Below, in pieces: positions 1 to 64,000 of a stretch of DNA of 64,000 nucleotides. The stretch's first letter is position 1; each line of letters begins with the position of its first letter. The stretch spans positions 1 through 64,000 of the forward strand of contig JAJZVA010000004.1 in the NCBI GenBank assembly GCA_021845905.1, in the 5' to 3' direction. The notes beneath the pieces were generated by a model. That model saw nothing but the letters and a program-made list of their open reading frames with translations. It was not told where the DNA came from and made no database searches. A program made the translations under genes and the position numbers. The stretch comes from Pseudomonadota bacterium. Its GTDB lineage: Bacteria > Pseudomonadota > Alphaproteobacteria > Micavibrionales > UBA2020.

Positions 1-2
1 CG

Positions 3-143
3 CAGAACAAACGCAAAATGATCGAGTGCATCTTTGGCTGGGGCAAGCAGCATGGCACGATGCGAAAAACCAAACATCACGGCCTTGCCGCTGTCGCATC
101 CGACTTTCTGCTCAATCTGATCGGCTATGGTGCCACACCCTGA
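3..143 (+). CDS. IS transposase, C-terminal end (partial at window edge)
   Basis: The frame enters from outside the window and reads 46 residues to a TGA at 141-143. The pattern KRKMIECIFGWGKQHGTMRK followed by a short hydrophobic tail (LLNLIGYG) matches the end of DDE transposases of the IS5/IS1182 kind, where a helix of the form RIEE-FGW-K carries the last catalytic Glu (inferred here from IECIFGW). Only the tail is visible, so I cannot tell whether the gene is intact upstream. The resolvase gene starts 16 bp downstream on the same strand. Confidence 0.6.
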   Translation, partial: QNKRKMIECIFGWGKQHGTMRKTKHHGLAAVASDFLLNLIGYGATP

Positions 144-147
144 AGCC

Positions 148-154
148 AAGGAGG
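148..154 (+). promoter_or_regulatory. Ribosome binding site of the resolvase gene
   Basis: AAGGAGG lies 5 nt before the ATG at 160. It fixes the resolvase start at 160 rather than at the GTG 33 bp upstream, which lies inside the transposase end. Confidence 0.75.
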
Positions 155-159
155 CCTAT

Positions 160-744
160 ATGAAACGTGCAGCTCTATACCTCAGAGTATCAACCGGCGG
201 GCAGACGACGGAAAACCAGCGGCAGGCGCTTGAAACCGTAGCCAACAAAAGTGACTGGCGGGTTGTCGGGGTCTACCGAGATCACGCCGTTTCTGGGGCA
301 AAGGGGCGGCAGGAAAGGCCCGAATTCGACCGCTTATGCCGGGACGCCGCGCAGCGCAAGTTTGACGTCGTCATGGCGTGGTCGGTCGACCGGCTGGGGC
401 GGTCGCTGCAGGACTTGGTCACATTCTTAAATGACCTGAAAAGTCAAAACGTAGATCTCTTCCTACTACAGCAGGGCTTGGACACCACCAGCTCCAGCGG
501 CAGGGCACTTTTCCAGATGCTCGGCGTATTCGCAGAGTTTGAGCGCGAAATTATCCGCGAGCGCGTCAACGCCGGTCTCGACAGGGCGCGCGCCAGCGGC
601 AAGACCCTCGGTCGCCCGAAGACGGACGCCGATACCGTCAGGCGCGTGCAGGCCATGCTGAAAGGCGGCATGGGCATCCTGAAAACCGCCAAGGCCCTGA
701 AGCTCGGCACCGGCACCGTCCAGCGCATCAAGGCTGAGATGTGA
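160..744 (+). CDS. Serine recombinase (resolvase/invertase family)
   Basis: A 194-residue site-specific recombinase of the small serine resolvase/invertase type. The N-terminus has the catalytic motif YLRVST (nucleophile Ser near residue 10). It is followed by the conserved VVMAWSVDRLGRSLQDL stretch and the LFQMLGVFAEFEREIIRERV long helix (E helix). The C-terminal 40 residues (GRPKTDADTVRRVQAML, then LKLGTGTVQRIK) form the helix-turn-helix that reads the recombination site. Length is typical for Tn3-type resolvases. It sits directly behind a transposase end, so it probably belonged to a transposon or plasmid-derived segment. It appears intact. Confidence 0.93.
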   Translation: MKRAALYLRVSTGGQTTENQRQALETVANKSDWRVVGVYRDHAVSGAKGRQERPEFDRLCRDAAQRKFDVVMAWSVDRLGRSLQDLVTFLNDLKSQNVDLFLLQQGLDTTSSSGRALFQMLGVFAEFEREIIRERVNAGLDRARASGKTLGRPKTDADTVRRVQAMLKGGMGILKTAKALKLGTGTVQRIKAEM

Positions 745-1202
745 TTTTAAGTGCATGGAATTTTTTCGGGAGATGCTCATCACTTCTTTAACCTTTCCTG
801 TTTTTAAAGGATTTTTCGAGATATTTCCGAGGTGTTTGCGGAGTCCGATAATCTACATATTTAGATGTTGAATCCTCACAACGCACAAGCGCGCAGATGT
901 GGAGAGGGCAAGACCGACCGTGTAATGAAAATCGGCGGAAGGCGGGCATCTTGCTTTGTCATCCGCTGTTTTCAAGGAGTTTTTTCTAAATATTTCTACG
1001 ATGCTCTCCGATTATCGTAATTAGAACATCTCACTGAAAGCTTCATGTGTCCTTAGTGTAAGCAAGTTGAACAGCCCAAATGATGAACCTTAGAATGGTC
1101 AGGGTGGTCAGGGTAAATACTTACTTAATGTGCATATAGATAAAAAATTACTTATATAATATATAGAAAGTCCATGTTTGCTCTGACTGCCCTGACCAAA
1201 AC
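745..1202. other. Non-coding, AT-rich spacer with degenerate direct repeat
   Basis: No gene is supported in these 458 bp. Two roughly 35-bp stretches beginning at about 800 and about 969 resemble each other (GTTTTTAAAGGATTTTTC versus GTTTTCAAGGAGTTTTTT, each followed by ATATTTC). They could be remnants of a duplicated regulatory or recombination site. Near 1099-1116 TGGTCAGGG occurs twice, and its inverse CCCTGACCA occurs at about 1190, next to the end of the primase stump. Confidence 0.4.
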
Positions 1203-1577
1203 TCACAATATGCGAATTCCCAAGAAAACCTGCTCACGCCCATCTTCATGCCTCGGACGGGAAGGTTTGATATCGCCATGAAAAGCATTTTTAATATTTT
1301 CGCAGAATTTTTCTTTGATATCCGGATGTTTAATGCCGTTGTCGTCGCACCATTTCTTGTATTCGCCGTATAAAACATCTTTTCCGACTGAATATGAGCT
1401 TCCCAGTTCACATCGCTCCGCAACAAACGAGCTCATAGGAGAGTTTAAATGTTCCAAAGATTTAACCACATCAGCAGCAGAAGCTGGCTGAATAAAGTGT
1501 CCATTAGCATGTAAGCGGTCCCTGCCATCGAGGGCCCAGCGGAATACATTACTTAAAAGAAGCAGATAAATTGAGGA
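1203..1577 (-). pseudogene. D5-type phage/plasmid primase-helicase, C-terminal stump
   Basis: This frame is open from a stop at 1578-1580 down to a TGA at 1203-1205 and has no proper start. Read from the 5' side it gives LLLLSNVFRWALDG, then HANGHFIQPASAADVVKSL, then a block ending DVLYGEYKKWCDDNGIK. That is the usual C-terminus of D5/P4-family primase-helicases: the NW.L.GL region, then the winged-helix Y..Y..WC...G segment. The ATPase and primase parts are absent. The break near 1570 coincides with the start of an unrelated plus-strand frame, which points to a recombination junction. Confidence 0.65.
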
Positions 1578-2191
1578 TTAATGGCACTGATCCTTATAAT
1601 CACTTTTTGAATTTAATTAAAAAAGAACTAAAGGAAAATGAAGCCCGGCAGAGGGTAGCTATAAATAGGCTTAAAGACATATATCCGGGAAACAGTAATT
1701 TGGAAGCAGGAATCCGAGATTTGCTGTCACTTGTAGAAAAAGCCACTTTGAAGCGCATGAACGAGCCGTTTTTTGAATTAAAGATGATTGACTTGGCAAA
1801 AACTGATTTAAAAAAACTTGGAAATGAAATATTAACAATCTCTCCCTGTGCTGTAATGCAGATCGGGATGGGTGGGCAAGATGTTATCCAGAAAGATTCC
1901 CTATATTGGTTTGCAGTTCCTCCACGAGATGAAAAAGCCGAAATGAGATTCAGGGTTGTCCACTCCTCATTTGACTTTATGATGCGCCATATTGATGGAG
2001 AAAAATTTATTACGACCCAAAGTCTCAAAGAAAAACCTTGCCCATTTTACTCATGCTGCAATTTAGAAATGAGAGCTGAACAGCCAAGCCTATGTAAGAA
2101 AACCCCATGGAAAGCCGCCAATTGGGATGGCTGGCCTCCAGAAACAACGTGTTGGTATGGCACAGGCGTGCGAATAGCAACCGCCGCTTAA
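1571..2191 (+). CDS. Hypothetical protein, probably rearranged at both ends
   Basis: An AT-rich frame of 206 codons from a TTG. I do not recognise the product. The first 150 residues are rich in Lys, Leu and Glu and look like a folded soluble protein. The last about 40 residues (from CCNLEMRAEQPS) have a different composition and contain several Cys and Trp. The frame stays open upstream into the opposite-strand primase stump, so the true start is lost or uncertain. The gene sits between two clear gene fragments and is probably itself a fragment. Confidence 0.35.
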   Translation: MRINGTDPYNHFLNLIKKELKENEARQRVAINRLKDIYPGNSNLEAGIRDLLSLVEKATLKRMNEPFFELKMIDLAKTDLKKLGNEILTISPCAVMQIGMGGQDVIQKDSLYWFAVPPRDEKAEMRFRVVHSSFDFMMRHIDGEKFITTQSLKEKPCPFYSCCNLEMRAEQPSLCKKTPWKAANWDGWPPETTCWYGTGVRIATAA

Positions 2192-2294
2192 TGTGTTAGA
2201 GTTTTTTGTGGGCAGTGGAAATTTTTCAGCCCCCGCCCCCATCCCCCTTCACACTCTTGATGCCAATCACTTTTGTATACGACTCAGAATCTGA

Positions 2295-2480
2295 GTTTCT
2301 GAGAGAATAAAAATTGTCATTATAGTGTTGGCCAATGAGGTAGATGCCGCCTATGACCGCGCTCAATTCCTCAAAGAGCGCACAAAAATGATGCAGGAAT
2401 GGAGCAATTTTCTGGATGCCGTCGCCAGCGAGGGGAAGGTTATTGTCGGGAAATTTGCAGAAAAAAGGGTAAAGGCCTGA
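2295..2480 (+). pseudogene. Tyrosine integrase, C-terminal stump
   Basis: The frame is open from 2295 to the TGA at 2478-2480, without a credible start. It contains NEVDAAYDRAQFLKERTKMM followed by QEWSNFLD, the tail that follows the catalytic Tyr in phage/island integrases with an arm-binding N-terminal domain (DUF4102 type). The catalytic domain is missing. With the primase stump upstream and the truncated primase downstream, it marks an old integrated element. Confidence 0.65.
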
Positions 2481-2511
2481 TGGACGCCCCATAGAGAATG
2501 AGGTCGAAGAT

Positions 2512-3117
2512 GTGAGGTACACTGAAGAAGATGTACTTCAGTTATTTAACCTTTATAAAAAGAGCATTATAACTACACACTATTTTTGGATGTTCAAGCC
2601 TATGCAGAAAATGCTCGCAGAGATGAACATTGTCCTACTGAGATATCAAAGGCTGGAACAAGACAAAGACCTTCCTACGCCAAAACAATTACAAGACAAT
2701 CAAACCAAAGTCTTAAAAAAAGCAAAGGATTTCCGTCAGCTGCTCTTACCCCTTGGAAAAGATAGCGCCGTGCATTTTTGGGGCAGTATCATGTCGGCAA
2801 AAGCCAACGGTAAAGCAACGCATAACATCGAGGACTCTGAGTACGATAAATTACTCAAAGAAATTGACCAGAATGGCAACAGCCTGATGCGTTCTCTTAA
2901 CTGGTTTATAAGAAGCTTGGAGGCTTGTTTAGAGAATGAGTATCCAACTGTTAAAAACCCCGCCGCGCGGAAACTGCCTGAAACTCAGTTTATTAAAAAC
3001 CTATCATATATCCTGAAGGAATATTTTTCCGATGGAGGGCTTTGGCGCGGAGATCACAGCGATCAAAATTCTGCTGAAGGCTGGCACGTAGGCTCTCAGC
3101 GAATACTTTGTTCTTAG
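2512..3117 (+). CDS. Hypothetical protein, C-terminus doubtful
   Basis: A frame of 201 codons from a GTG; I do not recognise it. It is mostly helical and rich in Lys, Leu and Asn, with no signal peptide or membrane segment. Near 3030 the coding signal appears to move to another frame (see the amber-interrupted gene at 3032), so the last about 28 residues are probably out-of-frame sequence. The upstream frame is also open for several codons before the GTG, so the start is uncertain. Confidence 0.4.
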   Translation: MRYTEEDVLQLFNLYKKSIITTHYFWMFKPMQKMLAEMNIVLLRYQRLEQDKDLPTPKQLQDNQTKVLKKAKDFRQLLLPLGKDSAVHFWGSIMSAKANGKATHNIEDSEYDKLLKEIDQNGNSLMRSLNWFIRSLEACLENEYPTVKNPAARKLPETQFIKNLSYILKEYFSDGGLWRGDHSDQNSAEGWHVGSQRILCS

Positions 3118-3253
3118 CCTGACCCAACATATTTCAAAAATCCGTCACAAATGGGAATTGGATATTGAAACAGAGCATGTCCCGCCTACGAGATACGCCC
3201 GCTATCACCTGCAATCTCCCATCACGATCCGTATTTTCAAAAAAGGAGCATAA
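3032..3253 (+). pseudogene. Small gene interrupted by an in-frame TAG
   Basis: From the ATG at 3032 the frame reads MEGFGAEITAIKILLKAGT, hits TAG at 3089-3091, and continues ALSEYFVLSLTQHISKIRHK to a TAA at 3251-3253. The two halves form one plausible small protein of about 73 residues with a helix-turn-helix-like arrangement (LLKAG, then SLTQHISKIRHKW), as seen in small regulators next to phage or plasmid primase genes. The TAG replaces a residue at the loop between the helices. I infer a nonsense mutation in a decaying island. The primase gene follows 5 bp later. Confidence 0.45.
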
Positions 3254-3258
3254 TAATT

Positions 3259-4953
3259 ATGTCCCAGACACATTCCTTACCTGTTACCGTAGAACACGAT
3301 GAAACCGACGAAACCTACACGATCAGAAACCACGGCTTTCTTGAAGCTGTATTTGGAACGGCAAAAACAAACGTGCGCCCTGTCCTTGTGAGCTTCAAGG
3401 GGAATCCGCAGGAAGTACCCCCAGCTGCATGGTCTGGCCGCGCTTGGAACGCTGACCATCCCCCCGTGCCGCCAGACTATAATCATTACTTCAGCCTTGC
3501 CGTGTTCCGTCCGAATGAAGCCGGGGAATATAAGCGGCAAAAAAAGCAATTCGTGGCGCTGTATGCTGTCATGCTGGATGACGTTGGCAGCAAGGTTGCG
3601 CTTGAACGCCTGACGCTACCGCCGTCATGGATGCTGGAAACATCCCCCGACAACTATCAGGCCGGGTACATTCTTGAAACCCCTATTCAGGAAACGGTAA
3701 CAGCCGACCGCCTTGTAAATGCGATCATTCAAGCTGGGCTTTGCGATCCCGGCGCAGGCGGCCATACGGCGCGGTTGGCGCGGTTGCCTGAAGGCGTGAA
3801 TGGGAAACACGATCCGGCTTTCTGCTGCCGCCTTGAAACATGGCAGCCTGATTTACGATATAGCATTGACGATCTGGTCAACGGCCTTGCTCTTGATATG
3901 ATCCCAGCAGGACGACCGAAAGGAATCTCAAAGAAAGATCATGCAGAGCGTCCCGATGCCGGGGAGGAAATCTTTATCCCCCGGCCAGACGAAAACGCCG
4001 TTATTGTCGCCCTGAAAGCCAAGGGGTTATATAAAAACCCCCTCGGCGGCGGCAAGCATGATATTACATGCCCTTGGGTTGCCGAACATACCGGAGGCGC
4101 TAACGGCGGCACGGCATATTTCGAGCCTGACGATAATTACCCTATCGGCGGTTTCAAATGTCAGCACGGGCATTGCGCTGATCGGCATGTGCGCGATCTG
4201 TTGCAATATCTCGACGTAGAGGTCAAGGCCGCCCGGATGAAACCCGTTATTCGCTGCATAAGCGGTGAAATCCATAGGATTGCAGATCGGGCGCAGCAGG
4301 AACTTTCAACGCCGGGGCTATATTACCAGCGCGGCGGTCTGATTGTGACAGTCACCACAGACCCCGGCACAAAAGAGACCTCCGTCAAAAATCTAAGCCT
4401 GCCTGCCCTGACCGTAGCTCTGGCAAGCACGGCCCTATGGGAGCGCTTTGACGGGAGAAGTAAGGAATGGACAAGAATAGACCCACCCCAGCGCGTTGTT
4501 TCTGTCCTGCACGATGCCACGGACTACAGGCATTTGCCCGTCTTGAACGGCATAGCTCACCAGCCTTATCTGCGCCCTGATGGTACGCTCATGCAAAAGG
4601 CCGGGTACGATGCCGCAACGGGCATGTATGGCGTTTTTAACAGCAAAAAATTCCTGATCCCCGAAAACCCGACAAGGCAGGATGCGGAAAAAGCCTTTGC
4701 ATTAATTTCCGCGCTCTTGTCAGAGTTCGCCTTTGCTCAGGACACGGACAGGGCGGCGGCACTTTCCGCGATCCTGACCGCTGCAATCAGACCCAGCCTG
4801 ACGGTAGCGCCTATATTATATGTTCTGATCTTGCCCAGCGCAGAAGTTCGCCAAGCCCTTGCAAACAAAGGGCTAACTTTCCGTGCGCGTCTTTCGGCGT
4901 CCGCACAAGGCCGCGTACAACCGCAATTTTTCGGGGCATATTTCGGGGTATAA
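3259..4953 (+). pseudogene. RepB-type DNA primase, C-terminally truncated
   Basis: The first about 515 residues look like the primase half of a phage/plasmid replication protein. They include a RepB-like region with QKKQFVALYAVMLDDVGSK and LPPSWMLETSPDNYQAGYIL. About residues 270-305 carry zinc-type ligands (CPWVAEHT and FKCQHGHC). The segment ending LTAAIRPSLTVAP normally leads straight into the Walker A helicase domain. Here the match stops near 4815 and the last about 45 residues have a different, Arg- and Ala-rich character. The helicase domain is absent, so the protein is truncated by a recombination junction. The start ATG has AAGGAG 11 nt upstream. Confidence 0.65.
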
Positions 4954-4979
4954 GGCGAGAGGCCATAAAAATATGCCCC
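4933..4979. repeat. Perfect 11-bp inverted repeat, long hairpin
   Basis: GGGGCATATTT at 4933-4943 is exactly complementary to AAATATGCCCC at 4969-4979. Inside, TAT..GGC pairs with GCCATA, giving an extended stem of about 47 nt. There is no T-run on either side, so it is not a standard terminator. It lies where the truncated primase frame ends. The 140 bp from 4954 to 5093 hold no other supported feature. Confidence 0.55.
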
Positions 4980-5093
4980 AAAGGCAAATGTCCCTCCCCT
5001 GAAGAATCGTTTCGCGTCCGGAAGGCAACTCTGTATGCAGGCGCCGTTCTTGCAGCGAAGCATTCAGGGTTCAACAAGCCGTAAAAGGTTTGA

Positions 5094-5561
5094 TTAAGCG
5101 GGGAGGCTCCGGACAAGTCGGACATAAAAATCGAACGGTTTACCGGCAATATGCTGAGCGCGCGTGCAGAGGTTTTGAACTCTCGCGGTGGAATCGCTTA
5201 AGCCGGACGAAGACGACCAGTAGAAAGCCGTCTCATATGTTTTGTCATCGAATGTATCTTTAAAGGCCCCTTTGCCCTTATTGTAGCATATTGCATTCAG
5301 AACATCCGGCGCGCCATTTTTGTCTCTACAGCTGGTCGGAACGACCCAGTCGTTGTGATCAAGATAGGTTGCTTTTTTGGCGTATGCCGCGGCCTGATTG
5401 AAAGTCAGGGAAAGCCTCTCGCCGTTTTCGTCCTGCGCATCAGTCGGCGCGGCAAAGTAATCTCTTTTTTTGCCATTCTTGTCCGCAAGACGGCCGATAT
5501 AGACGCCTTCATTCGTCAGCTCGCCGATTTCCGTCTGTCTGTATGCAAAAGCCTTCGTCAT
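5094..5561 (-). CDS. DUF1566/Lcl-domain protein
   Basis: About 155 residues from the ATG at 5561; a GTG at 5573 is the alternative start. The C-terminal two thirds have the DUF1566 (Lcl C-terminal) pattern: AAAYAKKA, a DWVVPT block in place of the usual WRLPT, FYWSSSSG, and the closing FYVRLVRSLP. These domains fold like C-type lectins and are often found in extracellular or surface-associated proteins; the function here is unknown. No signal peptide is visible. A longer relative with the same VRLVRS ending lies at 43889-44581. The gene stands alone beside the decayed island. Confidence 0.6.
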   Translation of the reverse strand: MTKAFAYRQTEIGELTNEGVYIGRLADKNGKKRDYFAAPTDAQDENGERLSLTFNQAAAYAKKATYLDHNDWVVPTSCRDKNGAPDVLNAICYNKGKGAFKDTFDDKTYETAFYWSSSSGLSDSTARVQNLCTRAQHIAGKPFDFYVRLVRSLPA

Positions 5562-5573
5562 GTTGCTTATCAC

Positions 5574-5726
5574 TTTCTAAAACCAGCCTTAAACCGACGT
5601 TCCCATTTTTAGCGCACGTTTTATATTATGGTTTATAGGGCAGTTCATAATTTTTCTCAACCAAAGATTTATTCCTTGAAGATATCAATATAAATCAAAT
5701 AATTAATTTGAATAAACCGCTTCAGG
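5574..5726. other. AT-rich spacer
   Basis: No gene is seen. It lies upstream of the DUF1566 gene and downstream of the multicopper oxidase gene, both on the minus strand, and probably holds the promoter of the former. Confidence 0.3.
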
Positions 5727-7253
5727 TCACGATCCGGTCAAATAATATTTCGACTGCGGACCCTTGTAATAGACCTCGGTCATCATGCCGTCTTCCATAT
5801 GGATATCATTGTGGCAGTGCAAAACCCAGCGCCCCGGCGGAGAGGTCGCCTCGAAGAACCACGTGCCCGTGCCGCCATTCGCGGGAATCAGCGTCGTGTC
5901 CTTGGGCAAAGGCTGGGTCAGCGACTGCCCGTTGAGTTCGACCAGCTGGAAGACATGCCCGTGCAAATGCATGGGATGATCCATGTCGGTATGATTTTTG
6001 AAGCGCACCAAAACACGATCGCCGCGGTTGACGAAAATTTTTTGCGTATGCGGCCATATCTTGCCGTTCATCGTCCAGCGCGGCACGCCCCATTTTCCTC
6101 CGCCGAGCGTATAATCGGCCGTCACGTCGATGCGCCCCGGCACCAGCGGATGGCGCAAAGGCCCTGCCGCGCCCGCCAGGGGATAAGTGAAATATTCGAC
6201 GCCCGCCAAGGATTGCCCGGGTTTTACCGGCGGCGCTTTCTCCATGCCCTCGGTATGGATCAAAACCGCCTGCCTGCGTGAAAGCGCGTCGCCGGCGAGA
6301 TCTTCCAGCAACCACGCGCCCGCCTTCGTCACTTCGAACCATGCGTCATAGCGCTCCGCGACGCCGACGCGCAAGGCCTCGACGGTCACCGGGCGGAGCA
6401 TCGGATTGCCGTCGCTGTGCGTGACGGTGAGCTTGTGCCCGCCGAGCGCGATATAATGCGTCATCGTCGGGCTGGCGTTGAGGATGCGCAGGCGCACGCG
6501 GTTGCCGACTTTGACCTTAATCGGTTTCGTCTGCGGATAAAGCGCGCCGTTGACGCAACGGGCGAGATAAGCGACCTCGTCGCCCATGCCGGTTTTTTTC
6601 ATACCCATGCGTTTCATCGCACCCGTCTTCATGGGACCCATCTTCATGTCCGGCATCTTCATGGTTCGGCGCAACCCGGGCGGCACGACCATCGGCGCGG
6701 TGGAAACGTCTTGCAGCGCATCCGCGACGCTCTCCATGTCCGGCACGTCGTGGAATATCAGCACGGCCTCGACATCGGCTTTTTCATCGCGCGGGTCGTC
6801 GACGATAAAGGCGCCGAACAGGCCCCGCGCCGCGCCCAAACCTGCATGATCGTGATACCAGCGGAACCCCGGCGGGTTGGGCGTGAAATCGTAGGTGAAC
6901 GCCCCGCCGTCGGGCACGGGCATTTGCGTGATGTCGGGCACGCCGTCCATGTCGTTGGGCAAAATCATGCCGTGCCAGTGGATCGTTCCGCCGCCGCCGG
7001 AATGGTTGATGAAACGCGCGCGAAACCGCTGCCCTGCGCGCGTGCGGATCATCGGCCCGGGAATTTGCCCGTTGTAGGCAAGGCCGTAGAAGAGCGCATC
7101 CGGCACCGGCCTGTATACATGCGGCCGCGCGGTCAGCGTCACTTCCAGCGTGTCCCGATCCGCCGCGCGCGCGCTCATCGGCGGCAGAACGGCCGCGCTC
7201 ATCACGCCGAGCGCGGTGCCCGACATCAGCTTCAAAAGATCGCGCCGGTTCAT
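5727..7253 (-). CDS. Multicopper oxidase, Tat-exported
   Basis: A 508-residue periplasmic multicopper oxidase that would oxidise substrates such as Cu(I) or phenolics with O2. The N-terminus is a twin-arginine signal (NRRDLLK, residues 2-8, then a hydrophobic run to ARAAD). All four copper motifs are present: HWHG (92-95), WYHDHAG (132-138), HPMHLHGHVF near 430 and HCHNDIHMEDGMM near 485. A Met-rich loop at about 198-223 (repeats of MKM, MKT and MGM) resembles the copper-loading loops of CueO/CopA-like enzymes. It is the last gene of the seven-gene leftward operon and overlaps the TlpA-like gene by 4 bp (ATGA). Confidence 0.93.
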   Translation of the reverse strand: MNRRDLLKLMSGTALGVMSAAVLPPMSARAADRDTLEVTLTARPHVYRPVPDALFYGLAYNGQIPGPMIRTRAGQRFRARFINHSGGGGTIHWHGMILPNDMDGVPDITQMPVPDGGAFTYDFTPNPPGFRWYHDHAGLGAARGLFGAFIVDDPRDEKADVEAVLIFHDVPDMESVADALQDVSTAPMVVPPGLRRTMKMPDMKMGPMKTGAMKRMGMKKTGMGDEVAYLARCVNGALYPQTKPIKVKVGNRVRLRILNASPTMTHYIALGGHKLTVTHSDGNPMLRPVTVEALRVGVAERYDAWFEVTKAGAWLLEDLAGDALSRRQAVLIHTEGMEKAPPVKPGQSLAGVEYFTYPLAGAAGPLRHPLVPGRIDVTADYTLGGGKWGVPRWTMNGKIWPHTQKIFVNRGDRVLVRFKNHTDMDHPMHLHGHVFQLVELNGQSLTQPLPKDTTLIPANGGTGTWFFEATSPPGRWVLHCHNDIHMEDGMMTEVYYKGPQSKYYLTGS

Positions 7254-7747
7254 TTGACCCTCTTTTCATCAATAACGGCGGAAAGCTTTTGCGCCGTCAC
7301 TTCGCCTTCGAAAACCCTCGCGACCGTGCCGTCCGGCCCGATGACGACGGTTTCCGGCAGCATGTCCGGCGCGGCAAAGCCGTTCTGCGTCGCGTCCGCG
7401 TAAAATGCCGCGGGATAGGAGAGCTTTTTCGCCATCGCGCGCGCTTTGGCCCTTTCCGAGCCGCCATCCGCGCTCAGGCCGATCATGGCAAGAGACCTGC
7501 CGCGATGCTTGCTGTAAAAAGCGCTCAAGGCGGGCATTTCTTCACGGCATGGCGGGCACCACGAAGCCCAGAAGTTGACGATGACCCATTTGCCGCGCAT
7601 CGCCGCAAGGTTGAAAACATGTCCGCTGAAATCCCTGACGACAAGCGCGGGCGCGGGTTTTCCGATCACGACGTCCGCGCGCGCCGTCACCGCTCCGAAA
7701 ATCAGCGCGGCCGCGGCGGCAGACAAGATAAAGCTTTTAAAACGCAT
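7250..7747 (-). CDS. TlpA-like periplasmic thioredoxin
   Basis: A 165-residue secreted thioredoxin-fold protein with an N-terminal signal peptide (to ARAD, residue 25) and the redox motif WCPPC (63-67) inside VNFWASWCPPCREEMP. The family (TlpA/ResA) reduces or oxidises cysteines of periplasmic proteins, often those handling heme or copper. It lies between the beta-barrel gene (11-bp overlap) and the multicopper oxidase (4-bp overlap). A role in delivering copper or keeping the oxidase correctly thiolated is an inference. Confidence 0.88.
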   Translation of the reverse strand: MRFKSFILSAAAAALIFGAVTARADVVIGKPAPALVVRDFSGHVFNLAAMRGKWVIVNFWASWCPPCREEMPALSAFYSKHRGRSLAMIGLSADGGSERAKARAMAKKLSYPAAFYADATQNGFAAPDMLPETVVIGPDGTVARVFEGEVTAQKLSAVIDEKRVK

Positions 7748-8669
7748 GGCTCAGCACAACCTGAAAGAGGACCGGCGCGACAAGCTGGTTGCCCCGCACA
7801 TTCTGGTATACAGGAAGGCCGACGTCGGCGTCCAGCGTTTCCGCGCCATAACTGAACTCGACTCCCGGTGAAACCAGCAGACGCTCATATCCGGTATTGG
7901 CGGGATCGGCGGCGGAGCCGCTGTCGTGCAGGCGGTAGGAATTGACCAGCTGCAGGAAAGGCGCGACTTTGAATTTTCCGCCAAACGAAACAGGATCGCG
8001 CGCAATGCCCGCCGACGCGTCGAATTCCACGCCCGGACGGTAACCGCCCTGCGTCAGCACCGGCACATCCAGCTTGCCGTTTAGCGACCACATGATATGC
8101 GGATCGGCGGCGAAACGGTCGCGGTGATAAACGCCGAGCAAAGCATCGGTGCTGCCGGTGCCGATCTGCGTGTCGCGGTCCATGCCGCTCAAAGTATGGC
8201 TCCCCGTGGGCAGTTTCACGCCAAAAGTCAGCCCTGTGGTCATGTCGGGCGAAAACCCGGTGTAAACGCCGCTCAGGCGGATATCGCCCAGCGCGGCGTG
8301 GTTATAAGCCGCGACATTGCCGCCGCCGACGTCGGTATCGAACGAACGGCTCCAGTACGGCACTTCGATGTTATATCCCCATGCGCGGTTGAACATGTAT
8401 TGCAACCGGGCGGTATAAAAATCGGTGCGGATGCGCTTGTCGTTGTTGTTGGCTGAAGGCGCGCTGGAGGTGCCGTTCCAGTTCTGATCCTGGTTCATGT
8501 AGTCCCATTCAAGAGACATTGTGCCGCCGCTGCCCGCCGGGAACATTTGCGGCGTACTGACGTCGAAAACGCCGCATCCGCAGGCGCAGGCGCGCGCGGC
8601 CTGCGGGTGAAACAGGGCGACAAGCGCCGCCACGGCAACTCCTGCCGCGGGCTTTTTGAATTTTAGCAT
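7737..8669 (-). CDS. Predicted outer-membrane beta-barrel protein of the copper/efflux operon
   Basis: About 310 residues from the ATG at 8669, which has AAGGA 7 nt upstream; longer starts run into the previous gene. It has a signal peptide ending near HPQAARA, then CACGCGVFDV, a Cys-rich start of the mature protein that could bind metal. The rest alternates aromatic and polar residues as beta-strands do and ends in Phe (VLSHAF), a BAM signal. It resembles uncharacterised transporter/alpha-amylase-like barrel proteins next to heavy-metal genes. The exact function is unknown. Confidence 0.7.
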   Translation of the reverse strand: MLKFKKPAAGVAVAALVALFHPQAARACACGCGVFDVSTPQMFPAGSGGTMSLEWDYMNQDQNWNGTSSAPSANNNDKRIRTDFYTARLQYMFNRAWGYNIEVPYWSRSFDTDVGGGNVAAYNHAALGDIRLSGVYTGFSPDMTTGLTFGVKLPTGSHTLSGMDRDTQIGTGSTDALLGVYHRDRFAADPHIMWSLNGKLDVPVLTQGGYRPGVEFDASAGIARDPVSFGGKFKVAPFLQLVNSYRLHDSGSAADPANTGYERLLVSPGVEFSYGAETLDADVGLPVYQNVRGNQLVAPVLFQVVLSHAF

Positions 8670-8712
8670 GATGATTTCCTTGCATTGTGCGTGAAAGAGC
8701 GGATTTTCAGTC

Positions 8713-9072
8713 TTATGCGGGAAAAAGAGGCGGCCCGCAGGCGTCATAAGCGCAGAAACAGTGCCGGAAAGGAAAACGTTGCGGCGGGAAGAACATCCGC
8801 GTCCGGAAGGAGCTTGGCGACATCAAAACCGAGAAAGCAACCGCCATGGCGAGAAAAATAAATTTGGCGAAAAAGCAGACGGCGCAATGATCGTCATCTT
8901 GTTGCCGATGATGGATGCCCGGCGTCTGTGCGCCTGTCACATGCGCCACGGCATGAGAGAGACGCGCATCCTCATCAAGATGCGCCGCCATATGCTGCGC
9001 CATCAAAAGCTGCGTTGCGAGCAACGCCACCGCCAGCAATCCGCTGATGATTTTTCTTGCCTGCGTCGTCAT
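8713..9072 (-). CDS. DUF2946-like small membrane protein
   Basis: About 119 residues from the ATG at 9072. The N-terminal hydrophobic helix (ISGLLAVALLATQLLMAQ) is followed by a His-rich stretch (HMAAHLDEDARLSHAVAH) and DDDHCAVCFFAKFIF, the H-x-C-x2-C type signature of DUF2946 proteins. A second membrane helix follows, then more Cys and His. Such proteins are linked to copper handling; metal binding is inferred from the residues. It sits between the RND pump and the barrel gene. Confidence 0.6.
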   Translation of the reverse strand: MTTQARKIISGLLAVALLATQLLMAQHMAAHLDEDARLSHAVAHVTGAQTPGIHHRQQDDDHCAVCFFAKFIFLAMAVAFSVLMSPSSFRTRMFFPPQRFPFRHCFCAYDACGPPLFPA

Positions 9073-9107
9073 GATGGCGCCTATTAAAAGCGCCCGCCGC
9101 CCGAAAA

Positions 9108-12100
9108 TCAAGGGGAAACTGTTTCGGCTTCGTCCGCCGGAGCGGCGAGAAGCGCGTCTTCCTCATTTTTGCGCGCCTTGCTGTAATCCTTCGCCAGCAG
9201 CATGTAGGCGGCGGGCACGACGAACAGGGTGAAAAGCGTGCCGATGCCAAGGCCCGCCGCGATAACGAGCCCCATGTTGTAGCGCGAGATCGCCCCCGCG
9301 CCCGTCGCCATGATCAGCGGCACGACGCCGAGCACCATCGCCGCCGTGGTCATCAGGATGGGACGCAGGCGGATGCTGGCCGCGAGCTCCACCGCCTCGC
9401 GCTTCGTTTTATTCTCCTCGCGCTGCAGGACGTTGGCGAACTGGACGATGAGAATCCCGTGTTTGCTGATCAGCCCCATCAGCGTGACAAGACCGACCTG
9501 CGTATAAATATTGACGCTCGCCCCGCCGATGCCGAGAAAGATGAAGATCATCGCTCCGGCGATCGACATCGGCACGGAGACGAGAATGATCAAAGGATCG
9601 CTGAAGCTCTCGAACTGCGCCGCGAGCGTCAGGAAAATGATGATCAGGGCGAAAGCGAACGTCACCGCGAAACCGCTCGATTCCTGAATATACTGGCGCG
9701 ACTGACCCGCGTAATCTATCGAATAGCCCTGCGGCAGCATTTTATGCGCGATGTCTTTCAGCGTCTCCAGCGCCGTACCCATCGGCACGCCGGGGAAGGC
9801 CACTCCCTGTATCGTCGCGGCGTTGAGCTGCTGGAAGTGATTGAGCGATTCCGGCACCGTCTCGCGCTTGATGTGCGCGAGGGTGGAGAGCGGCACCGGC
9901 GTGCCGTCCGCCGTCTTGATGTAGTAATTGCCGAGCTGCCCGACGTTGAGGCGATAGCGCTGCTCCACCTGCGGAATGACTTTATAAGAACGGTCGTCGA
10001 GGCTGAAATAATTCACGTAGCCGCCGCCGAGCATCGCCGACATCGCCTGCCCCACGTCGCTCATGCTGAGGCCGAACTGGGCCGCTTTGTTGCGGTTGAT
10101 CTCCAGCGTCGCCTGCGGCTGGTCGATGCGCAGGTCGGACTGCAGGAACATGAACATGTGGCTCTTCTCGGCCGCGGCGAGGAAATTGTCGGCGACCTTG
10201 TTGAGGCGGGTGAAAGGATCGGTCGTCTGGATGACGAACTGGATCGGCAGGCCGCGGCTTCCGGGCAGCGACGGCGGCTGGAACACGGCGGTCTGAAGCC
10301 CGGCGATGCCGTTCACCTCCTGCTGGACGATCGGCTGCAGGTCGTTGGACGTGCGTTTACGCTGATCCCACGGCTTGAGAACCATGCCGCTAATATCGCG
10401 CCCCGGCACGTCGAGCTGGAAGACGTGCGCCGTTTCGGGGAAAGCCGCGAAATCCTTGTAGATTTGATGCGCGAACATCTGACGCTGCTGAAGCGTCGAA
10501 TCCGGCGCGGAGGTCGACATCGAAATCACCACGCCCTGGTCTTCCTGCGGCGCGAGCTCGTGTTTCGATCCCATGTAAAGAAAATAGATGCTGGTCAGGA
10601 TGCACACCGCGAAAACGGCGATGACCGGAACGTAATCTAGGCTGGCGTGCAGGCGGCGCTGGTAAAAGCGGCGCAAGCCGTCGAACCACCGGTCGATGAA
10701 GGCAACGATATGGTCTTCCCAGTTGCCGCCTTCGTGCTTGTGCGCGCGCAGCAGCTTGGCGGACATCATCGGCGACAAGGTCAGCGCGACGACGGCGGAA
10801 ATAATCACCGTACCGACCAGCGTGAAAGCGAATTCGGTGAACAGCGCTCCGGTCAGGCCCGCCTGAAAGCCGATCGGCACATAAACCGCGACCAGCACCG
10901 CCGCCATGACGATGATCGGCGACGCGAGCTCCCGCGCCGCTTCCAGCGCCGCCTGCCTTGGCTTCATGCCCATTTCGAGGTGACGGTTGACGTTCTCGAC
11001 GACGATGATCGCGTCGTCCACCACAAGGCCGATGGCCAGCACCAGCGCCAGCAGCGTCAGGAGATTGATGGAATAGCCAAGCGCCAGCATGACGAAGAAC
11101 GCGCCGACCAGCGACAACGGAATGGCGATGACCGGTATCAGCACCGAGCGCGGCGAGCCCAGAAACGCGAAGACCACCAGCGTCACGATGGCCAGCGCCT
11201 CGAGCAGCGTCATGATAACTTCATGAATCGAGCTGCGCACGAATTTGGTGGAATCATAAACGATATGCCCCTGCAAACCCTGCGGCAATTCGGCCTGAAT
11301 CTGCGGGAAAATCTTGCGGATGCGCTGGATGACGTCGAGCAGGTTGGCGCTGGGCGCGACCTGAATGCCGATATAGACGGCTTTTTTGCCGTCGAACGAC
11401 ACTTGCGCGTCGTAATTGTCGGAGCCGAGCGACACGCGCGCCACGTCCTTCAGCCGCACGATCGCCCCGCCCGACTGCTTGACGATCAGGTTGCGGAACG
11501 CCGACAGCGAATGTAGCCCCGTCGAGGCATCGAGGTTGACCTGCACCATCTGCCCTTTGGTGTTGCCGAGGCCGGAGATGTAATCGTTGGCGGCGAGCGC
11601 CTTGCTGACGTCGGCGGCGGTGAGGCCGTAGGCGGCGAGCTTTTTGGGGTTGAGCCAGGCGCGGAGCGCGAAGTTCTGCGCGCCGAGCAATTCCGCCGTC
11701 TGCACGCCGTCGACCGCCTGCAATTTCGGCTGCACGACGCGGGAGAGATAATCGGTGATATAGTTGGAGGCCAGCACCTTGCTGCCGAAACCGATGTACA
11801 TGGCGTCGATCGTCTGGCCGATGGAGATACTCAAGGTCGGCTGTTGCGCCTCGGGCGGCAGCTGATTTTTCACCGCGCTGATTTTGGAGGTGATTTCGGT
11901 CAGCGCCTTGTCGGGGTCGTAATTGAGCTTGAGGTTGACGGTGATGGTCGAAAGGCCGGTGGTGCTGGTCGACGTCATGTAGTCGATGCCGTTCGCCTGC
12001 GCGATGGCGTTCTCGAGCGGCGTGGTGATGAAGCCCGCGACGTCGCTCGCGCTCGCGCCGTAATAGGCGGTGGTGACGGTGATGACCGCGTTCTCGGTGA

Positions 12101-12215
12101 AAGGATACTGCAAGACCGGCAAGGAGAACACCGCGCGCAGCCCCAGCACCAGAATCATCAGGCTGACGACGCTGGCAAGAACGGGGCGGCGGATGAAGAT
12201 GTCGGTAAAATTCAC
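9108..12215 (-). CDS. RND efflux pump, inner-membrane permease (HAE-1 type)
   Basis: A full-length 1035-residue AcrB-type proton-driven exporter. It begins MNFTDIFIRRPVLASVVSL (first membrane helix). The porter region follows, and the paired proton-relay Asp residues lie in GLVVDDAIIVVENV at about 395-410. The second half repeats the fold. The presence of the Asp pair in the hydrophobe-exporting context (FxRRP start, no CusA-type methionine signature seen) favours drug or hydrophobe export over metal export. Adaptor and outer-membrane factor genes lie directly upstream in the same operon. Confidence 0.95.
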   Translation of the reverse strand: MNFTDIFIRRPVLASVVSLMILVLGLRAVFSLPVLQYPFTENAVITVTTAYYGASASDVAGFITTPLENAIAQANGIDYMTSTSTTGLSTITVNLKLNYDPDKALTEITSKISAVKNQLPPEAQQPTLSISIGQTIDAMYIGFGSKVLASNYITDYLSRVVQPKLQAVDGVQTAELLGAQNFALRAWLNPKKLAAYGLTAADVSKALAANDYISGLGNTKGQMVQVNLDASTGLHSLSAFRNLIVKQSGGAIVRLKDVARVSLGSDNYDAQVSFDGKKAVYIGIQVAPSANLLDVIQRIRKIFPQIQAELPQGLQGHIVYDSTKFVRSSIHEVIMTLLEALAIVTLVVFAFLGSPRSVLIPVIAIPLSLVGAFFVMLALGYSINLLTLLALVLAIGLVVDDAIIVVENVNRHLEMGMKPRQAALEAARELASPIIVMAAVLVAVYVPIGFQAGLTGALFTEFAFTLVGTVIISAVVALTLSPMMSAKLLRAHKHEGGNWEDHIVAFIDRWFDGLRRFYQRRLHASLDYVPVIAVFAVCILTSIYFLYMGSKHELAPQEDQGVVISMSTSAPDSTLQQRQMFAHQIYKDFAAFPETAHVFQLDVPGRDISGMVLKPWDQRKRTSNDLQPIVQQEVNGIAGLQTAVFQPPSLPGSRGLPIQFVIQTTDPFTRLNKVADNFLAAAEKSHMFMFLQSDLRIDQPQATLEINRNKAAQFGLSMSDVGQAMSAMLGGGYVNYFSLDDRSYKVIPQVEQRYRLNVGQLGNYYIKTADGTPVPLSTLAHIKRETVPESLNHFQQLNAATIQGVAFPGVPMGTALETLKDIAHKMLPQGYSIDYAGQSRQYIQESSGFAVTFAFALIIIFLTLAAQFESFSDPLIILVSVPMSIAGAMIFIFLGIGGASVNIYTQVGLVTLMGLISKHGILIVQFANVLQREENKTKREAVELAASIRLRPILMTTAAMVLGVVPLIMATGAGAISRYNMGLVIAAGLGIGTLFTLFVVPAAYMLLAKDYSKARKNEEDALLAAPADEAETVSP

Positions 12216-12228
12216 TTTGCGGCCCTGC

Positions 12229-13344
12229 CTATTGTTCGGACGGCGTCGGGTGGGCGTCGTCCGTGGGGGTTATCTTGTTGTTGATTTTGATGCGCGCGCC
12301 GTTGCGCAGCTTGATCTGGCCCGAAGTGACGACTTCGTCTCCCGCCTTGACGCCACTTAAGACCTGCACCTGGTCGCCGCGCGTCTCGCCCGTGGTCACG
12401 AACACCTGGCGGGCGACCAGCTTGCCGTCCTTGTCTTTTGCGGCGAGATAAACCGTGTTGCCGTAAGGGTTGTAGGTAATGGCGGTTTGCGGCAGGGTGA
12501 TGAAAGAGGCGGGCTTGCCGACGTCGATGTCGACCGTCGCGTACATGCCGGGCAACAGCGCGTGATCGGCGTTGGCGACGCGCGCGCGGATCTGCACGTT
12601 GCGCGTGGCGGCGTCGACCTTCGGATTGATGGCGGTGATGGTTCCGGTGAATTTCCTGCCCGGCCAGGTGTCGTTCTTCAGCGTCACCGCCTGCCCGACC
12701 TTGACGGCGGAAAGCGCCTGCTGCGGCAGGAAGAAATCGACATACATGACGTCGACCGCCTGCAGCGTCGCGACCGCCGCGCCGGGGCTTAAATATTGGC
12801 CGAGATCGACCTGGCGGATGCCGAGATAGCCGTCGAACGGTGCGGTGATGGATTTTTCGGCGATGACAGCCTCTTCCGCCCTGACCTGCGCTTCGTCGCT
12901 TTCCAGCGTCGCCTTGTCGGTATCGACCGTGGCGCGGCTGACGGCCTGTATTTTATATTGCCTTTTGTCGCGCGCGTAATTGATCGCCGCCAGTTTCGCG
13001 GCGGCTTTGAGGGCGTTCAGTTTGGCGATGTCGTCATCGGTGCGCAGCTGCACCAGCACCGCGCCCGCCTTGACGCTCTGGCCGGACTTGAAATTGACGG
13101 CGGTGACGATGCCCGGAACCTCGGACGCGACCTCGACGCCCTCGGACGCGCGCAAACTGCCGACGGCCTCGAATTTCTTCTGCCATGTCTGCGCCGCGGC
13201 CTTCGCCGTCGAGACCGTCTCGACCGGCGCGCCCATCGCCTTCATGTGCGCCATCATCTGCATTCCTTCATGGATGCGGTAGCCGAAAACGCCGCCGAAC
13301 AGCGCGCCCACCAAAACCAGCATGAGAAACATGCGCAAAATCAT
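12229..13344 (-). CDS. RND efflux periplasmic adaptor (membrane fusion protein)
   Basis: A 371-residue HlyD/AcrA-family adaptor. It has an N-terminal membrane anchor (residues 2-21), then the lipoyl/barrel-sandwich halves (VASEVPGIVTAVNFKSGQSV and IAEKSITAPFDGYLGIR) flanking a helical hairpin. A beta-barrel segment (YVDFFLPQQALSAVKVGQ) and a membrane-proximal domain follow. It connects the pump to the outer-membrane factor. It overlaps the upstream factor gene by 4 bp and ends 13 bp before the pump gene, so the three are co-expressed. Confidence 0.95.
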   Translation of the reverse strand: MILRMFLMLVLVGALFGGVFGYRIHEGMQMMAHMKAMGAPVETVSTAKAAAQTWQKKFEAVGSLRASEGVEVASEVPGIVTAVNFKSGQSVKAGAVLVQLRTDDDIAKLNALKAAAKLAAINYARDKRQYKIQAVSRATVDTDKATLESDEAQVRAEEAVIAEKSITAPFDGYLGIRQVDLGQYLSPGAAVATLQAVDVMYVDFFLPQQALSAVKVGQAVTLKNDTWPGRKFTGTITAINPKVDAATRNVQIRARVANADHALLPGMYATVDIDVGKPASFITLPQTAITYNPYGNTVYLAAKDKDGKLVARQVFVTTGETRGDQVQVLSGVKAGDEVVTSGQIKLRNGARIKINNKITPTDDAHPTPSEQ

Positions 13345-14825
13345 TTCTTTCCATCCTTATGTTGGTTCCACCAGCCGCCGCCGAGCGCGACGAACAGCGC
13401 CGCCGTGTCCGCGTAGCGCGCGGCCTCGGCCTTGACAAGATTGATACGGGTTTGCTGGTACGCGTTCTCGGCGTCGAGCAGGGCAAGATAGCTGACCGCA
13501 CCGGCGTTGAAACGGTGCTGCGCGAGGCGCAGGCTCGCGATGGCGGACCGCGCGGCGGTGGCGGACGCTTTCAGGGTTTCGGCATCGAATTGCAGCGCGT
13601 TGAGCGCGTCGGAAACGTTCTGGAAGGCGGCGATCACCGTGGCGCGGTATTGCGCGGCGGCGGCGCGGTATTGCGCGCGGGCTTCCTCTTTCTTGTGCCG
13701 CAACGTCGGATCGGGCAAAAACGGCTGGACGAGGCCGGCGCCGGCGTTCCAGATGATGTGCGACGGCGAGAAGAATCCTTCCAGCGCGTTGGCGTCCAGG
13801 CCGTAAGAGCCTGTGAGCGTCACTTGCGGCAGCATGTTCGCCGCGGCGATGCCGATGTTCGCGGAGGCGGCGTGCATCTGCGCCTCGGCGGCGAGAATGT
13901 CGGGCCGCTGGCGCACAAGCCGCGACGGCAGGGACACGGGCAATTTGCGCGGCAAATAAAGATCGCCAAGGTCGAAATGCGCCGCGCCCGCGCCGGGGAA
14001 GTTGCCGCTCAGGGCTTTCAGCTGGTTTTCCGTCGCGGCGCGCTGTTTTTCCAGTTCCGGCAAAGTGGCTTCAACTTGCGCCAGCGCCGTCTCCTGCGCC
14101 AGCACGGCGGAACTGGCGACGCCGCCAAGCGCCAGTTGCTTTTTCAGTATTTCCAGCTGCTGCCTGTCGATGGCGACGATCATGCGCGTCGCGTCGATCT
14201 CTCCGTTCAGCGCCGCATCCTGTACCGCCGCGGTCACGATATTGCCTTCCAGCGTTATATATGTCGCCCGCATCAGGGCGCGCTGCTGCGCCGCCGTGGC
14301 CGTCGCCGCCTCCACGGCGCGGCGGATGCCGCCGAACAGGTCCGGGCTGTAGGAAATCTCGACCGAGGCGTTATAAAGCGTGAAAGGCGCGTAGGTCTGT
14401 CCCGACGATCCGCGGGAACTGCCGCTGATCTTCTCGCGCGTGGCGTTGCCGACAACGCCGGCCGTCGGCAGATAGCCGCCGCGCGCCGCCAGCGCCGCTT
14501 CTTCCGCCGCCGCGACGTTGGCGCGCGCCGCCGCAACCGTCGGGCTCGCCGCCAGAGCGCGGCGCATCAGGTTGTCCAGCGCGGGCGAACGATACAGCGT
14601 CCACCACGCCGAGGGCACGTCTCCGCCTTGCGCGAAAGCCTGCGCGGCGCCCGCGACCGTTCCCGCCGCATAGGCGGTTTTACCCGCAACAGGACCGTAA
14701 CCGGCCTGTTTCGGCTGCACCGGCGCGTGAAAATCAGGCCCGGCCGCCGCGCATCCGGCAAGCCCGAGGGCTAAAACAAGCGCAAGAGCAGTTTTTTTCG
14801 TGATATGTTGCTGGCACGCGTTCAT
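13341..14825 (-). CDS. RND efflux outer-membrane factor, NodT/OprM-type lipoprotein
   Basis: 494 residues. The signal peptide ends in a lipobox (LALGLAGC), so it is lipid-anchored as in OprM. The body shows the TolC duplication: two blocks of long helices containing DNLMRRALAASPTVAAARAN and its later counterpart AAFQNVSDALNALQFDAETL, plus strand segments such as VEISYSPDLFGG. It forms the outer-membrane exit duct for the adaptor and pump encoded just downstream. It is the first gene of the seven-gene operon, so the operon promoter lies in the 113 bp before it. Confidence 0.93.
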   Translation of the reverse strand: MNACQQHITKKTALALVLALGLAGCAAAGPDFHAPVQPKQAGYGPVAGKTAYAAGTVAGAAQAFAQGGDVPSAWWTLYRSPALDNLMRRALAASPTVAAARANVAAAEEAALAARGGYLPTAGVVGNATREKISGSSRGSSGQTYAPFTLYNASVEISYSPDLFGGIRRAVEAATATAAQQRALMRATYITLEGNIVTAAVQDAALNGEIDATRMIVAIDRQQLEILKKQLALGGVASSAVLAQETALAQVEATLPELEKQRAATENQLKALSGNFPGAGAAHFDLGDLYLPRKLPVSLPSRLVRQRPDILAAEAQMHAASANIGIAAANMLPQVTLTGSYGLDANALEGFFSPSHIIWNAGAGLVQPFLPDPTLRHKKEEARAQYRAAAAQYRATVIAAFQNVSDALNALQFDAETLKASATAARSAIASLRLAQHRFNAGAVSYLALLDAENAYQQTRINLVKAEAARYADTAALFVALGGGWWNQHKDGKK

Positions 14826-14899
14826 TGAGAATCATCAGATGTGATATTTTGACTTGTCGTTACATATGCCATTCTGCTACACTATCGTCAACCTTTGAA

Positions 14900-14917
14900 T
14901 AGTTAAGTTTCGAACTA
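14900..14917. promoter_or_regulatory. Candidate MarR operator
   Basis: TAGTT-N8-AACTA is an 18-bp palindrome in the 113-bp gap between the divergent efflux operon and the MarR gene. MarR-family dimers typically bind 16-20 bp palindromes of this kind placed between themselves and their target. The call rests on position and symmetry only. Confidence 0.45.
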
Positions 14918-14938
14918 ATATGACACGGACACAGCCCG

Positions 14939-15439
14939 ATGGCGATTGCCGCACAAAATCAATGCACGCTGGAGAAAACGGAAGACACACCCGTTTCTCA
15001 TAAGCTCTGCGAAATGTTCTGGACGATTGGCCCCGCCTATTCCCGCTGGGCCGAATCGCGCCTCCGCAACGAGGGACTCAGCCCGCAGCGCATCAGATTG
15101 ATGGCGTTTTTGCTCAAAAACGGCCCTTCGAAGATGCGGCTTTTGCGCAACGAGCTCGGCGTGACGGCCACCAGCGTCACCGCGTTGGTCGATTCTCTCG
15201 AAAAAGAGGGGATGGTGACGCGCCAGCCCGACCCCGCCGACCGCCGCGCGACACTGATCGCCCTCACTCCGGTTGCGGAGCAGCAACTCAAAAACATGTG
15301 CGCGCCGTTCAAAAACCAGGTGGCGGAAATTTTCGACGGGTTCTCGAAAAGCGAACAACATGCGTTTCTTGCCTATCTCGCCCGTGTGCGCGCCGCGCTT
15401 GTCGAGCGCAACGTGCTTAAAGAAACGCCGCCGCGGTAG
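14939..15439 (+). CDS. MarR-family transcriptional regulator
   Basis: A 166-residue winged-helix repressor. The central part is a classic MarR DNA-binding domain: SKMRLLRNELGVTATSVTALVDSLEKEGMV (recognition helix), then the wing VTRQPDPADRRATLIALT. N- and C-terminal helices (from FWTIGPAYSRWAESR and from EQQLKNMCAPF) dimerise. It is divergent from the RND/multicopper oxidase operon with a palindrome between, so it most likely represses that operon and itself until a ligand binds. The ligand is unknown. Confidence 0.9.
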   Translation: MAIAAQNQCTLEKTEDTPVSHKLCEMFWTIGPAYSRWAESRLRNEGLSPQRIRLMAFLLKNGPSKMRLLRNELGVTATSVTALVDSLEKEGMVTRQPDPADRRATLIALTPVAEQQLKNMCAPFKNQVAEIFDGFSKSEQHAFLAYLARVRAALVERNVLKETPPR

Positions 15440-15596
15440 TTTATTTTACGTAAAATATTTAGTTACGGTTATTATCGTCGTTGCTTGATAAATTAATACG
15501 AAAAAATATTGACATTATGATAAAATTTTGATAGCCATAATCAGTATATGAAAGCGGATTTCATATTGCAAAAAAATATAATGAGGAGATACGAAA
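15440..15596. promoter_or_regulatory. Promoter region of the small membrane protein
   Basis: An AT-rich gap. TTGACA at 15509-15514 is a good -35 sequence, although no close -10 match is found at 17 bp. GTATATGAAA at 15544-15553 recurs in front of the lipoprotein gene (17100-17109). GAGGAG at 15581-15586 is the ribosome site of the next gene. Confidence 0.4.
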
Positions 15597-15824
15597 ATGG
15601 CTAACTTTAAAGATAACGCTCTGAAACTGACGAAAAAACTCACGAAACAATTCAATGAAGCCAGCACGGCGCAAAAAGTCGGCATTGGCGCAGTCGCCGC
15701 CGTCACCGCTTTGATCTCGCACCCTCTGGTGGTCGGCGGGCTTGTGACCGGTGGCGTCGCCGGTGCCATCTCGACGGCTTTCGTCGGGTCCCGCAACAAA
15801 GGCAACGACGGTCCGAAGCAATAA
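15597..15824 (+). CDS. Small hydrophobic protein of unknown function
   Basis: 75 residues. The first 25 are Lys/Thr-rich and amphipathic (FKDNALKLTKKLTKQFNEA). Residues 27-62 are a long Gly- and Val-rich hydrophobic stretch (VGIGAVAAVTALISHPLVVG and onward), and the tail is polar. It resembles small inner-membrane or glycine-zipper proteins; I do not recognise the family. A good ribosome site (GAGGAG) and a strong terminator right after it support a real monocistronic gene. Confidence 0.65.
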   Translation: MANFKDNALKLTKKLTKQFNEASTAQKVGIGAVAAVTALISHPLVVGGLVTGGVAGAISTAFVGSRNKGNDGPKQ

Positions 15825-15842
15825 GACTTCCCGATGACACGC

Positions 15843-15876
15843 AAAAAACGCCGGTTCGCATGAGCCGGCGTTTTTT
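15843..15876. terminator. Bidirectional intrinsic terminator
   Basis: A stem AAAAAACGCCGG / CCGGCGTTTTTT (15843-15854 with 15865-15876) with a 10-nt loop. The A/T runs on both sides let it end transcription of the small membrane protein gene from the left and the hydrolase gene from the right. Confidence 0.9.
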
Positions 15877-15892
15877 CATGGCGCGAACCCGT

Positions 15893-16768
15893 TCAGTTTT
15901 GCGGCAGTGACGCAAGAAACCTGGCGACGATCGAAAACAGCCCGAAACGGACGAGATTGTTGTGTCCCGCGCCGTTGATCAGGATGTATTTTTTGAAAAC
16001 CTTCTCATTCAGCGCGACGCCGACCGCGGCGGCGAGCTTTTTTCCCTGAGCGTGCGGAATGATTTCATCGTCCGTGCCGTCGACGATCAGCGTCGGCATG
16101 CCGAAATAAGGCGCCTTGGCGATGTTGTCGTACTTGTCGAGCGTGAATGACTTGAAGGGACAAATCCACGGGTAGGTATAGCAGGCTTCGTCGGGCATGT
16201 CGGTGAAGGGCGCCTCAAGGATCAGCGCGCGGGCGTTTTTATATTCAAGCGCCATTTGCGAGGCTGTGCCTGTGCCGATGCTCTGGCCGTAAATGACGAT
16301 GTCTTTCTCTTTCACGTGCTGTTGCGTGATCAGCCAGTTGATGGCGGCGCGCCCGTCGCTGTAAAAGCCGTTCTCGCTCGGAAAGCCGGGATTGCCCCCA
16401 TAACCGCGGTATTCGACCAGCAGAAAACCGTATCCTTTTTGGGCGAAATCTTCCGCCATCGGCGCCCTATAAATGATCGTCCCGGCATTACCGTGAAACA
16501 TGACGATGACCGGCATATGATCTTTCGGCGGCGCATACCAGGCAAGAAGATCAAGGCCGTCCGCCGTTTTATAGTGCACCGCCTCAAGATGATACGCCGC
16601 CGCCCGCGCGCTCAGATGTCCGGTGAAATGATACATGAGTTGCCGCTGCATCGCGACCATCGCCGCAACCGCGAGAACGTATCCGACAACGGCGCAGAAA
16701 AGCACGTTCAGTATGATCTTTTTTATTTTTTCTTTCGTCACGCGCGGCTCTCTTTGCTCAGTGAACAT
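15893..16768 (-). CDS. Membrane-anchored alpha/beta hydrolase (BEM46/ABHD13-like)
   Basis: 291 residues. An N-terminal membrane helix (residues about 19-37) is followed by a serine hydrolase domain: oxyanion HGN in VIVMFHGNAGT, nucleophile elbow GQSIGTG, acid Asp in LIVDGTDDEIIP, and His in NGAGHNNL. The order and spacing fit the BEM46-type family, whose substrates are mostly unknown (esters or thioesters). The start is uncertain by a few codons. It is transcribed alone toward the shared terminator. Confidence 0.85.
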   Translation of the reverse strand: MFTEQREPRVTKEKIKKIILNVLFCAVVGYVLAVAAMVAMQRQLMYHFTGHLSARAAAYHLEAVHYKTADGLDLLAWYAPPKDHMPVIVMFHGNAGTIIYRAPMAEDFAQKGYGFLLVEYRGYGGNPGFPSENGFYSDGRAAINWLITQQHVKEKDIVIYGQSIGTGTASQMALEYKNARALILEAPFTDMPDEACYTYPWICPFKSFTLDKYDNIAKAPYFGMPTLIVDGTDDEIIPHAQGKKLAAAVGVALNEKVFKKYILINGAGHNNLVRFGLFSIVARFLASLPQN

Positions 16769-16820
16769 CCTGTGGCGCGGGCCACGGGGAAAAGTTAAAA
16801 GACGTGTTGCATGAGATTTT

Positions 16821-16894
16821 TGGAGGCACGGGCCGGAATCGAACCGGCATTGAAGGATTTGCAGTCCTCTACATCACCATTCTGCCACCGCGCC
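16821..16894 (-). tRNA. tRNA-Cys (GCA)
   Basis: On the minus strand the sequence starts GGCGCGG, which pairs with CCGTGCC at the 3' end. The discriminator is T and CCA is encoded. The anticodon loop CTGCAAA gives GCA (Cys), and the T-arm GGTTCGATTCC is present. It is 74 nt long. Confidence 0.97.
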
Positions 16895-17164
16895 TTGAGG
16901 AGAAATATTTTCCCTTCTATAGCGGATCCGCATTTAAGTCTAGGGAAAGATATATCCTCCGGTCTTGTGCCCGTTGCTATCTGACATGTCTGAAATTCAC
17001 GCCCTGTTTTTTTTAAAAAATCTTTTACATTCATATACTTATGAAAATTTAAGAAAAAATACTAAAAAAATATTGCCATAATTGAAATAATACATTACTG
17101 TATATGAAAATTTAATAACTATCTTATTCAACAACGCATAAAAAAGAAAGAAGGAAGGCTATTC
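16895..17164. promoter_or_regulatory. AT-rich intergenic region before the lipoprotein gene
   Basis: No gene is supported. It contains GTATATGAAA at 17100-17109, the same 10-mer as before the small membrane protein gene, and AGAAGGAAGG at 17149-17158 as ribosome site of the next gene. The tRNA-Cys promoter is expected at its left end. Confidence 0.35.
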
Positions 17165-17773
17165 ATGAAAAACGGTTCAAACCTCAGAAGAAAATTGTAT
17201 TTGGCTTTCAGCATGGCCGCCGCCATCGGCGCCACGGGTTGCACGACGCTCCCTTCGACGCACACCAAGCTTCTCAGCACGCACAGCGTCGACCAGACGC
17301 AAAACACCTGCAATATGTCCCCTTCGCAAGCGCAAGCGGTCTCCGGCACAATTCCGGTCGGCACCTCGCAGGCGGATGTTTATAAAGCGCTGCAAATCAA
17401 CAATCCCCAAACCCTCACAACCCTGAGCAGTTCAGACATCAGCAGCGCGCTCTACGGCAACACGCTGATCTCCGTTCCGTTCCAGAACCGCCAGCAGGCG
17501 CAGGATTTTTATGCGTCCTTGCTCGGCCAGTCGCTCCACTGCCTGAACGTCACCTCGAACAAAACCTTCGGATTGACAGGAAGTCAGGTCAAGAGCACCG
17601 GCAAAGACTTCACGCTCACCATGATCTTCCAGAAAAACGGCGACAAGGGCGGCAAGCTGTTCAGCAAAGTTCACGTGACCTCCAACAACGTCGACGGAAC
17701 AAGCAACAGCGGCTACCTCGCGGGCTTCGGCATCGGCGGAAAGATCAAAGGCGCGCTGTCCAGCGCTTTGTAA
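17165..17773 (+). CDS. Lipoprotein of unknown function
   Basis: 202 residues. A signal peptide with Lys/Arg start (NLRRKLYLAFSMAAA) ends in the lipobox IGATGC (Cys 26). The mature part is polar and rich in Ser, Thr and Asn, with no recognised domain. The C-terminus YLAGFGIGGKIKGALSSAL is Gly-rich and resembles the hydrophobic stretch of the small protein at 15597. It is probably an outer-membrane-facing lipoprotein. The gene stands alone just left of the tRNA-Arg island. Confidence 0.7.
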   Translation: MKNGSNLRRKLYLAFSMAAAIGATGCTTLPSTHTKLLSTHSVDQTQNTCNMSPSQAQAVSGTIPVGTSQADVYKALQINNPQTLTTLSSSDISSALYGNTLISVPFQNRQQAQDFYASLLGQSLHCLNVTSNKTFGLTGSQVKSTGKDFTLTMIFQKNGDKGGKLFSKVHVTSNNVDGTSNSGYLAGFGIGGKIKGALSSAL

Positions 17774-17800
17774 AAACCGCGCGGCGCGGCGGAGGAGACG

Positions 17801-17819
17801 CAACGCTTGCAAAGCGTTG
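17801..17819. terminator. Hairpin after the lipoprotein gene
   Basis: CAACGCTT, loop GCA, AAGCGTTG: a perfect 8-bp stem 27 bp after the stop codon. No T-run follows, so it may be an mRNA 3' end stabiliser or weak terminator. Confidence 0.4.
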
Positions 17820-17956
17820 TCCCTCTGCCGGGCGAAATAAAACCGCTGAAAATCCTGAATTCCGGGCAAAAATGACATACGGAAGTTACATACAGGAAAA
17901 ACGCCGTCATTTCCCGTATCTGAAAGTTAAAAATTAAATAACAATTTCAATGAGAT

Positions 17957-18004
17957 AATGGCGCGCCCGAAGAGAGTCGAACTCCTAACCTTCTGATTCG
18001 TAGT
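17957..18004. repeat. Left attachment repeat: 3' part of tRNA-Arg
   Basis: This 48-bp stretch is identical to 21555-21602, the 3' half of the intact tRNA-Arg(ACG) gene including the encoded CCA and anticodon stem. A duplicated tRNA 3' end is the usual scar of tyrosine-recombinase integration. It defines the left end of a 3.6-kb island (17957-21602). The sequence right after the anticodon forms a small palindrome, GTAGTATATAACTAC, as expected at an integrase core site. Confidence 0.9.
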
Positions 18005-18311
18005 ATATAACTACCTGATTTATAAGGCTTTTTATCTATTCATAAATTCTTGTACGGATTTGTACACGCCTTTGATCTGGAATCGTAAATTCGCCTCCAC
18101 TAACAGCCTTGTGCTTACAAGGCTGTGTATCCGTTTGTACGGCTTTTTAATCCTCACTATTCATATACTATACTTTTTTTCGAACATACGACGCATCAAT
18201 CATCTAGAACTATATTTCAAAAATGAGCCGCCCTGCACCACTGGTGAGCATTATAGATGGGCATTTTTACGGAGCTTTTGAGTGATCGGTCGGGATGTGG
18301 AAAGTAGCCGC
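18005..18311. other. Left end of the tRNA-Arg island, non-coding
   Basis: No gene. It contains a 9-bp hairpin (ACAGCCTTG at 18103-18111 with CAAGGCTGT at 18118-18126), repeated TTTGTAC words on both sides of that hairpin, and at 18160-18179 the 20-mer ATTCATATACTATACTTTTT that recurs at the right end. These look like recombinase or regulator binding sites. Confidence 0.4.
18160..18179. repeat. 20-bp direct repeat, left copy
   Basis: ATTCATATACTATACTTTTT is identical to 21474-21493. The copies lie 156 bp and 62 bp inside the two attachment repeats. They may be recombinase arm sites or a shared promoter element of the island. Confidence 0.5.
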
Positions 18312-18614
18312 CTAAAACCCTTGAAACAAAAAGTCTAAAGCATCGACGATAGCTTGGCGCTGATCTTCAATGTTATCCACGGATTCTTTAAGATCAGATG
18401 TATGTACAACGCCAATATCTGTTGTCATCAAAATATAGTTTTTCCCCTTAATCTTAATCAACGGTTTCAATCGTGGGGCTTGCTCTTGCTTTGCTTGCGG
18501 CTGTAGCAAAAGCGGGACAACAACACGGGTTTTCAAGCCGGAAAGTATATCTGCTTGAACATCGACGACAAAAGGAACATTGTCGGAGTAGCGGTAAACA
18601 TCAAATCGTGCCAT
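18312..18614 (-). CDS. ccdB: CcdB-family toxin
   Basis: A 100-residue toxin that in the family poisons DNA gyrase. It matches CcdB along its length: FDVYRY start, FVVDVQADIL, VVVPLL, the ILMTTDIGVV strand, and the C-terminal helix DQRQAIVDALDFLFQGF. The C-terminus corresponds to the gyrase-contacting end of CcdB (..FWGI in the F plasmid toxin). It overlaps the antitoxin gene by one base (TAATG), the standard antitoxin-first order. Confidence 0.92.
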   Translation of the reverse strand: MARFDVYRYSDNVPFVVDVQADILSGLKTRVVVPLLLQPQAKQEQAPRLKPLIKIKGKNYILMTTDIGVVHTSDLKESVDNIEDQRQAIVDALDFLFQGF

Positions 18615-18865
18615 TAATCACGCGCCCAGTAAGGGGTAAGAAGCGGACCGGCTTTGTCGACCCGTTTATTGTGAGCAAGGATAGCCTCCTGATTGTTTTT
18701 CAGCCATTCCTGTTCACGTGCCTGCCTTACAGCTGCCATGATACCAATTTCAGCCGCCTGAGAGGTATTCAATTTCAGAGCCTTTGCTTCCCGCAGCAGG
18801 TCTTCACGGATAGTGAGGTTCGTGGACCGGCGTTTGGAAGGAGAGGAAGCTACTGTTGTCACCAT
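18614..18865 (-). CDS. ccdA: CcdA-family antitoxin
   Basis: About 83 residues from the ATG at 18865, which has AAGGA upstream; a TTG two codons earlier is less likely. The N-terminal RRSTNLTIREDLLREAKAL is the ribbon-helix-helix DNA-binding part. The C-terminal half (REQEWLKNNQEAILAHNKRV, ending GPLLTPYW) is the flexible toxin-binding tail as in CcdA. It binds CcdB and represses the operon. The pair probably stabilises the island, which has no visible integrase. Confidence 0.9.
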   Translation of the reverse strand: MVTTVASSPSKRRSTNLTIREDLLREAKALKLNTSQAAEIGIMAAVRQAREQEWLKNNQEAILAHNKRVDKAGPLLTPYWARD

Positions 18866-18894
18866 GAGCAAATGTCCTTTCGTGAAAACTATAT

Positions 18895-18920
18895 AATCAT
18901 ATTATATCAACATATTATAT
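18895..18920. promoter_or_regulatory. Candidate CcdA operator
   Basis: CATATTATAT occurs twice 12 bp apart (18899-18908 and 18911-18920), preceded by the inverted ATATAAT, about 35-55 bp upstream of the antitoxin start. Ribbon-helix-helix antitoxins bind such tandem AT-rich words, and the site also contains -10-like sequence. Confidence 0.4.
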
Positions 18921-19156
18921 GTGCGTCAAGTATGTGTATTCTTTGTCATCAGGCCGCCTTTAAACGACCAAGAACTTCATGGGCACGGGCTTTTGCACTT
19001 CTCCTGTATTGGCTATAAACTACTGTTTTTAAATGAAAATATAACTTCAAAAAATAGATTTCCCCGTGCATCGGTCGGATAACCTGCGGTGTGGAAAATA
19101 AAAGACATCGTTTATTTCCACCTTCACTTTCTGTATTGACACCACGCCAAAATTAA
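18921..19156. other. Spacer between ccdA and the polymerase gene
   Basis: No gene supported. It separates the divergent ccdAB and polymerase units. Confidence 0.3.
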
Positions 19157-19171
19157 GAACAAATAGAGAAC
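19157..19171 (+). promoter_or_regulatory. LexA (SOS) box
   Basis: GAACAAATAGAGAAC fits the alphaproteobacterial LexA consensus GAAC-N7-GAAC exactly. It lies 23 bp before the polymerase start codon, so the gene is expected to be DNA-damage inducible. Confidence 0.8.
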
Positions 19172-19194
19172 AATATAGACAGCAGGTCATTCGA

Positions 19195-20385
19195 ATGTCC
19201 TCATCATCTGATCTCTCATTTGCTCCACCTGCCGATCTACGCTGGCTGTATGTGGACTTCAACTCCTACTTCGCGAGCGTTGAGCAGCAATTAAATCCTG
19301 CTCTGCGTAGCAAACCCATTGCCGTTGTTCCGGTGGATACAGATTCTACCTGTGCCATAGCAGCAAGCTATGAAGCAAAAGCGTTTGGCGTCAAAACCGG
19401 AACAATGATCTACGAAGCAAAGAAGATGTGTCCTGATCTCATTTGCGTGATGGCAGGGCATGAGCGCTATGTTGAATTCCATGAGCGAATCATCGATGAG
19501 GTTGATCGTCATATCCCCGTAACGCAGGTCTGCTCCATCGACGAGATGGCCTGCAAGCTCATGAAAAACGAGATGTCTGTTTCACGCGTGACGGAGATTG
19601 CAAATTCCATCAAGACGGGCATCGCCAAAAACATCGGCGAGTATGTGCGCTGCTCTATCGGCATCGCTACCAGCAAGTATCTTGCCAAGGTCGCTACCGA
19701 CATGAAGAAGCCGGATGGCTTCACCATCCTTAACCCTAAAGATGTACCCAACAGACTTCTTGAATTGGAACTGCGCGACCTACCCGGCATCGGCGCTAAC
19801 ATGGAATTGCGCCTGAATAAGGCTGGCATACACGACATGGAAAAACTCCTTAGCCTTCAACCGAAGCACTTGCGCGCGGTGTGGGGCAGTATTTGGGGCG
19901 AGAAGATGTGGTATTACCTGCGCGGCTACGATCTGCCGGATCGTGAGACCGAGCGCAACAGCGTTGGCCACAGCCATGTACTTTCGCCAGAGATGCGACC
20001 GCCAGAGAAGGCTTATACGATTGCCCGCCGCCTAACGATGAAGGCCGCGGCACGGCTACGGCGCATGGGGCTTTACGCAGGGGCGTTGTCTGTTTCGTAC
20101 CGGACAGAGAACGGTCCACGCATAGGCCTTGAAGTCCGTTGCGAGCCTTCACAGGACAGCTTCACTTTCCAACAGCTTCTGGATGATCTATGGCAGGAGC
20201 TACAGAAAGAATCAAAATCGGCGCGTATAAAGAAGGTCAACATCGTCTTACAACGCCTCGTGGAAGCTAAAAACCTACAGACTCAGCCTGATCTGTTTGA
20301 TGTCTTAAAACCCAAGACGGAGAATAAGAAACGTGCGAAAGATGAAAAGCTCTCTGCCGCTAAACGCTCAGATGAAGGTTCTTGA
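19195..20385 (+). CDS. Y-family translesion DNA polymerase (DinB-like)
   Basis: A 396-residue error-prone polymerase that copies past DNA lesions. Catalytic carboxylates lie in VDFNSYFASVE (Asp 21) and CSIDE (114-117). It also has GIATSKYLAKVATDMKKPDG, helix-hairpin-helix LRDLPGIGANMELRL, a little-finger domain, and near the end QPDLF (about 364-368), the sliding-clamp binding motif. The length and motifs fit Pol IV with a somewhat unusual Lys-rich tail. The LexA box just upstream indicates SOS control. As cargo of a tRNA-Arg island it may raise host mutation or aid replication of damaged DNA. Confidence 0.92.
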   Translation: MSSSSDLSFAPPADLRWLYVDFNSYFASVEQQLNPALRSKPIAVVPVDTDSTCAIAASYEAKAFGVKTGTMIYEAKKMCPDLICVMAGHERYVEFHERIIDEVDRHIPVTQVCSIDEMACKLMKNEMSVSRVTEIANSIKTGIAKNIGEYVRCSIGIATSKYLAKVATDMKKPDGFTILNPKDVPNRLLELELRDLPGIGANMELRLNKAGIHDMEKLLSLQPKHLRAVWGSIWGEKMWYYLRGYDLPDRETERNSVGHSHVLSPEMRPPEKAYTIARRLTMKAAARLRRMGLYAGALSVSYRTENGPRIGLEVRCEPSQDSFTFQQLLDDLWQELQKESKSARIKKVNIVLQRLVEAKNLQTQPDLFDVLKPKTENKKRAKDEKLSAAKRSDEGS

Positions 20386-20446
20386 TATCCTTAAATAGAA
20401 CATCAATCGTTACCTCTCCGATAGATAAGCAATGACAACCAGCCAT
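20360..20446 (-). pseudogene. Fragment of a YgjP-like (M48/DUF45) metallopeptidase
   Basis: The minus strand codes for 28 residues, MAGCHCLSIGEVTIDVLFKD followed by IKNLHLSV, then a stop. The V-x-R/F-KDIKNLHL-V pattern is the N-terminal start of YgjP-like metallopeptidases, often found with type I restriction systems. The rest of the gene, with the HExxH site, is missing. It overlaps the end of the polymerase gene, suggesting a deletion junction. Confidence 0.4.
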
Positions 20447-20543
20447 TAACTTTTCTGCAGCGATACCTGCTGGACAAAGGTGATGTAGTTGCGACTGCTA
20501 TTTAACCTATGGAAACGATTTTTCATTAACTTCGCTCCGGCTT

Positions 20544-20572
20544 TTGTTGCCTTTCACTCCACAGATGATAGT
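20544..20572 (+). promoter_or_regulatory. Candidate promoter of the structured RNA
   Basis: TTGTTG (20544-20549), a 17-bp spacer, and GATAGT (20567-20572; four of six -10 positions) point to a transcript starting near 20579, at the left edge of the folded region. Confidence 0.35.
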
Positions 20573-20578
20573 TTTGTA

Positions 20579-20790
20579 AATGCAAGGGCGCAGCTTATCT
20601 GCTGCGTCTGCGCCGGGACGTAAGAATCCCGTAGAAACCGGTGGCGTGACCGTCATCACGCCGCTTCTCGACCTTATGGCCGGGAGGCGGCGGCGTATGT
20701 CCAGAGCTTCGGCTTAAAGGCCGTCGCGGTCGTGGTTTCTACGACTTCTTAACTCCCGGTCGCCAGAGAAATCTGGCGACCGTTTTCTTT
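20579..20790 (+). ncRNA. Candidate structured non-coding RNA of the tRNA-Arg island
   Basis: About 210 nt with no coding frame and nested complementarity: GCGCAGC/GCTGCGT (20588-20594 with 20601-20607); CGGGA/TCCCG (20614-20618 with 20627-20631); a long-range closing helix CGTAGAAACC/GGTTTCTACG (20630-20639 with 20734-20743). Inside that helix are GTGGCGTGA/TCACGCCGC (20641-20649 with 20656-20664), CGACC/GGTCG (20669-20673 with 20728-20732) and a TTCG tetraloop hairpin near 20704-20715. It ends in a perfect terminator. The family is unknown to me; no known riboswitch, tmRNA, RNase P or SRP motif is visible. A small nuclease gene starts 21 nt after it. Confidence 0.6.
20758..20790 (+). terminator. 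Intrinsic terminator of the structured RNA
   Basis: GGTCGCCAGA, loop GAAA, TCTGGCGACC, then GTTTTCTTT: a perfect 10-bp stem with a tetraloop and a T-rich tail. It ends 21 nt before the nuclease start, so partial read-through would couple the two. Confidence 0.9.
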
Positions 20791-20811
20791 GGGGGCAAGA
20801 ACGGAGGGACG

Positions 20812-21273
20812 ATGATTCAGGATGTCACGGATCATCTTAAAAAAGAGCAGGCAGCCGAGATAACAGAAGCACTCACAATCCTTATCAAGCATTTCAGCAG
20901 GGAAACGCTTTCGGCAGCTATCGGCGAAGTCTCTGAGATACTGGTCGCAAAGTATATGGGCGCGGAAAGGGAACGGCGCGGCTCGCCCGGACATGACCTC
21001 ATACTGCCTGATGGAAACCTCATAGAAGTAAAATCGCGGTTTCTTTCCCTTTGGGGCGACAAGGTTCAGTTTAATTTCAGCAAGCATACTGCAAAGGCGC
21101 AGATTTCCTTTTGCGTGGTCTGGACCGCCGCCGAAGGCCAGCTCCCGAACCTAGATATGGCTTTCAAAATTCCCGTCCCTTTCCTCCTGCAAACTTGGGG
21201 AACGCCGAAACAAGAAAAATACTGCGCCAGAACAACATTAGGAAAAATACGATCCAACCTCAAAACACATTAG
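20812..21273 (+). CDS. Small PD-(D/E)XK-type nuclease-like protein
   Basis: 153 residues with a good ribosome site (GGAGGG) before the ATG. The core reads SEILVAKYMG, then GHDLILPDGNLIEVKSRFL: an acid in a strand (Asp 62), a turn, and E-x-K (Glu 72, Lys 74), the active-site layout of PD-(D/E)XK nucleases, preceded by a Glu-bearing helix (Glu 39/42). The rest has beta-strands (KVQFNFSKHTAKAQISFCVV). It is much smaller than most restriction enzymes and no methyltransferase is nearby. It is immediately downstream of a structured RNA in a mobile island. A nuclease role is inferred from the motif. Confidence 0.65.
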   Translation: MIQDVTDHLKKEQAAEITEALTILIKHFSRETLSAAIGEVSEILVAKYMGAERERRGSPGHDLILPDGNLIEVKSRFLSLWGDKVQFNFSKHTAKAQISFCVVWTAAEGQLPNLDMAFKIPVPFLLQTWGTPKQEKYCARTTLGKIRSNLKTH

Positions 21274-21554
21274 AGCGCTTAGGCACGTTTTTCCCGGTAA
21301 ATTTGGACGCCTGTCGTGCCGGACGAGGCCGCGATCCTTATTTGCGGGAAGTTATTGTTAATGGCTGTCTGGCATAACCTCGCTGGTGCGCTCTGTATTG
21401 GCCTGAGTGGTGACTTAAACCTGTCAGAATCCGCCATATCCAGCGCGGTTCTGGCGGTCACTTTTTTCCAGCTATTCATATACTATACTTTTTCGGATTC
21501 TGGCTGTTGACGCCAAAAACCGCTGTAAAATAAGATATTTATTTTATTGAGTAA
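21274..21554. other. Right end of the tRNA-Arg island, non-coding
   Basis: A 66-codon minus-strand frame (21279-21479) exists, but nothing supports it as a gene. The region holds the right copy of the 20-bp direct repeat (21474-21493). Confidence 0.3.
21474..21493. repeat. 20-bp direct repeat, right copy
   Basis: Identical to 18160-18179, with extra shared CG after the T-run. See the left copy. Confidence 0.5.
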
Positions 21555-21602
21555 AATGGCGCGCCCGAAGAGAGTCGAACTCCTAACCTTCTGATTCGTA
21601 GT
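21555..21602. repeat. Right attachment repeat within tRNA-Arg
   Basis: The 48-bp partner of 17957-18004. It lies inside the intact tRNA gene, so integration restored a functional tRNA. Confidence 0.9.
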
Positions 21603-21633
21603 CAGATGCTCTATCCAATTGAGCTACGGGCGC
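21557..21633 (-). tRNA. tRNA-Arg (ACG)
   Basis: The minus strand starts GCGCCCGTAGC and ends CGGGCGC-G-CCA, with a 7-bp acceptor stem and encoded CCA. The anticodon loop CTACGAA gives ACG. It is 77 nt and is the integration target of the island to its left. Confidence 0.97.
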
Positions 21634-21820
21634 AAAAACAACCAGCAAAATACTTAAACTTTCCATCCATGGCAAGAAGATTCTGTTTAATTTTAACCCT
21701 TTGAAAAAAAATAATAATACCATTTATTGATATTCCTCTTTTAAAAGGCAGAATCAGATATTAGTATGTACTGGATTTATTAGCCTTTCCGGTCTCACCA
21801 AACTGATACGAGGTATCGTC

Positions 21821-23017
21821 TTGTCGAAAACTTTTTTCCGCTCCGCTCTGGTTGCTTTTAGCGTTACAGCCCTTCTTGCCGGTTGTGCACCGTCTCACAA
21901 GGCTCCCGTGCTCACCCAAGAAACTCCGGCCGCGATGCCGGCCGCGCAACCCGCGCCGCAACGCCCCGGCCTTGTCGTCACGGACACGCCCGCGCCGCAA
22001 GTGATCTACGCGCCGGGCACGCGCGACGCCATCCTCACCAACGGCACGGATGCAGGCCTGCCTGCGATTGACGCGGACAACATCGTCACGCCGGTCACGA
22101 AAAAAGCCGAAGAGCTGCACCGCGAACTCGACCATCTGCGCGATAACGTCGACACGTCGCGCGACCAGCTCCGCAACCTCAAGAAAACCAATGAAAAGCG
22201 CGCCGAGCAATACTACGAGACCGTCGCCGGCATCAGCGCCGCGTTGCAGGGCGGCACGACGCGCGGCAACCCCATCCTCGTCGAACGCTGGAACGTCGCC
22301 CAGGATAAGTTGAATGCCATGGCGCAAGACTCCGGCCAACTGACCAACATAACAACCGACCTCAACAACGAAGCCTCGCGCGCGTCCTATCTGCTGGACT
22401 CGGTGCAGGACGCCTTCTCGATTTCCGGCGCCGTGCCCGAAGACCACCGCAAGCTCACCGTCGTGCAAGACGGCGTGCAACAGGAACTCTCGCAGATCAA
22501 CGTCCTGCTGACGGAAGCCAACGACGAAGTCACCCATCACGCCGCCTTCCTGCAATCGCAACAGGCCGACATGCAAACCCTCGCCCTCGGCATCGCCAAC
22601 GGCGAGCTCTACGGCAAGAACCTGAGCAACAGCCTGTTCCGCGCCGCCGCCGGAGGAAATGCCGGCGTGTTCGACGGCGGGCACGTGCTCTCCGGCAACG
22701 GCGGGTTGCCCGCGCGCCGCAAGCCGCTGGTCATCATCCGCTTCGACCGTCCGGACGTGCAATACAAGCAGGCGCTTTACACGGCCGTCAATCAGGCCTT
22801 GCAAAAGTTCCCCGCGGCCAAGTTCGACCTCGTCGCCGTCAGCAACATGGACGGCAACGCGGCGCAACTCGCCCTCTCGGCGGCCGAAGCGCGCAAGAAC
22901 GGCGAGCGCGTCCTGCGCTCCCTGCAAAACATGGGCGTTCCGCTCAGCCGCATCCGCCTCAGCGCGGCGAGCAGCCGTGACGTTCTGAACAGCGAAGTCC
23001 ACCTTTACCTCCAGTAA
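21821..23017 (+). CDS. Coiled-coil lipoprotein with OmpA-like C-terminus
   Basis: 398 residues from a TTG preceded by ACGAGG. The lipobox LLAGC (Cys 22) is followed by a Pro/Ala-rich linker and long coiled-coil segments (KKAEELHRELDHLRDNVDTS, RDQLRNLKKTNEKRAEQYYE). Residues about 300-398 resemble an OmpA/MotB peptidoglycan-binding fold (VIIRFDRPDVQYKQALYTAV, then AARKNGERVLRSLQNMGVP, RIRLSA). It is probably an outer-membrane lipoprotein that grips the cell wall. It is followed without gap by the antiporter gene. Confidence 0.7.
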   Translation: MSKTFFRSALVAFSVTALLAGCAPSHKAPVLTQETPAAMPAAQPAPQRPGLVVTDTPAPQVIYAPGTRDAILTNGTDAGLPAIDADNIVTPVTKKAEELHRELDHLRDNVDTSRDQLRNLKKTNEKRAEQYYETVAGISAALQGGTTRGNPILVERWNVAQDKLNAMAQDSGQLTNITTDLNNEASRASYLLDSVQDAFSISGAVPEDHRKLTVVQDGVQQELSQINVLLTEANDEVTHHAAFLQSQQADMQTLALGIANGELYGKNLSNSLFRAAAGGNAGVFDGGHVLSGNGGLPARRKPLVIIRFDRPDVQYKQALYTAVNQALQKFPAAKFDLVAVSNMDGNAAQLALSAAEARKNGERVLRSLQNMGVPLSRIRLSAASSRDVLNSEVHLYLQ

Positions 23018-24205
23018 ATGGACGTACTGCACCACTTCGACAAGATCACATCCATCGCGCTCGTGACGACGGCCGCCTTGTTATGCGGCCTCGGCATGAT
23101 GCGCCTGCGCCAGCCGGCCATCGTCGGATATATTTTCGCCGGAGTCGTTTTGGGCCCGACCGGGCTTGAAGTCATTTCCAACACCGCAACCGTGCAGACG
23201 CTCGCCAACCTCGGCGTCATCATGCTGTTGTTCCTGATCGGGATGGAAATATCGTTGCGCGGTTTCCGCAAGGTCTACAAAACCGCGCTCGCCGCCACAG
23301 CCTTGCAAATCGCGCTTTCGGTCGGCTTCGCCTGGTTGGCCGGGCTGCTTTTGCACTGGCCTCCGTCGCGCGTCATGGTGCTGGGGTTCGCCATCGCGCT
23401 CTCCAGCACCGCCGTCGCCATCAAGATGCTTGAGGAAACCAACGACCTCAAAACGCCGGTCGGGCGGATCACCGTTTCCATCCTGATCGCGCAGGACCTC
23501 GCGGTCATCCCTATCCTGCTGGCGGTCGGCGCCCTCGGATCCGGCGCATTGCCGGTCGCCGCCGTCGGCGCGAAGATGATTCTCGCCGCGGGTTTTCTCG
23601 GCCTTCTGGTCTGGTTTCTCTCCCAGCGCGAAAAACTGACCTTGCCCTTCACGGACTGGATCACGCAACGCCCCGAAGTCATGCCGCTCGCCGCACTGGC
23701 CTTTTGCCTGACCTGCGCCGCTTTCGCGGGCGTGCTCGGGCTTTCGACGGCCTACGGCGCGTTCGCGGCGGGGCTGATCATCGGCAATTCCAACGTGCGC
23801 GCCGCCTTGCATACCGCCGCCGTGCCGATCCAGAGCATTCTTCTGATGGTCTTTTTCCTCTCGATCGGCCTTTTGATCGACGTGCCTTTCATCCTGCAGC
23901 ACTGGAAGAGCGTGGCCGTGGTCCTCGCCATCGTCACCGTCCTCAAAACGGCGGTCAACGTCATGATCCTGCATCTCTTCCTCGACAACCCGTGGGACAG
24001 GTCGTTCCACAGCGGCGTGGTGATGGCGCAGGTCGGAGAGTTCTCGTTCATCATCGTCGCGGCGGGGCTGGCCGCGCATGCCATCACCGATGACGCCTAC
24101 CGCCTGATGATCGCCGTCATCGCGCTCTCTCTCGTCATCAGCCCGATGTGGCTGGGTATAGCCCGAAAGATGCACGACATGGCGCTTGGAAAAAGCCGGA
24201 AGTGA
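23018..24205 (+). CDS. CPA2 cation:proton antiporter (KefB-like, no RCK domain)
   Basis: A 395-residue membrane protein with about 12 hydrophobic helices. Family features: GYIFAGVVLGPTGLEV near the start, MLLFLIGMEISLRGFRK, SSTAVAIKMLEE, and AQVGEFSFIIVAAGL. It would exchange K+ or Na+ for protons across the inner membrane. The C-terminal RCK/KTN regulatory domain of KefB/C is missing; the protein ends just after the last helix. Its start codon follows the preceding stop directly. Confidence 0.92.
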   Translation: MDVLHHFDKITSIALVTTAALLCGLGMMRLRQPAIVGYIFAGVVLGPTGLEVISNTATVQTLANLGVIMLLFLIGMEISLRGFRKVYKTALAATALQIALSVGFAWLAGLLLHWPPSRVMVLGFAIALSSTAVAIKMLEETNDLKTPVGRITVSILIAQDLAVIPILLAVGALGSGALPVAAVGAKMILAAGFLGLLVWFLSQREKLTLPFTDWITQRPEVMPLAALAFCLTCAAFAGVLGLSTAYGAFAAGLIIGNSNVRAALHTAAVPIQSILLMVFFLSIGLLIDVPFILQHWKSVAVVLAIVTVLKTAVNVMILHLFLDNPWDRSFHSGVVMAQVGEFSFIIVAAGLAAHAITDDAYRLMIAVIALSLVISPMWLGIARKMHDMALGKSRK

Positions 24206-24210
24206 CCCTT

Positions 24211-25143
24211 TCAAATCTCCGCGGTTCGGCGCCCTGCCAGATTGTCAGTCGCGGGTTTCTGCATGGCGTGGTCGCGGCGCAGAGACAGCAGAGCGCGGAA
24301 TCCCCTTTTTGAAACGCGGACAAATGCTTTTTCCGCCCGTATCACGCGCGCCGCGCCGTTGATGCCGAGGATCTTTCCTTCGCCGAAATACATGCCCTTG
24401 TTGGCCTGTACGCGACTGACAAAGGTATTGAACACGACACGCAGATGCCGCAGGCTCACATTGCTGGCGTGCCGTATCTTTATCTCTTTTTTTGAAGATG
24501 CGGCCTCTTGCATGTTCTCGACGCGCGCCTTGTCGTCATGCGGCACGACTTGAAAGAATTCTTCATCAAACATCGGCTGGGGGGGCAGGCCGTAAGCCAG
24601 GCCGCGTATGACGAAATCGATATCGTCATATCCCCAGTTTTTGCCGAAGCGGGCCTCGGAATAGCCGCCGAGCGCGAGGAAATCCTCGCGGCGCAGGGCT
24701 ATCCGTCCGGAAAATCCGCGCTTCTCGACCGGCAAATCCCTGTGCAGGGAAAAAGAGGGGTGGACGATGGCATGTTTGCCGTCCGCGAACGCGCGCGCCA
24801 GATAACGCGCAAAGCCTTCGCCGGTAAAATTGTCAGCATCCAAATTGCAAACGACGTCGCCCGTCGCGAGCCGGTGCGCCATGTTCTTGGCATGCGGCAT
24901 GCGGAAATACTCCGCGTCGGGATACCTTGCGTAAACCAGCGTGCCGTCATCGAGATAAGGCCTGAGCGCGGCATTGTTCGCAACCCAGTCTTTCAGGCCA
25001 TCCTTGCTGTTATAGTCAAGCAGCACAAACTCGACAGCGGGATCGTCCGGATGGCGCGGCAGATTGTCCTCGATATTCTTCAGCAATGTCTTTTCGACAT
25101 GATGACGCCGTCCCATGCAGGTCGTGCAAAACGATACTTTCAT
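24211..25143 (-). CDS. Family 2-type glycosyltransferase (copy 1)
   Basis: 310 residues with a GT-A fold: FCTTCMGRRHHVEKTLLKN start, FVLLDYNSKDGLKDWV, and the metal-binding DxD in CNLDADNFTG (102-104). GKNWGYDDIDFVIRG is a later acceptor-site block. It probably transfers a sugar to a surface polysaccharide; the sugar is unknown. It abuts its paralog at 25144 head to tail, clearly a tandem duplication. No other glycan genes are near. Confidence 0.85.
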   Translation of the reverse strand: MKVSFCTTCMGRRHHVEKTLLKNIEDNLPRHPDDPAVEFVLLDYNSKDGLKDWVANNAALRPYLDDGTLVYARYPDAEYFRMPHAKNMAHRLATGDVVCNLDADNFTGEGFARYLARAFADGKHAIVHPSFSLHRDLPVEKRGFSGRIALRREDFLALGGYSEARFGKNWGYDDIDFVIRGLAYGLPPQPMFDEEFFQVVPHDDKARVENMQEAASSKKEIKIRHASNVSLRHLRVVFNTFVSRVQANKGMYFGEGKILGINGAARVIRAEKAFVRVSKRGFRALLSLRRDHAMQKPATDNLAGRRTAEI

Positions 25144-26064
25144 TTACAATTTCCCCATCACGGCTTGAATGTTCCGCCCCGGTTCCACGATCCTGCGGCC
25201 TTTTATATAAGCGAACACGCCTTTGAGGTTTCTTTTTGCAATATGCGGAACTTTCTTGAGGGGCGCAACAGTCTTCTCTTCACCGTCCAGACCGACGACC
25301 TTTCCCGCGCCATAGTTTCCTTCTCTATTGGCTTGCACGGGAGAGACGGAAACATTGAAATAAAAACGCGCCCATTTTACGACGGCGCGGCCTGAAAATA
25401 CATCTTCGATGTGCTTTACCGTCAGACCTCCGGGGGCGTTTTTGATCCGTTCTTCATGGTCATGCGCAATAACATCAAGAAACTCCGGGTTGAATATGGG
25501 GCGTGGTTTGAATTTGTTTGCCAACGCGCGCACGATGAGGTCCAGATCCTCAAAACCCCATCCCTTCTTGTAAGCTTCCGAATACCCGCCAAGGGCATGA
25601 AAATCTTCGCGGCGCATTGCAATGCGCCCGAAGCATCCGTCCTTGCCTTCCGGCAAGGCCTTGCGCGTAACGGTCGCGGGGTAGACAAGAACGGGCCGGT
25701 CATCCGCGAACTCTCCCGCCAGAAAGCGGGCAAACCCTTTGCCCGTGAAATTGTCCGCGTCGAGATTGCAAACGACGTCGCCTGTTGCCAGCCGGTGCGC
25801 CATGTTCTTGGCATGCGCGTGGTGAAAGTGAGTCGCGTCCGGATGCCGCGCGTAAACAAGCGTGCCGTTTTCAAGGTATTTTTGCAGCGCAGGATTATTC
25901 CTCACCCAGTCCCGCAAGCCGTCCTGACTGTTGTAGTCGACAAGCACGAATTCAACCGACGGATCGCTTCCTTTGTCGGACAGGTTGTCCTCAATATTTT
26001 TAAGCAACGTCTGCTCAAGGTGATGCAGACGCCCCATGCATGTCATGCAAAATGATATCTTCAC
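25144..26064 (-). CDS. Family 2-type glycosyltransferase (copy 2)
   Basis: About 306 residues, homologous along its length to copy 1 (FCMTCMGRLHHLEQTLLKN, CNLDADNFTGKGFARF, KGWGFEDLDLIVRAL). I place the start at the GTG at 26064, where the sequence aligns with the first codon of copy 1 and AAGGGA lies upstream; an ATG at 26091 is the alternative. It is first in the two-gene operon. Confidence 0.85.
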   Translation of the reverse strand: MKISFCMTCMGRLHHLEQTLLKNIEDNLSDKGSDPSVEFVLVDYNSQDGLRDWVRNNPALQKYLENGTLVYARHPDATHFHHAHAKNMAHRLATGDVVCNLDADNFTGKGFARFLAGEFADDRPVLVYPATVTRKALPEGKDGCFGRIAMRREDFHALGGYSEAYKKGWGFEDLDLIVRALANKFKPRPIFNPEFLDVIAHDHEERIKNAPGGLTVKHIEDVFSGRAVVKWARFYFNVSVSPVQANREGNYGAGKVVGLDGEEKTVAPLKKVPHIAKRNLKGVFAYIKGRRIVEPGRNIQAVMGKL

Positions 26065-26171
26065 AACTATGTATCCCTTTATGAATACCATATGATTTGA
26101 TTCTGTGTATTATGGTATATAGTTGCGCGTGCGTCAATAAAATTATGGAATAATATCTGTGTAATTATATT

Positions 26172-26930
26172 TTATAAAAAGTCATTTCCGAACAGGGCGC
26201 GAAACTCTTTTTCCCCCACTTCCTTCACCGCGCCTGTCGCCAGATCGCCGAGAGAAAACGGCCCATAAGCTATGCGAATCAAGCGGTTGACCTGAAGCCC
26301 GAGGTGGGCGAGCACGCGGCGGACTTCCCGGTTTTTACCCTCTTTCAGCGATACTTCCAGCCAGATGTTCATGCCTGAGCCGGACTCCAGCCTGGCATCG
26401 ATCGCGCCGTAAGTGATCCCTTCGACGGTAATGCCATTTTTCAATTTGTCCAAATGCGCCTGGGTCACCTTGCCGAAGGCGCGCACGCGATACGTCCGCG
26501 TCCAGCCGGTGGCGGGAAGTTCCAGATGCCGCGCAAGTTCGCCGTCGTTGGTGAGCAGCAGCAATCCTTCACTGTTCAAATCCAGCCGTCCGACGGAAAT
26601 GACCCGCGGCAGGCTTTTAGGCAACAGGTCGAAAATCGTTTTGCGGCCTTTTTCATCTCTGTGCGACGTCACGAAACCGGACGGCTTGTGATAGCGCCAG
26701 AGCCGCGCCGCCGTCCGCGCCGCGACGGGCTTGCCATCGACGAGAATCTTATCGGCCTCGGTTACATTACAGGCCGGCGTTTCCAGAACGGTTCCATTGA
26801 CGCTCACGCGCCCTGCGGCGATCAGGCGTTCCGCGTCGCGGCGCGAGCAAACGCCCGCCCGCGCCAAACGCTTGGCAATTCTTTCGGGCTTTTGCGCGCG
26901 CCCGGCCTTTTCCGTCTCATCCTGCCGCAT
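26172..26930 (-). CDS. rluB: rRNA pseudouridine synthase (RluB/RsuA family)
   Basis: 252 residues from the ATG at 26930. An N-terminal S4 RNA-binding domain (ERIAKRLARAGVCSRRDAER) is followed by a catalytic domain with SVGRLDLNSEGLLLLTND (catalytic Asp) and LKEGKNREVRRVLAHLGL. It converts a uridine in large-subunit rRNA to pseudouridine. RluB fits better than RsuA/RluE on general pattern, but I cannot separate them with certainty. It is divergent from tadA with only 18 bp between the start codons. Confidence 0.88.
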   Translation of the reverse strand: MRQDETEKAGRAQKPERIAKRLARAGVCSRRDAERLIAAGRVSVNGTVLETPACNVTEADKILVDGKPVAARTAARLWRYHKPSGFVTSHRDEKGRKTIFDLLPKSLPRVISVGRLDLNSEGLLLLTNDGELARHLELPATGWTRTYRVRAFGKVTQAHLDKLKNGITVEGITYGAIDARLESGSGMNIWLEVSLKEGKNREVRRVLAHLGLQVNRLIRIAYGPFSLGDLATGAVKEVGEKEFRALFGNDFL

Positions 26931-26948
26931 ATTTGCTATACTGCCTTC

Positions 26949-27410
26949 ATGAACAACAGTACCCAAAATCATTATATGGCGGAAGCCTTATCGGAGGCGA
27001 AAGCCGCGGCGCAACGGGGAGAAATTCCGGTCGGCGCGGTGATCGTCGACGGCGCGACGGGGGAAATCGTCGCCCGCGCCGGCAATGAAACGGAAGCCTC
27101 CAGCGACCCGACGGCGCACGCGGAAATGATCGCCATCCGCAAAGCCTGCACGGCGCGGAACACGCCGCGCCTTGCCGCCTGCGACCTGTACGTGACGCTG
27201 GAACCCTGCCCGATGTGCGCGACTGCGATCTCTTTCGCCCGGCTGCGGCGCGTCTATTTCGGCGCTTACGATCCCAAGGGCGGCGGCGTCGAGCACGGGC
27301 CGAGGATTTTCAGCCAGCCCACCTGCCATCATCAGCCGGAAACCTACGGCGGCATCGACGAACAGGCCTCATCATCGCTGCTGAGGGATTTTTTCAAGGA
27401 TAAACGTTAA
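26949..27410 (+). CDS. tadA: tRNA-specific adenosine deaminase
   Basis: 153 residues. A cytidine/deoxycytidylate deaminase fold with zinc motifs HAE (57-59) and PCPMC (86-90). It deaminates A34 of tRNA-Arg(ACG) to inosine. The window also encodes that tRNA (21557-21633). The ATG at 26949 gives the normal family length; the open frame upstream overlaps the pseudouridine synthase gene and is ignored. Confidence 0.93.
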   Translation: MNNSTQNHYMAEALSEAKAAAQRGEIPVGAVIVDGATGEIVARAGNETEASSDPTAHAEMIAIRKACTARNTPRLAACDLYVTLEPCPMCATAISFARLRRVYFGAYDPKGGGVEHGPRIFSQPTCHHQPETYGGIDEQASSSLLRDFFKDKR

Positions 27411-27428
27411 TATTGAGACAGCTTATTT

Positions 27429-28004
27429 TCACGGCTTGAATTTCGGGCGCGGCTTTCTGCGGGCGGCTTCCCTGAGCCTGTTCTGCGTTCTGTTCACCAT
27501 CACCTCGTGCAACATCCTGCCGATGTCTTCATTGCCGTTTTTCCGCGCCAAAGACATGGCCGTATTGCCGTTCGGGTCTTTCTTTTCGAGGTTCGCTCCA
27601 TGGCGTAGCAACGCAGAGACGATCCCTTCGCGCTGAAAATAGACGGCGCAGGTCAGCGCCGTGCCGTTTTTTCCGCGCGCGTCTATGTCGGCGCCTTTTT
27701 CCAGCAGCACATCCACCACTTCGCCATAGCCGTGGAAAGCCGCCCACAGGAGCGCGCTGTTTCCTTTGTAATCTTTTTTGTCAATCTCCGCGCCGTGACC
27801 GAGAAGGACGCGCGCGCACATCGCGCGGCCATGCCGCGCGGCGATGATCAGCGGCGTGAAGCCCTGCCTGTCCTGCGCGTTGATGTCGACGCCTTTCTTG
27901 ATCAGATCCTGCACGGTTTTGATGTCGTTCTTTAAAACGGCGTATCTCAGCCTGTCTTCGGGCGGAGAAGGCGGATTGTTAAAGGCTTTATTGAAAATTG
28001 ACAT
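27429..28004 (-). CDS. Ankyrin-repeat protein
   Basis: About 191 residues from the ATG at 28004 (GGGAA upstream). It has four to five ankyrin repeats: VQDLIKKGVDINAQDRQGFT-PLI, CARVLLGHGAEIDKKDYKGN, VVDVLLEKGADIDARGKNGT, IVSALLRHGANLEKKDPNGN. A basic tail (RRKPRPKFKP) follows. No signal peptide is seen, so it is likely a cytoplasmic protein-binding scaffold. Another ankyrin protein with a similar basic C-terminal part is at 54147. Confidence 0.88.
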   Translation of the reverse strand: MSIFNKAFNNPPSPPEDRLRYAVLKNDIKTVQDLIKKGVDINAQDRQGFTPLIIAARHGRAMCARVLLGHGAEIDKKDYKGNSALLWAAFHGYGEVVDVLLEKGADIDARGKNGTALTCAVYFQREGIVSALLRHGANLEKKDPNGNTAMSLARKNGNEDIGRMLHEVMVNRTQNRLREAARRKPRPKFKP

Positions 28005-28119
28005 GTCGGATTCCCAAAATAACGCGATGATAAATGTGTATCCAGCCTCGCGAAGGCCTGTCAATATGCAAGGTAGCGCATCTTCTGGACATAAGATAGG
28101 GGAAGCGTGGCGCGGGCCG

Positions 28120-29376
28120 TCACTTTTTCGCTCCGGTTTTCATACCGTCCAGAAAATGCCGGGCGGTTTCGTTTCCGGCGGCGGCGGCCTGGCTGAAATA
28201 ATCCCGCGCCAAAGCCGGATCGGCCTTCGTTCCCAGCCCTTTGAGGTACATCAAGCCAAGACGCGCCTTGGCATGCGCATCGCCCAGCGCCGCCGCGCGG
28301 CTGTAAAGACGGAAGGCCACCGGATAGTTTTTCGCAATCTGCCGCGTGCCGCTGAAAATGATGTCAGCCGCCTTGTTGATCCAGTAAGGAATGGCCGACG
28401 GCTCGCTCGCCACTTTCATCGTCCAGATGAACGACTGCATCGTGTCTTTTTTCACGCCGCCAGTGCCGGAGGCGTACATGTCGCTGAGCTGCATCTCCGC
28501 CGCGGGCATGCCTAGGTTGGCGGACTTCGTGATCCACATCAGCGCTTTTTTCGGGTCTTTCTTCGTCCCTTCGCCGTCGGCGATCATCCGGGCAAGGTCG
28601 AACATGGCGAGACGGTTGCCGCCCTCGGCGGCGCGCGTCAGCCAGTAAACCGCCTTTTTCAGCTCCGGCGGCTTCTTGTAGAAGTGATAAAACGTGCCGA
28701 GACGGAACTGCGCGTCGCCGGCGTTTTGTTTCGCCGCGGCGAGATACCACTTCTCCGCCGCCTTGAAATCGGGTTTCAACCCGTCATAGTGATGTTCGGC
28801 GCACAGAAACCCGAGCCGCAGCTGCGCCGGGCCATATCCCCGCCGCGCGGCCTCCAAAAACCATTTCTTCGCCTTCGGATAATCGGGCGCGACGCCGTCA
28901 TTGCTCGCATAGTAGAACTCGCCCATGGCATAGGCGGCGAGCCGCGACCCGCGTTGCGCCGCAACTCTGTACCACTGCATCGCCTTTTGCACGTTTTCAA
29001 CAAAGCCGCATGTTCCTTTTTCATAGGCAAGCCCCAAAGCGTATGCCTGTTGCGCCGTCGCGTTCAGGCCGGACGCTTTGGCAGGGCAAACTATTTTTGA
29101 CGCGGGGACGGTTTTTACGGCGGCGCGCGCTTGCGGCGGAACAAAAAAAAGCGCCAGCGTCAGCGCGACCGTCCCCGCAGAGCGCGGGATGATTCGCGAC
29201 GCAACAGGCAGGCCAGCGCGGTTTTCGCGCAGGATATCAGGAACGCCGCCATCGCGTCCTGCATCTTGAAAAATTTTCACGGCGGAAACAAAAACGCCTG
29301 AAGCCGTTTTATTTTTTATCCCGGCGAAAGCAGAAAACATGCGCGCCTCCCTCATCTGAAACATTGCGCTTTTCAT
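28120..29376 (-). CDS. Sel1-repeat (TPR-like) secreted protein
   Basis: Up to 418 residues. A hydrophobic segment near residues 67-86 (GTVALTLALFFVPPQARA) looks like a signal peptide, so the true start may be an internal Met or GTG near there. The mature part is at least seven Sel1 repeats, e.g. AMQWYRVAAQRGSRLAAYAM, AKKWFLEAARRGYGPAQLRL, AVYWLTRAAEGGNRLAMFDL, ALMWITKSANLGMPAAEMQL. Such solenoids bind partner proteins in the periplasm; the role is unknown. Confidence 0.85.
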   Translation of the reverse strand: MKSAMFQMREARMFSAFAGIKNKTASGVFVSAVKIFQDAGRDGGVPDILRENRAGLPVASRIIPRSAGTVALTLALFFVPPQARAAVKTVPASKIVCPAKASGLNATAQQAYALGLAYEKGTCGFVENVQKAMQWYRVAAQRGSRLAAYAMGEFYYASNDGVAPDYPKAKKWFLEAARRGYGPAQLRLGFLCAEHHYDGLKPDFKAAEKWYLAAAKQNAGDAQFRLGTFYHFYKKPPELKKAVYWLTRAAEGGNRLAMFDLARMIADGEGTKKDPKKALMWITKSANLGMPAAEMQLSDMYASGTGGVKKDTMQSFIWTMKVASEPSAIPYWINKAADIIFSGTRQIAKNYPVAFRLYSRAAALGDAHAKARLGLMYLKGLGTKADPALARDYFSQAAAAGNETARHFLDGMKTGAKK

Positions 29377-29440
29377 TGTATGAGAGGCATGGAGGAAGTA
29401 AAGAAAATACCCGTCATTGCTGATTTTCCAAGCTACCCTC

Positions 29441-29472
29441 TAAAAAGAAGAAGGGCGCCCGAAGGCGCCCTT
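29441..29472 (-). terminator. Intrinsic terminator of the lysine-rich peptide gene
   Basis: Read on the minus strand: AAGGGCGCC, loop TTCG, GGCGCCCTT, then CTTCTTTTTAG. A 9-bp stem with a stable tetraloop and T-rich tail, 24 bp after the stop codon. Confidence 0.88.
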
Positions 29473-29495
29473 CCAAAAGAAAAAAAGAAGAAGAA

Positions 29496-29600
29496 CTATT
29501 TTTTCTTCTTCGCAACTTTCTTCTTCGCTACTTTTTTCTTAGCGACTTTTTTCTTAGCAACTTTCTTGGTAGCTTTTTTAGCTTTTTTCTTAGCAGCCAT
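29496..29600 (-). CDS. Lysine-rich histone H1-like peptide
   Basis: 34 residues, start at 29600: MAAKKKAKKATKKVA, then four KKKVA repeats ending in KKKK. More than half the residues are Lys. Such Lys/Ala repeats are the DNA-binding tails of bacterial histone H1-like (HC2/AlgP-type) proteins. This one is only a tail with no folded domain. The strong terminator behind it supports a real gene. It may compact the nucleoid or bind RNA. Confidence 0.7.
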   Translation of the reverse strand: MAAKKKAKKATKKVAKKKVAKKKVAKKKVAKKKK

Positions 29601-30249
29601 TTTTGTATTCCCTATTTCAGAGGTTGACTTAAACTAGGAAAGTCATGATGGAACATCATAACCATCCTAATCATAAGAAAATGATAGAGCGCATTTTTCA
29701 ACTTGTCAAAACTTTATTACACGAAGAGGGGTTGAACGGGTAACTTGAAGTCTCATCCCAAAGCCGCATGCCTTGCGCAAGAGACGCCGTTTAGAAATTT
29801 TTTACCAAATCGCAGATGCTTTCGATACGCGATGCCGCCGCGCGCGATCTCAATGAACGAAGAGAGCATCTCTCGTCTTGTTCTCCGCAAAACCGCCGCC
29901 ACCGTCTGCGGCAGCCGCCTTTGCCGCAACGTTTTCCGTCCGTTTCCTGCCGCCGCCGACATATTAGATACGATTTTTATTATCTTTCGCGTGCATGAAG
30001 CACACGGGCGCCGGGTGCGGGCGCGCGCCATTTCGCGGCGCGGCAAAAACATGGCGCATGCCCGATGCCTCCGCCCGGTTCACGGATATTTCCACGGAAA
30101 GTACGCTTTCACGTCGCCGTTCACATCGCCGCGCGCGCAAACGGACGCGGCGCGATGGCTTTCTGAAGACGCCACGTCGCCTTCTTGAAAAAAATACCGC
30201 GCTGACCGGATAATTATTCCATAAACTCAACGCAACGGATCATGTTGCG
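29601..30249. other. Intergenic region, no supported gene
   Basis: The first 140 bp are AT-rich and probably hold the promoter of the lysine-rich peptide gene. The GC-rich part from 29745 to 30210 has open frames on both strands, none with a recognisable protein pattern or ribosome site. Confidence 0.35.
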
Positions 30250-30296
30250 CAAAAAAATGCGCGCATCCTGCCTGATGAAAGGAATGACGCGCGCAT
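30250..30296 (-). terminator. Probable terminator of the pirin gene
   Basis: On the minus strand ATGCGCGC (30289-30296) pairs with GCGCGCAT (30257-30264) and is followed by TTTTTT. The stem is perfect; the loop is 24 nt. Confidence 0.65.
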
Positions 30297-30322
30297 GATT
30301 CTCTCCGTTGCGCTGAACGGTT

Positions 30323-31039
30323 TCACACAGGAAGATCGAACAACAAGACTTCCGCCGCCGCATCCGCCATGATATTCAGCGTGGCCGTTTCTCCGTCGAC
30401 CGTCAGCGCATCGCCAGCGCCAAGTTCCATTTTCACTCCGTCCCGCGCGGCGACAACACCGCCGCGGGCGACCTGCAGCCAATATTTACGCGTGTTTTCA
30501 AGATGCGCCTGCGTCGCCGCGCCCGCGTCGAGCCGCGCCGCGTACAGCTTTGCATCCTGTTTGATCGGCAAAGAGCCCTCGCTGCCGTCATTTGAAACCA
30601 GCAGGCGAAAACGGTTGCGCATTTCTTCCGGCGCGAAGATTTTCTGACGGTATCCGGGGGCCGTATTGACCGCATCGGGCATGATCCAGATTTGCAGCAA
30701 ATGGACAGGATCCGTATCGGAACCGTTGAATTCGCTATGTAAAATTCCTTTCCCTGCGCTCATCACTTGCACCTCGCCCGGGCGGATCGAACCCGTTCCG
30801 CCGGTGCTGTCTTTATGCGCAAGCTCGCCTTCCAATATATATGTGATGATTTCCATGTTTCTGTGACCATGGGTATCAAAGCCCGCGCCGGGACGAACCC
30901 AATCTTCATTGATGACACGCAACGCGCCAAAACCCATATTTTCCGGATCGTAGTAATCGCCAAATGAAAAGCTATGGCGGCTTTTCAGCCAGCTGATATC
31001 CGTTTTACCTCTATTTTCTTTATTTTTTACAGTGAACAT
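30323..31039 (-). CDS. Pirin-family bicupin (YhhW-like)
   Basis: 238 residues. The N-terminal cupin has RHSFSFGDYYDPENMGFGAL and the metal-ligand pattern FDTHGHRNMEIITYILEGEL (His, His, Glu), followed by HSEFNGS with the fourth His. A second, degenerate cupin follows (from QDAKLYAARLD). Relatives include YhhW quercetin 2,3-dioxygenase and Fe-binding pirins. It is divergent from a LysR regulator, which probably controls it. Confidence 0.92.
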   Translation of the reverse strand: MFTVKNKENRGKTDISWLKSRHSFSFGDYYDPENMGFGALRVINEDWVRPGAGFDTHGHRNMEIITYILEGELAHKDSTGGTGSIRPGEVQVMSAGKGILHSEFNGSDTDPVHLLQIWIMPDAVNTAPGYRQKIFAPEEMRNRFRLLVSNDGSEGSLPIKQDAKLYAARLDAGAATQAHLENTRKYWLQVARGGVVAARDGVKMELGAGDALTVDGETATLNIMADAAAEVLLFDLPV

Positions 31040-31198
31040 ATGAACCTCTCTTTCTAAATATTATCTTATTATTATTTTAATTAGATATATATAACGAATT
31101 ATATAAATAATTATTCTAATTTTTGTATATATATTTTTTTTCTATTAAAATATAAAAAATAATATCTATAAGTATATTATTTAGAATAAATTAGGCAT
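31040..31198. promoter_or_regulatory. Divergent promoter region pirin/LysR
   Basis: An extremely AT-rich 159-bp gap between start codons. LysR proteins usually bind T-N11-A sites in such gaps; too many AT words are present to pick one. Confidence 0.45.
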
Positions 31199-32095
31199 AT
31201 GGACAGACTTTCCAACATGATTGCCTTTGTGACCGTGGCGGAAACGGGAAGTTTCGCCAAAACGGCCGACCGCCTCAACATCGCGGGTTCGGTGGTGAGT
31301 AAACGGATCAAGGATCTTGAATCCTATCTCGGAACGCAGTTGCTGCGGCGGACAACGCGCCGTCTCGCGCTCACCGAAGCGGGCCATGCCTACGCCGACC
31401 ATGCGCGCAAATTTATCGACGAGCTTGCCGAGGTCGAGGAAAACATCCGCTTTCGCAATGAAAATCCGGTCGGCGAAATCAAAGTCACCGCGCCGGTGAG
31501 CTTCGGCAACAGATTTCTCGGCCCCGCGGCCGCAAGCTTCCTTGAAACCTATCCCGATGTCACCGTGACGCTCTCGCTCGACGACCGCAAGGTCGATATC
31601 GCCGCGGAAGGTTTCGATCTCGCCATCCGCATCGGCGCGGTGGAGGAAAGCGGGCTGATCGTCAAAAAGCTCGCGCAGAGTCGCCGGCTTGTCGTCGCCA
31701 GCCCCGCCTACATCGCGCAGCATGGCGCGCCCGCGACGCCCGCAGATCTCGCGCGCCACAACTGCATGCGTTACAACGGCGCGGACGACGGAAAAAACTG
31801 GCCGTTCCGCAAAGACGGGCGCGACATGCGCCAGCGCGTCAACGGAAGGTTCGTCGCGGACAGCGGAACATTGCTGTGCGAAGCCGCCGCGCGTGGCTGC
31901 GGCATCGCCCTGCTGCCGAGTTTCATCGTCGGTCCGCATGTCGTGAGAGGAGAACTCGTGCCGTTGCTGGAAGAGTTTGAAAGCCCGCCGCTCGCCATAC
32001 AAGCCGTTTATCCCGAACGGCGGTTTTTAAGCGCGAAAACCCGCAAGCTGATCGACCATCTCGCTGCTACGTTTGAAGGCTTCGGCGGGGAGTGA
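31199..32095 (+). CDS. LysR-family transcriptional regulator
   Basis: 298 residues. The N-terminal winged helix MIAFVTVAETGSFAKTADRL, then SVVSKRIKDLESYLGTQLL, is typical of the AaeR/DmlR-like group (RTTRRLALTEAG). The effector domain begins GEIKVTAPVSFGNRFLGPAA. It probably activates or represses the adjacent pirin gene; such LysR-pirin pairs are common. Confidence 0.93.
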   Translation: MDRLSNMIAFVTVAETGSFAKTADRLNIAGSVVSKRIKDLESYLGTQLLRRTTRRLALTEAGHAYADHARKFIDELAEVEENIRFRNENPVGEIKVTAPVSFGNRFLGPAAASFLETYPDVTVTLSLDDRKVDIAAEGFDLAIRIGAVEESGLIVKKLAQSRRLVVASPAYIAQHGAPATPADLARHNCMRYNGADDGKNWPFRKDGRDMRQRVNGRFVADSGTLLCEAAARGCGIALLPSFIVGPHVVRGELVPLLEEFESPPLAIQAVYPERRFLSAKTRKLIDHLAATFEGFGGE

Positions 32096-32100
32096 CGCAA

Positions 32101-32637
32101 ATGCGGCGTATCGTCATTATCGGCGCAACGGGATCGGGAAAGTCGACATTGGGAAAGATGCTGGCTGAGAAATCCGGCTGTCACTATACAGATCTCGACG
32201 AAATCCACTGGCTGCCGGGCTGGAAGGAACGCCCGCGGGAGGAATTCCGCCGCCTGATCGACGAAGCCACGCGCGGCAGCGCCTGGATTGTCGCAGGCAA
32301 CTACACGTCGCACGCGAAAGAGATCGTCTGGCCGCGCGCCGATGCTCTGATCTGGCTCGACATGCCTTTCTGGCCGAACTTTTGGCGGATTTTCATCCGC
32401 ACGCTGGCGCGCATACGCGACGGCGAAACCGTCTGCAACGGCAACCGCGAAACCTTGCGGCAATCCTTCTTCAGCCGGCGCAGCATCCTCTGGTGGTTTA
32501 TTAAAAGCCACGGCGAGAAAAGAAAAAAATACGCGGCGGTTTTCGCCCGCCCGCAGGATTATCCGCATCTTGAGATGATCCGCCTGCGCGCCTATGCCGA
32601 TATCGCCGCTTGCATCGAAAGCATCGCGTGCGAATAA
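32101..32637 (+). CDS. P-loop kinase (FlaR/adenylate-kinase-like)
   Basis: About 178 residues from the ATG at 32101 (GGGGAG upstream); a GTG at 32092 would overlap the LysR stop. Walker A GATGSGKST (8-16), then DLDEIHWLPGWKERPREEF and WIVAGNY, the signature of the small 'topology modulation' FlaR-type kinases related to adenylate and shikimate kinases. The RIRDGE and NGNRETLRQSFFSRRS segment forms the lid. The substrate is unknown. Confidence 0.8.
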   Translation: MRRIVIIGATGSGKSTLGKMLAEKSGCHYTDLDEIHWLPGWKERPREEFRRLIDEATRGSAWIVAGNYTSHAKEIVWPRADALIWLDMPFWPNFWRIFIRTLARIRDGETVCNGNRETLRQSFFSRRSILWWFIKSHGEKRKKYAAVFARPQDYPHLEMIRLRAYADIAACIESIACE

Positions 32638-32771
32638 TGAATTGCGATGGAAGAGCCGGAAAAATCAGATATACTCTGTTGAGTTGCGGGTATGGCGCTT
32701 GAATTATGTCATGCAGTGAAAGTCATGCCCTCTTCGCTTTTTAAACGCCGCACAGGGAGACGCCGCAGAAA

Positions 32772-33209
32772 ATGGCCCCGCCGTCAGAACAGATACTGGA
32801 CAATATCCCGGGAACGGAAATCAAGCCCAGCCCCGTCCACGGGCGCGGGCTCTTCGCGACCCGCGACATGCGGCGCGGCGAAGTCATCGGCACGCTCGAC
32901 GGGGAAAAAATCCCGGCGCGCGAACTCGCCTTGCGCGAAGCGAACCTGCGTGAAAACGCGCCGAACAAAAACGCCGTCGTCGTGCTTGAATGGAACGCCC
33001 TGCCGGACGGCGAATACCTGACCCGCCGCAAGCGCACCAAGTACGGTTTCATCAACCACTCCAGATCTCCGAACCTTGAGCTGCGCGGCGTTCCCATCGA
33101 AATCGTCGTCATGAAAGATATCGCCGCCGGAGAGGAGCTCCTGCTCGACTATCGCAAGGAACCGCTTTCGGAGGACTACCTCAAAAACCACGGGAGCACC
33201 TACCTATGA
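32772..33209 (+). CDS. SET-domain protein (putative lysine methyltransferase)
   Basis: 145 residues consisting almost wholly of a minimal SET domain: GRGLFA (24-29), the SAM-binding/active-site FINHSRSPN (93-101) and GEELLLDY (120-127) with the catalytic Tyr. It would methylate a lysine of a target protein. There is no pre- or post-SET Cys cluster, as usual for bacterial forms. It overlaps the GGDEF gene by 4 bp (ATGA), so they are translationally coupled. The lysine-rich peptide at 29496 is a conceivable but unproven target. Confidence 0.85.
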   Translation: MAPPSEQILDNIPGTEIKPSPVHGRGLFATRDMRRGEVIGTLDGEKIPARELALREANLRENAPNKNAVVVLEWNALPDGEYLTRRKRTKYGFINHSRSPNLELRGVPIEIVVMKDIAAGEELLLDYRKEPLSEDYLKNHGSTYL

Positions 33210-34060
33210 GCGCGGAAACCGATAAGGTTCTGACATGGCTGGTCGATACCGACGATAAAATCGAGTGGGGCAACGCCAAGATGCGCGCACTGCTCGGCGT
33301 CAGCAATCCGGAGGATCTGCAACAGGCGCTGGGCAATGCGCTCAGCGCGGCGGGCCGCGCGGCCTATCTGCACGAATTCGAGGACTGCGTCAAACGCTAC
33401 GAGGTTTTCAGCACCGAACTTGAATTTTTCCTGCCCTCGGGGCAAAAGGTCTGGTACGCCGCCGTGCATGTGCCGCGCTTCGACGAAGGCGCGACGTGGA
33501 TGGGATACATCGTCAGCGCCATGGACATCACCGCGCAAAAGGAATTCAGCGAAAAGGCCTGGATAGCGGCCAATTACGATAAGCTGACCGGCCTTGCCAA
33601 CCGCTCGCTGTTCGAAGACAGGTTGCAGAGCCAGATCACGTCGATGGCCCGCACCGGGAATATTTTCGCGGTGCTGTTCGCCGATCTTGACGGCTTCAAG
33701 GCCATCAACGACACGCACGGCCATGCGGCGGGCGACGCGGCCTTGCGCGAAGTCGCGCGGCTCTGGCTCGGGTGCGTGCGCAAAACGGACACCATCGCGC
33801 GTCTGGGCGGCGACGAATTCGGCATCATGCTCGCCAACATCCAGAACGTCCGCCAGGCGGAACATGTCGCGGCGACGCTTATCTCATCCCTGTCGGACGG
33901 CGTGCGGGTCGAGGACGGCACGGTCTGCCCCCTCGGCGCGAGCATCGGCATCGCCCTCCCGCACGGCACCAATGACAGCATCGAAAGCATCACCGGCCGC
34001 GCGGACGCGTTGATGTACGCCTGCAAGAAAGCGGGCAAGAACCAATTCAAATCCTATTGA
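33206..34060 (+). CDS. PAS-GGDEF diguanylate cyclase
   Basis: 284 residues. Residues 1-112 form a PAS-like sensor (VLTWLVDTDDKIEWGNAKM, ending YIVSAMDITAQKEF). The catalytic domain has the metal Asp in FADLDGFKAINDTHGHAAGD, the product-inhibition site RKTD (192-195) and GGDEF (201-205). It makes cyclic di-GMP from two GTP and is feedback inhibited. No membrane segment or EAL domain is present. It is coupled by an ATGA overlap to the SET-domain gene. Confidence 0.93.
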   Translation: MSAETDKVLTWLVDTDDKIEWGNAKMRALLGVSNPEDLQQALGNALSAAGRAAYLHEFEDCVKRYEVFSTELEFFLPSGQKVWYAAVHVPRFDEGATWMGYIVSAMDITAQKEFSEKAWIAANYDKLTGLANRSLFEDRLQSQITSMARTGNIFAVLFADLDGFKAINDTHGHAAGDAALREVARLWLGCVRKTDTIARLGGDEFGIMLANIQNVRQAEHVAATLISSLSDGVRVEDGTVCPLGASIGIALPHGTNDSIESITGRADALMYACKKAGKNQFKSY

Positions 34061-34089
34061 AACGCGCGCGCCCCGCCGCGGGCCGCGCG

Positions 34090-34650
34090 TCACGAACAGC
34101 GCCCGATCAGTTCCAGCCACAGGTTGGGCGGCGCATGCGGAACACAGGGCGCCGCGCTCAGCGCATAAAGCTTCCACGACTGGAACAACCCCGCGGAGAA
34201 AAGAAAAAAAGCCAAAAGCGGCGCCACCCACTTGCGGGTATGCAACGGCAAAAGGACGACAAGGCGGTAAACGCAATAAAACAGCACGGTCGCCGTGAAA
34301 AACGCCAGCGTTCCGTTGACGGTGTAAAAATGCGCCGTCTCCCGAAGGCGGCGGATATAGATGCCGTTCATCACCAGTCCGGCGACAAACGTTCCCGCCG
34401 CGAAAATTCCGCGATGGCGGGGATGCGCATGCCCGATACGCCGGGACACAATGTAGGAAAAAACGGCAAGCCCGGTCAGCAGGTCAAGCCCCGCGCTCAA
34501 AGGGTCGGTCAGGAAAAAAGCGCCATACTGAAAGCCCGCGCCGTGCATTCCCTTCGAAGCAAAAAGAAAAATTCCAAGCGCGGCAAGAGCGGCGGCCGGA
34601 ACAAGCGCGGAAAACATCAGCCTTTTATGCGTTTTCCAGTTCATCATCAA
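34090..34650 (-). CDS. Integral membrane protein of unknown function
   Basis: 186 residues with five hydrophobic segments (LMFSALVPAAALAALGIFLF, LSAGLDLLTGLAVFSYI, GIFAAGTFVAGLVMNGI, TLAFFTATVLFYCVYRLVVL, VAPLLAFFLFSAGLFQ). The general pattern resembles DUF2231-type membrane proteins. The short tail has two Cys. It lies downstream of cpaB in the same direction, 56 bp away, and could be part of that cluster. Confidence 0.6.
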   Translation of the reverse strand: MMMNWKTHKRLMFSALVPAAALAALGIFLFASKGMHGAGFQYGAFFLTDPLSAGLDLLTGLAVFSYIVSRRIGHAHPRHRGIFAAGTFVAGLVMNGIYIRRLRETAHFYTVNGTLAFFTATVLFYCVYRLVVLLPLHTRKWVAPLLAFFLFSAGLFQSWKLYALSAAPCVPHAPPNLWLELIGRCS

Positions 34651-34705
34651 TCACCATGCCTTGAAACGCACAACCGGTGCGCGATGGAAATGCCAAGCTT
34701 GAAAA

Positions 34706-35569
34706 TCATTGCCCGACCGGGCGCACAGGCACGTTCTCGACCGCATTGCCGTTGTAAAGCCTGACTTCCGGCCCGCCGGTTCCGCGGTCTTCCACGCGGG
34801 CGTTGAGCTCTTGCATGACCTGGCTGATATCGACATCGGTGACCGTCCGCTCAGGCGTTTTCTTATTGTCGCCAAGCCGGCGAAGCGCAAGATACAAAGT
34901 GCCCATCTGGCTGGCCAGCGCCAAAGTCTGCGCGCCCTTCGGCGTCACCTCAAGCGTCACCGTCCGCGCTATCTTGGCGCTGTGGTCGGTGCTTTTGTCC
35001 TTCTGGTCGACGGCCAGAACCTTGACGTCGCTTAAAATAACCTCGCTCGCCTGCTGGGCGATGATATCCGGCGCAGCATCGCGCTCGCGGCTGGAAACAC
35101 GCGGCGTATAGGAAAGGATGACATCCACGTGATCTCCCGGAGAGACGAAGCCGGCGGCGCCGGTGTTGGCGCGCACGTTGATCGACATCGCGCGCATGCC
35201 GGGAGCGATGAACGCCTCCAGAAAATCGCCCTTCGCGCTTGTAATGATGGACTCGGTCGTGACAGGTTCGTCGGCTTCGAGGTCATGGCGCAAGGGCGAT
35301 CCGTAATAGGACAGCTTGGCCGGATCCGGCTGGTCGGATTTTTTGATCAAGCCTTGATAAAGAAGATTCTTCGGCCATGGACGCCAATAGACGTCGGCGG
35401 CCAGAAGCTTTTGCCCTGCGAACAGCATCTTGCTGGCGGCCAGAATCTGCACGGTCGGCTCCTTTGCGCCGCCGACCCTTTTCGGCGACAGGCCATGGTC
35501 GACAAGCATGGCGACAACGATGGCGATTATCACGCCGCCGCCCATAATCATCAGAATGCTTTTATTCAT
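34706..35569 (-). CDS. cpaB: Flp pilus assembly protein CpaB/RcpC
   Basis: About 287 residues from the ATG at 35569 (GGGGGAT upstream). An N-terminal membrane anchor (ILMIMGGGVIIAIVVAMLV) is followed by an SAF/beta-clip domain (ILAASKMLFAGQKLLAADVY) and the CpaB middle part (MRAMSINVRANTGAAGFVSP, GDHVDVILSY). It is a periplasmic partner of the Tad secretin. No CpaA, secretin, ATPase or Flp pilin gene lies in the window, so the rest of the system must be elsewhere. Confidence 0.88.
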   Translation of the reverse strand: MNKSILMIMGGGVIIAIVVAMLVDHGLSPKRVGGAKEPTVQILAASKMLFAGQKLLAADVYWRPWPKNLLYQGLIKKSDQPDPAKLSYYGSPLRHDLEADEPVTTESIITSAKGDFLEAFIAPGMRAMSINVRANTGAAGFVSPGDHVDVILSYTPRVSSRERDAAPDIIAQQASEVILSDVKVLAVDQKDKSTDHSAKIARTVTLEVTPKGAQTLALASQMGTLYLALRRLGDNKKTPERTVTDVDISQVMQELNARVEDRGTGGPEVRLYNGNAVENVPVRPVGQ

Positions 35570-35672
35570 GTCATCCCCCAAACACTGCCTTCAGCGTAAC
35601 ATCCGCCCGCGCGGACAGGCAAGAAAAAGCTCTTTTTGCACAGTGTTTTAAGGAAAGTCAACAGGCGTATTT

Positions 35673-36341
35673 TCAGTAGCCTCCCCCAAATCCATATCCG
35701 CTAGATCCGCCTGAATCATGGCCGCTGCAACCGCAACTGTGGCCATGGGCGCAGGTTGAGGTCGATGTGTCGGATGACGTCGAGGTATCCGACGTCGTGG
35801 ATGTGGAAGTCGACGTTCCGGAATCCGTTCCCGATCCCGAACCGCTGCCCGACGACGTGTCCGACGAAGAAGACGGCGGCGCATAGGCCACCGCCGGAAT
35901 AGGCGTTCTCGACTCGCCGCTCAGCGTCATCGCCGACCAGGTCGATGGCAAAAACGGGATGATCGTATTGAAGACATAGCTGCCGTTGAATTGTATGTAG
36001 TTCACTCCGTCGACGGTCGAGCGGTTGACCGTGACCTGCAACCCCGACGCGGCCGAGGAATAAATATCCGCCATGCGCGCCTGGGCGTAGGACTGGAAAG
36101 CGCTGTTCGAGGCGTCGCTGTGCGTCAGGGCGTAGCGCGAGGTATTGTCGAGCGCCGACTGCAGCGCGCTTTGCGCCCAAAGCGCCCGCCCGCCCTCGAT
36201 GGTCCCGAAGACGGTGGTCATGAACGCCATGGAGATCATCGCGAACTCGACGGCCATCGCGCCGCGCCTGTTCCTGATGAAGCGGAAAAACCTGTTGCGG
36301 CATGCATGTCCGGCGTTTTTTATCCTGTTGTTGCTTTCCAT
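35673..36341 (-). CDS. TadE-like pseudopilin with Ser/Thr and Cys/His-rich tail
   Basis: About 222 residues from the ATG at 36341. After a basic start comes the TadE signature RRGAMAVEFAMISMAFMTTV (prepilin-like cleavage region and helix). A globular part follows. The last about 60 residues are low complexity: runs of Ser, Asp, Gly and Thr, then CAHGHSCGCSGH and a Gly/Tyr end. This tail is unusual for TadE and could bind metal or be glycosylated. It is in a row with two other Tad-type genes. Confidence 0.8.
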   Translation of the reverse strand: MESNNRIKNAGHACRNRFFRFIRNRRGAMAVEFAMISMAFMTTVFGTIEGGRALWAQSALQSALDNTSRYALTHSDASNSAFQSYAQARMADIYSSAASGLQVTVNRSTVDGVNYIQFNGSYVFNTIIPFLPSTWSAMTLSGESRTPIPAVAYAPPSSSSDTSSGSGSGSGTDSGTSTSTSTTSDTSTSSDTSTSTCAHGHSCGCSGHDSGGSSGYGFGGGY

Positions 36342-36357
36342 TTTTACCTCCTGTTTT

Positions 36358-36807
36358 CTAGCGCGCATATTCCATGCGCGCATATCCTGTCAAAGTAATC
36401 GTCGACGGCAATCCCGGCCATGGCAGTAGCGGCGTGTAGGTGCCTGTGATGGTCGTCGAAAAGAAACTGCGCATCACGCTTCCGTCGGAACAGCTGCCGC
36501 TGCAACTGACGTAATTTCCATTGGCGCATTCGCAATCCGTCTGCGTTGTATAGGTGACGGACGGCGCCGTCGTGTAAAGAGAGCTCTGCTGAATGACGTC
36601 TTGCCCGACTTTGCCGGTGCTGCCGCCCTCGATGACGTAAAGGTCCGACTGGTCGGCCAGCTGCTGCAAGGCCAGCGCCTTCGAAATATACATCGAATAA
36701 TCGACCATGCCCATCAGGATGATGGCCAGCAACGGAACGATGATCGCGAACTCGATCGCCGCGACCCCTCTCTCGTCCTTCCGCAATCTGGCGAACATCT
36801 TTCCCAT
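36358..36807 (-). CDS. TadE-family pilus assembly protein
   Basis: 149 residues from the ATG at 36807, two bases after the preceding stop. The N-terminal signature is RKDERGVAAIEFAIIVPLLA followed by a hydrophobic helix. The mature part has three to four Cys (DCECANGNYVSCSGSCSDGS). TadE proteins are minor pseudopilins processed by a prepilin peptidase and needed for Flp pilus function. Confidence 0.85.
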   Translation of the reverse strand: MGKMFARLRKDERGVAAIEFAIIVPLLAIILMGMVDYSMYISKALALQQLADQSDLYVIEGGSTGKVGQDVIQQSSLYTTAPSVTYTTQTDCECANGNYVSCSGSCSDGSVMRSFFSTTITGTYTPLLPWPGLPSTITLTGYARMEYAR

Positions 36808-36809
36808 GT

Positions 36810-38069
36810 CTACTGCACCAATATCACGGCGGGGATGCCGATCGCCTTCGTGCCGTCGCCGTTGCCGCTGGTGGAACAGTTGCTGCCGATCGCGGGCGTA
36901 CCGTGGAAAACGATATTGTTGGCGATGATCTTCGTGCACATGTTCGAAGTGTCGACGGAGGTCGTGCCGCCGTAATCGACTTCGCAGCTCGGCGCGTAGA
37001 AGACGCCGCTGAACGCGACCGCCGCATTGCCCTCGAAATTGTCCGTGCAGGGCTGCGGCGTGTTGCGATCCTGATAGACGGCGACGCCCGCGTAATCCCC
37101 CGTTGTCGGCGCCGTCAGGGTAATGCCGCCACCGCCTGTCACATTCATCGTGCCGTACGTGCCGCCCGATCCCGCGCTGTTGGTGAGCACGACGGTCACG
37201 CCGTTGCCCGTCACCTGCGTTTGCCCCGAGAGGGAAAAGTTTCCGCCGTCTATATAATACGTGCCTGGCGTCATGGTCGTGTCGCCGTTGAAGACGATGC
37301 CGCCGCAATAAGTGCCCGGACCGTAATAGGCGACAGGGCCCGCCGCCTGCTGCGCCGCCGTGCAGGTCTGCGTCTCGCCGGTCACGCCGAGATTGGCGTA
37401 AGGATCGGGAATTTGCGACGCGTTGGTGCGCATGCTGTTATAATTGAACGTGCCGCCGCCGTTTTGCGAATAATTGCCCGCGATGTTGACGTCGCCGACA
37501 TTGACCGTCACGTTGCCGTTGAGCTGCAAGGCGTCGGGGCTGGTGGAATTCATGGCAAGGCCGCATCCGCTGGCGTTGAGGGTCACGTTGCCCGAGGTGG
37601 TGATCGAAGGGTCCGCCGTCTGGCCGAGGCCGAGCATGCAGAACACGCCGTCCGGCGCCTCGACCTGCGCCGTCGCGGATACGCCTATCGAAACAGGTTT
37701 GCTGCTGATCAGTTTGTAAAAGTACGTATCGGCGGGCTGGGTCAGAGACACCTGCACCGAGGGGTCGCCCGCGCCGTCGCCGTTGGATTTGATGTAAATC
37801 TGCGGCGTGCCTTTATAGCCGTTGTTGGCGGCCTCGTCGTCCACAGCATTGTCCGCCGCGTTTTGCGACATGCCGTCGGCGAGCGCATAGCCGCCGGCCA
37901 GCGCGGCGGCGTCCGCCTGCTGCTGCAATTCGTTTCTCTGCCGCAACCAGTTGCCGACGTCGACGCCCAGCGCCACGGCGCCCATGAGGACGGTGAACAT
38001 GATGGCGATGATCGGCGCGAACGCGCCCTCGTTGTCGACGACAAAGTTCCTGATGGACATGCGAATCAT
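36810..38069 (-). CDS. TadG-like protein (putative Flp pilus-assembly TadE/G domain)
   Basis: 419 residues. The N-terminal block DNEGAFAPIIAIMFTVLMGA, then VALGVDVGNWLRQRNELQQQ and ADAAALAGGYAL, is the TadG/pilus-assembly anchor. The rest is Gly-, Asn- and Thr-rich with beta-helix-like repeats (NVTLNASGCGLAMNS, GNVTVNVGDVNIAGNYSQN, GGIVFNGDTTMTPGTYYIDG), an adhesin-like region exposed to the periplasm or surface. It has no VWA MIDAS motif, unlike some TadG proteins. Confidence 0.8.
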   Translation of the reverse strand: MIRMSIRNFVVDNEGAFAPIIAIMFTVLMGAVALGVDVGNWLRQRNELQQQADAAALAGGYALADGMSQNAADNAVDDEAANNGYKGTPQIYIKSNGDGAGDPSVQVSLTQPADTYFYKLISSKPVSIGVSATAQVEAPDGVFCMLGLGQTADPSITTSGNVTLNASGCGLAMNSTSPDALQLNGNVTVNVGDVNIAGNYSQNGGGTFNYNSMRTNASQIPDPYANLGVTGETQTCTAAQQAAGPVAYYGPGTYCGGIVFNGDTTMTPGTYYIDGGNFSLSGQTQVTGNGVTVVLTNSAGSGGTYGTMNVTGGGGITLTAPTTGDYAGVAVYQDRNTPQPCTDNFEGNAAVAFSGVFYAPSCEVDYGGTTSVDTSNMCTKIIANNIVFHGTPAIGSNCSTSGNGDGTKAIGIPAVILVQ

Positions 38070-38318
38070 CGGCCCCCGCCTTCATTCAGCCGCCGCGTGG
38101 CGGCAACGCTGCACCATCTTCAATATTAACGCGTCCGACCTAAAAAAATGTAAATATTCCCGTGTGTACCTTTAAAACTTTATTAAATATCTATTCTATT
38201 GATTTCATTTGTATAAAAGCGGTGACGGGAGCCCACCACGCGGATGGTCGCGCCAATATTAATACTGATGAAAGAACGCCCGCGAAAATCGCATAAATAG
38301 TTGTTTTGAATAAATATT
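38070..38318. promoter_or_regulatory. Promoter region of the Tad cluster
   Basis: No gene. AT-rich in its middle (38140-38215). It probably holds the promoter for the TadG/TadE/CpaB genes. Confidence 0.3.
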
Positions 38319-40013
38319 TCAAAACTGCGCCGTCAGCGTGAAGAAGAACCGGACATGCTTGTTGTGCGTCGTACCCACGGTGCGGGTCAGCGGCAAAGCC
38401 GCCTCCAGAGCGCCGGAAAGCATTGGCGTGAAAACCGTCCGTATCCCGACGCCCGTATCGGCCAGCGACGCGATGCGGCTCGACGCGGAACTGCTGTCCG
38501 GATCCCAGACCTTGCCGATATCGTAAAAGCCGTAAGCCTGATAGGACCGCAACCAGGGTTTTTCGACCGCGCCGTTGTAACGCAGCTCCGCCCGCGCGGC
38601 GACTCCGTCCTCGCCGGTGATTTCGGAAGGATCGTAGGCGCTGCCGAAAGCCGCGCCGCCGACGCCGAATTCCTCCGACGCCAGCAGCGTATCCGCCGAC
38701 TTCTGTCCGGACACCGCGGCATAAAGCTCTACTTTGTCGCTGATCCGCTGCAGGCGCGACAGCTGCGCCGTAACCTTGGTGAAATCGCTGCGCCCGTTGA
38801 CGCGCGACATGTTCGGCGTGCCGGGCGTCGTCGGGTTGAAAAGCCCGAGGCCTCGGCTGACCTGCGCCGTCAGCGTGTTGACGCCGACGAAACGGTCGGC
38901 GAACTGCCAGGTCGCGCCGAGACGCAGCACGCTCAGGCGGTCCGCCGTCGTGGACGTGACGAGATTGTCCGTGTAGGTGCTGTCGAGATAATCAAAGCGC
39001 AGCGTGGCGGAAAGATTTGTCCACCGCGCGCGGATGAAAGGATAACTTACCTGCACGAAGGCGCTTTGCGCCTGCCCGTTGATGGCGAACGGCGCAAGCG
39101 AATAGCCCGGCTGGTCGTAGCTGACGTTCGCGCCGAGAGAAAGCGACGTTCCCCGCGCGTCGAGCGGCACGGTGTAAGTCACGCCGCCATAGGTCATCTC
39201 GGCATTGTCGGCGGTGCGCGAAATCTGCACGGCAAGAGAATCGAAGCGCCCGGCCGGCCCGTTGAGCCGCGTCGTCACGCTCGCCTGCAGCGGGCCGAGA
39301 TAGCGCGTGCCGCGATTGTCCGTTTCCAGCGTGACGCTGACGTTTGTGCGTGAAACAAATATGGTGACGTCGGATGCGCCCACCGTATGCGGCGCGGCGG
39401 ACAGCACCGCCCGCGCGCGCAGGCCCGGCAAGTCGTTCATTAGCAAAAGCACGCGCTGGAGCGTTTTCATGTTGAGCGGACGGGCGTTTTCAACCGGCGC
39501 GGCCATTTTGTAAAGAAAAGCGTCATCCCCGCCGCCCGGCCCGCGAATGACGACCTTGTGCACGAAGCCTTCTATCGCGCGGAGCCGCACCGCGCCGTTG
39601 CGGATGGTTTGCGGCGGAACGACGACGCTGGTCAGGATATATCCGTCGTTGCGGTATTTCGCCGTCAGTTCTTGCGCCAGCGCGTAAATATCAGTGAGCG
39701 TGACGGTTTTGCCGATCTCCGCCGCATAGAGCGGGCGGATCTCGGCGGGCTTGTAAACCGTCATGCCGCCGACGCGCACGCTTTCTAGCACGAATTTGTA
39801 TTTTCCCGCGCCCTGCGGCGCGGAAACAGGCGCGGCGCGGCTGACGCCGCTGACCTCGGGCGCCGCCAGCTGCCGTTCCTCCTGCGGTGCAAGCTGTTGC
39901 TGCACGCGCGAGGGAAGAACGGAACTGGGAAGCGCCGTAGCGAACGCCGCGCACGGCGTCAGACAGGCGACAACGACGGCCGCAGAGATGGTTCTTAAAA
40001 AAATATTTTTCAT
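38319..40013 (-). CDS. Two-partner secretion transporter (TpsB/FhaC-ShlB type)
   Basis: 564 residues. A signal peptide (to AAFA, about residue 25) is followed by a Gln/Pro-rich linker and a POTRA domain (YKFVLESVRVGGMTVYKPAE to AIEGFVHKVVIRG). A 16-strand barrel contains the VRGF-equivalent region EEFGVGGAAFGSAYDPSEIT and ends in Phe (FTLTAQF). It should export a large TpsA exoprotein through the outer membrane. No TpsA gene is nearby. The TadG-like adhesin gene directly downstream is the only large surface-protein gene in line. Confidence 0.85.
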   Translation of the reverse strand: MKNIFLRTISAAVVVACLTPCAAFATALPSSVLPSRVQQQLAPQEERQLAAPEVSGVSRAAPVSAPQGAGKYKFVLESVRVGGMTVYKPAEIRPLYAAEIGKTVTLTDIYALAQELTAKYRNDGYILTSVVVPPQTIRNGAVRLRAIEGFVHKVVIRGPGGGDDAFLYKMAAPVENARPLNMKTLQRVLLLMNDLPGLRARAVLSAAPHTVGASDVTIFVSRTNVSVTLETDNRGTRYLGPLQASVTTRLNGPAGRFDSLAVQISRTADNAEMTYGGVTYTVPLDARGTSLSLGANVSYDQPGYSLAPFAINGQAQSAFVQVSYPFIRARWTNLSATLRFDYLDSTYTDNLVTSTTADRLSVLRLGATWQFADRFVGVNTLTAQVSRGLGLFNPTTPGTPNMSRVNGRSDFTKVTAQLSRLQRISDKVELYAAVSGQKSADTLLASEEFGVGGAAFGSAYDPSEITGEDGVAARAELRYNGAVEKPWLRSYQAYGFYDIGKVWDPDSSSASSRIASLADTGVGIRTVFTPMLSGALEAALPLTRTVGTTHNKHVRFFFTLTAQF

Positions 40014-40201
40014 AGGTTCTTAAGAAAAAAACACATGCTTATAATCTAAAAGAAAAAAAGCAGTTCCGGTATAAAATTGTCCCGCGTCGTCTTCAGCCGA
40101 CAGTCATCGAAGGAAAGATAAGCATTCTCAATGCCCGCGCTTTTGTGATATCTCCTTTTGCACGAGCGCGCGGCAAACCATCAAAACAAGCATCAGGCAT
40201 T

Positions 40202-41758
40202 ATGACAGAAAAACAGCACGATAAAGTCATCATTCTCGATTTCGGCTCGCAAGTGACGCAGCTGATCGCCCGCCGCGTGCGCGAAGCCGGCGTTTATTGC
40301 GAGCTGCTTCCGTTTTCGACGCCGCTCGCGGACATCAAAGCCCGCGCGCCGAAAGCGATTATTCTTTCCGGCGGCCCCGCATCGGTGACGGAAGAAAACA
40401 GCCCGCGCATCCCCGCCGGTTTGCTGGAGATGGGCCTGCCGGTGCTCGGCATCTGCTACGGCCTCCAGGCGATGTGCGCCGCGCTGGGCGGAAAGGTCGA
40501 AGGATCGGACAAGAATGAACACGGGCGCGAGTTCGGCCGCGCGAAGATAGAGCTCAACGACAGCCCGCTTTTCTCAGGCGTTGCAAAAAAAGAAGTCTGG
40601 ATGAGCCACGGCGACAGCGTCACCAGACTGCCGGAAGGGTTCACCGCCATCGCCCATACAAACACATGCCCCTTCGCCGCCGTCGCTGACGAGGCGCGCA
40701 AGTTCTACGGCGTGCAGTTTCATCCCGAAGTCGTGCATACGCCGGACGGCGCGCGGATGCTTAAAAATTTTCTGCTTGATATCGCCGGTTGCCGCGCCGA
40801 CTGGACAATGGCCGCATTCCGCGACGAAAGCATCGCCAAAATCCGCGCACAGGTCGGAAAAGGGCGCGTCATCTGCGGCGTCTCCGGCGGCGTCGATTCA
40901 ACCGTCGTCGCCGCGCTGCTGCACGAGGCGATCGGCAACCGCCTCACCTGCATCTTCGTCGATACCGGGCTGATGCGCCACAACGAGGCGACGGAAGTCG
41001 TGGGATTGTTCCGCGACCATTTCAACATTCCGCTGATCCACGAGGACGCTGGTGCCTTATTCCTCGAACGTCTCGCGGGCGTCGACGACCCCGAAAAAAA
41101 ACGCAAGATCATCGGCAAAGCCTTCATAGACGTATTCACCGCCGCTCAAGGCAAGGCGGGCGAAGCGGAGTTCCTCGCCCAAGGCACGCTTTATCCCGAC
41201 GTGATCGAGAGCGTCTCGCCGCACGGCGGCCCCGCCGTCACCATCAAATCCCACCACAACGTCGGCGGCATGCCCAAAGACGTGAAGTTCAAAATCGTCG
41301 AGCCATTGCGCATGCTCTTCAAGGATGAAGTGCGGGCATTGGGGCGCGAACTCGGCATTCCCGAAAAATTCATCGGCCGCCATCCCTTCCCCGGCCCCGG
41401 CCTCGCCATCCGCATTCCCGGGGCGGTGACGGCGGACAAAGTTTCCATCCTCCAAAAGGCCGACGCAATCTTCATCGAGGAACTGCATAAAAACGATCTT
41501 TACAATGCAACATGGCAGGCCTTCGCCGTGCTGTTGCCGGTGAAAACCGTCGGCGTGATGGGCGACGGGCGCACCTATGATCACGTTCTCGCCCTGCGCG
41601 CCGTAACATCGGTGGATGGCATGACGGCGGATTTCGCCGCGTTGCCGCATGATTTTCTGGGGCGCGTCGCCGTAAGAATCGTGAATGAAGTGCGCGGCAT
41701 CAACCGCGTCGTCTACGACATCACTTCAAAACCGCCCGGCACGATCGAGTGGGAATGA
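40202..41758 (+). CDS. guaA: GMP synthase (glutamine-hydrolysing)
   Basis: 518 residues from the ATG at 40202. The N-terminal class I glutamine amidotransferase has nucleophile Cys 85 in LGICYGLQ and His/Glu in QFHPEV. The ATP-pyrophosphatase domain has VSGGVDST, and the C-terminal dimerisation domain ends KPPGTIEWE. It converts XMP to GMP using ATP and glutamine. It is transcribed alone; TATAAT at 40040-40045 may be its -10 element. Confidence 0.97.
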
Positions 41759-41793
41759 AAGGTTCTTTTAACGGCCTGACTTACAAGAATTGT

Positions 41794-41815
41794 CGTTTTT
41801 AGAAACGGTTTTTGG
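41794..41815 (+). terminator. Weak terminator after guaA
   Basis: CGTTT, loop TTAG, AAACG, then GTTTTTGG, 35 bp after the stop codon. A short stem, so confidence is limited. Confidence 0.45.
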
Positions 41816-41884
41816 TATCTTTTGATTTCAAGGAGTTAAAAATTCCAACTACAAAGATACTACAAACTCTACGAAGTAAACACG

Positions 41885-42028
41885 GTGAAAAAAGCATTTT
41901 TATCCGATGAACTTTCAGGCAAAAGGGTCGTTTTAAAACGACATGCAATTGACCTTGCCGAAAAAATGTTTCTCTATGTTGATCAAGACAGAAAGCGTCT
42001 TCGGGAATTTTTGCCATGGGTATCATGA
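41885..42028 (+). pseudogene. N-terminal fragment of a RimJ/RimL-type acetyltransferase
   Basis: From the GTG at 41885 the frame gives 47 residues to a TGA. GKRVVLKRHAIDLAEKMFLY and then DQDRKRLREFLPWVS match the first strand and helix of ribosomal-protein-like GNAT acetyltransferases (LR...A..L...V...R..L..WLPW). The acetyl-CoA domain is missing; the ABC permease gene follows on the other strand 28 bp later. It is a deletion remnant. Confidence 0.6.
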
Positions 42029-42056
42029 CGGCCGGAAGCATAAGAGAATATCCTTC

Positions 42057-42830
42057 TCAGTTCCTGAGCCTGTACCCGCTTTTGAAGATCCACGCCGTCA
42101 CGCCAAGGCAGATGACGAAGAACGCGCCGATCACGGCAAGGCTGGTGCCCACGGCGACGTCCGCATGGCCGTAAAAACTCCAGCGGAACCCGCTGATCAG
42201 GTAGACGACCGGGTTCGCCAGCGACACTTTCTGCCAGAAGGGCGGCAACATTCTGATGGAATAAAAACTGCCGCCGAGGAACGACAGCGGCGTCACGACC
42301 AGCAACGGGATAAGCTGCAACTGCTCGAAATTGTCCGCCCAGATGCCGATAATGAAGCCAAGAAGACTGAAAGTCGTACACGTCAGAACCAGAAATCCGA
42401 CCATCCATGCGGGATGCAGGATATGCAGCGGCACAAAAAAGAAGGAAATGAAAAGGATAATCAGCCCTGTCGCGATCGCCTTCATGGCCGCCGCGCCCAC
42501 ATAGCCGCACAGCACCTCGATGAAAGAAACCGGCGCGGACAAAACCTCGTAAATCGTGCCGGTGAAACGCGGAAAATAGATCGCGAAGGAGGCGAAGGAA
42601 ATGCTCTGCGACAAAACCGTCTGCATAATCAGCCCCGGCACGATGAAGGCGGCGTAACTCACCCCGCCGACGGCGGAGATGCGCGTGCCGATGGCCGCGC
42701 CGAAGACGATGAAATACAAAACCGTCGACAGGACGGGCGAGACGATGCTCTGCACCAGCGCGCGCCGCGCGCGGGCCATCTCGTAGCGCAATATGGCGCG
42801 GATCGCCCGTGCATTGAGGGACATGCTCAT
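42057..42830 (-). CDS. ABC-2 type permease
   Basis: 257 residues with six hydrophobic segments, e.g. [70 protein letters not shown]. The LGGSFY and [14 protein letters not shown] blocks are typical of ABC-2 exporters for polysaccharides, drugs or antibiotics. It pairs with the ATPase gene that overlaps it by 4 bp. The substrate is unknown. Confidence 0.9.
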
Positions 42831-43750
42831 GACCGCCCCACCAGACGGATGAAAATTTCCTCGAGGCTGCTCTGGCGCGCGCTGATGTCGCTGTAGGCGA
42901 TGCCTTCCGCCCGCAAACGATCGAGAAGAGCAGCGATGCCGGTGTCGCCGCTGTCGGTTTCATACGTCATGACGATCCGCCGCCCGTCTTCAGACAGCGA
43001 AAGGTCGAACGCCGACAAGGCGGACGGAAGTGCGGCGCAAGGCCCGGCAAGCTCGACCAGAAGCTCCTTCTTGCCTAGTTTTTTCATCAGCGTTTCTTTT
43101 TTCTCGGTCAGGATGAGACTGCCTCTGTTGATCACGCCGATACGGTCTGCAATCTCTTCCGCCTCTTCGAGGTAATGGGTGGTGAGAATGATCGTCACGC
43201 CCGCTTCGCGCAAAAGCCGCACCTGCTCCCACATGGATTTGCGCAGTTCGACGTCGACGCCTGCGGTCGGTTCGTCGAGGAAAAGCACCTGCGGTTCGTG
43301 CGCCAGCGCCTTGGCGATCATCACGCGGCGCTTCATACCTCCGGAAAGGCGGCGGATTTGCGTGTCTTTTTTGTCCCACAAAGAAAAGCGCTTGAGGATA
43401 TCCTCGATAAACGCGGGGTCGGGCGGCTTGTCGAACAGCCCGCGGCTGAAAGAGACCGTATCCCATGGCGTTTCGAAATGCTCGATCGTCAGCTCCTGCG
43501 GCACGAGGCCGATAGCCTTGCGCGCCGCGCGGTAATCCGCCGCGATGTCGTGTCCGCAGACCGTCACCGTGCCGCCGCTTTTTTTAAGAATGCCGCAAAC
43601 AGCGCTGATCAGCGTCGTCTTTCCCGCGCCGTTCGGTCCAAGCAGGGCGAAAATCTCGCCGCGTTCTATGTCGAGGTCGATCGCCTTCAGCGCCGAGAAC
43701 CCGCCCGCATAGGTCTTGCTGAGGCCTTTGATGGAGAGAGCTGGTGTCAT
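42827..43750 (-). CDS. ABC transporter ATP-binding protein (exporter type)
   Basis: About 307 residues from the ATG at 43750. Walker A GPNGAGKT (38-45), signature LSGGMKRR, Walker [13 protein letters not shown] and the H-loop [11 protein letters not shown]. The C-terminal extension of about 90 residues, ending [14 protein letters not shown], is typical of DrrA/NodI-like exporters and pairs with the ABC-2 permease. Confidence 0.93.
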
Positions 43751-43837
43751 GGGCTTGGCATCGGTCCTTGAATTGCGCGTTTGAACGAGTATAGATTTCC
43801 AAGGCTGAAAGTACAGGCTCAATCAGGCTTTCTGCAT

Positions 43838-43874
43838 AAAAAACACGCGCCTTGCTGAAAAGACGCGTGTTTTA
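43838..43874. terminator. Terminator between the DUF1566 gene and the ABC genes
   Basis: AAAAAACACGCG ... CGCGTGTTTT: a 7-bp GC stem flanked by A and T runs, 15 bp after the DUF1566 gene's stop on the minus strand. Confidence 0.8.
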
Positions 43875-43888
43875 TTCAAGCTCCGTTA

Positions 43889-44581
43889 TCAGCTGCGGAC
43901 GAGGCGCACCAGAAGGCTGGCGCCCTTGCCGACAGGGCCGCCGGAGCCGTCCTTGAGGTTTTTCGCTTTCGCGCAGGTCCCGAAGTGGGATGACGTCGAC
44001 GACCAGTGCGAGTGCCTTTGTTCGCTTTTGACAAGATCCGGAACGGCGGCCTTGCTGTTGAAAATCTGTTCGAGCTCGCGCTCCGTCGGAAGGCGCACGC
44101 CGGTTTCTCCGCTGGCGCGCAGTTCCGCCGCGAGACTGACGGCCTGCTTCCACGGCATCAGGCCCGAATTTTCCGGCGCGACATAGAGCGGCTTGTGCGT
44201 GTCGACGGACTGACCGATGCAGATCCAGCTGTCGCGGTTTTCGATGCTCCGGTCAATTGGCTTGGTGAATACCTTGCTGTCCGCGGGCGCGCTGACGATC
44301 AGGTGCCCGTCGGCGGTTTGCTCGACCGACACGCCGTTCAGCGTGGCGGCTTTGAAATCATCGGCAAGGCTGAAAGTCAGGCCGGATTTCGCGGCATCCG
44401 ATTGATAAAACATCTCAACCGGCGGCGCCGCTTTCAACTCGAGCCCGTCATCGGCGTAGGCGACGACTTTTTTTCCGTCGGCGCTGACTTCTAGTCTGTA
44501 GTCTCCGAGGGTCAGAACGCTTTTGTCAGCATCGATATTAAGCGAAACTTCGCTTTTTTTTATCATTTTTCCTTTATCCAT
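43889..44581 (-). CDS. DUF1566/Lcl-domain protein, longer paralog
   Basis: About 230 residues from the ATG at 44581, placed 8 nt after AAGGAG; an ATG two codons earlier is too close to that site. The first 110 residues contain an unrelated beta-rich segment (SVLTLGDYRLEVSADGKKVV). The C-terminal half is a DUF1566 domain: SGLMPWKQAVSLAAEL, GVRLPTERELEQIF, HSHWSST, SLLVRLVRS. It shares the end with the gene at 5094. No signal peptide is present. Confidence 0.65.
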   Translation of the reverse strand: MDKGKMIKKSEVSLNIDADKSVLTLGDYRLEVSADGKKVVAYADDGLELKAAPPVEMFYQSDAAKSGLTFSLADDFKAATLNGVSVEQTADGHLIVSAPADSKVFTKPIDRSIENRDSWICIGQSVDTHKPLYVAPENSGLMPWKQAVSLAAELRASGETGVRLPTERELEQIFNSKAAVPDLVKSEQRHSHWSSTSSHFGTCAKAKNLKDGSGGPVGKGASLLVRLVRS

Positions 44582-44779
44582 GGTCATTGCTCCTTCAGGT
44601 CTGATGTCACGGTTTTGAATCTATGTTAAAGCTCGGTTGGATTTTGTTAACGTAATAAATTTTATATAATATAGTCAAGGGAAAGAAATGGTTATTTAAT
44701 TGATATACATAATAAAACAGATGGTCTTTGTATTACAAAGAATTAAAGAAGAAAACGGCGAAATAGCCAGACGCACGAC

Positions 44780-46450
44780 TTAAAACAATCCCGTAACCTT
44801 TCCATCGACCAGACGAATCTGCTCGGCGGCGGGCGTTTTGGGCAAACCCGGCATGGTCATGATATCACCGCAAATGACGACGATGAATTCCGCGCCCGCC
44901 GCAAGCCGCACTTCACGAATGTCGATCACATGTCCTTCCGGCGCGCCGCGCAAAGTCGCGTCCGTTGAAAATGAATATTGCGTCTTGGCGATGCAGACGG
45001 GGTAAGCGCCGCAACCGTTCTCCTGCAATTTCTCTATTTGCTTTTGCACCCTGGCGGGGGCGGAAACATCCTTCGCGCGGTAGATTTTTTGCGCCACTGC
45101 GCGGATTTTATCCCACAGGGGCATGTCATCTTTATAAGAGAAGGAGAATGCGGATTTCCCCGCGCACAGGCTGACGGTTTCTTCCGCCAGATCCCGCGCG
45201 CCTTTGCCGCCCTCGGCCCAGTGTTTCGCGACCACGGCCTTGACGCCGTGTTTTTTCATGCACGCGGAGATCAGCTCCAGTTCCGCGCCCGTGTCGGCGG
45301 TGAAATGATTGATGGCGACGACGCACGGCAAGCCGAAAACGTTCTTGATGTTGTCAACGTGACGCTCGAGATTGACCATGCCGCGTTCCAATGCGCCGAG
45401 ATCTTCCTTTGTCAGGGTTTTCAAATCCGCCCCGCCGTGGTATTTCAGCGCGCGCACCGTGGCGACGACCACGACCGCATCTGGCCGAAGGCCGCTTTTG
45501 CGGCATTTGATGTCGATGAACTTCTCCGCACCGAGGTCAGCGCCGAAGCCCGCCTCCGTCACCACGTAGTCGGCAAGCTTCAGCGCCGTTTTGGTGGCGA
45601 TGACGGAATTGCAGCCGTGCGCGATGTTGGCGAAAGGCCCGCCGTGAACGAAAGCGGGCGTGTTCTCCAGCGTCTGCACGAGGTTTGGCGCGAGCGCGTC
45701 TTTCAGGAGGACGGTCATCGCCCCCGCCGCGCCGAGATCGCGCGCCGTGACAGGCTTGCCGCCGCGCGCATAGCCGACGACAATGTTGCCGAGACGGTTT
45801 TGCAAATCTTCCAGCGACGTCGAGAGGCAGAAAATCGCCATGACTTCCGAAGCGACGGCGATGTCGAAACCGTCCTGCCGCGGGAAACCGTTGGCGGTGC
45901 CGCCGAGCCCGACGGTGATGTCGCGCAGGGCGCGGTCGTTCATGTCGACGACGCGCTTCCAGCTCACGCGGCGCACGTCGATGTCGAGCGCGTTGCCGTG
46001 ATGGATGTGGTTGTCGATCAGCGCGGCGAGGAGGTTGTTGGCCAGCGCGATCGCCGAAAAGTCGCCGGTGAAATGCAGGTTGATGTCTTCCATCGGCACG
46101 ATTTGCGCATGGCCGCCGCCCGCCGCGCCGCCCTTGAGTCCGAACACCGGGCCGAGCGAAGGCTCGCGCAAGGCAACCATGGATTTTTTGCCGATGTGCC
46201 GGAGCGCATCCCCCAATCCTACCGTGGTGGTTGTCTTGCCCTCGCCCGGCGGCGTCGGGCTGATCGCGGTGACGAGGATGAGCTTGCCGTCGGGTTTGTC
46301 TTTCAGTCCTTCAATATAATCGAGCGACAGCTTGGCTTTATAGCGTCCATAAGGTTCGAGATGCTCTTCGGCGATGCCGAGCTTGTCTTCCGCCAGCGCA
46401 AGGATGCGTTGCATGCGGGCTTTTTGCGCGATTTCGATGTCGGAGGGCAT
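44780..46450 (-). CDS. fhs: Formate-tetrahydrofolate ligase
   Basis: 556 residues. It begins with [20 protein letters not shown] and has the P-loop [18 protein letters not shown] and [20 protein letters not shown], both diagnostic. It makes 10-formyl-THF from formate, THF and ATP. It is transcribed alone. The presence of fhs beside folD/purU-type routes varies among alphaproteobacteria, so it is not diagnostic of the group. Confidence 0.97.
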
Positions 46451-46646
46451 GGGTTTGATCCTTAAGGTCGGTTATTTGCAGCCCGGACTTTAAGATATTT
46501 TGACTGTCCTGTAAACGCGGCCCCCCAAAAAAATATTTGCAAAGCATTGATATTAATAAAATTAATTCTACATTATGAATTATATATTGCTATTTTACAG
46601 AAGTTAATTATAATGCCATATGCGCAAAACACTCAGGAAGCTCCGC
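46451..46646. promoter_or_regulatory. Divergent promoter region
   Basis: An AT-rich gap between fhs (left) and the unknown gene at 46647 (right). AGGAAG at 46634-46639 is the latter's ribosome site. Confidence 0.4.
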
Positions 46647-47762
46647 ATGGTCGAAACTTTCCAAAGCAAAAACGCCGGCTACGAAATTCTGTCGCGGGAA
46701 ATCGTGTCGCAGTTACGCAAAAAATTCAACGACGCGCTGGAAGAAAAAGCGCGCAAGGTCATTCCGCAAAATGCCGCCGATCAGAACGACTTGCTGTGCG
46801 CGATGAGGTCGCTGCTGATTGAAGCTGCGCGCAAAAACATCGCGTTCGCCCCGGAAACGCTGAAAGAACTGGCTGCGGCGGGCGGCGCGGCCATTGCGCA
46901 ACGCACTGAAGAAATCAAAAACAGATTGCATATGAATGCGATCAAGGATATCGAGGTGCCGTCGCCGTGCCTGTCCGCCGATCAGATGCGTCAAATCGAA
47001 GAAGCGGCAGCGCAAAGAAAAAACTGCCCGATGGAAGACTCTGTTTTCGGCGGCGAAGAGCGGATTTATCTGCGGCTGAGCGGCACGGCCGGAACTCCGG
47101 ATACGCATCGGGAGATCGCCGCGTATCTCGCGCAGAAAGGATACCGCGTCCTGGACTATACCGATGGTTATGCAGTCGACTTTGAAGGAAAACAGAAGTT
47201 CCGCATCGGCAAACTCCTCAAAGACAAAATCGAACTCCAGGAGATATTCAACCGCGATTCCAGCCGCACAGGCGGCAACATGCTCGTTGCCGTCTCGCGA
47301 AGCGCCATGGACATCGCCCTGATGTCCACAAGCCGCGCCTGGACCTCCTGCATGGGGTCGCGCGGCAGTAATTGGGACTATGTGCCGCGCAACGTCAGCG
47401 AAGGCGCGCTCGTATGCTATCTCATTTCAAGGAACGATCCTGAGATTCTCAACCCGATGGCGCGCATTCTTCTGATGCCGTTTCATGAGAAAAGAAAATC
47501 GCCCGGCCTGCTGGCATGGGCGGCGCACAGGGTTTTTGGCCGAAAACCTGCGGAAACGCCCGCGCCGCTACAACATATTTACGTTCCGAACAAATCCTAC
47601 GGCCTGCATAACGAAGCTTTCATGGACGCAGTCGACAGCTTTGCGGAAGAAAAATTCAACAGCGGAAAAACCGGCAGGTTCTCCATTGCCAAAGAGCTTT
47701 ATGCAGACATGCTCGACCGTACCGCGGTCAGGAAAGCGGCGCGCGCGCCTCTCCTTCAATAG
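46647..47762 (+). CDS. Uncharacterised soluble protein
   Basis: 371 residues from the ATG at 46647. No signal peptide or membrane helix. The N-terminal 130 residues are helical. The C-terminal half has a patterned block: VAVSRSAMDIALMSTSRAWT, SCMGSRG, GALVCYLISRNDPEILNPMA, RILLMPF. From memory, similar S.-DIA-MST-R-WTSCM ... LV.YL ... RILL.PF patterns occur in unnamed bacterial and phage proteins, but I cannot assign a function. GC content matches the core, so it does not look recently acquired. Confidence 0.65.
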   Translation: MVETFQSKNAGYEILSREIVSQLRKKFNDALEEKARKVIPQNAADQNDLLCAMRSLLIEAARKNIAFAPETLKELAAAGGAAIAQRTEEIKNRLHMNAIKDIEVPSPCLSADQMRQIEEAAAQRKNCPMEDSVFGGEERIYLRLSGTAGTPDTHREIAAYLAQKGYRVLDYTDGYAVDFEGKQKFRIGKLLKDKIELQEIFNRDSSRTGGNMLVAVSRSAMDIALMSTSRAWTSCMGSRGSNWDYVPRNVSEGALVCYLISRNDPEILNPMARILLMPFHEKRKSPGLLAWAAHRVFGRKPAETPAPLQHIYVPNKSYGLHNEAFMDAVDSFAEEKFNSGKTGRFSIAKELYADMLDRTAVRKAARAPLLQ

Positions 47763-47778
47763 ACGCCGCCCGCGCGCG

Positions 47779-48963
47779 TCAGAACAAAACGCCGGTCTCG
47801 AAGATCATCCGCGCCTGCGACGTATTGTTGCCACTGTTGCCGAAAGCGTCTCCGGCGGTGGTATTGCTGGCATGCACGTAAGACGCTTCGGCGCGGGCGA
47901 AGATGCGCCCGACCTGATAGGTCGGCGTCAGGGTCAGAGACCAGGCCTTGCTGCCCGCGCCATAGAGCAGGTTCGGCGCGCCTTCCGCCGCATTGCCGGT
48001 CGTGGAGATATATTCGGCGCGGCCGGAGATATTCAGAAGGTCGTCGAACTTGTAATTGGCGCGGAATGCGGCGCCATAGCTCGCGCCGGCATGGTTGATG
48101 CCCGCCGAGGCGTAAGTGCCGACGTGCGTATATTGCAAGGAGGGATTGAACGTCCATACCCCCGCCTTGTGCGTGTATATCAGGTTGAAGATATCGCTGT
48201 TGTCCTGCGCCACGGGCGTTTCGAAACGGCTGAGGCTGGTGTGCGCCATATTGCCGCCCGCATCGAAGGCGATGACGTCGTTGGCGCCGAGATCATATGT
48301 GACGCGCCCCGTCAGCCATGTGTAGCGGTTGGAATAAAAACCGTCGTTCCACGACATGTTGAGCGTCCACGGCCCCTGCGCGTAATCCGCCTCGATGCCG
48401 CGGTTGATGGCGTTTTCCTGGCCCCACAGCAGTCCGCGGTCGATGTTCATGTTCTGGAAGCTGAAGGTGTTTTCAGCGCCGAGCAGCGTCGGCAATTTAC
48501 CAGCTTTGAGAGAAAGGTTGTTGTTGGCGACGTAGGTAAGATATCCGACAGGCAGCAAACCGTAGGTATCGGAGGTTTCCTTCGACGCGCGAAGATAAGG
48601 CGTTCCCAGCGCGGGCAGCGCATACATGCCGACCTGCGCATAAAATTGCAAAGGCGTTCCAGTGCTCTGGATGAAGCCCTGCAAGTTGGAGATGTCGAGG
48701 TGGGAATTCTTGTCGTTGGCTTTCGAGTTGTCCTGCGACAAGCCCATGACGCTGGCGATGCCGCCTGCGTATATCCGCCCGAACTGTCCCGCGCTGAACG
48801 ACCAGGGATGCGGATTGGCCGTCAGTGGGCCGGACAACTCAGGAGCCGCAAGCATGATGGGCGTGGTTTGCGCGCCGTCAGAGTAATCGTTCGCCAGCGC
48901 GGGCGCGGCGGCAAGCGCGATGGCCGTCAGCGTTGCGGAGAAAAAGAATATTTTGCTGTTCAT
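47779..48963 (-). CDS. Outer-membrane porin (beta-barrel porin-2/OmpL-like)
   Basis: About 394 residues from the ATG at 48963 (GGGGAG upstream); Met codons further upstream lie outside a sensible signal peptide. The signal peptide ends APALA. The mature part alternates strands and turns, with porin-like blocks GQFGRIYAGGIASVMG, LSLKAGKLPTLLGAENTFSF, and ends FETGVLF with a terminal Phe. It resembles the bbp2-type barrel family. The substrate is unknown. It carries its own promoter (see 49022). Confidence 0.8.
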   Translation of the reverse strand: MNSKIFFFSATLTAIALAAAPALANDYSDGAQTTPIMLAAPELSGPLTANPHPWSFSAGQFGRIYAGGIASVMGLSQDNSKANDKNSHLDISNLQGFIQSTGTPLQFYAQVGMYALPALGTPYLRASKETSDTYGLLPVGYLTYVANNNLSLKAGKLPTLLGAENTFSFQNMNIDRGLLWGQENAINRGIEADYAQGPWTLNMSWNDGFYSNRYTWLTGRVTYDLGANDVIAFDAGGNMAHTSLSRFETPVAQDNSDIFNLIYTHKAGVWTFNPSLQYTHVGTYASAGINHAGASYGAAFRANYKFDDLLNISGRAEYISTTGNAAEGAPNLLYGAGSKAWSLTLTPTYQVGRIFARAEASYVHASNTTAGDAFGNSGNNTSQARMIFETGVLF

Positions 48964-49021
48964 TGGCTTGAAGCTCCCCATTCGAAAATTCTCTCGCAGA
49001 CCCCCTTTAGTCTGTGCGTTG

Positions 49022-49050
49022 ATTCTCGCAAAGGAGAGAATCACTGTCAA
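49022..49050 (-). promoter_or_regulatory. Candidate promoter and operator of the porin gene
   Basis: On the minus strand TTGACA (49050-49045), a 17-bp spacer and GAGAAT (49027-49022). A 7-bp inverted repeat GATTCTC-N8-GAGAATC (49021-49042) covers the spacer and -10, so a repressor bound there would block the promoter. Confidence 0.45.
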
Positions 49051-49101
49051 CATCATATATTCAACGGATTCAGAGAGTTAAATTTATTTCATAAAAATAT
49101 G

Positions 49102-51063
49102 TCAGGCCACCCGCACAGCCGAGATGATTTTTTCCACCTCGCTCCGGATGAGGCTGGAATGCCGGACAAGCTCCGCCACCGCCGTTTTCAGGCGTGCGGC
49201 GCTTTCGCCGCCTTTTTCCGCCGCAACGTTGATGCCGGTGATATGCTGCGACACCTCTGCGTTGCCGGCGGAAGCTTCAGAGACGCTGCGGGCGATTTCA
49301 CGCGTCGCCGCGCCTTGCTGCTCTATGGCGGAGGCGATGGCGGCTTGGGACTGGTTTATTTTCTCGATGACGCCGCTGATCTGCCCGATGGCGGCGACCG
49401 CCGCGCCGGTGGATTTCTGGATGGCGGCGATCTGCCGGCCGATGCTGTCGGTCGCCTGACCGGTCTGCCCTGCGAGGTTTTTGACTTCTCCCGCGACGAC
49501 GGCGAAGCCTTTTCCGGCATCGCCCGCGCGGGCCGCTTCGATGGTGGCATTGAGGGCGAGCAGGTTGGTCTGTCCGGCGATGGCGGTGATCAGCGCGACA
49601 ACGTTGCCGATTTCCTCCGCATTCTTTGAAAGGGTTTGCATGCCCGCGTTCGCGGCGGAAACGGCCTCCATGGCTTCCGCGGCGACGGCGCTGGCCGATC
49701 CGACCTGACGCGATATTTCCGCAATGGCGGATGACAGTTCTTCCGCCGAAGCGGCGGCGGTTTGCACGTTGGCGGCGGCCTGATCGGCGGCGGCGGAAAC
49801 ATTCCCCGCGCGCGCCGCGGTTTCGGTCACGGTTGCGCCCATCTCGTCAGCCGTCGCTTCCAGAGCGGTTGCGGCGGAAGATAGCGTTTCCAGTATGCCG
49901 CGCATCTCTTCGTCAAAGCCGCCGAGCACCCCGGCAAGAGCGCTCGTTTGCGTGTCTTTGCCGGCTTCTTTTTCCGCCGGTTGCGGCGGCATGGACGCGG
50001 CGCGGCTCTTGCGGCGCAAAGCCTCCATCGCCCCGGCAAGAGCGCCGACCTCGTCCTTGCGTTCCAGCGCCGGAATGGAGATGTTCAATCCGCCGTCCGC
50101 CATATGATGCAACACGGCTTCAAGCTCTCGCAAGGGAACGGAAACGGACGAAGTCGCGCGCAAGGCAAACAACAGCCCTGCGAGCAGCAACAGAAAAGAG
50201 AGGCCAAGATGCAAAAACAATTCGCTCTGAATACCGGCGGCGCGCGCCCGCAACAAATGGGCCATTTCGCCGTCGAGCGCCGCGGAAAAAGCCTGCGCGG
50301 CGGATATCGTCTCCGCGACGCCCTTGCGCACGCCGTCCGCGCTTTTATCGGCAATCGCGGCATTGACGTCGCCGACGGCGGCAGTCAGGGCGGCGGATGG
50401 CTTGTCCAGAGCGGCCTTCACAGTTCCATCGGCATTGGCAAGAATAGCCTTGTTGACGGCGGTGACGACCGCCGCCGACGCGGCGGAAAGGTTGTCGGCC
50501 GATTCATGAAAAGCGATGCGATGCGCTTCCGTAATGGCGTGCCCCGCGCCGGTCTGGCGGTCCGTTTCGGCGGCGGCGAGCGCGACGGTCAGCTCTTTCG
50601 CCTGTTTCAGCAGTTCAGGCAAGTGCCGCACCATGACATCGCCGAGTAAGCCTGCGGCAACGTCAGGATCGCGGACAAGACCGGCATTCGCGCCGATGGA
50701 AGAAATCATGCCTTTGACCTGACGGACGGCATCCAGCGGCGCGGTCGAAAGACCGATGCCGGACAGGGCGGAGAGCAACGCCTGCGTGCGTGCGGTTTCA
50801 GCAAGTTGCTGCGGATCGGCGGCCAGCGTCTTTTTCAGCGCGGCCGTGGCGGGAATGACGTCCACGCGGGCAGGCGCGTCGCCGGCGAGCAATTCCATCA
50901 GCGCCTGCAGGGGGCGGATGTCGTTGATTCCGGCGATCTCCGTGGAAACCGAAGTTATGCTGGCGGTGCGCGCGCCGACGAGAACATAAGCCGTCAGCAG
51001 AAAAGGCAGCGTAAAGAGCGCCAGCATCAGCATGTTTTTTCTGGCAATAGACAGATTGTTCAC
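49102..51063 (-). CDS. Methyl-accepting chemotaxis protein
   Basis: About 653 residues from the GTG at 51063, chosen because GAGGGG lies 6 nt upstream and the membrane helix then starts near residue 10. It has two membrane helices (residues about 10-32 and about 295-315) flanking an Ala-rich helical sensor of about 260 residues. A HAMP domain ([20 protein letters not shown]) and signalling domain with the hairpin tip [15 protein letters not shown] follow. No C-terminal CheR-binding pentapeptide is seen. Other chemotaxis genes are not in the window. Confidence 0.93.
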
Positions 51064-51206
51064 GAGAATCCCCTCTTCGGCGACAGACATACTATATATC
51101 CGCAATCATAAGCGTAACACACTGTTAAATCACGCAAAGAATGCTGTTTCCGCGATGTTACCCGATTATTTATGTCTTTCCGTCGCAAAACTGCTATAAA
51201 AAAACA

Positions 51207-54044
51207 ATGACCCCGCAAGCGCTCACGTCACAAACGGAAAAATCACAGGTTCCGCCGCGTCTTTTGATTCCGGCGGCGCCGGTTCTCGCGCTCGACGGAC
51301 ATAAATTGCTGTGTCTGACGACCGACGGCGAGCTGAAAAACATGACGGTTGCGGAAGCGCAGCTTCTGGTGCGCGGACATATGCCGATCGTCTGCGACGC
51401 GCCGCGGCTGGCGGCAAGGCTCGGCCTGCTACACGGGCCAAATCATAACGCCACGCCGGAACTTCATGCTTATGACGTACTGGAATTGTTCGCTTTCATC
51501 CATCCGGGGAAGTTCGCCGCGCCGACGCCGCGCGGGCTCAGCAAAGCGCTCAACCTGATCGAGCCGGACAGCGCCGAAGACCAGTGCCTCGCATTGCGCG
51601 ACTGCATCCGCCATCTGCTGGTCGACCTGACGGCGCCGGGGCGTGTCGAAAAAAGCGATCCCGCCGCCCTCGCCGCGATGATGCGCGGCAACGATCAAAA
51701 CGGCTGGCCGTGGAGCGAAACCGTGCTGACGGCGCTCGGACGCATGGATAACCCGCCGTCGCAAGGCGAAATCCGCGCCGCCCTGCGCGTGTGGGACAGG
51801 CTGCCCGAATGGTCGGTGCACGGGCCGGAACCCTTGCCGGCGCACCACGGCGTTTCCGAAGAAGAAGCCGCCGCACGGCTCGACATGTTTCTCAGAAAGC
51901 AGAAAAAAGAAAATCGCGACGGGCAGAGGCGCTATGCCGCCGCGCTCGCGGAAGCCTTCGCCCCGAACGAACTGCCGGAACAGCCGCGCGTCGTCCTCGC
52001 GGAGGCGGGCACAGGCGTCGGCAAGACGCTCGGCTATCTCGCCCCCGCGACCGTCTGGGCGGAAAAAAACGACGGCGCGGTGTGGATCTCGACCTTCACG
52101 CGAAATTTACAGCGTCAGGTCGACGCCGAGCTGGACAGGTTTTACGACGACCCGGTGACGAAAAGCCGCAAGGTGGTGACGCGCAAGGGTCGCGAGAACT
52201 ATTTGTGCCTGCTCAATCTCGAAGAACTGACCCAGCCTTTGCGCGATCCTTCGATGCACGCGCCGCAGGCGGTTCAGCTCGGCTTGATGCTCCGCTGGGC
52301 GGCAGTGACCCGGGACGGCGATTTCGCCGGAAAGGATTTCCCGGGCTGGCTGAACGGCCTGCTGGGCAGAGGACGCGTCGCCCATTTCGCCGACCGTCGC
52401 GGCGAATGCGTTTACTCCGCCTGCGCGCATTTTCACAAATGCTTCATCGAGAAGAGCGTGCGCAAGGCGAAACGCGCCGACATCGTCATCGCCAACCACG
52501 CGCTGGTCATGCAAAACGTGACGATGAACAAGGATGCGGCGGCGCGCTACGTGTTCGACGAAGGGCATCATCTTTTCGAAGCGGCGGACGGCGTTTTCGG
52601 CCTGCAGCTCAACGGACGGGAAACCGCCGATTTGCGCCGCTGGCTTTTGGGCACGGAATCCCAGACGAAATCGCGCGCGCGGGGAGCGAAGCGCCGCTTG
52701 GAAGACCTGATCTCCGAAGACGATGCGGCAGCGCGAAAAGCGCTCGACGAGCTGATGTCAGCGGCGCGCGGCCTGCCCGCGCCCAACTGGCGGCAACGCA
52801 TGCGCGAAGAAACGCCCAAGGGCGCGGCGGAAGTTTTTCTTGGCTTGTGCCGCAGGCAGGTGATGGCGCGCAATACGGGGCAAAACGATTTTTACTCGCT
52901 CGAGACCGGCGTCCGGCCGACGGCGGAAGGGTTGATTGACGCGGCGGAAATCCTGTCCTTGCGCCTGCAGGAGATCAAGCGGCCGATCGACACCCTCATC
53001 CGCCATTTGCAAAACCGTCTCGACAACGAAGCCGCGGAGCTCGACGCAGACATGCGCGAGCGGATCAGCTACGCCGTCAACAGCCTTGAATTTCGCGCCA
53101 AATCGCTTCTCGGCGGCTGGATCGCCATGCTGGACGGACTGAAGGCGGAAGCTCCCGGCGGCATTGTCGACTGGATGGAGCTGACGCGCGTCGAAGGCCG
53201 TGAGTTCGACGTCGGTTTTTACCGCGCTTTCGTCGATCCGGCGGCGCTTTTCGCCGCGCAGCTGAAACAGCAGGCGCATGGCGTCGCCGTCACCTCGGCA
53301 ACCCTGCGCGATACGCCGGACGACGGTTCCGAAGGCTGGAAAAGCGCTTTGATCCGCACCGGCGCCGGCCATCTCGCCGAGGACGCAGCGCCGAAACTTT
53401 TTCACGTCGCCTCGCCGTTCGATTACGCGGCGCAGACGCGCGTCATCGTCGTCACCGACGTCAAAAAGAACGACGCGGCCGCGACGGCGGCGGCTTACCG
53501 CGAATTGTTTCTCGCGGCGGGCGGCGGCGCGCTCGGCATCTTCACGGCGGTACAGCGCCTCAAGGCCGTGCATGAAAATCTGCTTCCCGCTCTGGAAAGC
53601 CGCGGCGTCAACCTTTACGCTCAGCATGTCGAACCGCTCGACATCGGCACGCTGATTGACATCTTCCGCGAAGAGGAAAACGCCTGCCTCCTCGGCACGG
53701 ATGCGACAAGAGACGGCATCGACGTGCCGGGGCGGTCATTGCGTCTTGTGGTTTACGACCGCGTGCCTTGGCCCAAGCCGACCATTTTGCACAAGGCGCG
53801 GCGGGCGGCGTTCGGTAAAAATTACGACGACATGCTGACGCGCTTCAAACTCAAGCAAGCCTATGGACGCCTGATCCGCCGCGCGGACGATCGCGGCGTC
53901 TTCGTGATGCTGGACAGCGCCCTGCCATCGCGCCTGCTCGGCGCTTTTCCGCAAGGCGTGGCCGTTACCCGCGTCGGGCTGGCCGAAGCTATCCGCCTGA
54001 CTGCGGATTTCCTGACCCGCGACGCCCCGGCCGGGGTTAATTAA
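51207..54044 (+). CDS. DinG-like ATP-dependent DNA helicase
   Basis: 945 residues from the ATG at 51207. An N-terminal region of about 230 residues without recognised motifs is followed by an XPD/DinG helicase: Walker A AEAGTGVGKT (265-274), the Fe-S cysteines in ENYLCLLN and CVYSACAHFHKCF, a DEGH box in VFDEGHHLFEA, and C-terminal motifs LLGTDATRDGIDVPGRSLRL and KQAYGRLIRRADDRG. It would unwind 5'-3' DNA or RNA-DNA structures. DEGH instead of DEAH is a minor variation. It is divergent from the chemoreceptor gene. Confidence 0.92.
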   Translation: MTPQALTSQTEKSQVPPRLLIPAAPVLALDGHKLLCLTTDGELKNMTVAEAQLLVRGHMPIVCDAPRLAARLGLLHGPNHNATPELHAYDVLELFAFIHPGKFAAPTPRGLSKALNLIEPDSAEDQCLALRDCIRHLLVDLTAPGRVEKSDPAALAAMMRGNDQNGWPWSETVLTALGRMDNPPSQGEIRAALRVWDRLPEWSVHGPEPLPAHHGVSEEEAAARLDMFLRKQKKENRDGQRRYAAALAEAFAPNELPEQPRVVLAEAGTGVGKTLGYLAPATVWAEKNDGAVWISTFTRNLQRQVDAELDRFYDDPVTKSRKVVTRKGRENYLCLLNLEELTQPLRDPSMHAPQAVQLGLMLRWAAVTRDGDFAGKDFPGWLNGLLGRGRVAHFADRRGECVYSACAHFHKCFIEKSVRKAKRADIVIANHALVMQNVTMNKDAAARYVFDEGHHLFEAADGVFGLQLNGRETADLRRWLLGTESQTKSRARGAKRRLEDLISEDDAAARKALDELMSAARGLPAPNWRQRMREETPKGAAEVFLGLCRRQVMARNTGQNDFYSLETGVRPTAEGLIDAAEILSLRLQEIKRPIDTLIRHLQNRLDNEAAELDADMRERISYAVNSLEFRAKSLLGGWIAMLDGLKAEAPGGIVDWMELTRVEGREFDVGFYRAFVDPAALFAAQLKQQAHGVAVTSATLRDTPDDGSEGWKSALIRTGAGHLAEDAAPKLFHVASPFDYAAQTRVIVVTDVKKNDAAATAAAYRELFLAAGGGALGIFTAVQRLKAVHENLLPALESRGVNLYAQHVEPLDIGTLIDIFREEENACLLGTDATRDGIDVPGRSLRLVVYDRVPWPKPTILHKARRAAFGKNYDDMLTRFKLKQAYGRLIRRADDRGVFVMLDSALPSRLLGAFPQGVAVTRVGLAEAIRLTADFLTRDAPAGVN

Positions 54045-54082
54045 CCGTTTGTTATATAATAATTTTTATTAAACATTGCCTC

Positions 54083-54111
54083 TTGACTTGTCTATTCTAT
54101 AGATTTAAATA
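54083..54111 (+). promoter_or_regulatory. Promoter of the second ankyrin gene
   Basis: TTGACT (54083-54088), a 17-bp spacer, TAAATA (54106-54111), 36 bp before the ATG at 54147. ATATATGAAA overlaps the -10, similar to the motif before the genes at 15597 and 17165. Confidence 0.5.
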
Positions 54112-54146
54112 TATGAAAATAACATTTAATAAAAAAGGTGCCACTG

Positions 54147-54695
54147 ATGGAAAATGTTGTTCCACCTGTTTCAGAGGCTTCGTTCGCGCTGATACGGGCA
54201 GTGGAAACGAACAATATTGAGGCCATGCGGAAAGCTCTGACGGAGGGCGCGGATGTCGATGCTTTGGCCTCTTATGGCGGCGTCGGCACCTTCACGCCGC
54301 TGACGCGCGCGATTTTGTTGGGATGGAATATCGAAGTCATCAGGTTGCTCCTCGACCATGGCGCCTATATCGAAGCGAGAAGATCCTATCATGGCTATAC
54401 GCCGCTGATGCAGGCGGTTTTCTCCAACCGCGCGGACATCGTCGAGCTCCTGTTGAAAAGAGGCGCCGATCCCGCAACGAAAGACGATATCATGCGAACG
54501 GCGCTGGACCTTGCCATTGAACGCAGCAACAGGGAGGAGATACAAAATATATTGCGCCGCGCGCCGCGCCCGCGCAAAAGAGCCGCGCCGCCGCTTGTGA
54601 TAAACGAAAATGAGCGGACCGCGATCAGCGCGGTGCAGACGAGATTACAGAGCGCGGCCGGAAAAAAACCAAAGGTCAAAATCATAGGCCTCTGA
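54147..54695 (+). CDS. Ankyrin-repeat protein
   Basis: About 182 residues from the ATG at 54147. Three to four ankyrin repeats: ALIRAVETNNIEAMRKALTE, VIRLLLDHGAYIEARRSYHG, IVELLLKRGADPATKDDIMR. The C-terminal part is basic and Pro/Ala-rich (RRAPRPRKRAAPP). No signal peptide. It resembles the ankyrin protein at 27429. Function unknown. Confidence 0.85.
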   Translation: MENVVPPVSEASFALIRAVETNNIEAMRKALTEGADVDALASYGGVGTFTPLTRAILLGWNIEVIRLLLDHGAYIEARRSYHGYTPLMQAVFSNRADIVELLLKRGADPATKDDIMRTALDLAIERSNREEIQNILRRAPRPRKRAAPPLVINENERTAISAVQTRLQSAAGKKPKVKIIGL

Positions 54696-54887
54696 TTTTC
54701 ACCGGGCTGAAGCACCTCGTTTTTCCGCGCGGCACGCGCCGAATTTTAAAATGCTCCAATACCGTCCATGAGCAAAAAAAAATTTCATTTAAAAAACAGT
54801 TACATAGAGAATATAACGTATATTATTGACATATTGTTTAAATATTTCTGGTAATATGGATCAAGCTTTTAAGTGAAAGAAAATCTC

Positions 54888-56314
54888 ATGCAGGATGATT
54901 TTTTGAAAAATTACGACACCGATTTCAACACTGTCAAACCGGTTTATAAAGGCGTTGAAGAAAAGGTTAAAAATTCTGAGACCCTTCCACATGAGGTTGA
55001 AACCGTCGTTATAGGCGGCGGGTTGCTTGGTCTTTCCACGGCGCTGGAAATTGCCGAAGCCGGACGAAAAGTCATCGTGCTGGAAAGCAATGAAAAGGCG
55101 GCGGCCCCTCGGGGCGCAGTGGCGGCCAGCTCTGGCCGGGTTATGAAGGCACGCTCGGCGAGATGCGCGAAACGTTCGGCGACAACCTTGCCATCAGCGC
55201 ATGGCACCTGACCGATGAAACCCTCAAAAAAGTTTTCAACCGCGCGGCGATGCGGCCGGACAAGTGCGATTTCAGTCCCGGCGTGCTTCTGACGGCGAAA
55301 ACCCTGCCGCAAGCGGAATGGATTGAAGAGGAAATCAAGCAGTTTGAAGAAGCGGGCTTTAAATTCGCCTCTTATATCCCGAAAGACAGAATAAAAGACT
55401 ACGTCAACACGGATCTTTATCTCAACGGCATCCTGTTCAAGGGCGACGAGGAAGGCCGTCAATACGGTCATTTGAATCCGCTTAAGTACACGCAGACCGT
55501 GGCCAAACTCGCGCATGACGTCGGCGCGGAGCTTTTCGAGCATGCGCCGGTCAAGGGCGTCGAAGCGCTTGAAGAAGGCGGCTATCTCGTCACGACCCCG
55601 GAAGGCGCCGTGAAAGCGAAAAACGTCGTGCTGGCCACCGGCGTCAATTTCATGCGTCCGAAAGGCATAGATTACGACGTGGTGCCTCGCACCAACGTGC
55701 CCGTGCAAACGGTCATTCTGGCGACCGAACCGATCCCCGGGAAACTCGCGCGCGAAATGGTGCCGGGCGACGCCTGCTTCTGCGATGCTTCCGACGCCGC
55801 GATGAACTATGGCCGCCTGATACCGGAACCCGACAAACCCGGATACTTCAGGCTGACGTTCGGCGGCGCGGATTCTCTCGCGCAAATACAAACGGCCCGC
55901 GCCGTGAAAGGCATCGAGAAGGAAATGCGCGAGATGTTCCCGCAACTCGACCGCGAAGGCATCAAGGTCGAGAAAGTCTGGGGCGGCAACTGCGACCTCA
56001 GCAAAACGGCTCTTCCCGTGCTGATCAATCCCCTGCCCGGCATCTATCACGCCAGCGGTTTTTCAGGTCAGGGCATGGTGAATACGGCGCTCTACGGCTC
56101 GGCCATCGCAGACAAGATCCTCGGCAAAGACACCGGCAAGTTCGAGACGCTCCAACAGCTGAATTCGGACTCTTATTCAGCCAACAAAATCCTGGCCTGG
56201 GTTCAGGCCGCACGGACACTGTTTCCCGTCGCCGTCGAGGCGCGCAAGGAACAAAAGGCGGAGAATGCGCGGCGCGCCGAACAAAAAAACAATTCCGCGG
56301 CAAAGCCTGTGTGA
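54888..56314 (+). pseudogene. FAD-dependent oxidoreductase, frameshifted (PuuB/OrdL-like)
   Basis: The first frame (54888 to about 55105) carries the FAD-binding start TVVIGGGLLGLSTALEIAEA and VIVLES. The second frame (about 55105-56314) continues with PSGRSGGQLWPGYEGTLGEM and the rest of a DAO-type enzyme, including VVLATG and GIYHASGFSGQGMVNTALYG. Joining the frames requires one missing base in the GGCGGCGGCCCC stretch near 55097-55108. The intact enzyme would oxidise a gamma-glutamyl-amine or amino acid. No slippery heptamer is visible, so a mutation or sequencing error is most likely. Confidence 0.8.
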
Positions 56315-56315
56315 A

Positions 56316-56439
56316 TTCCATGTGTCTTGAGCACTCTTGAGCATCTGCATAAATCCGCAGTAATCGGCGGGCAGGCGAGAGCCCTTTACGGCGAACCTGC
56401 ACATGATACTCAGCCCTTGCGTTTTTTAATGGTAGCCAC
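56316..56439 (-). pseudogene. Integrase N-terminal remnant, frameshifted
   Basis: From a GTG at 56439 the minus strand reads MATIKKRKG, then a stop. One base away in frame it continues YHVQVRRKGLSPARRL and IYADAQECSRHME. The intact integrase at 60402-61394 begins MAAIRKRKGKYEVQIRRKGF with YADAQEWARHME, so this is a relative truncated after about 42 residues. It sits in the same position relative to the tRNA-Ala repeat as the intact integrase does. Confidence 0.75.
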
Positions 56440-56494
56440 GGCCAAATCCCGCTCATTGTGACCAGAGTGTGACAAGCTGACTTTTAGATGTTAT

Positions 56495-56596
56495 TGCTGG
56501 TTTGTGACCACTTCTCTAAGACATTAAATCCAAAGAGAAAAGTAATGGTGGACCCGATCGGGATCGAACCGACGACCTCCTGCATGCCATGCAGGC
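56495..56596. repeat. Left attachment repeat: 3' part of tRNA-Ala plus flank
   Basis: These 102 bp match 61448-61549 with one mismatch. 56546-56596 is the 3' half of tRNA-Ala(GGC) up to the anticodon stem. It bounds the left end of a 5-kb integrated element. Confidence 0.93.
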
Positions 56597-57261
56597 TTGT
56601 GCTCGCCTACGGCTGCGCTTCGGTCGCTGGAAGCTCCCTTTCCCAGCTGATCTTAGATTAATAAAATCAACCTGTTAGTATGTTCCATTATACATGAAAC
56701 ATGGAAATATCTCAAGACAAGACAGTGCCAGAAACTAAATCAGTGTGGGTATAGTGTGGATAGGCGCGTGTCCGGAATAGTATTTCTTTCGCTAAAATTC
56801 CTAAGCCCCTACGGGGTAGAGTGGGTAGGGAAAAATTCGGCAATGCGTCAAATTAGATACTATCACCGTCAGAAAATTTATTGTATTCGGCAAATCTCGG
56901 AACGCTAGTCTTTCACTGTCCGATACAAAAAGACTACAAAATCACTACAAAAACGATACAGCGAGAATACAACACGCTACAAAAAGACAGCATCTTCTCG
57001 GAACGTACATCTTTCTCCATCTATCCCGATCTCAAGCGCCAAGTCCTATTGTGGTCTAAAGTCCAGACTACGGGAGGCGATTGTTGTATTTTATATTTTA
57101 GATGCAAAGAAGTGACAGATGACATAGAAGCTGCCGAGATACAGAGCTGCCGATGTCGAAGCATGGCTGCAATCCCTATAGATCAACCATGAATTTTTTA
57201 ACCCCGTCATTCTCCATGCTGGAGACTGGCAATCATAAACCTATTTCTAATAGAGAACTTA
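56597..57261. other. Left non-coding region of the tRNA-Ala element
   Basis: No gene is convincing in these 665 bp. It contains the phased repeat array at 56921-56986 and lies upstream of the replication ATPase, so it may hold the element's replication origin and promoter. Confidence 0.4.
56921..56986 (+). repeat. Six TACA-based direct repeats in 11-bp phase (iteron-like)
   Basis: TACA occurs at 56923, 56934, 56945, 56956, 56967 and 56977: steps of 11, 11, 11, 11 and 10 bp. Most units are TACAAAAA plus three variable bases; first and last units are both TACAAAAAGAC. One-turn phasing puts every unit on the same face of the helix, as in iteron or multi-site protein binding arrays. Confidence 0.65.
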
Positions 57262-58800
57262 ATGAACAACAAAAACAAAAATCCTGAAACCAAACAACAC
57301 ATATCCCCCGATGATATAAAATGCGCCCTGTTCAAAACTGCCAACAATATCCCGTATGCCGTCATCAACGGACAACATAGACAAGAAGTACTCTGCATCC
57401 ATTCTCAAGCCATGCGAGACATCATCACGAAAAAACTTTACGAAAAAAACGGAAAAGCCCCCAGTAAATCGACCATTGATCAGATTCAAGACACGCTTGC
57501 GGCGAGAGCGAAGTTTGAAGGAGATACCAAGAAAGTATGGACTCGCACAGCAAAAACAGAAACCGGAATTGAAATTGACCTTAACGACGATCTTGGTTTA
57601 TGCGTCTCCATTACAAAAGAAGGTTGGGACGTAATGAGATCATCGACGGTATATTTTGAACGTCCGGCCTCTTCACGAAACATGCCTACACCTATATCAG
57701 ACGGTTCATGGGAGCTTTTTAAAAAGCATTTTAAAACAAGAAGTGAGGGAGACTTAAGGCTATTGATTGGCTTCATGTCATCGTGTTTCCGTCCAAAAGG
57801 CCCATACCCTGTATTGGTTCTTCAGGGTGAGCAAGGATCAGCGAAATCGACAACGGCAAGAATGATAAAGGCTTTAGTCGATCCGTCAGCTGGAGCCACA
57901 CGTAGCGCCCCGAAGAAAGAGCAGGACTTGTTTATTGCCGCTCAAAATAGTCATCTGCTTTCTTTCGACAACATCAGCTTAATTAAAAACGATTTCTCTG
58001 ATGCCTTGTGTAGAATTGCCACAAGCGGGACATTCGCGACAAGATCTCTCTATACGAATAATGAAGAATTTCAAATGGAGCTGTGTAAGCCCATCATCCT
58101 TAACGGCATCACCGACTTTGTAAATCGAGCCGACCTTGCCAGCCGAAGTATAATAATAGAGCTCGCACCGATACCGGAAAGCGAAAGAAAATCAGAAGAG
58201 CAGGTGATGTCAGATTTTTACGGCGATCTGCCCTTGATGCTGGGTGTTCTAATGGATAGCGTAGCTTCTGCCTTAAAATACAAAGATAGCACTAGCGTAA
58301 AATGTTTGCCGCGCATGGCTGATACTGCCATCTGGGTTACAGCAGCAGAAAAAGGGCTTGGGTGGCCTGAAAATAGCTTCTTGGAGGCATTTCAGGCAAA
58401 TCAGCTAAACGCCCTCTTAACCAATCTGTCAACAGACAGCGTTGCAATCGCTCTACGTAATTTCCTGTTCAAGCATCCCGAGAAAAAATGGTCTGGCACT
58501 GCCACGAAGCTGCTAGGGGAGTTGACGCAAGAAAAGCCCATATTCCTGAATACAAGGTCGTGGCCTGATACGCCGTCTTATCTCTCTACCTACCTCGCCC
58601 GTTTAGCCCCGAATCTAAGAAAAATAGGCATTGGATTTGATAAGGATAGGAGCAGCAGTCAACGCTTATTATCTTTTGTAAAACTGGATAATTTTGACGA
58701 TATGAACCCCAACCTGATAGATGACGGGTCATTGATACACGATCTTGATGCTCCCCATGTAGTGACGACGATGACGGCGACTTCTGTGATGAACAATTAA
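57262..58800 (+). CDS. Phage/island replication ATPase (helicase-like)
   Basis: 512 residues. A P-loop VLQGEQGSAKSTTARMIKAL sits near residues 190-210. It is followed by LLSFDNISLIKNDFSDALCR (Walker B region), ATSGTFATRSLYTNNEEFQM and PIILNGITDFVNRADLASRS (sensor/arginine region), as in the helicase half of phage and plasmid primase-helicases. The N-terminal 180 residues lack a clear primase motif. It probably loads or unwinds at the element's origin; the 11-bp repeat array lies 275 bp upstream. AT-rich and foreign to the core. Confidence 0.75.
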   Translation: MNNKNKNPETKQHISPDDIKCALFKTANNIPYAVINGQHRQEVLCIHSQAMRDIITKKLYEKNGKAPSKSTIDQIQDTLAARAKFEGDTKKVWTRTAKTETGIEIDLNDDLGLCVSITKEGWDVMRSSTVYFERPASSRNMPTPISDGSWELFKKHFKTRSEGDLRLLIGFMSSCFRPKGPYPVLVLQGEQGSAKSTTARMIKALVDPSAGATRSAPKKEQDLFIAAQNSHLLSFDNISLIKNDFSDALCRIATSGTFATRSLYTNNEEFQMELCKPIILNGITDFVNRADLASRSIIIELAPIPESERKSEEQVMSDFYGDLPLMLGVLMDSVASALKYKDSTSVKCLPRMADTAIWVTAAEKGLGWPENSFLEAFQANQLNALLTNLSTDSVAIALRNFLFKHPEKKWSGTATKLLGELTQEKPIFLNTRSWPDTPSYLSTYLARLAPNLRKIGIGFDKDRSSSQRLLSFVKLDNFDDMNPNLIDDGSLIHDLDAPHVVTTMTATSVMNN

Positions 58801-58820
58801 TACATCCCGAAAGCTTGAAG

Positions 58821-58850
58821 AGAGGAGATTTTTGAGTCTCCTCTTTTCTT
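58821..58850 (+). terminator. Intrinsic terminator of the replication ATPase gene
   Basis: AGAGGAGA (58821-58828), loop of 8 nt, TCTCCTCT (58837-58844), then TTTCTT. Confidence 0.88.
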
Positions 58851-58898
58851 CCGCCGTATGCTTATATTACAGGACATAAAACAGAAACAGGGGGGAAT

Positions 58899-59135
58899 CT
58901 AGCTATGAGCTTTAAATTTATTGGTAGTACAAACTTCGCAACCAGCAGGGATTTCCGTCCAGAGTTTCTCGGTTTCATATCCTGCATTGTTGTACTGCGC
59001 CACCTCTTCGGGGGAGACAATTTGCTTTAACCATACCTTAGGAACAAGCTCGGCCTTCTGTGGTTGCACTAAAACTGGCGCATCCTGTACGCCCAGCATG
59101 TTTTGTATAAATTTTCTGATGGCCATCATGCTCAA
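58899..59135 (-). CDS. Small hypothetical protein of the element
   Basis: 78 residues, not recognised. It starts MSMMAIRKFIQNMLG, has a hydrophilic middle (VWLKQIVSPEEVAQYNNAGY) and ends with two Cys (GCEVCTT). It is opposite in direction to its neighbours. It may be a regulator or a spurious frame. Confidence 0.4.
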   Translation of the reverse strand: MSMMAIRKFIQNMLGVQDAPVLVQPQKAELVPKVWLKQIVSPEEVAQYNNAGYETEKLWTEIPAGCEVCTTNKFKAHS

Positions 59136-59276
59136 TATACCGCTTTTTGTGCGTTTCTGCCTTTAGATTATGTGTGTCAGTCACCCCCGACAAGCCTGTA
59201 AATACTGACCGTTGCCAATACCCTGTTTTCTGGTAAAGTATTATCACGACAGCGCGGATTCCATGCCGAATCAGGT

Positions 59277-59468
59277 ATGCGCGTTTGCACTGTCTGGAGC
59301 TTGAAAACTCCACCGCTAGCGGTTTCAGTGAACCGCAAAATCACTCCTCAACGTATGGTTGGGGAGGCATGCGTTTATACAATAGCTCGCAAGAGTAAAG
59401 GCGTATGCGGTCATCTAGCGGTGGCTTTTCAACTCCCCAATCACCAGAGGAGTAGTCGCCACAAATGA
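59277..59468 (+). CDS. Possible small or leader ORF coupled to the membrane module
   Basis: 63 codons with a stop overlapping the next start as ATGA, the same coupling seen between the next two genes. An internal ATG at 59355 could be the real start (VGEACVYTIARKSKG). Product not recognised. It overlaps alternative hairpins (see 59344), so it may be a leader peptide. Confidence 0.35.
   Translation: MRVCTVWSLKTPPLAVSVNRKITPQRMVGEACVYTIARKSKGVCGHLAVAFQLPNHQRSSRHK
59344..59452 (+). promoter_or_regulatory. Competing RNA hairpins before the coupled genes
   Basis: CTCCTCAAC (59344-59352) pairs with GTTGGGGAG (59358-59366). The same TTGGGGAG can instead pair with CTCCCCAA (59433-59440). The freed CTCCTC is complementary to GAGGAG (59447-59452), the ribosome site for the ATG at 59465. 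This layout would allow translational control. Confidence 0.4.
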
Positions 59469-59662
59469 ATATTTCAGAACATGAAAAGCCGCGCATTATA
59501 GCGGTATTAAAAGCTTTAAATGACATTGAAACCGGAAGCTTGAATAACCCCGTTGTCAACGTTGCTGATCGAGAGAGATGCCAGAATTTGGGGTTGACCG
59601 ACGGCGATCGTCTAACAAAAAAAGGAGAAAATTATTTATGGGCTAATGGAGGGGCGCGATGA
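59465..59662 (+). CDS. Small hypothetical protein
   Basis: 65 residues, preceded by GAGGAG. Mostly helical then polar (EHEKPRIIAVLKALNDIETG, RLTKKGENYLW), which is like a small winged-helix protein but too short to be sure. Its stop overlaps the start of the membrane protein gene (ATGA). Confidence 0.55.
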   Translation: MNISEHEKPRIIAVLKALNDIETGSLNNPVVNVADRERCQNLGLTDGDRLTKKGENYLWANGGAR

Positions 59663-60393
59663 AAGAGAAAGAGCTATTGCTGAATCCAGTAGTTCCCGCA
59701 ATTCTCTTTTTTATCTGCCTCATCATAGAGCCGAATATACATGGAAATCAGCCCTTTTTCGCCCTGTTCTATGGTGGGGCAAAGGCTTGGTTGGTTGGCA
59801 CCATCTTGTATAAGATTTTAACATTCAAAAAAGTAACTGGCAGTAAAGAAAATGTTGAGGCAAAAAAGGAAAATGTCGGCGGTGAGAAAACTGTAGCTAA
59901 AAAAAGTACTATAGAGGGCGTATTTTCAAGCTTAATTCTTTTGGCAATGCTATTTGGTCTTGCATATTATCTTGTTACAAGCTCCGCACCGTCTATACCC
60001 TCGACATCTCCAGAATATACGCCACAACAGATTAAGGCAGAAATTGCTAAGCGAAAGGCGAAACAATGGACTCCTCCTGCTAGTGAGGTAACGAAGTTAA
60101 CGCCTCAAGAAATTGCTAAGATGTACACGCCTCAGCAATTACAAGCAATCGCGAATGAACAACCGCAACAAAAGGGTATACAAGAATTAGAGATAGAAAT
60201 GACGGCGGAAATGCGCACCTTGAAATGGTGTACCTCTGTGGTACAGAAAAACTTTTCTTCCTATGGTTGGCCAAGTGGTTTTGATGCGTACATGACTCCT
60301 GATGGCACAATTCATGACATTGGTACTGCGGCAGAGCTCTACTACTTTCAAAAATGTATGGCTGTAAATGGCTGGCCGCTCAATTACAATTAA
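59659..60393 (+). CDS. Membrane protein of the tRNA-Ala element
   Basis: 244 residues, preceded by GGAGG. It has membrane helices near residues 8-25 (NPVVPAILFFICLIIEP), 36-52 (FYGGAKAWLVGTILYKI) and 88-107 (SLILLAMLFGLAYYLV), then an external or cytoplasmic helical part with repeated PQQ/PQE words and two Cys. I do not recognise the family. It is the last gene before the convergent integrase and may act in immunity or transfer of the element; that is speculation. Confidence 0.6.
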   Translation: MKEKELLLNPVVPAILFFICLIIEPNIHGNQPFFALFYGGAKAWLVGTILYKILTFKKVTGSKENVEAKKENVGGEKTVAKKSTIEGVFSSLILLAMLFGLAYYLVTSSAPSIPSTSPEYTPQQIKAEIAKRKAKQWTPPASEVTKLTPQEIAKMYTPQQLQAIANEQPQQKGIQELEIEMTAEMRTLKWCTSVVQKNFSSYGWPSGFDAYMTPDGTIHDIGTAAELYYFQKCMAVNGWPLNYN

Positions 60394-60401
60394 ACGCAAG
60401 C

Positions 60402-61394
60402 CTAACCCAACTTCTCCGCAATATCCTCCGGCTTAAGATGTGTGTACCGGAACAGCATCCGAAAATCTCTATGTCCTGAAATTAAGGCCACCTCTGGCAC
60501 AGCTAGCCCACGCTCAAAGAACCGTGATATAGCCTCATGCCGTAGGTCGTGGAAATGCAGGTCTTTTATATCAGCACGCTTTATAAGCCTCTGCCAAGCC
60601 AACTGCACGGCATTGCAACTGGTCGGGAAAACAAGCCCTTTATTGGTATCGGCATACTTCCTCCGTCCTTCCAATATCTCGATGGCCTGACCAGAAAGCG
60701 GGATCGTCCTGCTATGCCCGTTCTTCGTGACCGGAATGTGTAGGGTCTTGGCTTTGAAATCAATGTCTGACAATTTCAGCCGTAACATTTCGCCCCGCCG
60801 CATCCCCGTTGCAATCGCAAAATCAATCAGGTCTGGTAAACACTTATTCTTGCAATCAATAGCGGCTTTTTTAATCGCCTCGTATTCCTCCGGTGCAAGT
60901 CTCCGTTTCCGCCCTGCCTGTGGTTTTATCCTTGCCAGCTTTTTCAGCGGATTTTCCCTGATCGGTATGCCCCATTCTCTCTCTGCTATATCAAAGGCAT
61001 GGCGCAAGATCGCCAAATCCCTCCGTACAGTTCCCGCCTTGACGACCTTAAGCCTCGCATCCCTGTAATCGCATATCTTTGTGGCCGTGATTTCTGCCAG
61101 TGTCTTATTCGCAAAGGACTGTTGCATTAGGTGGTCTAGGGCGTATTTCTCGCTGTAATAACTACGTTTCTTTGCGCTGACCTCATCCTTATAACGCTGG
61201 AGAATGTCTTTCACCGTGTAGCTATCGAGTTTTTTGATAGGTGATGGTAGCTCTCCCCTATCGGCCTGAACCTCCATATGTCGCGCCCACTCTTGAGCAT
61301 CTGCATAGTTGTGGAAGGTACGACTTATTGGTGAGAAGCCTTTTCTACGAATCTGGACTTCGTATTTGCCTTTTCGTTTTCTGATTGCAGCCAT
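60402..61394 (-). CDS. Tyrosine integrase of the tRNA-Ala element
   Basis: 330 residues from the ATG at 61394 (GAGG upstream). The N-terminal part MAAIRKRKGKYEVQIRRKGF is an arm-type DNA-binding domain. The catalytic set is Arg in ATGMRRGEML (about 200), Lys 224, HDLRH (282-286), His 308 in SGHRDFRM and nucleophile Tyr 317 in RYTHL. It integrates the element into tRNA-Ala(GGC), whose gene lies 105 bp to the right. All catalytic residues are present, so it should be active. Confidence 0.95.
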   Translation of the reverse strand: MAAIRKRKGKYEVQIRRKGFSPISRTFHNYADAQEWARHMEVQADRGELPSPIKKLDSYTVKDILQRYKDEVSAKKRSYYSEKYALDHLMQQSFANKTLAEITATKICDYRDARLKVVKAGTVRRDLAILRHAFDIAEREWGIPIRENPLKKLARIKPQAGRKRRLAPEEYEAIKKAAIDCKNKCLPDLIDFAIATGMRRGEMLRLKLSDIDFKAKTLHIPVTKNGHSRTIPLSGQAIEILEGRRKYADTNKGLVFPTSCNAVQLAWQRLIKRADIKDLHFHDLRHEAISRFFERGLAVPEVALISGHRDFRMLFRYTHLKPEDIAEKLG

Positions 61395-61447
61395 AGTTTC
61401 TGACCTCACTGTGGGTATAGTGTGGACAGGTCGATTTACTATGTGAC

Positions 61448-61549
61448 TGCTGGTTTGTAACCACTTCTCTAAGACATTAAATCCAAAGAGAAAAGTAATG
61501 GTGGACCCGATCGGGATCGAACCGACGACCTCCTGCATGCCATGCAGGC
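61448..61549. repeat. Right attachment repeat within tRNA-Ala
   Basis: The 102-bp partner of 56495-56596 (one mismatch). 61448-61498 is flank; the rest is the tRNA 3' half. Confidence 0.93.
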
Positions 61550-61574
61550 GCTCTCCCAGCTGAGCTACGGGCCC
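61499..61574 (-). tRNA. tRNA-Ala (GGC)
   Basis: The minus strand starts GGGCCCGTAGCTC and ends CGGGTCC-A-CCA, with a 7-bp acceptor stem containing one G-U. The anticodon stem CCTGC/GCAGG encloses ATGGCAT, giving GGC. It is 76 nt and is the target of the element to its left. Confidence 0.97.
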
Positions 61575-61634
61575 GTTTTTGCTCAAAAACAGGAGCACAC
61601 CATAATGCGGATTGGCCGATCTTTCAAGGCTTTT

Positions 61635-62618
61635 CTAAGATATTGAAATATCTGTATTATCAGCGTTTCCATGGGATCTGCGCCGGTAAAGCGTCGAAGG
61701 GCTGACCTCCAAAAGAGCGGCGGCGCGCGGAATATTCCCGCGGCAAAGACGGATCGCCGTCTCGATCGCATCTCTTTGCACCCGCCATAGCGGGCGGATG
61801 TCAGCTTCAAAGGCCGCGTCCAGCGCGATGACATTCTCCGCGACAGGGGATAAATTTTGCGGCAGAACGCCCTTTGCCATGTCATCGGTAAGCGTGGGGC
61901 CTTCATGCAGCACGACGATTTTATGCAGAAGATTCTGGAGTTCGCGGATATTGCCCGGCCATGGATATCGCGCGAGGCGTGCCGCGGCGTCAGCCGCGAT
62001 ATCTAAAAAATCCTTGCCTTCCGCCGCGGAAAAACGCCGCATGAAATGCTCCGCCAGCAAAACAACGTCTTCCTTGCGCGCGCGCAAGGGCGGCATCTCC
62101 AGCGTCAGCAATGACAAGCGGTAATAAAGATCTTCGCGGAATGCGCCCGAGACGGCCTCGTTTTTCAAATCGCCATGCGTGGCGGAGAAGACCCGCACAT
62201 CCGCCTGCTCCTCTTCGGTCGCACCGACCTTGCGGAAGGTGCCGTTTTCAAGAAAGCGCAACAGCTTCGCCTGCAACGGCAAAGGCATGTCGGCGATCTC
62301 GTCCAGAAACAACGTGCCGCCCGCCGCTGCAGCGACCAGCCCTTCGTGCGTGCGGTGCGCGCCTGAAAAAGCGCCTTTGACATGGCCGAACAATTCAGAT
62401 TCCAAAAGCGGTGCTGGCAGCGCGGCGCAGTTAATCGCGATGAAAGGCCCGTGACGGCAGGCGCTTTTCGCATGCAACCGCCGCGCCAGCAACTCCTTGC
62501 CCGTGCCGGTCTCTCCGGTGATCAGCACGCGCGCGTTACTCCCCGCCATTTTGTCCGCCTGCGCGAGAATATCCAGCAATACGGGAGAAACGCCGATTAT
62601 TTCATCCTTGAAAAACAT
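61635..62618 (-). CDS. Sigma-54-dependent transcriptional activator, no receiver domain
   Basis: About 327 residues from the ATG at 62618 (GGTGAGG upstream). The AAA+ domain starts almost at once: GETGTGKE (35-42), GAFSGA loop (82-87) that contacts sigma-54, GTLFLDEIADMP, FREDLYYRL and WPGNIRELQNL. A Fis-type helix-turn-helix ends the protein (IETAIRLCRGNIPRAAALLE). It lacks any N-terminal sensor, like PspF. GAFSGA instead of GAFTGA is a conservative change. The target promoters are not visible here. Confidence 0.9.
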   Translation of the reverse strand: MFFKDEIIGVSPVLLDILAQADKMAGSNARVLITGETGTGKELLARRLHAKSACRHGPFIAINCAALPAPLLESELFGHVKGAFSGAHRTHEGLVAAAAGGTLFLDEIADMPLPLQAKLLRFLENGTFRKVGATEEEQADVRVFSATHGDLKNEAVSGAFREDLYYRLSLLTLEMPPLRARKEDVVLLAEHFMRRFSAAEGKDFLDIAADAAARLARYPWPGNIRELQNLLHKIVVLHEGPTLTDDMAKGVLPQNLSPVAENVIALDAAFEADIRPLWRVQRDAIETAIRLCRGNIPRAAALLEVSPSTLYRRRSHGNADNTDISIS

Positions 62619-62694
62619 GATGGCCTCACCTTTCGATGAGACCATCATAGTGTCTTTGGATTAATATTTTATGAGTGCATATCGGCGTATGCGC

Positions 62695-63429
62695 TCAGCG
62701 CCTGTTGCCCGTGAACTGGAGCAAAATCATGAACAGGTTGATGAAGTTGAGGTAGAGACTGAGTGCCCCGGCCAGCGCCATTTTGGCGTTGGCCTCCGTC
62801 GCTCCGGCGCGATAGGTGACTTTCAGGTTCTGCGTTTCCCATGCCGTGAGGCCGGTGAAGACGACCACGCCGATGATCGAAACGACGAACTGCACCATCG
62901 CCGAATGCAGGAAAATATTGACGACGCTGGCGATGACGATGCCGATCAGCCCCATGAACAGGAACGAGCCCGCGCCGGCGAGGTCGCGCTTCGTCGTGTA
63001 GCCGTAAAGGCTGGTGGCGGCGAAGGTCGCGGCGGTGATGAAGAAGGTGCTCGCGATGCTGGCGCCGGTGTAAACGACGAAGATCGACGCGAGCGACAGC
63101 CCCATCAGGATCGAGAAAAGCGAGAACATCGTCGTCAGCTTCTGCACCGGCATGCGGGCCATGCGCGCGGGCGTGAAGCCGAACCAGAGGAAGACCAGCG
63201 GCGCGAACATTACCACGTAGGAGAGCGGCGTGCCGAAAATCAGGTGGAACAGCGCGGGGATATTGGCGACGGCAAAGGCCGAGAGCCCGGTCAGCACGAG
63301 GCCGATGCCCATGGTGTGATAAACGCCGCGCATGTAGGATTGCAATCCCGCATCGATCGCCGCGGCCTGATAGCCCGTGCGGCCAGTCGGACTGTTGCCG
63401 GACGGATTGTTTAACGGATCATAAGACAT
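62695..63429 (-). CDS. Bax inhibitor-1 family membrane protein
   Basis: 244 residues with seven hydrophobic segments after a polar start (DPLNNPSGNSPTGRTGYQ). YMRGVYHTMGIGLVLTGLSA, ASIASTFFITAATFAATSLY and SLYLNFINLFMILLQFTGNR are family hallmarks. The bacterial family (YccA/YbhL) includes pH-sensitive calcium leak proteins and FtsH substrates. Its role here is unknown. Confidence 0.93.
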   Translation of the reverse strand: MSYDPLNNPSGNSPTGRTGYQAAAIDAGLQSYMRGVYHTMGIGLVLTGLSAFAVANIPALFHLIFGTPLSYVVMFAPLVFLWFGFTPARMARMPVQKLTTMFSLFSILMGLSLASIFVVYTGASIASTFFITAATFAATSLYGYTTKRDLAGAGSFLFMGLIGIVIASVVNIFLHSAMVQFVVSIIGVVVFTGLTAWETQNLKVTYRAGATEANAKMALAGALSLYLNFINLFMILLQFTGNRR

Positions 63430-63501
63430 TACATGTCTCCTTTCTTTAAAGACCGTTCAATTTCTTTACTCGTTATATTATACGCTCCTTACGGATAACT
63501 T

Positions 63502-64000
63502 TCACTGGTTTCTTAAATAAGGCGCGGGTTTTTGCCGCAAAGCCCGCCAAGTGCCTAGAAAACCTGCAATTAATGTGATCAGCAGGCAAAGGACTGTAAC
63601 ACCCAAAAGCGCCGTTCCCTCGAATTCCCACGGCAAATCCATGACATAAATCTGCAAGGCCCAGGCCGACAGGGTGCCCAGCGCGCCGGCGATCAAGACC
63701 GTTAAAATGCCAAGCAGGCCATATTCAAGCAGGAATGTTTTGAGAATCCGCCAATGCGTCGCGCCAAGGACTTTCAAAATCACCGCGTCGTACAAGTGAC
63801 GGCGGCGCGCGGCGGCGATCCCGCCCGCCAGCACCAGCGTGCCCGCCAGCAACGTCACCGCGGCGCTGATGCTGACCGCCTGCGCCACGGCGCGAATGAA
63901 GACCCGTGCTTCGGCCAGCGCGTCGCCGACCTTCACGCAAGTGACGTTCGGAAAGAGGTTGGAGATTTTCCGTTGCAAGGCGTCCGCCTTGTCTTTGGCG
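63502..64000 (-). CDS. FtsX/YbbP-like ABC permease, C-terminal part (runs off window)
   Basis: The frame continues beyond the right edge. Visible: VFIRAVAQAVSISAAVTLLA, the conserved RRRHLYDAVILKVLGATHWR segment, ILKTFLLEYGLLGILTVLIA and a last membrane helix before the end KPAPYLRNQ. This is the C-terminal FtsX domain of a YbbP-like permease of a lipid or lipoprotein-related ABC complex. Confidence 0.85.
   Translation of the reverse strand, partial: AKDKADALQRKISNLFPNVTCVKVGDALAEARVFIRAVAQAVSISAAVTLLAGTLVLAGGIAAARRRHLYDAVILKVLGATHWRILKTFLLEYGLLGILTVLIAGALGTLSAWALQIYVMDLPWEFEGTALLGVTVLCLLITLIAGFLGTWRALRQKPAPYLRNQ

Follow-up and report, generated by a model that had tools for sequence, protein, structure and literature searches.

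A helically phased TACA array as a candidate iteron-type replication origin of a 4.95-kb integrative element

Six TACA words, spaced at one turn of the DNA helix, stand upstream of a predicted initiator helicase gene in a 4.95-kb integrative element of the window (the whole stretch of 64,000 nucleotides analysed here), and on balance, with considerable reservation, we favour the view that this array is an iteron-type binding site and the core of the element's replication origin. We infer that the helicase is the binder, that the array acts as an origin and that the element replicates. The element's helicase (57262-58800) would bind the six words through its C-terminal winged helix, all of them lying on the same face of a strongly bent helix; the helicase ring would assemble at the array and, after integrase-driven excision of the element, would open the DNA for host polymerases. 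Such an origin would probably belong to a known general type, the SaPI/SCCmec kind, except that it stands on the 5' side of the helicase gene and not on the 3' side.

The integrative element

The element is delimited by two identical 90-bp repeats, the right one of which lies inside and beside an intact tRNA-Ala(GGC) gene, and its G+C content is 45%, against 58-59% in the flanks. It encodes a tyrosine integrase, a 512-aa ATPase and two ORFs without family match; among its ORFs no family match to primase, packaging or interference genes was found. The view of the initial annotation that this is a mobile element is borne out by the integrase, the att repeats and the arm sites, which are listed here with the other features:

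56507-56596, left 90-bp identical repeat with the 3' part of tRNA-Ala, att site (sequence comparison)
56744-56759, plus strand, left integrase arm-type pair TGTGGGTATAGTGTGG, 11-bp phase (repeat comparison)
56895-57015, plus strand, 20-bp direct repeat (TCTCGGAACG..) around the array, copies at 56895-56914 and 56996-57015 (80% alike)
56921-56988, plus strand, the six one-turn-phased TACA words, proposed as iterons of the element's origin (repeat scan, curvature)
57134-57175, plus strand, possible relic of an HTH_17/AlpA-like gene, which in relatives stands before the ATPase (weak match, 14 residues)
57262-58800, plus strand, 512-aa AAA+ initiator helicase, predicted D5/SaPI5-Rep fold (structure model, plasmid homologues)
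59465-59662, plus strand, 65-aa ORF (no family match)
59659-60393, plus strand, 244-aa ORF, N-terminal part hydrophobic by reading (no family match)
60402-61394, minus strand, tyrosine integrase, 330 aa (Pfam Phage_integrase 2.3e-30; PHROG integrase)
61410-61425, plus strand, right integrase arm-type pair, adjoining the int start codon (repeat comparison)
61460-61549, right 90-bp identical repeat, att site (sequence comparison)
61499-61574, minus strand, intact tRNA-Ala(GGC), integration target (Rfam)

The reading frames of the ATPase and the integrase are both intact (the latter is taken as 330 aa; a longer listed frame extends into the tRNA). The HTH gene upstream of the ATPase, to judge from the weak match, appears to have been lost or degraded in this element. 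Just outside the left att repeat, at 56313-56426 of the window, lies an N-terminal fragment of a second integrase, 53% identical, and this remnant adjoining the left end indicates that the tRNA-Ala site has been used more than once.

Layout, statistics and predicted bending of the array

The words start at 56924, 56935, 56946, 56957, 56968 and 56978, i.e. at the steps of 11, 11, 11, 11 and 10 bp that had been annotated initially, and Tandem Repeats Finder returned a period of 11 with 6 copies (56924-56988). The first and last units, described as identical over 11 bp, do match over that length in the register TACAAAAAGAC (56924-56934 and 56978-56988). The spacing goes beyond chance: none of 2000 dinucleotide shuffles of the intergenic stretch 56600-57262 (663 bp) gave a chain longer than four, and with every 4-mer considered at steps of 10-12 bp, the array is the sole chain of at least five members in the 64-kb window. 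Across the 574 kb of genomic loci that were fetched, further chains of this length were seen only in G506 and G507, a pair of genomes fetched by the same pattern. Full conservation across the six units is confined to TACA itself, often as C/A-TACA-A, with the other unit positions variable; perfect TACA amid varying positions is unlike a young or a drifting tandem repeat.

A dinucleotide wedge model also makes the array the curvature maximum of the window: predicted from phased A-tracts, its bend is about 133-138 degrees per 70 bp, where the mean is 28 (sd 15.5), and it exceeds that of all 2000 shuffles of the array itself. The copies of the 20-bp flanking repeat stand 101 bp apart, one on either side of it. 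The region is probably non-coding. A conserved protein here would, according to the initial annotation, have spoken against an origin, and the frame that overlaps the array (TTG start, 56881-57192, 103 aa) has no above-cut-off family match and no homologue in any of the fetched loci. A scan of the element, the region 3' of the helicase gene included, found no other phased chain.

The ATPase and its homologues

Sequence searches with the ATPase gave only sub-threshold hints (VapE-like, phage primase). An AlphaFold2 model built with 13 homologues (pLDDT 81, pTM 0.79) has its best structural match in the SaPI5 primase-helicase (Z 19.9, 375 residues aligned), followed by vaccinia D5/MPXV E5, ASFV PrimPol, PriRep1-dsDNA and SCCmec Cch, and its Foldseek matches also include NrS-1 and SaPIbov1 Rep. 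Residues from about 393 to 475 are predicted to form a C-terminal winged helix (helix-strand-helix-helix-strand-strand). The model thus predicts an initiator helicase of the D5/SaPI5-Rep type, which, together with homologues in plasmid replication modules, upholds the earlier call of a replication ATPase downstream of the array.

No close relatives of the ATPase were found in viral contigs. The nearest relative, 64% identical, is that of palsa_926 (locus L003, PLXM01000085.1), where it occupies the same tRNA-Ala gene in an element with a different, unrelated integrase and an HTH_17-like gene just 5' of the ATPase. A related ATPase joined to an unrelated integrase at the same tRNA-Ala site amounts to module exchange. 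The palsa_926 contig ends 455 bp upstream from the ATPase frame, and that stretch contains no phased array; most other ATPase homologues likewise have no clear array, and the upstream regions share no DNA similarity within the family beyond short words. The initial annotation would have given up the origin if phasing were not conserved in homologous elements, and palsa_926 partly bears this objection out, although iteron words change quickly between replicons; phasing does recur in the independent pair G506/G507.

In Streptomyces plasmids, homologues of the ATPase stand beside primase/polymerase genes. The Methanothrix plasmid pH6Ac has, some 600-670 bp upstream of its ATPase homologue, 6.5 perfect copies of an 11-bp repeat, and the Streptomyces plasmid pFP11 has three 11-bp repeats behind its own. 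Both resemble the element in having a homologous ATPase with 11-bp repeats nearby; they differ in being plasmids, in their repeat words (GTGCGTCCCTG, GTTCGAGCAAA) and, in the case of pFP11, in a separate primase/polymerase gene. The pFP11 RepA, which may or may not be the ATPase homologue, is reported to bind iterons (PMC3583192). Repeats of 9 bp near the 3' end of some ATPase homologues were set aside, as they lie inside the coding frame.

Phased arrays in other genomes and in phages

When 142 genomes of the order were searched for the pattern, it turned up outside the window in a single pair of sister species, G506 and G507, each of which has six CTACA words spaced at 12, 11, 11, 11 and 10. 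Differences between the two amount to 1/30 in the words and 9/36 in the spacers (Fisher p 0.017). Their homology starts exactly at the first word and extends as far as the 3' end of a gene for a 480-aa protein (phrog_4756, a family of unknown function), and it is this gene, not the ATPase, that the array accompanies; in G507 the array stands between the ends of two convergent genes. More distant homologues of the 480-aa gene had no arrays, and no relatives of its product were found in viral contigs. Four TACA words at 11 bp occur near chance in the 142 genomes, the reversed control also giving 2 matches.

Five phased words were found in at least 120 viral contigs each for TACA at 11 bp, TCAA at 11 bp and TACA at 10 bp, and in 112 for CATA at 11 bp, spacer divergence being similar across the words scanned. 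Since every word tried gave at least 112 viral contigs, arrays at one-turn spacing are common; the idea that TACA is a special word was rejected, other words and steps being common too, and the general feature is the phasing.

We surveyed the genes within 800 bp of 69 distinct phage arrays with divergent spacers among the matches listed. Primosomal and replication-initiation proteins are the commonest near these arrays, among the matches listed: phrog_9327 accounts for 9 of the 97 genes, other families of primosomal, initiation and helicase-loader proteins are present, and the Pfam families include DUF1376 (4), Phg_2220_C (3) and Lin1244_N (3). Among the same matches, integrases lie near three arrays, and one array adjoins a transcription-regulator gene. 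None of these families ranks among the 25 most frequent in a control set of 101 genes from the same contigs, each 2.5 kb or more away. The survey describes an association, not a rate, and the families overlap. This clustering with replication-initiation genes speaks for the earlier claim that phased arrays are a hallmark of iteron origins. One-turn arrays of short words beside phage replication-initiation genes offer a simple sequence signature for unknown origins. More speculatively, a 4-5-bp word per helical turn, with free spacers and private to its element, might mark a widespread class of initiator landing sites in phages and small integrative elements, in which pitch rather than sequence would be conserved and the initiator (here the D5-type helicase, via its winged helix) would build a filament that is bent and one-sided.

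The words CGATACA and GAATACA of the window are also found in two phage arrays (L156:14303-14350 and L169:256-303); these fall within a DUF1376-like gene that precedes a DnaC-like gene, and have a similar reading (YK..T.TIQ.EY).

Comparison with known origins

SaPI Rep recognises iterons through the C-terminal domain, and it is again this domain by which SCCmec Cch2 binds the 5-nt iteron AAGTG, a word that it requires (PMC7581432); origins of the SaPI type are situated 3' of the helicase gene and often comprise two iteron sets (PMC7581432, PMC6092414). The element resembles these systems in its predicted D5/SaPI5-fold helicase, its short tandem words, its being mobile and integrated, and a C-terminal dsDNA-binding domain (here a predicted winged helix). 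Their iterons, in contrast, lie directly 3' of the helicase gene, whereas the element has a single array on the 5' side and lacks a primase, and its helicase, when structurally aligned with SaPI5 Rep, is about 10% identical in sequence. With Gram-negative PICIs (PMC6092414) the element shares an integrase, a predicted initiator and putative iterons, and an AlpA-like gene occurs in its relatives, but it measures only 4.95 kb, has no recognised packaging or interference genes, and has one phased array where PICIs have two iteron sets around an AT-rich melting region. Phage origins inside replisome-organiser genes (lambda O, DUF1376 types) likewise have short words phased at one turn, but those lie within the initiator gene, and no such gene is present here.

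Because the array is 5' of the gene, the repeat set is single and there is no primase, we do not file the element as a PICI, and because a primase is lacking and the HTH gene looks degraded, the autonomous replication suggested by the initial annotation cannot be claimed. If the proposed origin is real, one helicase and a 68-bp array would make a very small replicon within a 4.95-kb element, and a convenient subject for learning how D5/SaPI5-type helicases find and open origins.

The integrase sites

A TGTGG pair is present at both ends of the element, and these pairs are candidate integrase sites. All 13 homologous integrase loci inspected have an identical or near-identical word pair, in 11-12-bp phase, just 5' of the int start codon, with a word private to each locus; in six of them the same pair occurs again 5.6-8.6 kb away, and the window's pair likewise occurs twice, at 56744 and 61410. 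None of the 12 other homologous-integrase loci scanned had a phased chain of four or more, so that the TACA array does not go with this integrase, and elements with the same integrase that lack the ATPase have no array. If an arm site is recognised by the same word on both arms, the TGTGG pair qualifies and the TACA array, present on one side only, does not.

Alternative explanations

In favour of an origin we count an array beyond chance, the helicase fold, the plasmid homologues, G506/G507, the phage association and the array-less integrase relatives; against it count palsa_926, with no phased array in its 455 bp, and most other homologues, with no clear one, the single array on the 5' side, the lack of a primase, the possible HTH loss, and an array in G506/G507 that goes with a different gene (phrog_4756). 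One may also consider an operator, at which a protein of the host or the lost HTH_17/AlpA-like protein would act as cooperative regulator, binding the words and controlling the promoter of the ATPase operon. The array does lie about 275 bp 5' of the ATPase ATG, relatives carry an HTH_17-like gene just 5' of the ATPase, and one of the phage arrays adjoins a transcription-regulator gene. However, the G507 array is in a convergent region behind two gene ends and not at a promoter, and promoter-like matches in the element do not exceed chance, with none on the plus strand between the array and the ATG; we consider such a role unlikely but not negligible.

That the words might serve recombination, as extra integrase or excisionase sites or as a bend for the excision complex, seems improbable to us: arm sites of this integrase family are indeed 11-bp-phased pairs too, and three genes near phage arrays are integrases among the matches listed, but the integrase already has its TGTGG pairs on both arms, the array is one-sided, about 325 bp from the att repeat, and the 12 other integrase loci show no chain of four or more. 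A comparably low probability attaches to a non-functional relic, either a tandem repeat or the defunct origin of an element in decay. The possible decay of the HTH gene (a weak match), the second-integrase remnant beside the element and the divergence of units 4 and 5 outside TACA would agree with it, whereas the intact ATPase and integrase frames and a TACA that is perfect in six units while other positions vary would not. Finally, parC-type centromeres consist of roughly 11-bp phased repeats bound by ribbon-helix-helix proteins, a phasing that the array shares, but no ParM/ParR/ParA-like gene was recognised in the element, and a partition or other filament-forming site (ParR/parC-like), separate from replication, is very improbable indeed.

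Other observations

The segment 59240-59465 (plus strand) is non-coding and strongly structured (RNA folding z -6.3, with 0 of 200 shuffles as strong); it has a sub-threshold match to sRNA-Xcc1 (39.8 bits against a cut-off of 53) and an 88% copy elsewhere in the same genome (G000:C5:20731-20967). Six of the integrase loci (L111, L113, L116, L117, L120 and L121) represent a family of 5.6-8.6-kb integrative elements in various tRNA genes; both ends of each carry paired integrase sites in 11-bp phase, and every integrase has a word of its own. By reading, the cargo of such same-integrase elements resembles restriction/modification genes (L111:1293-2953, L113:9804-12055), namely a cytosine methyltransferase with a Vsr-like gene and an adenine-methyltransferase-like gene, and L111, L113 and L116 have in common a related gene of about 213-245 aa.
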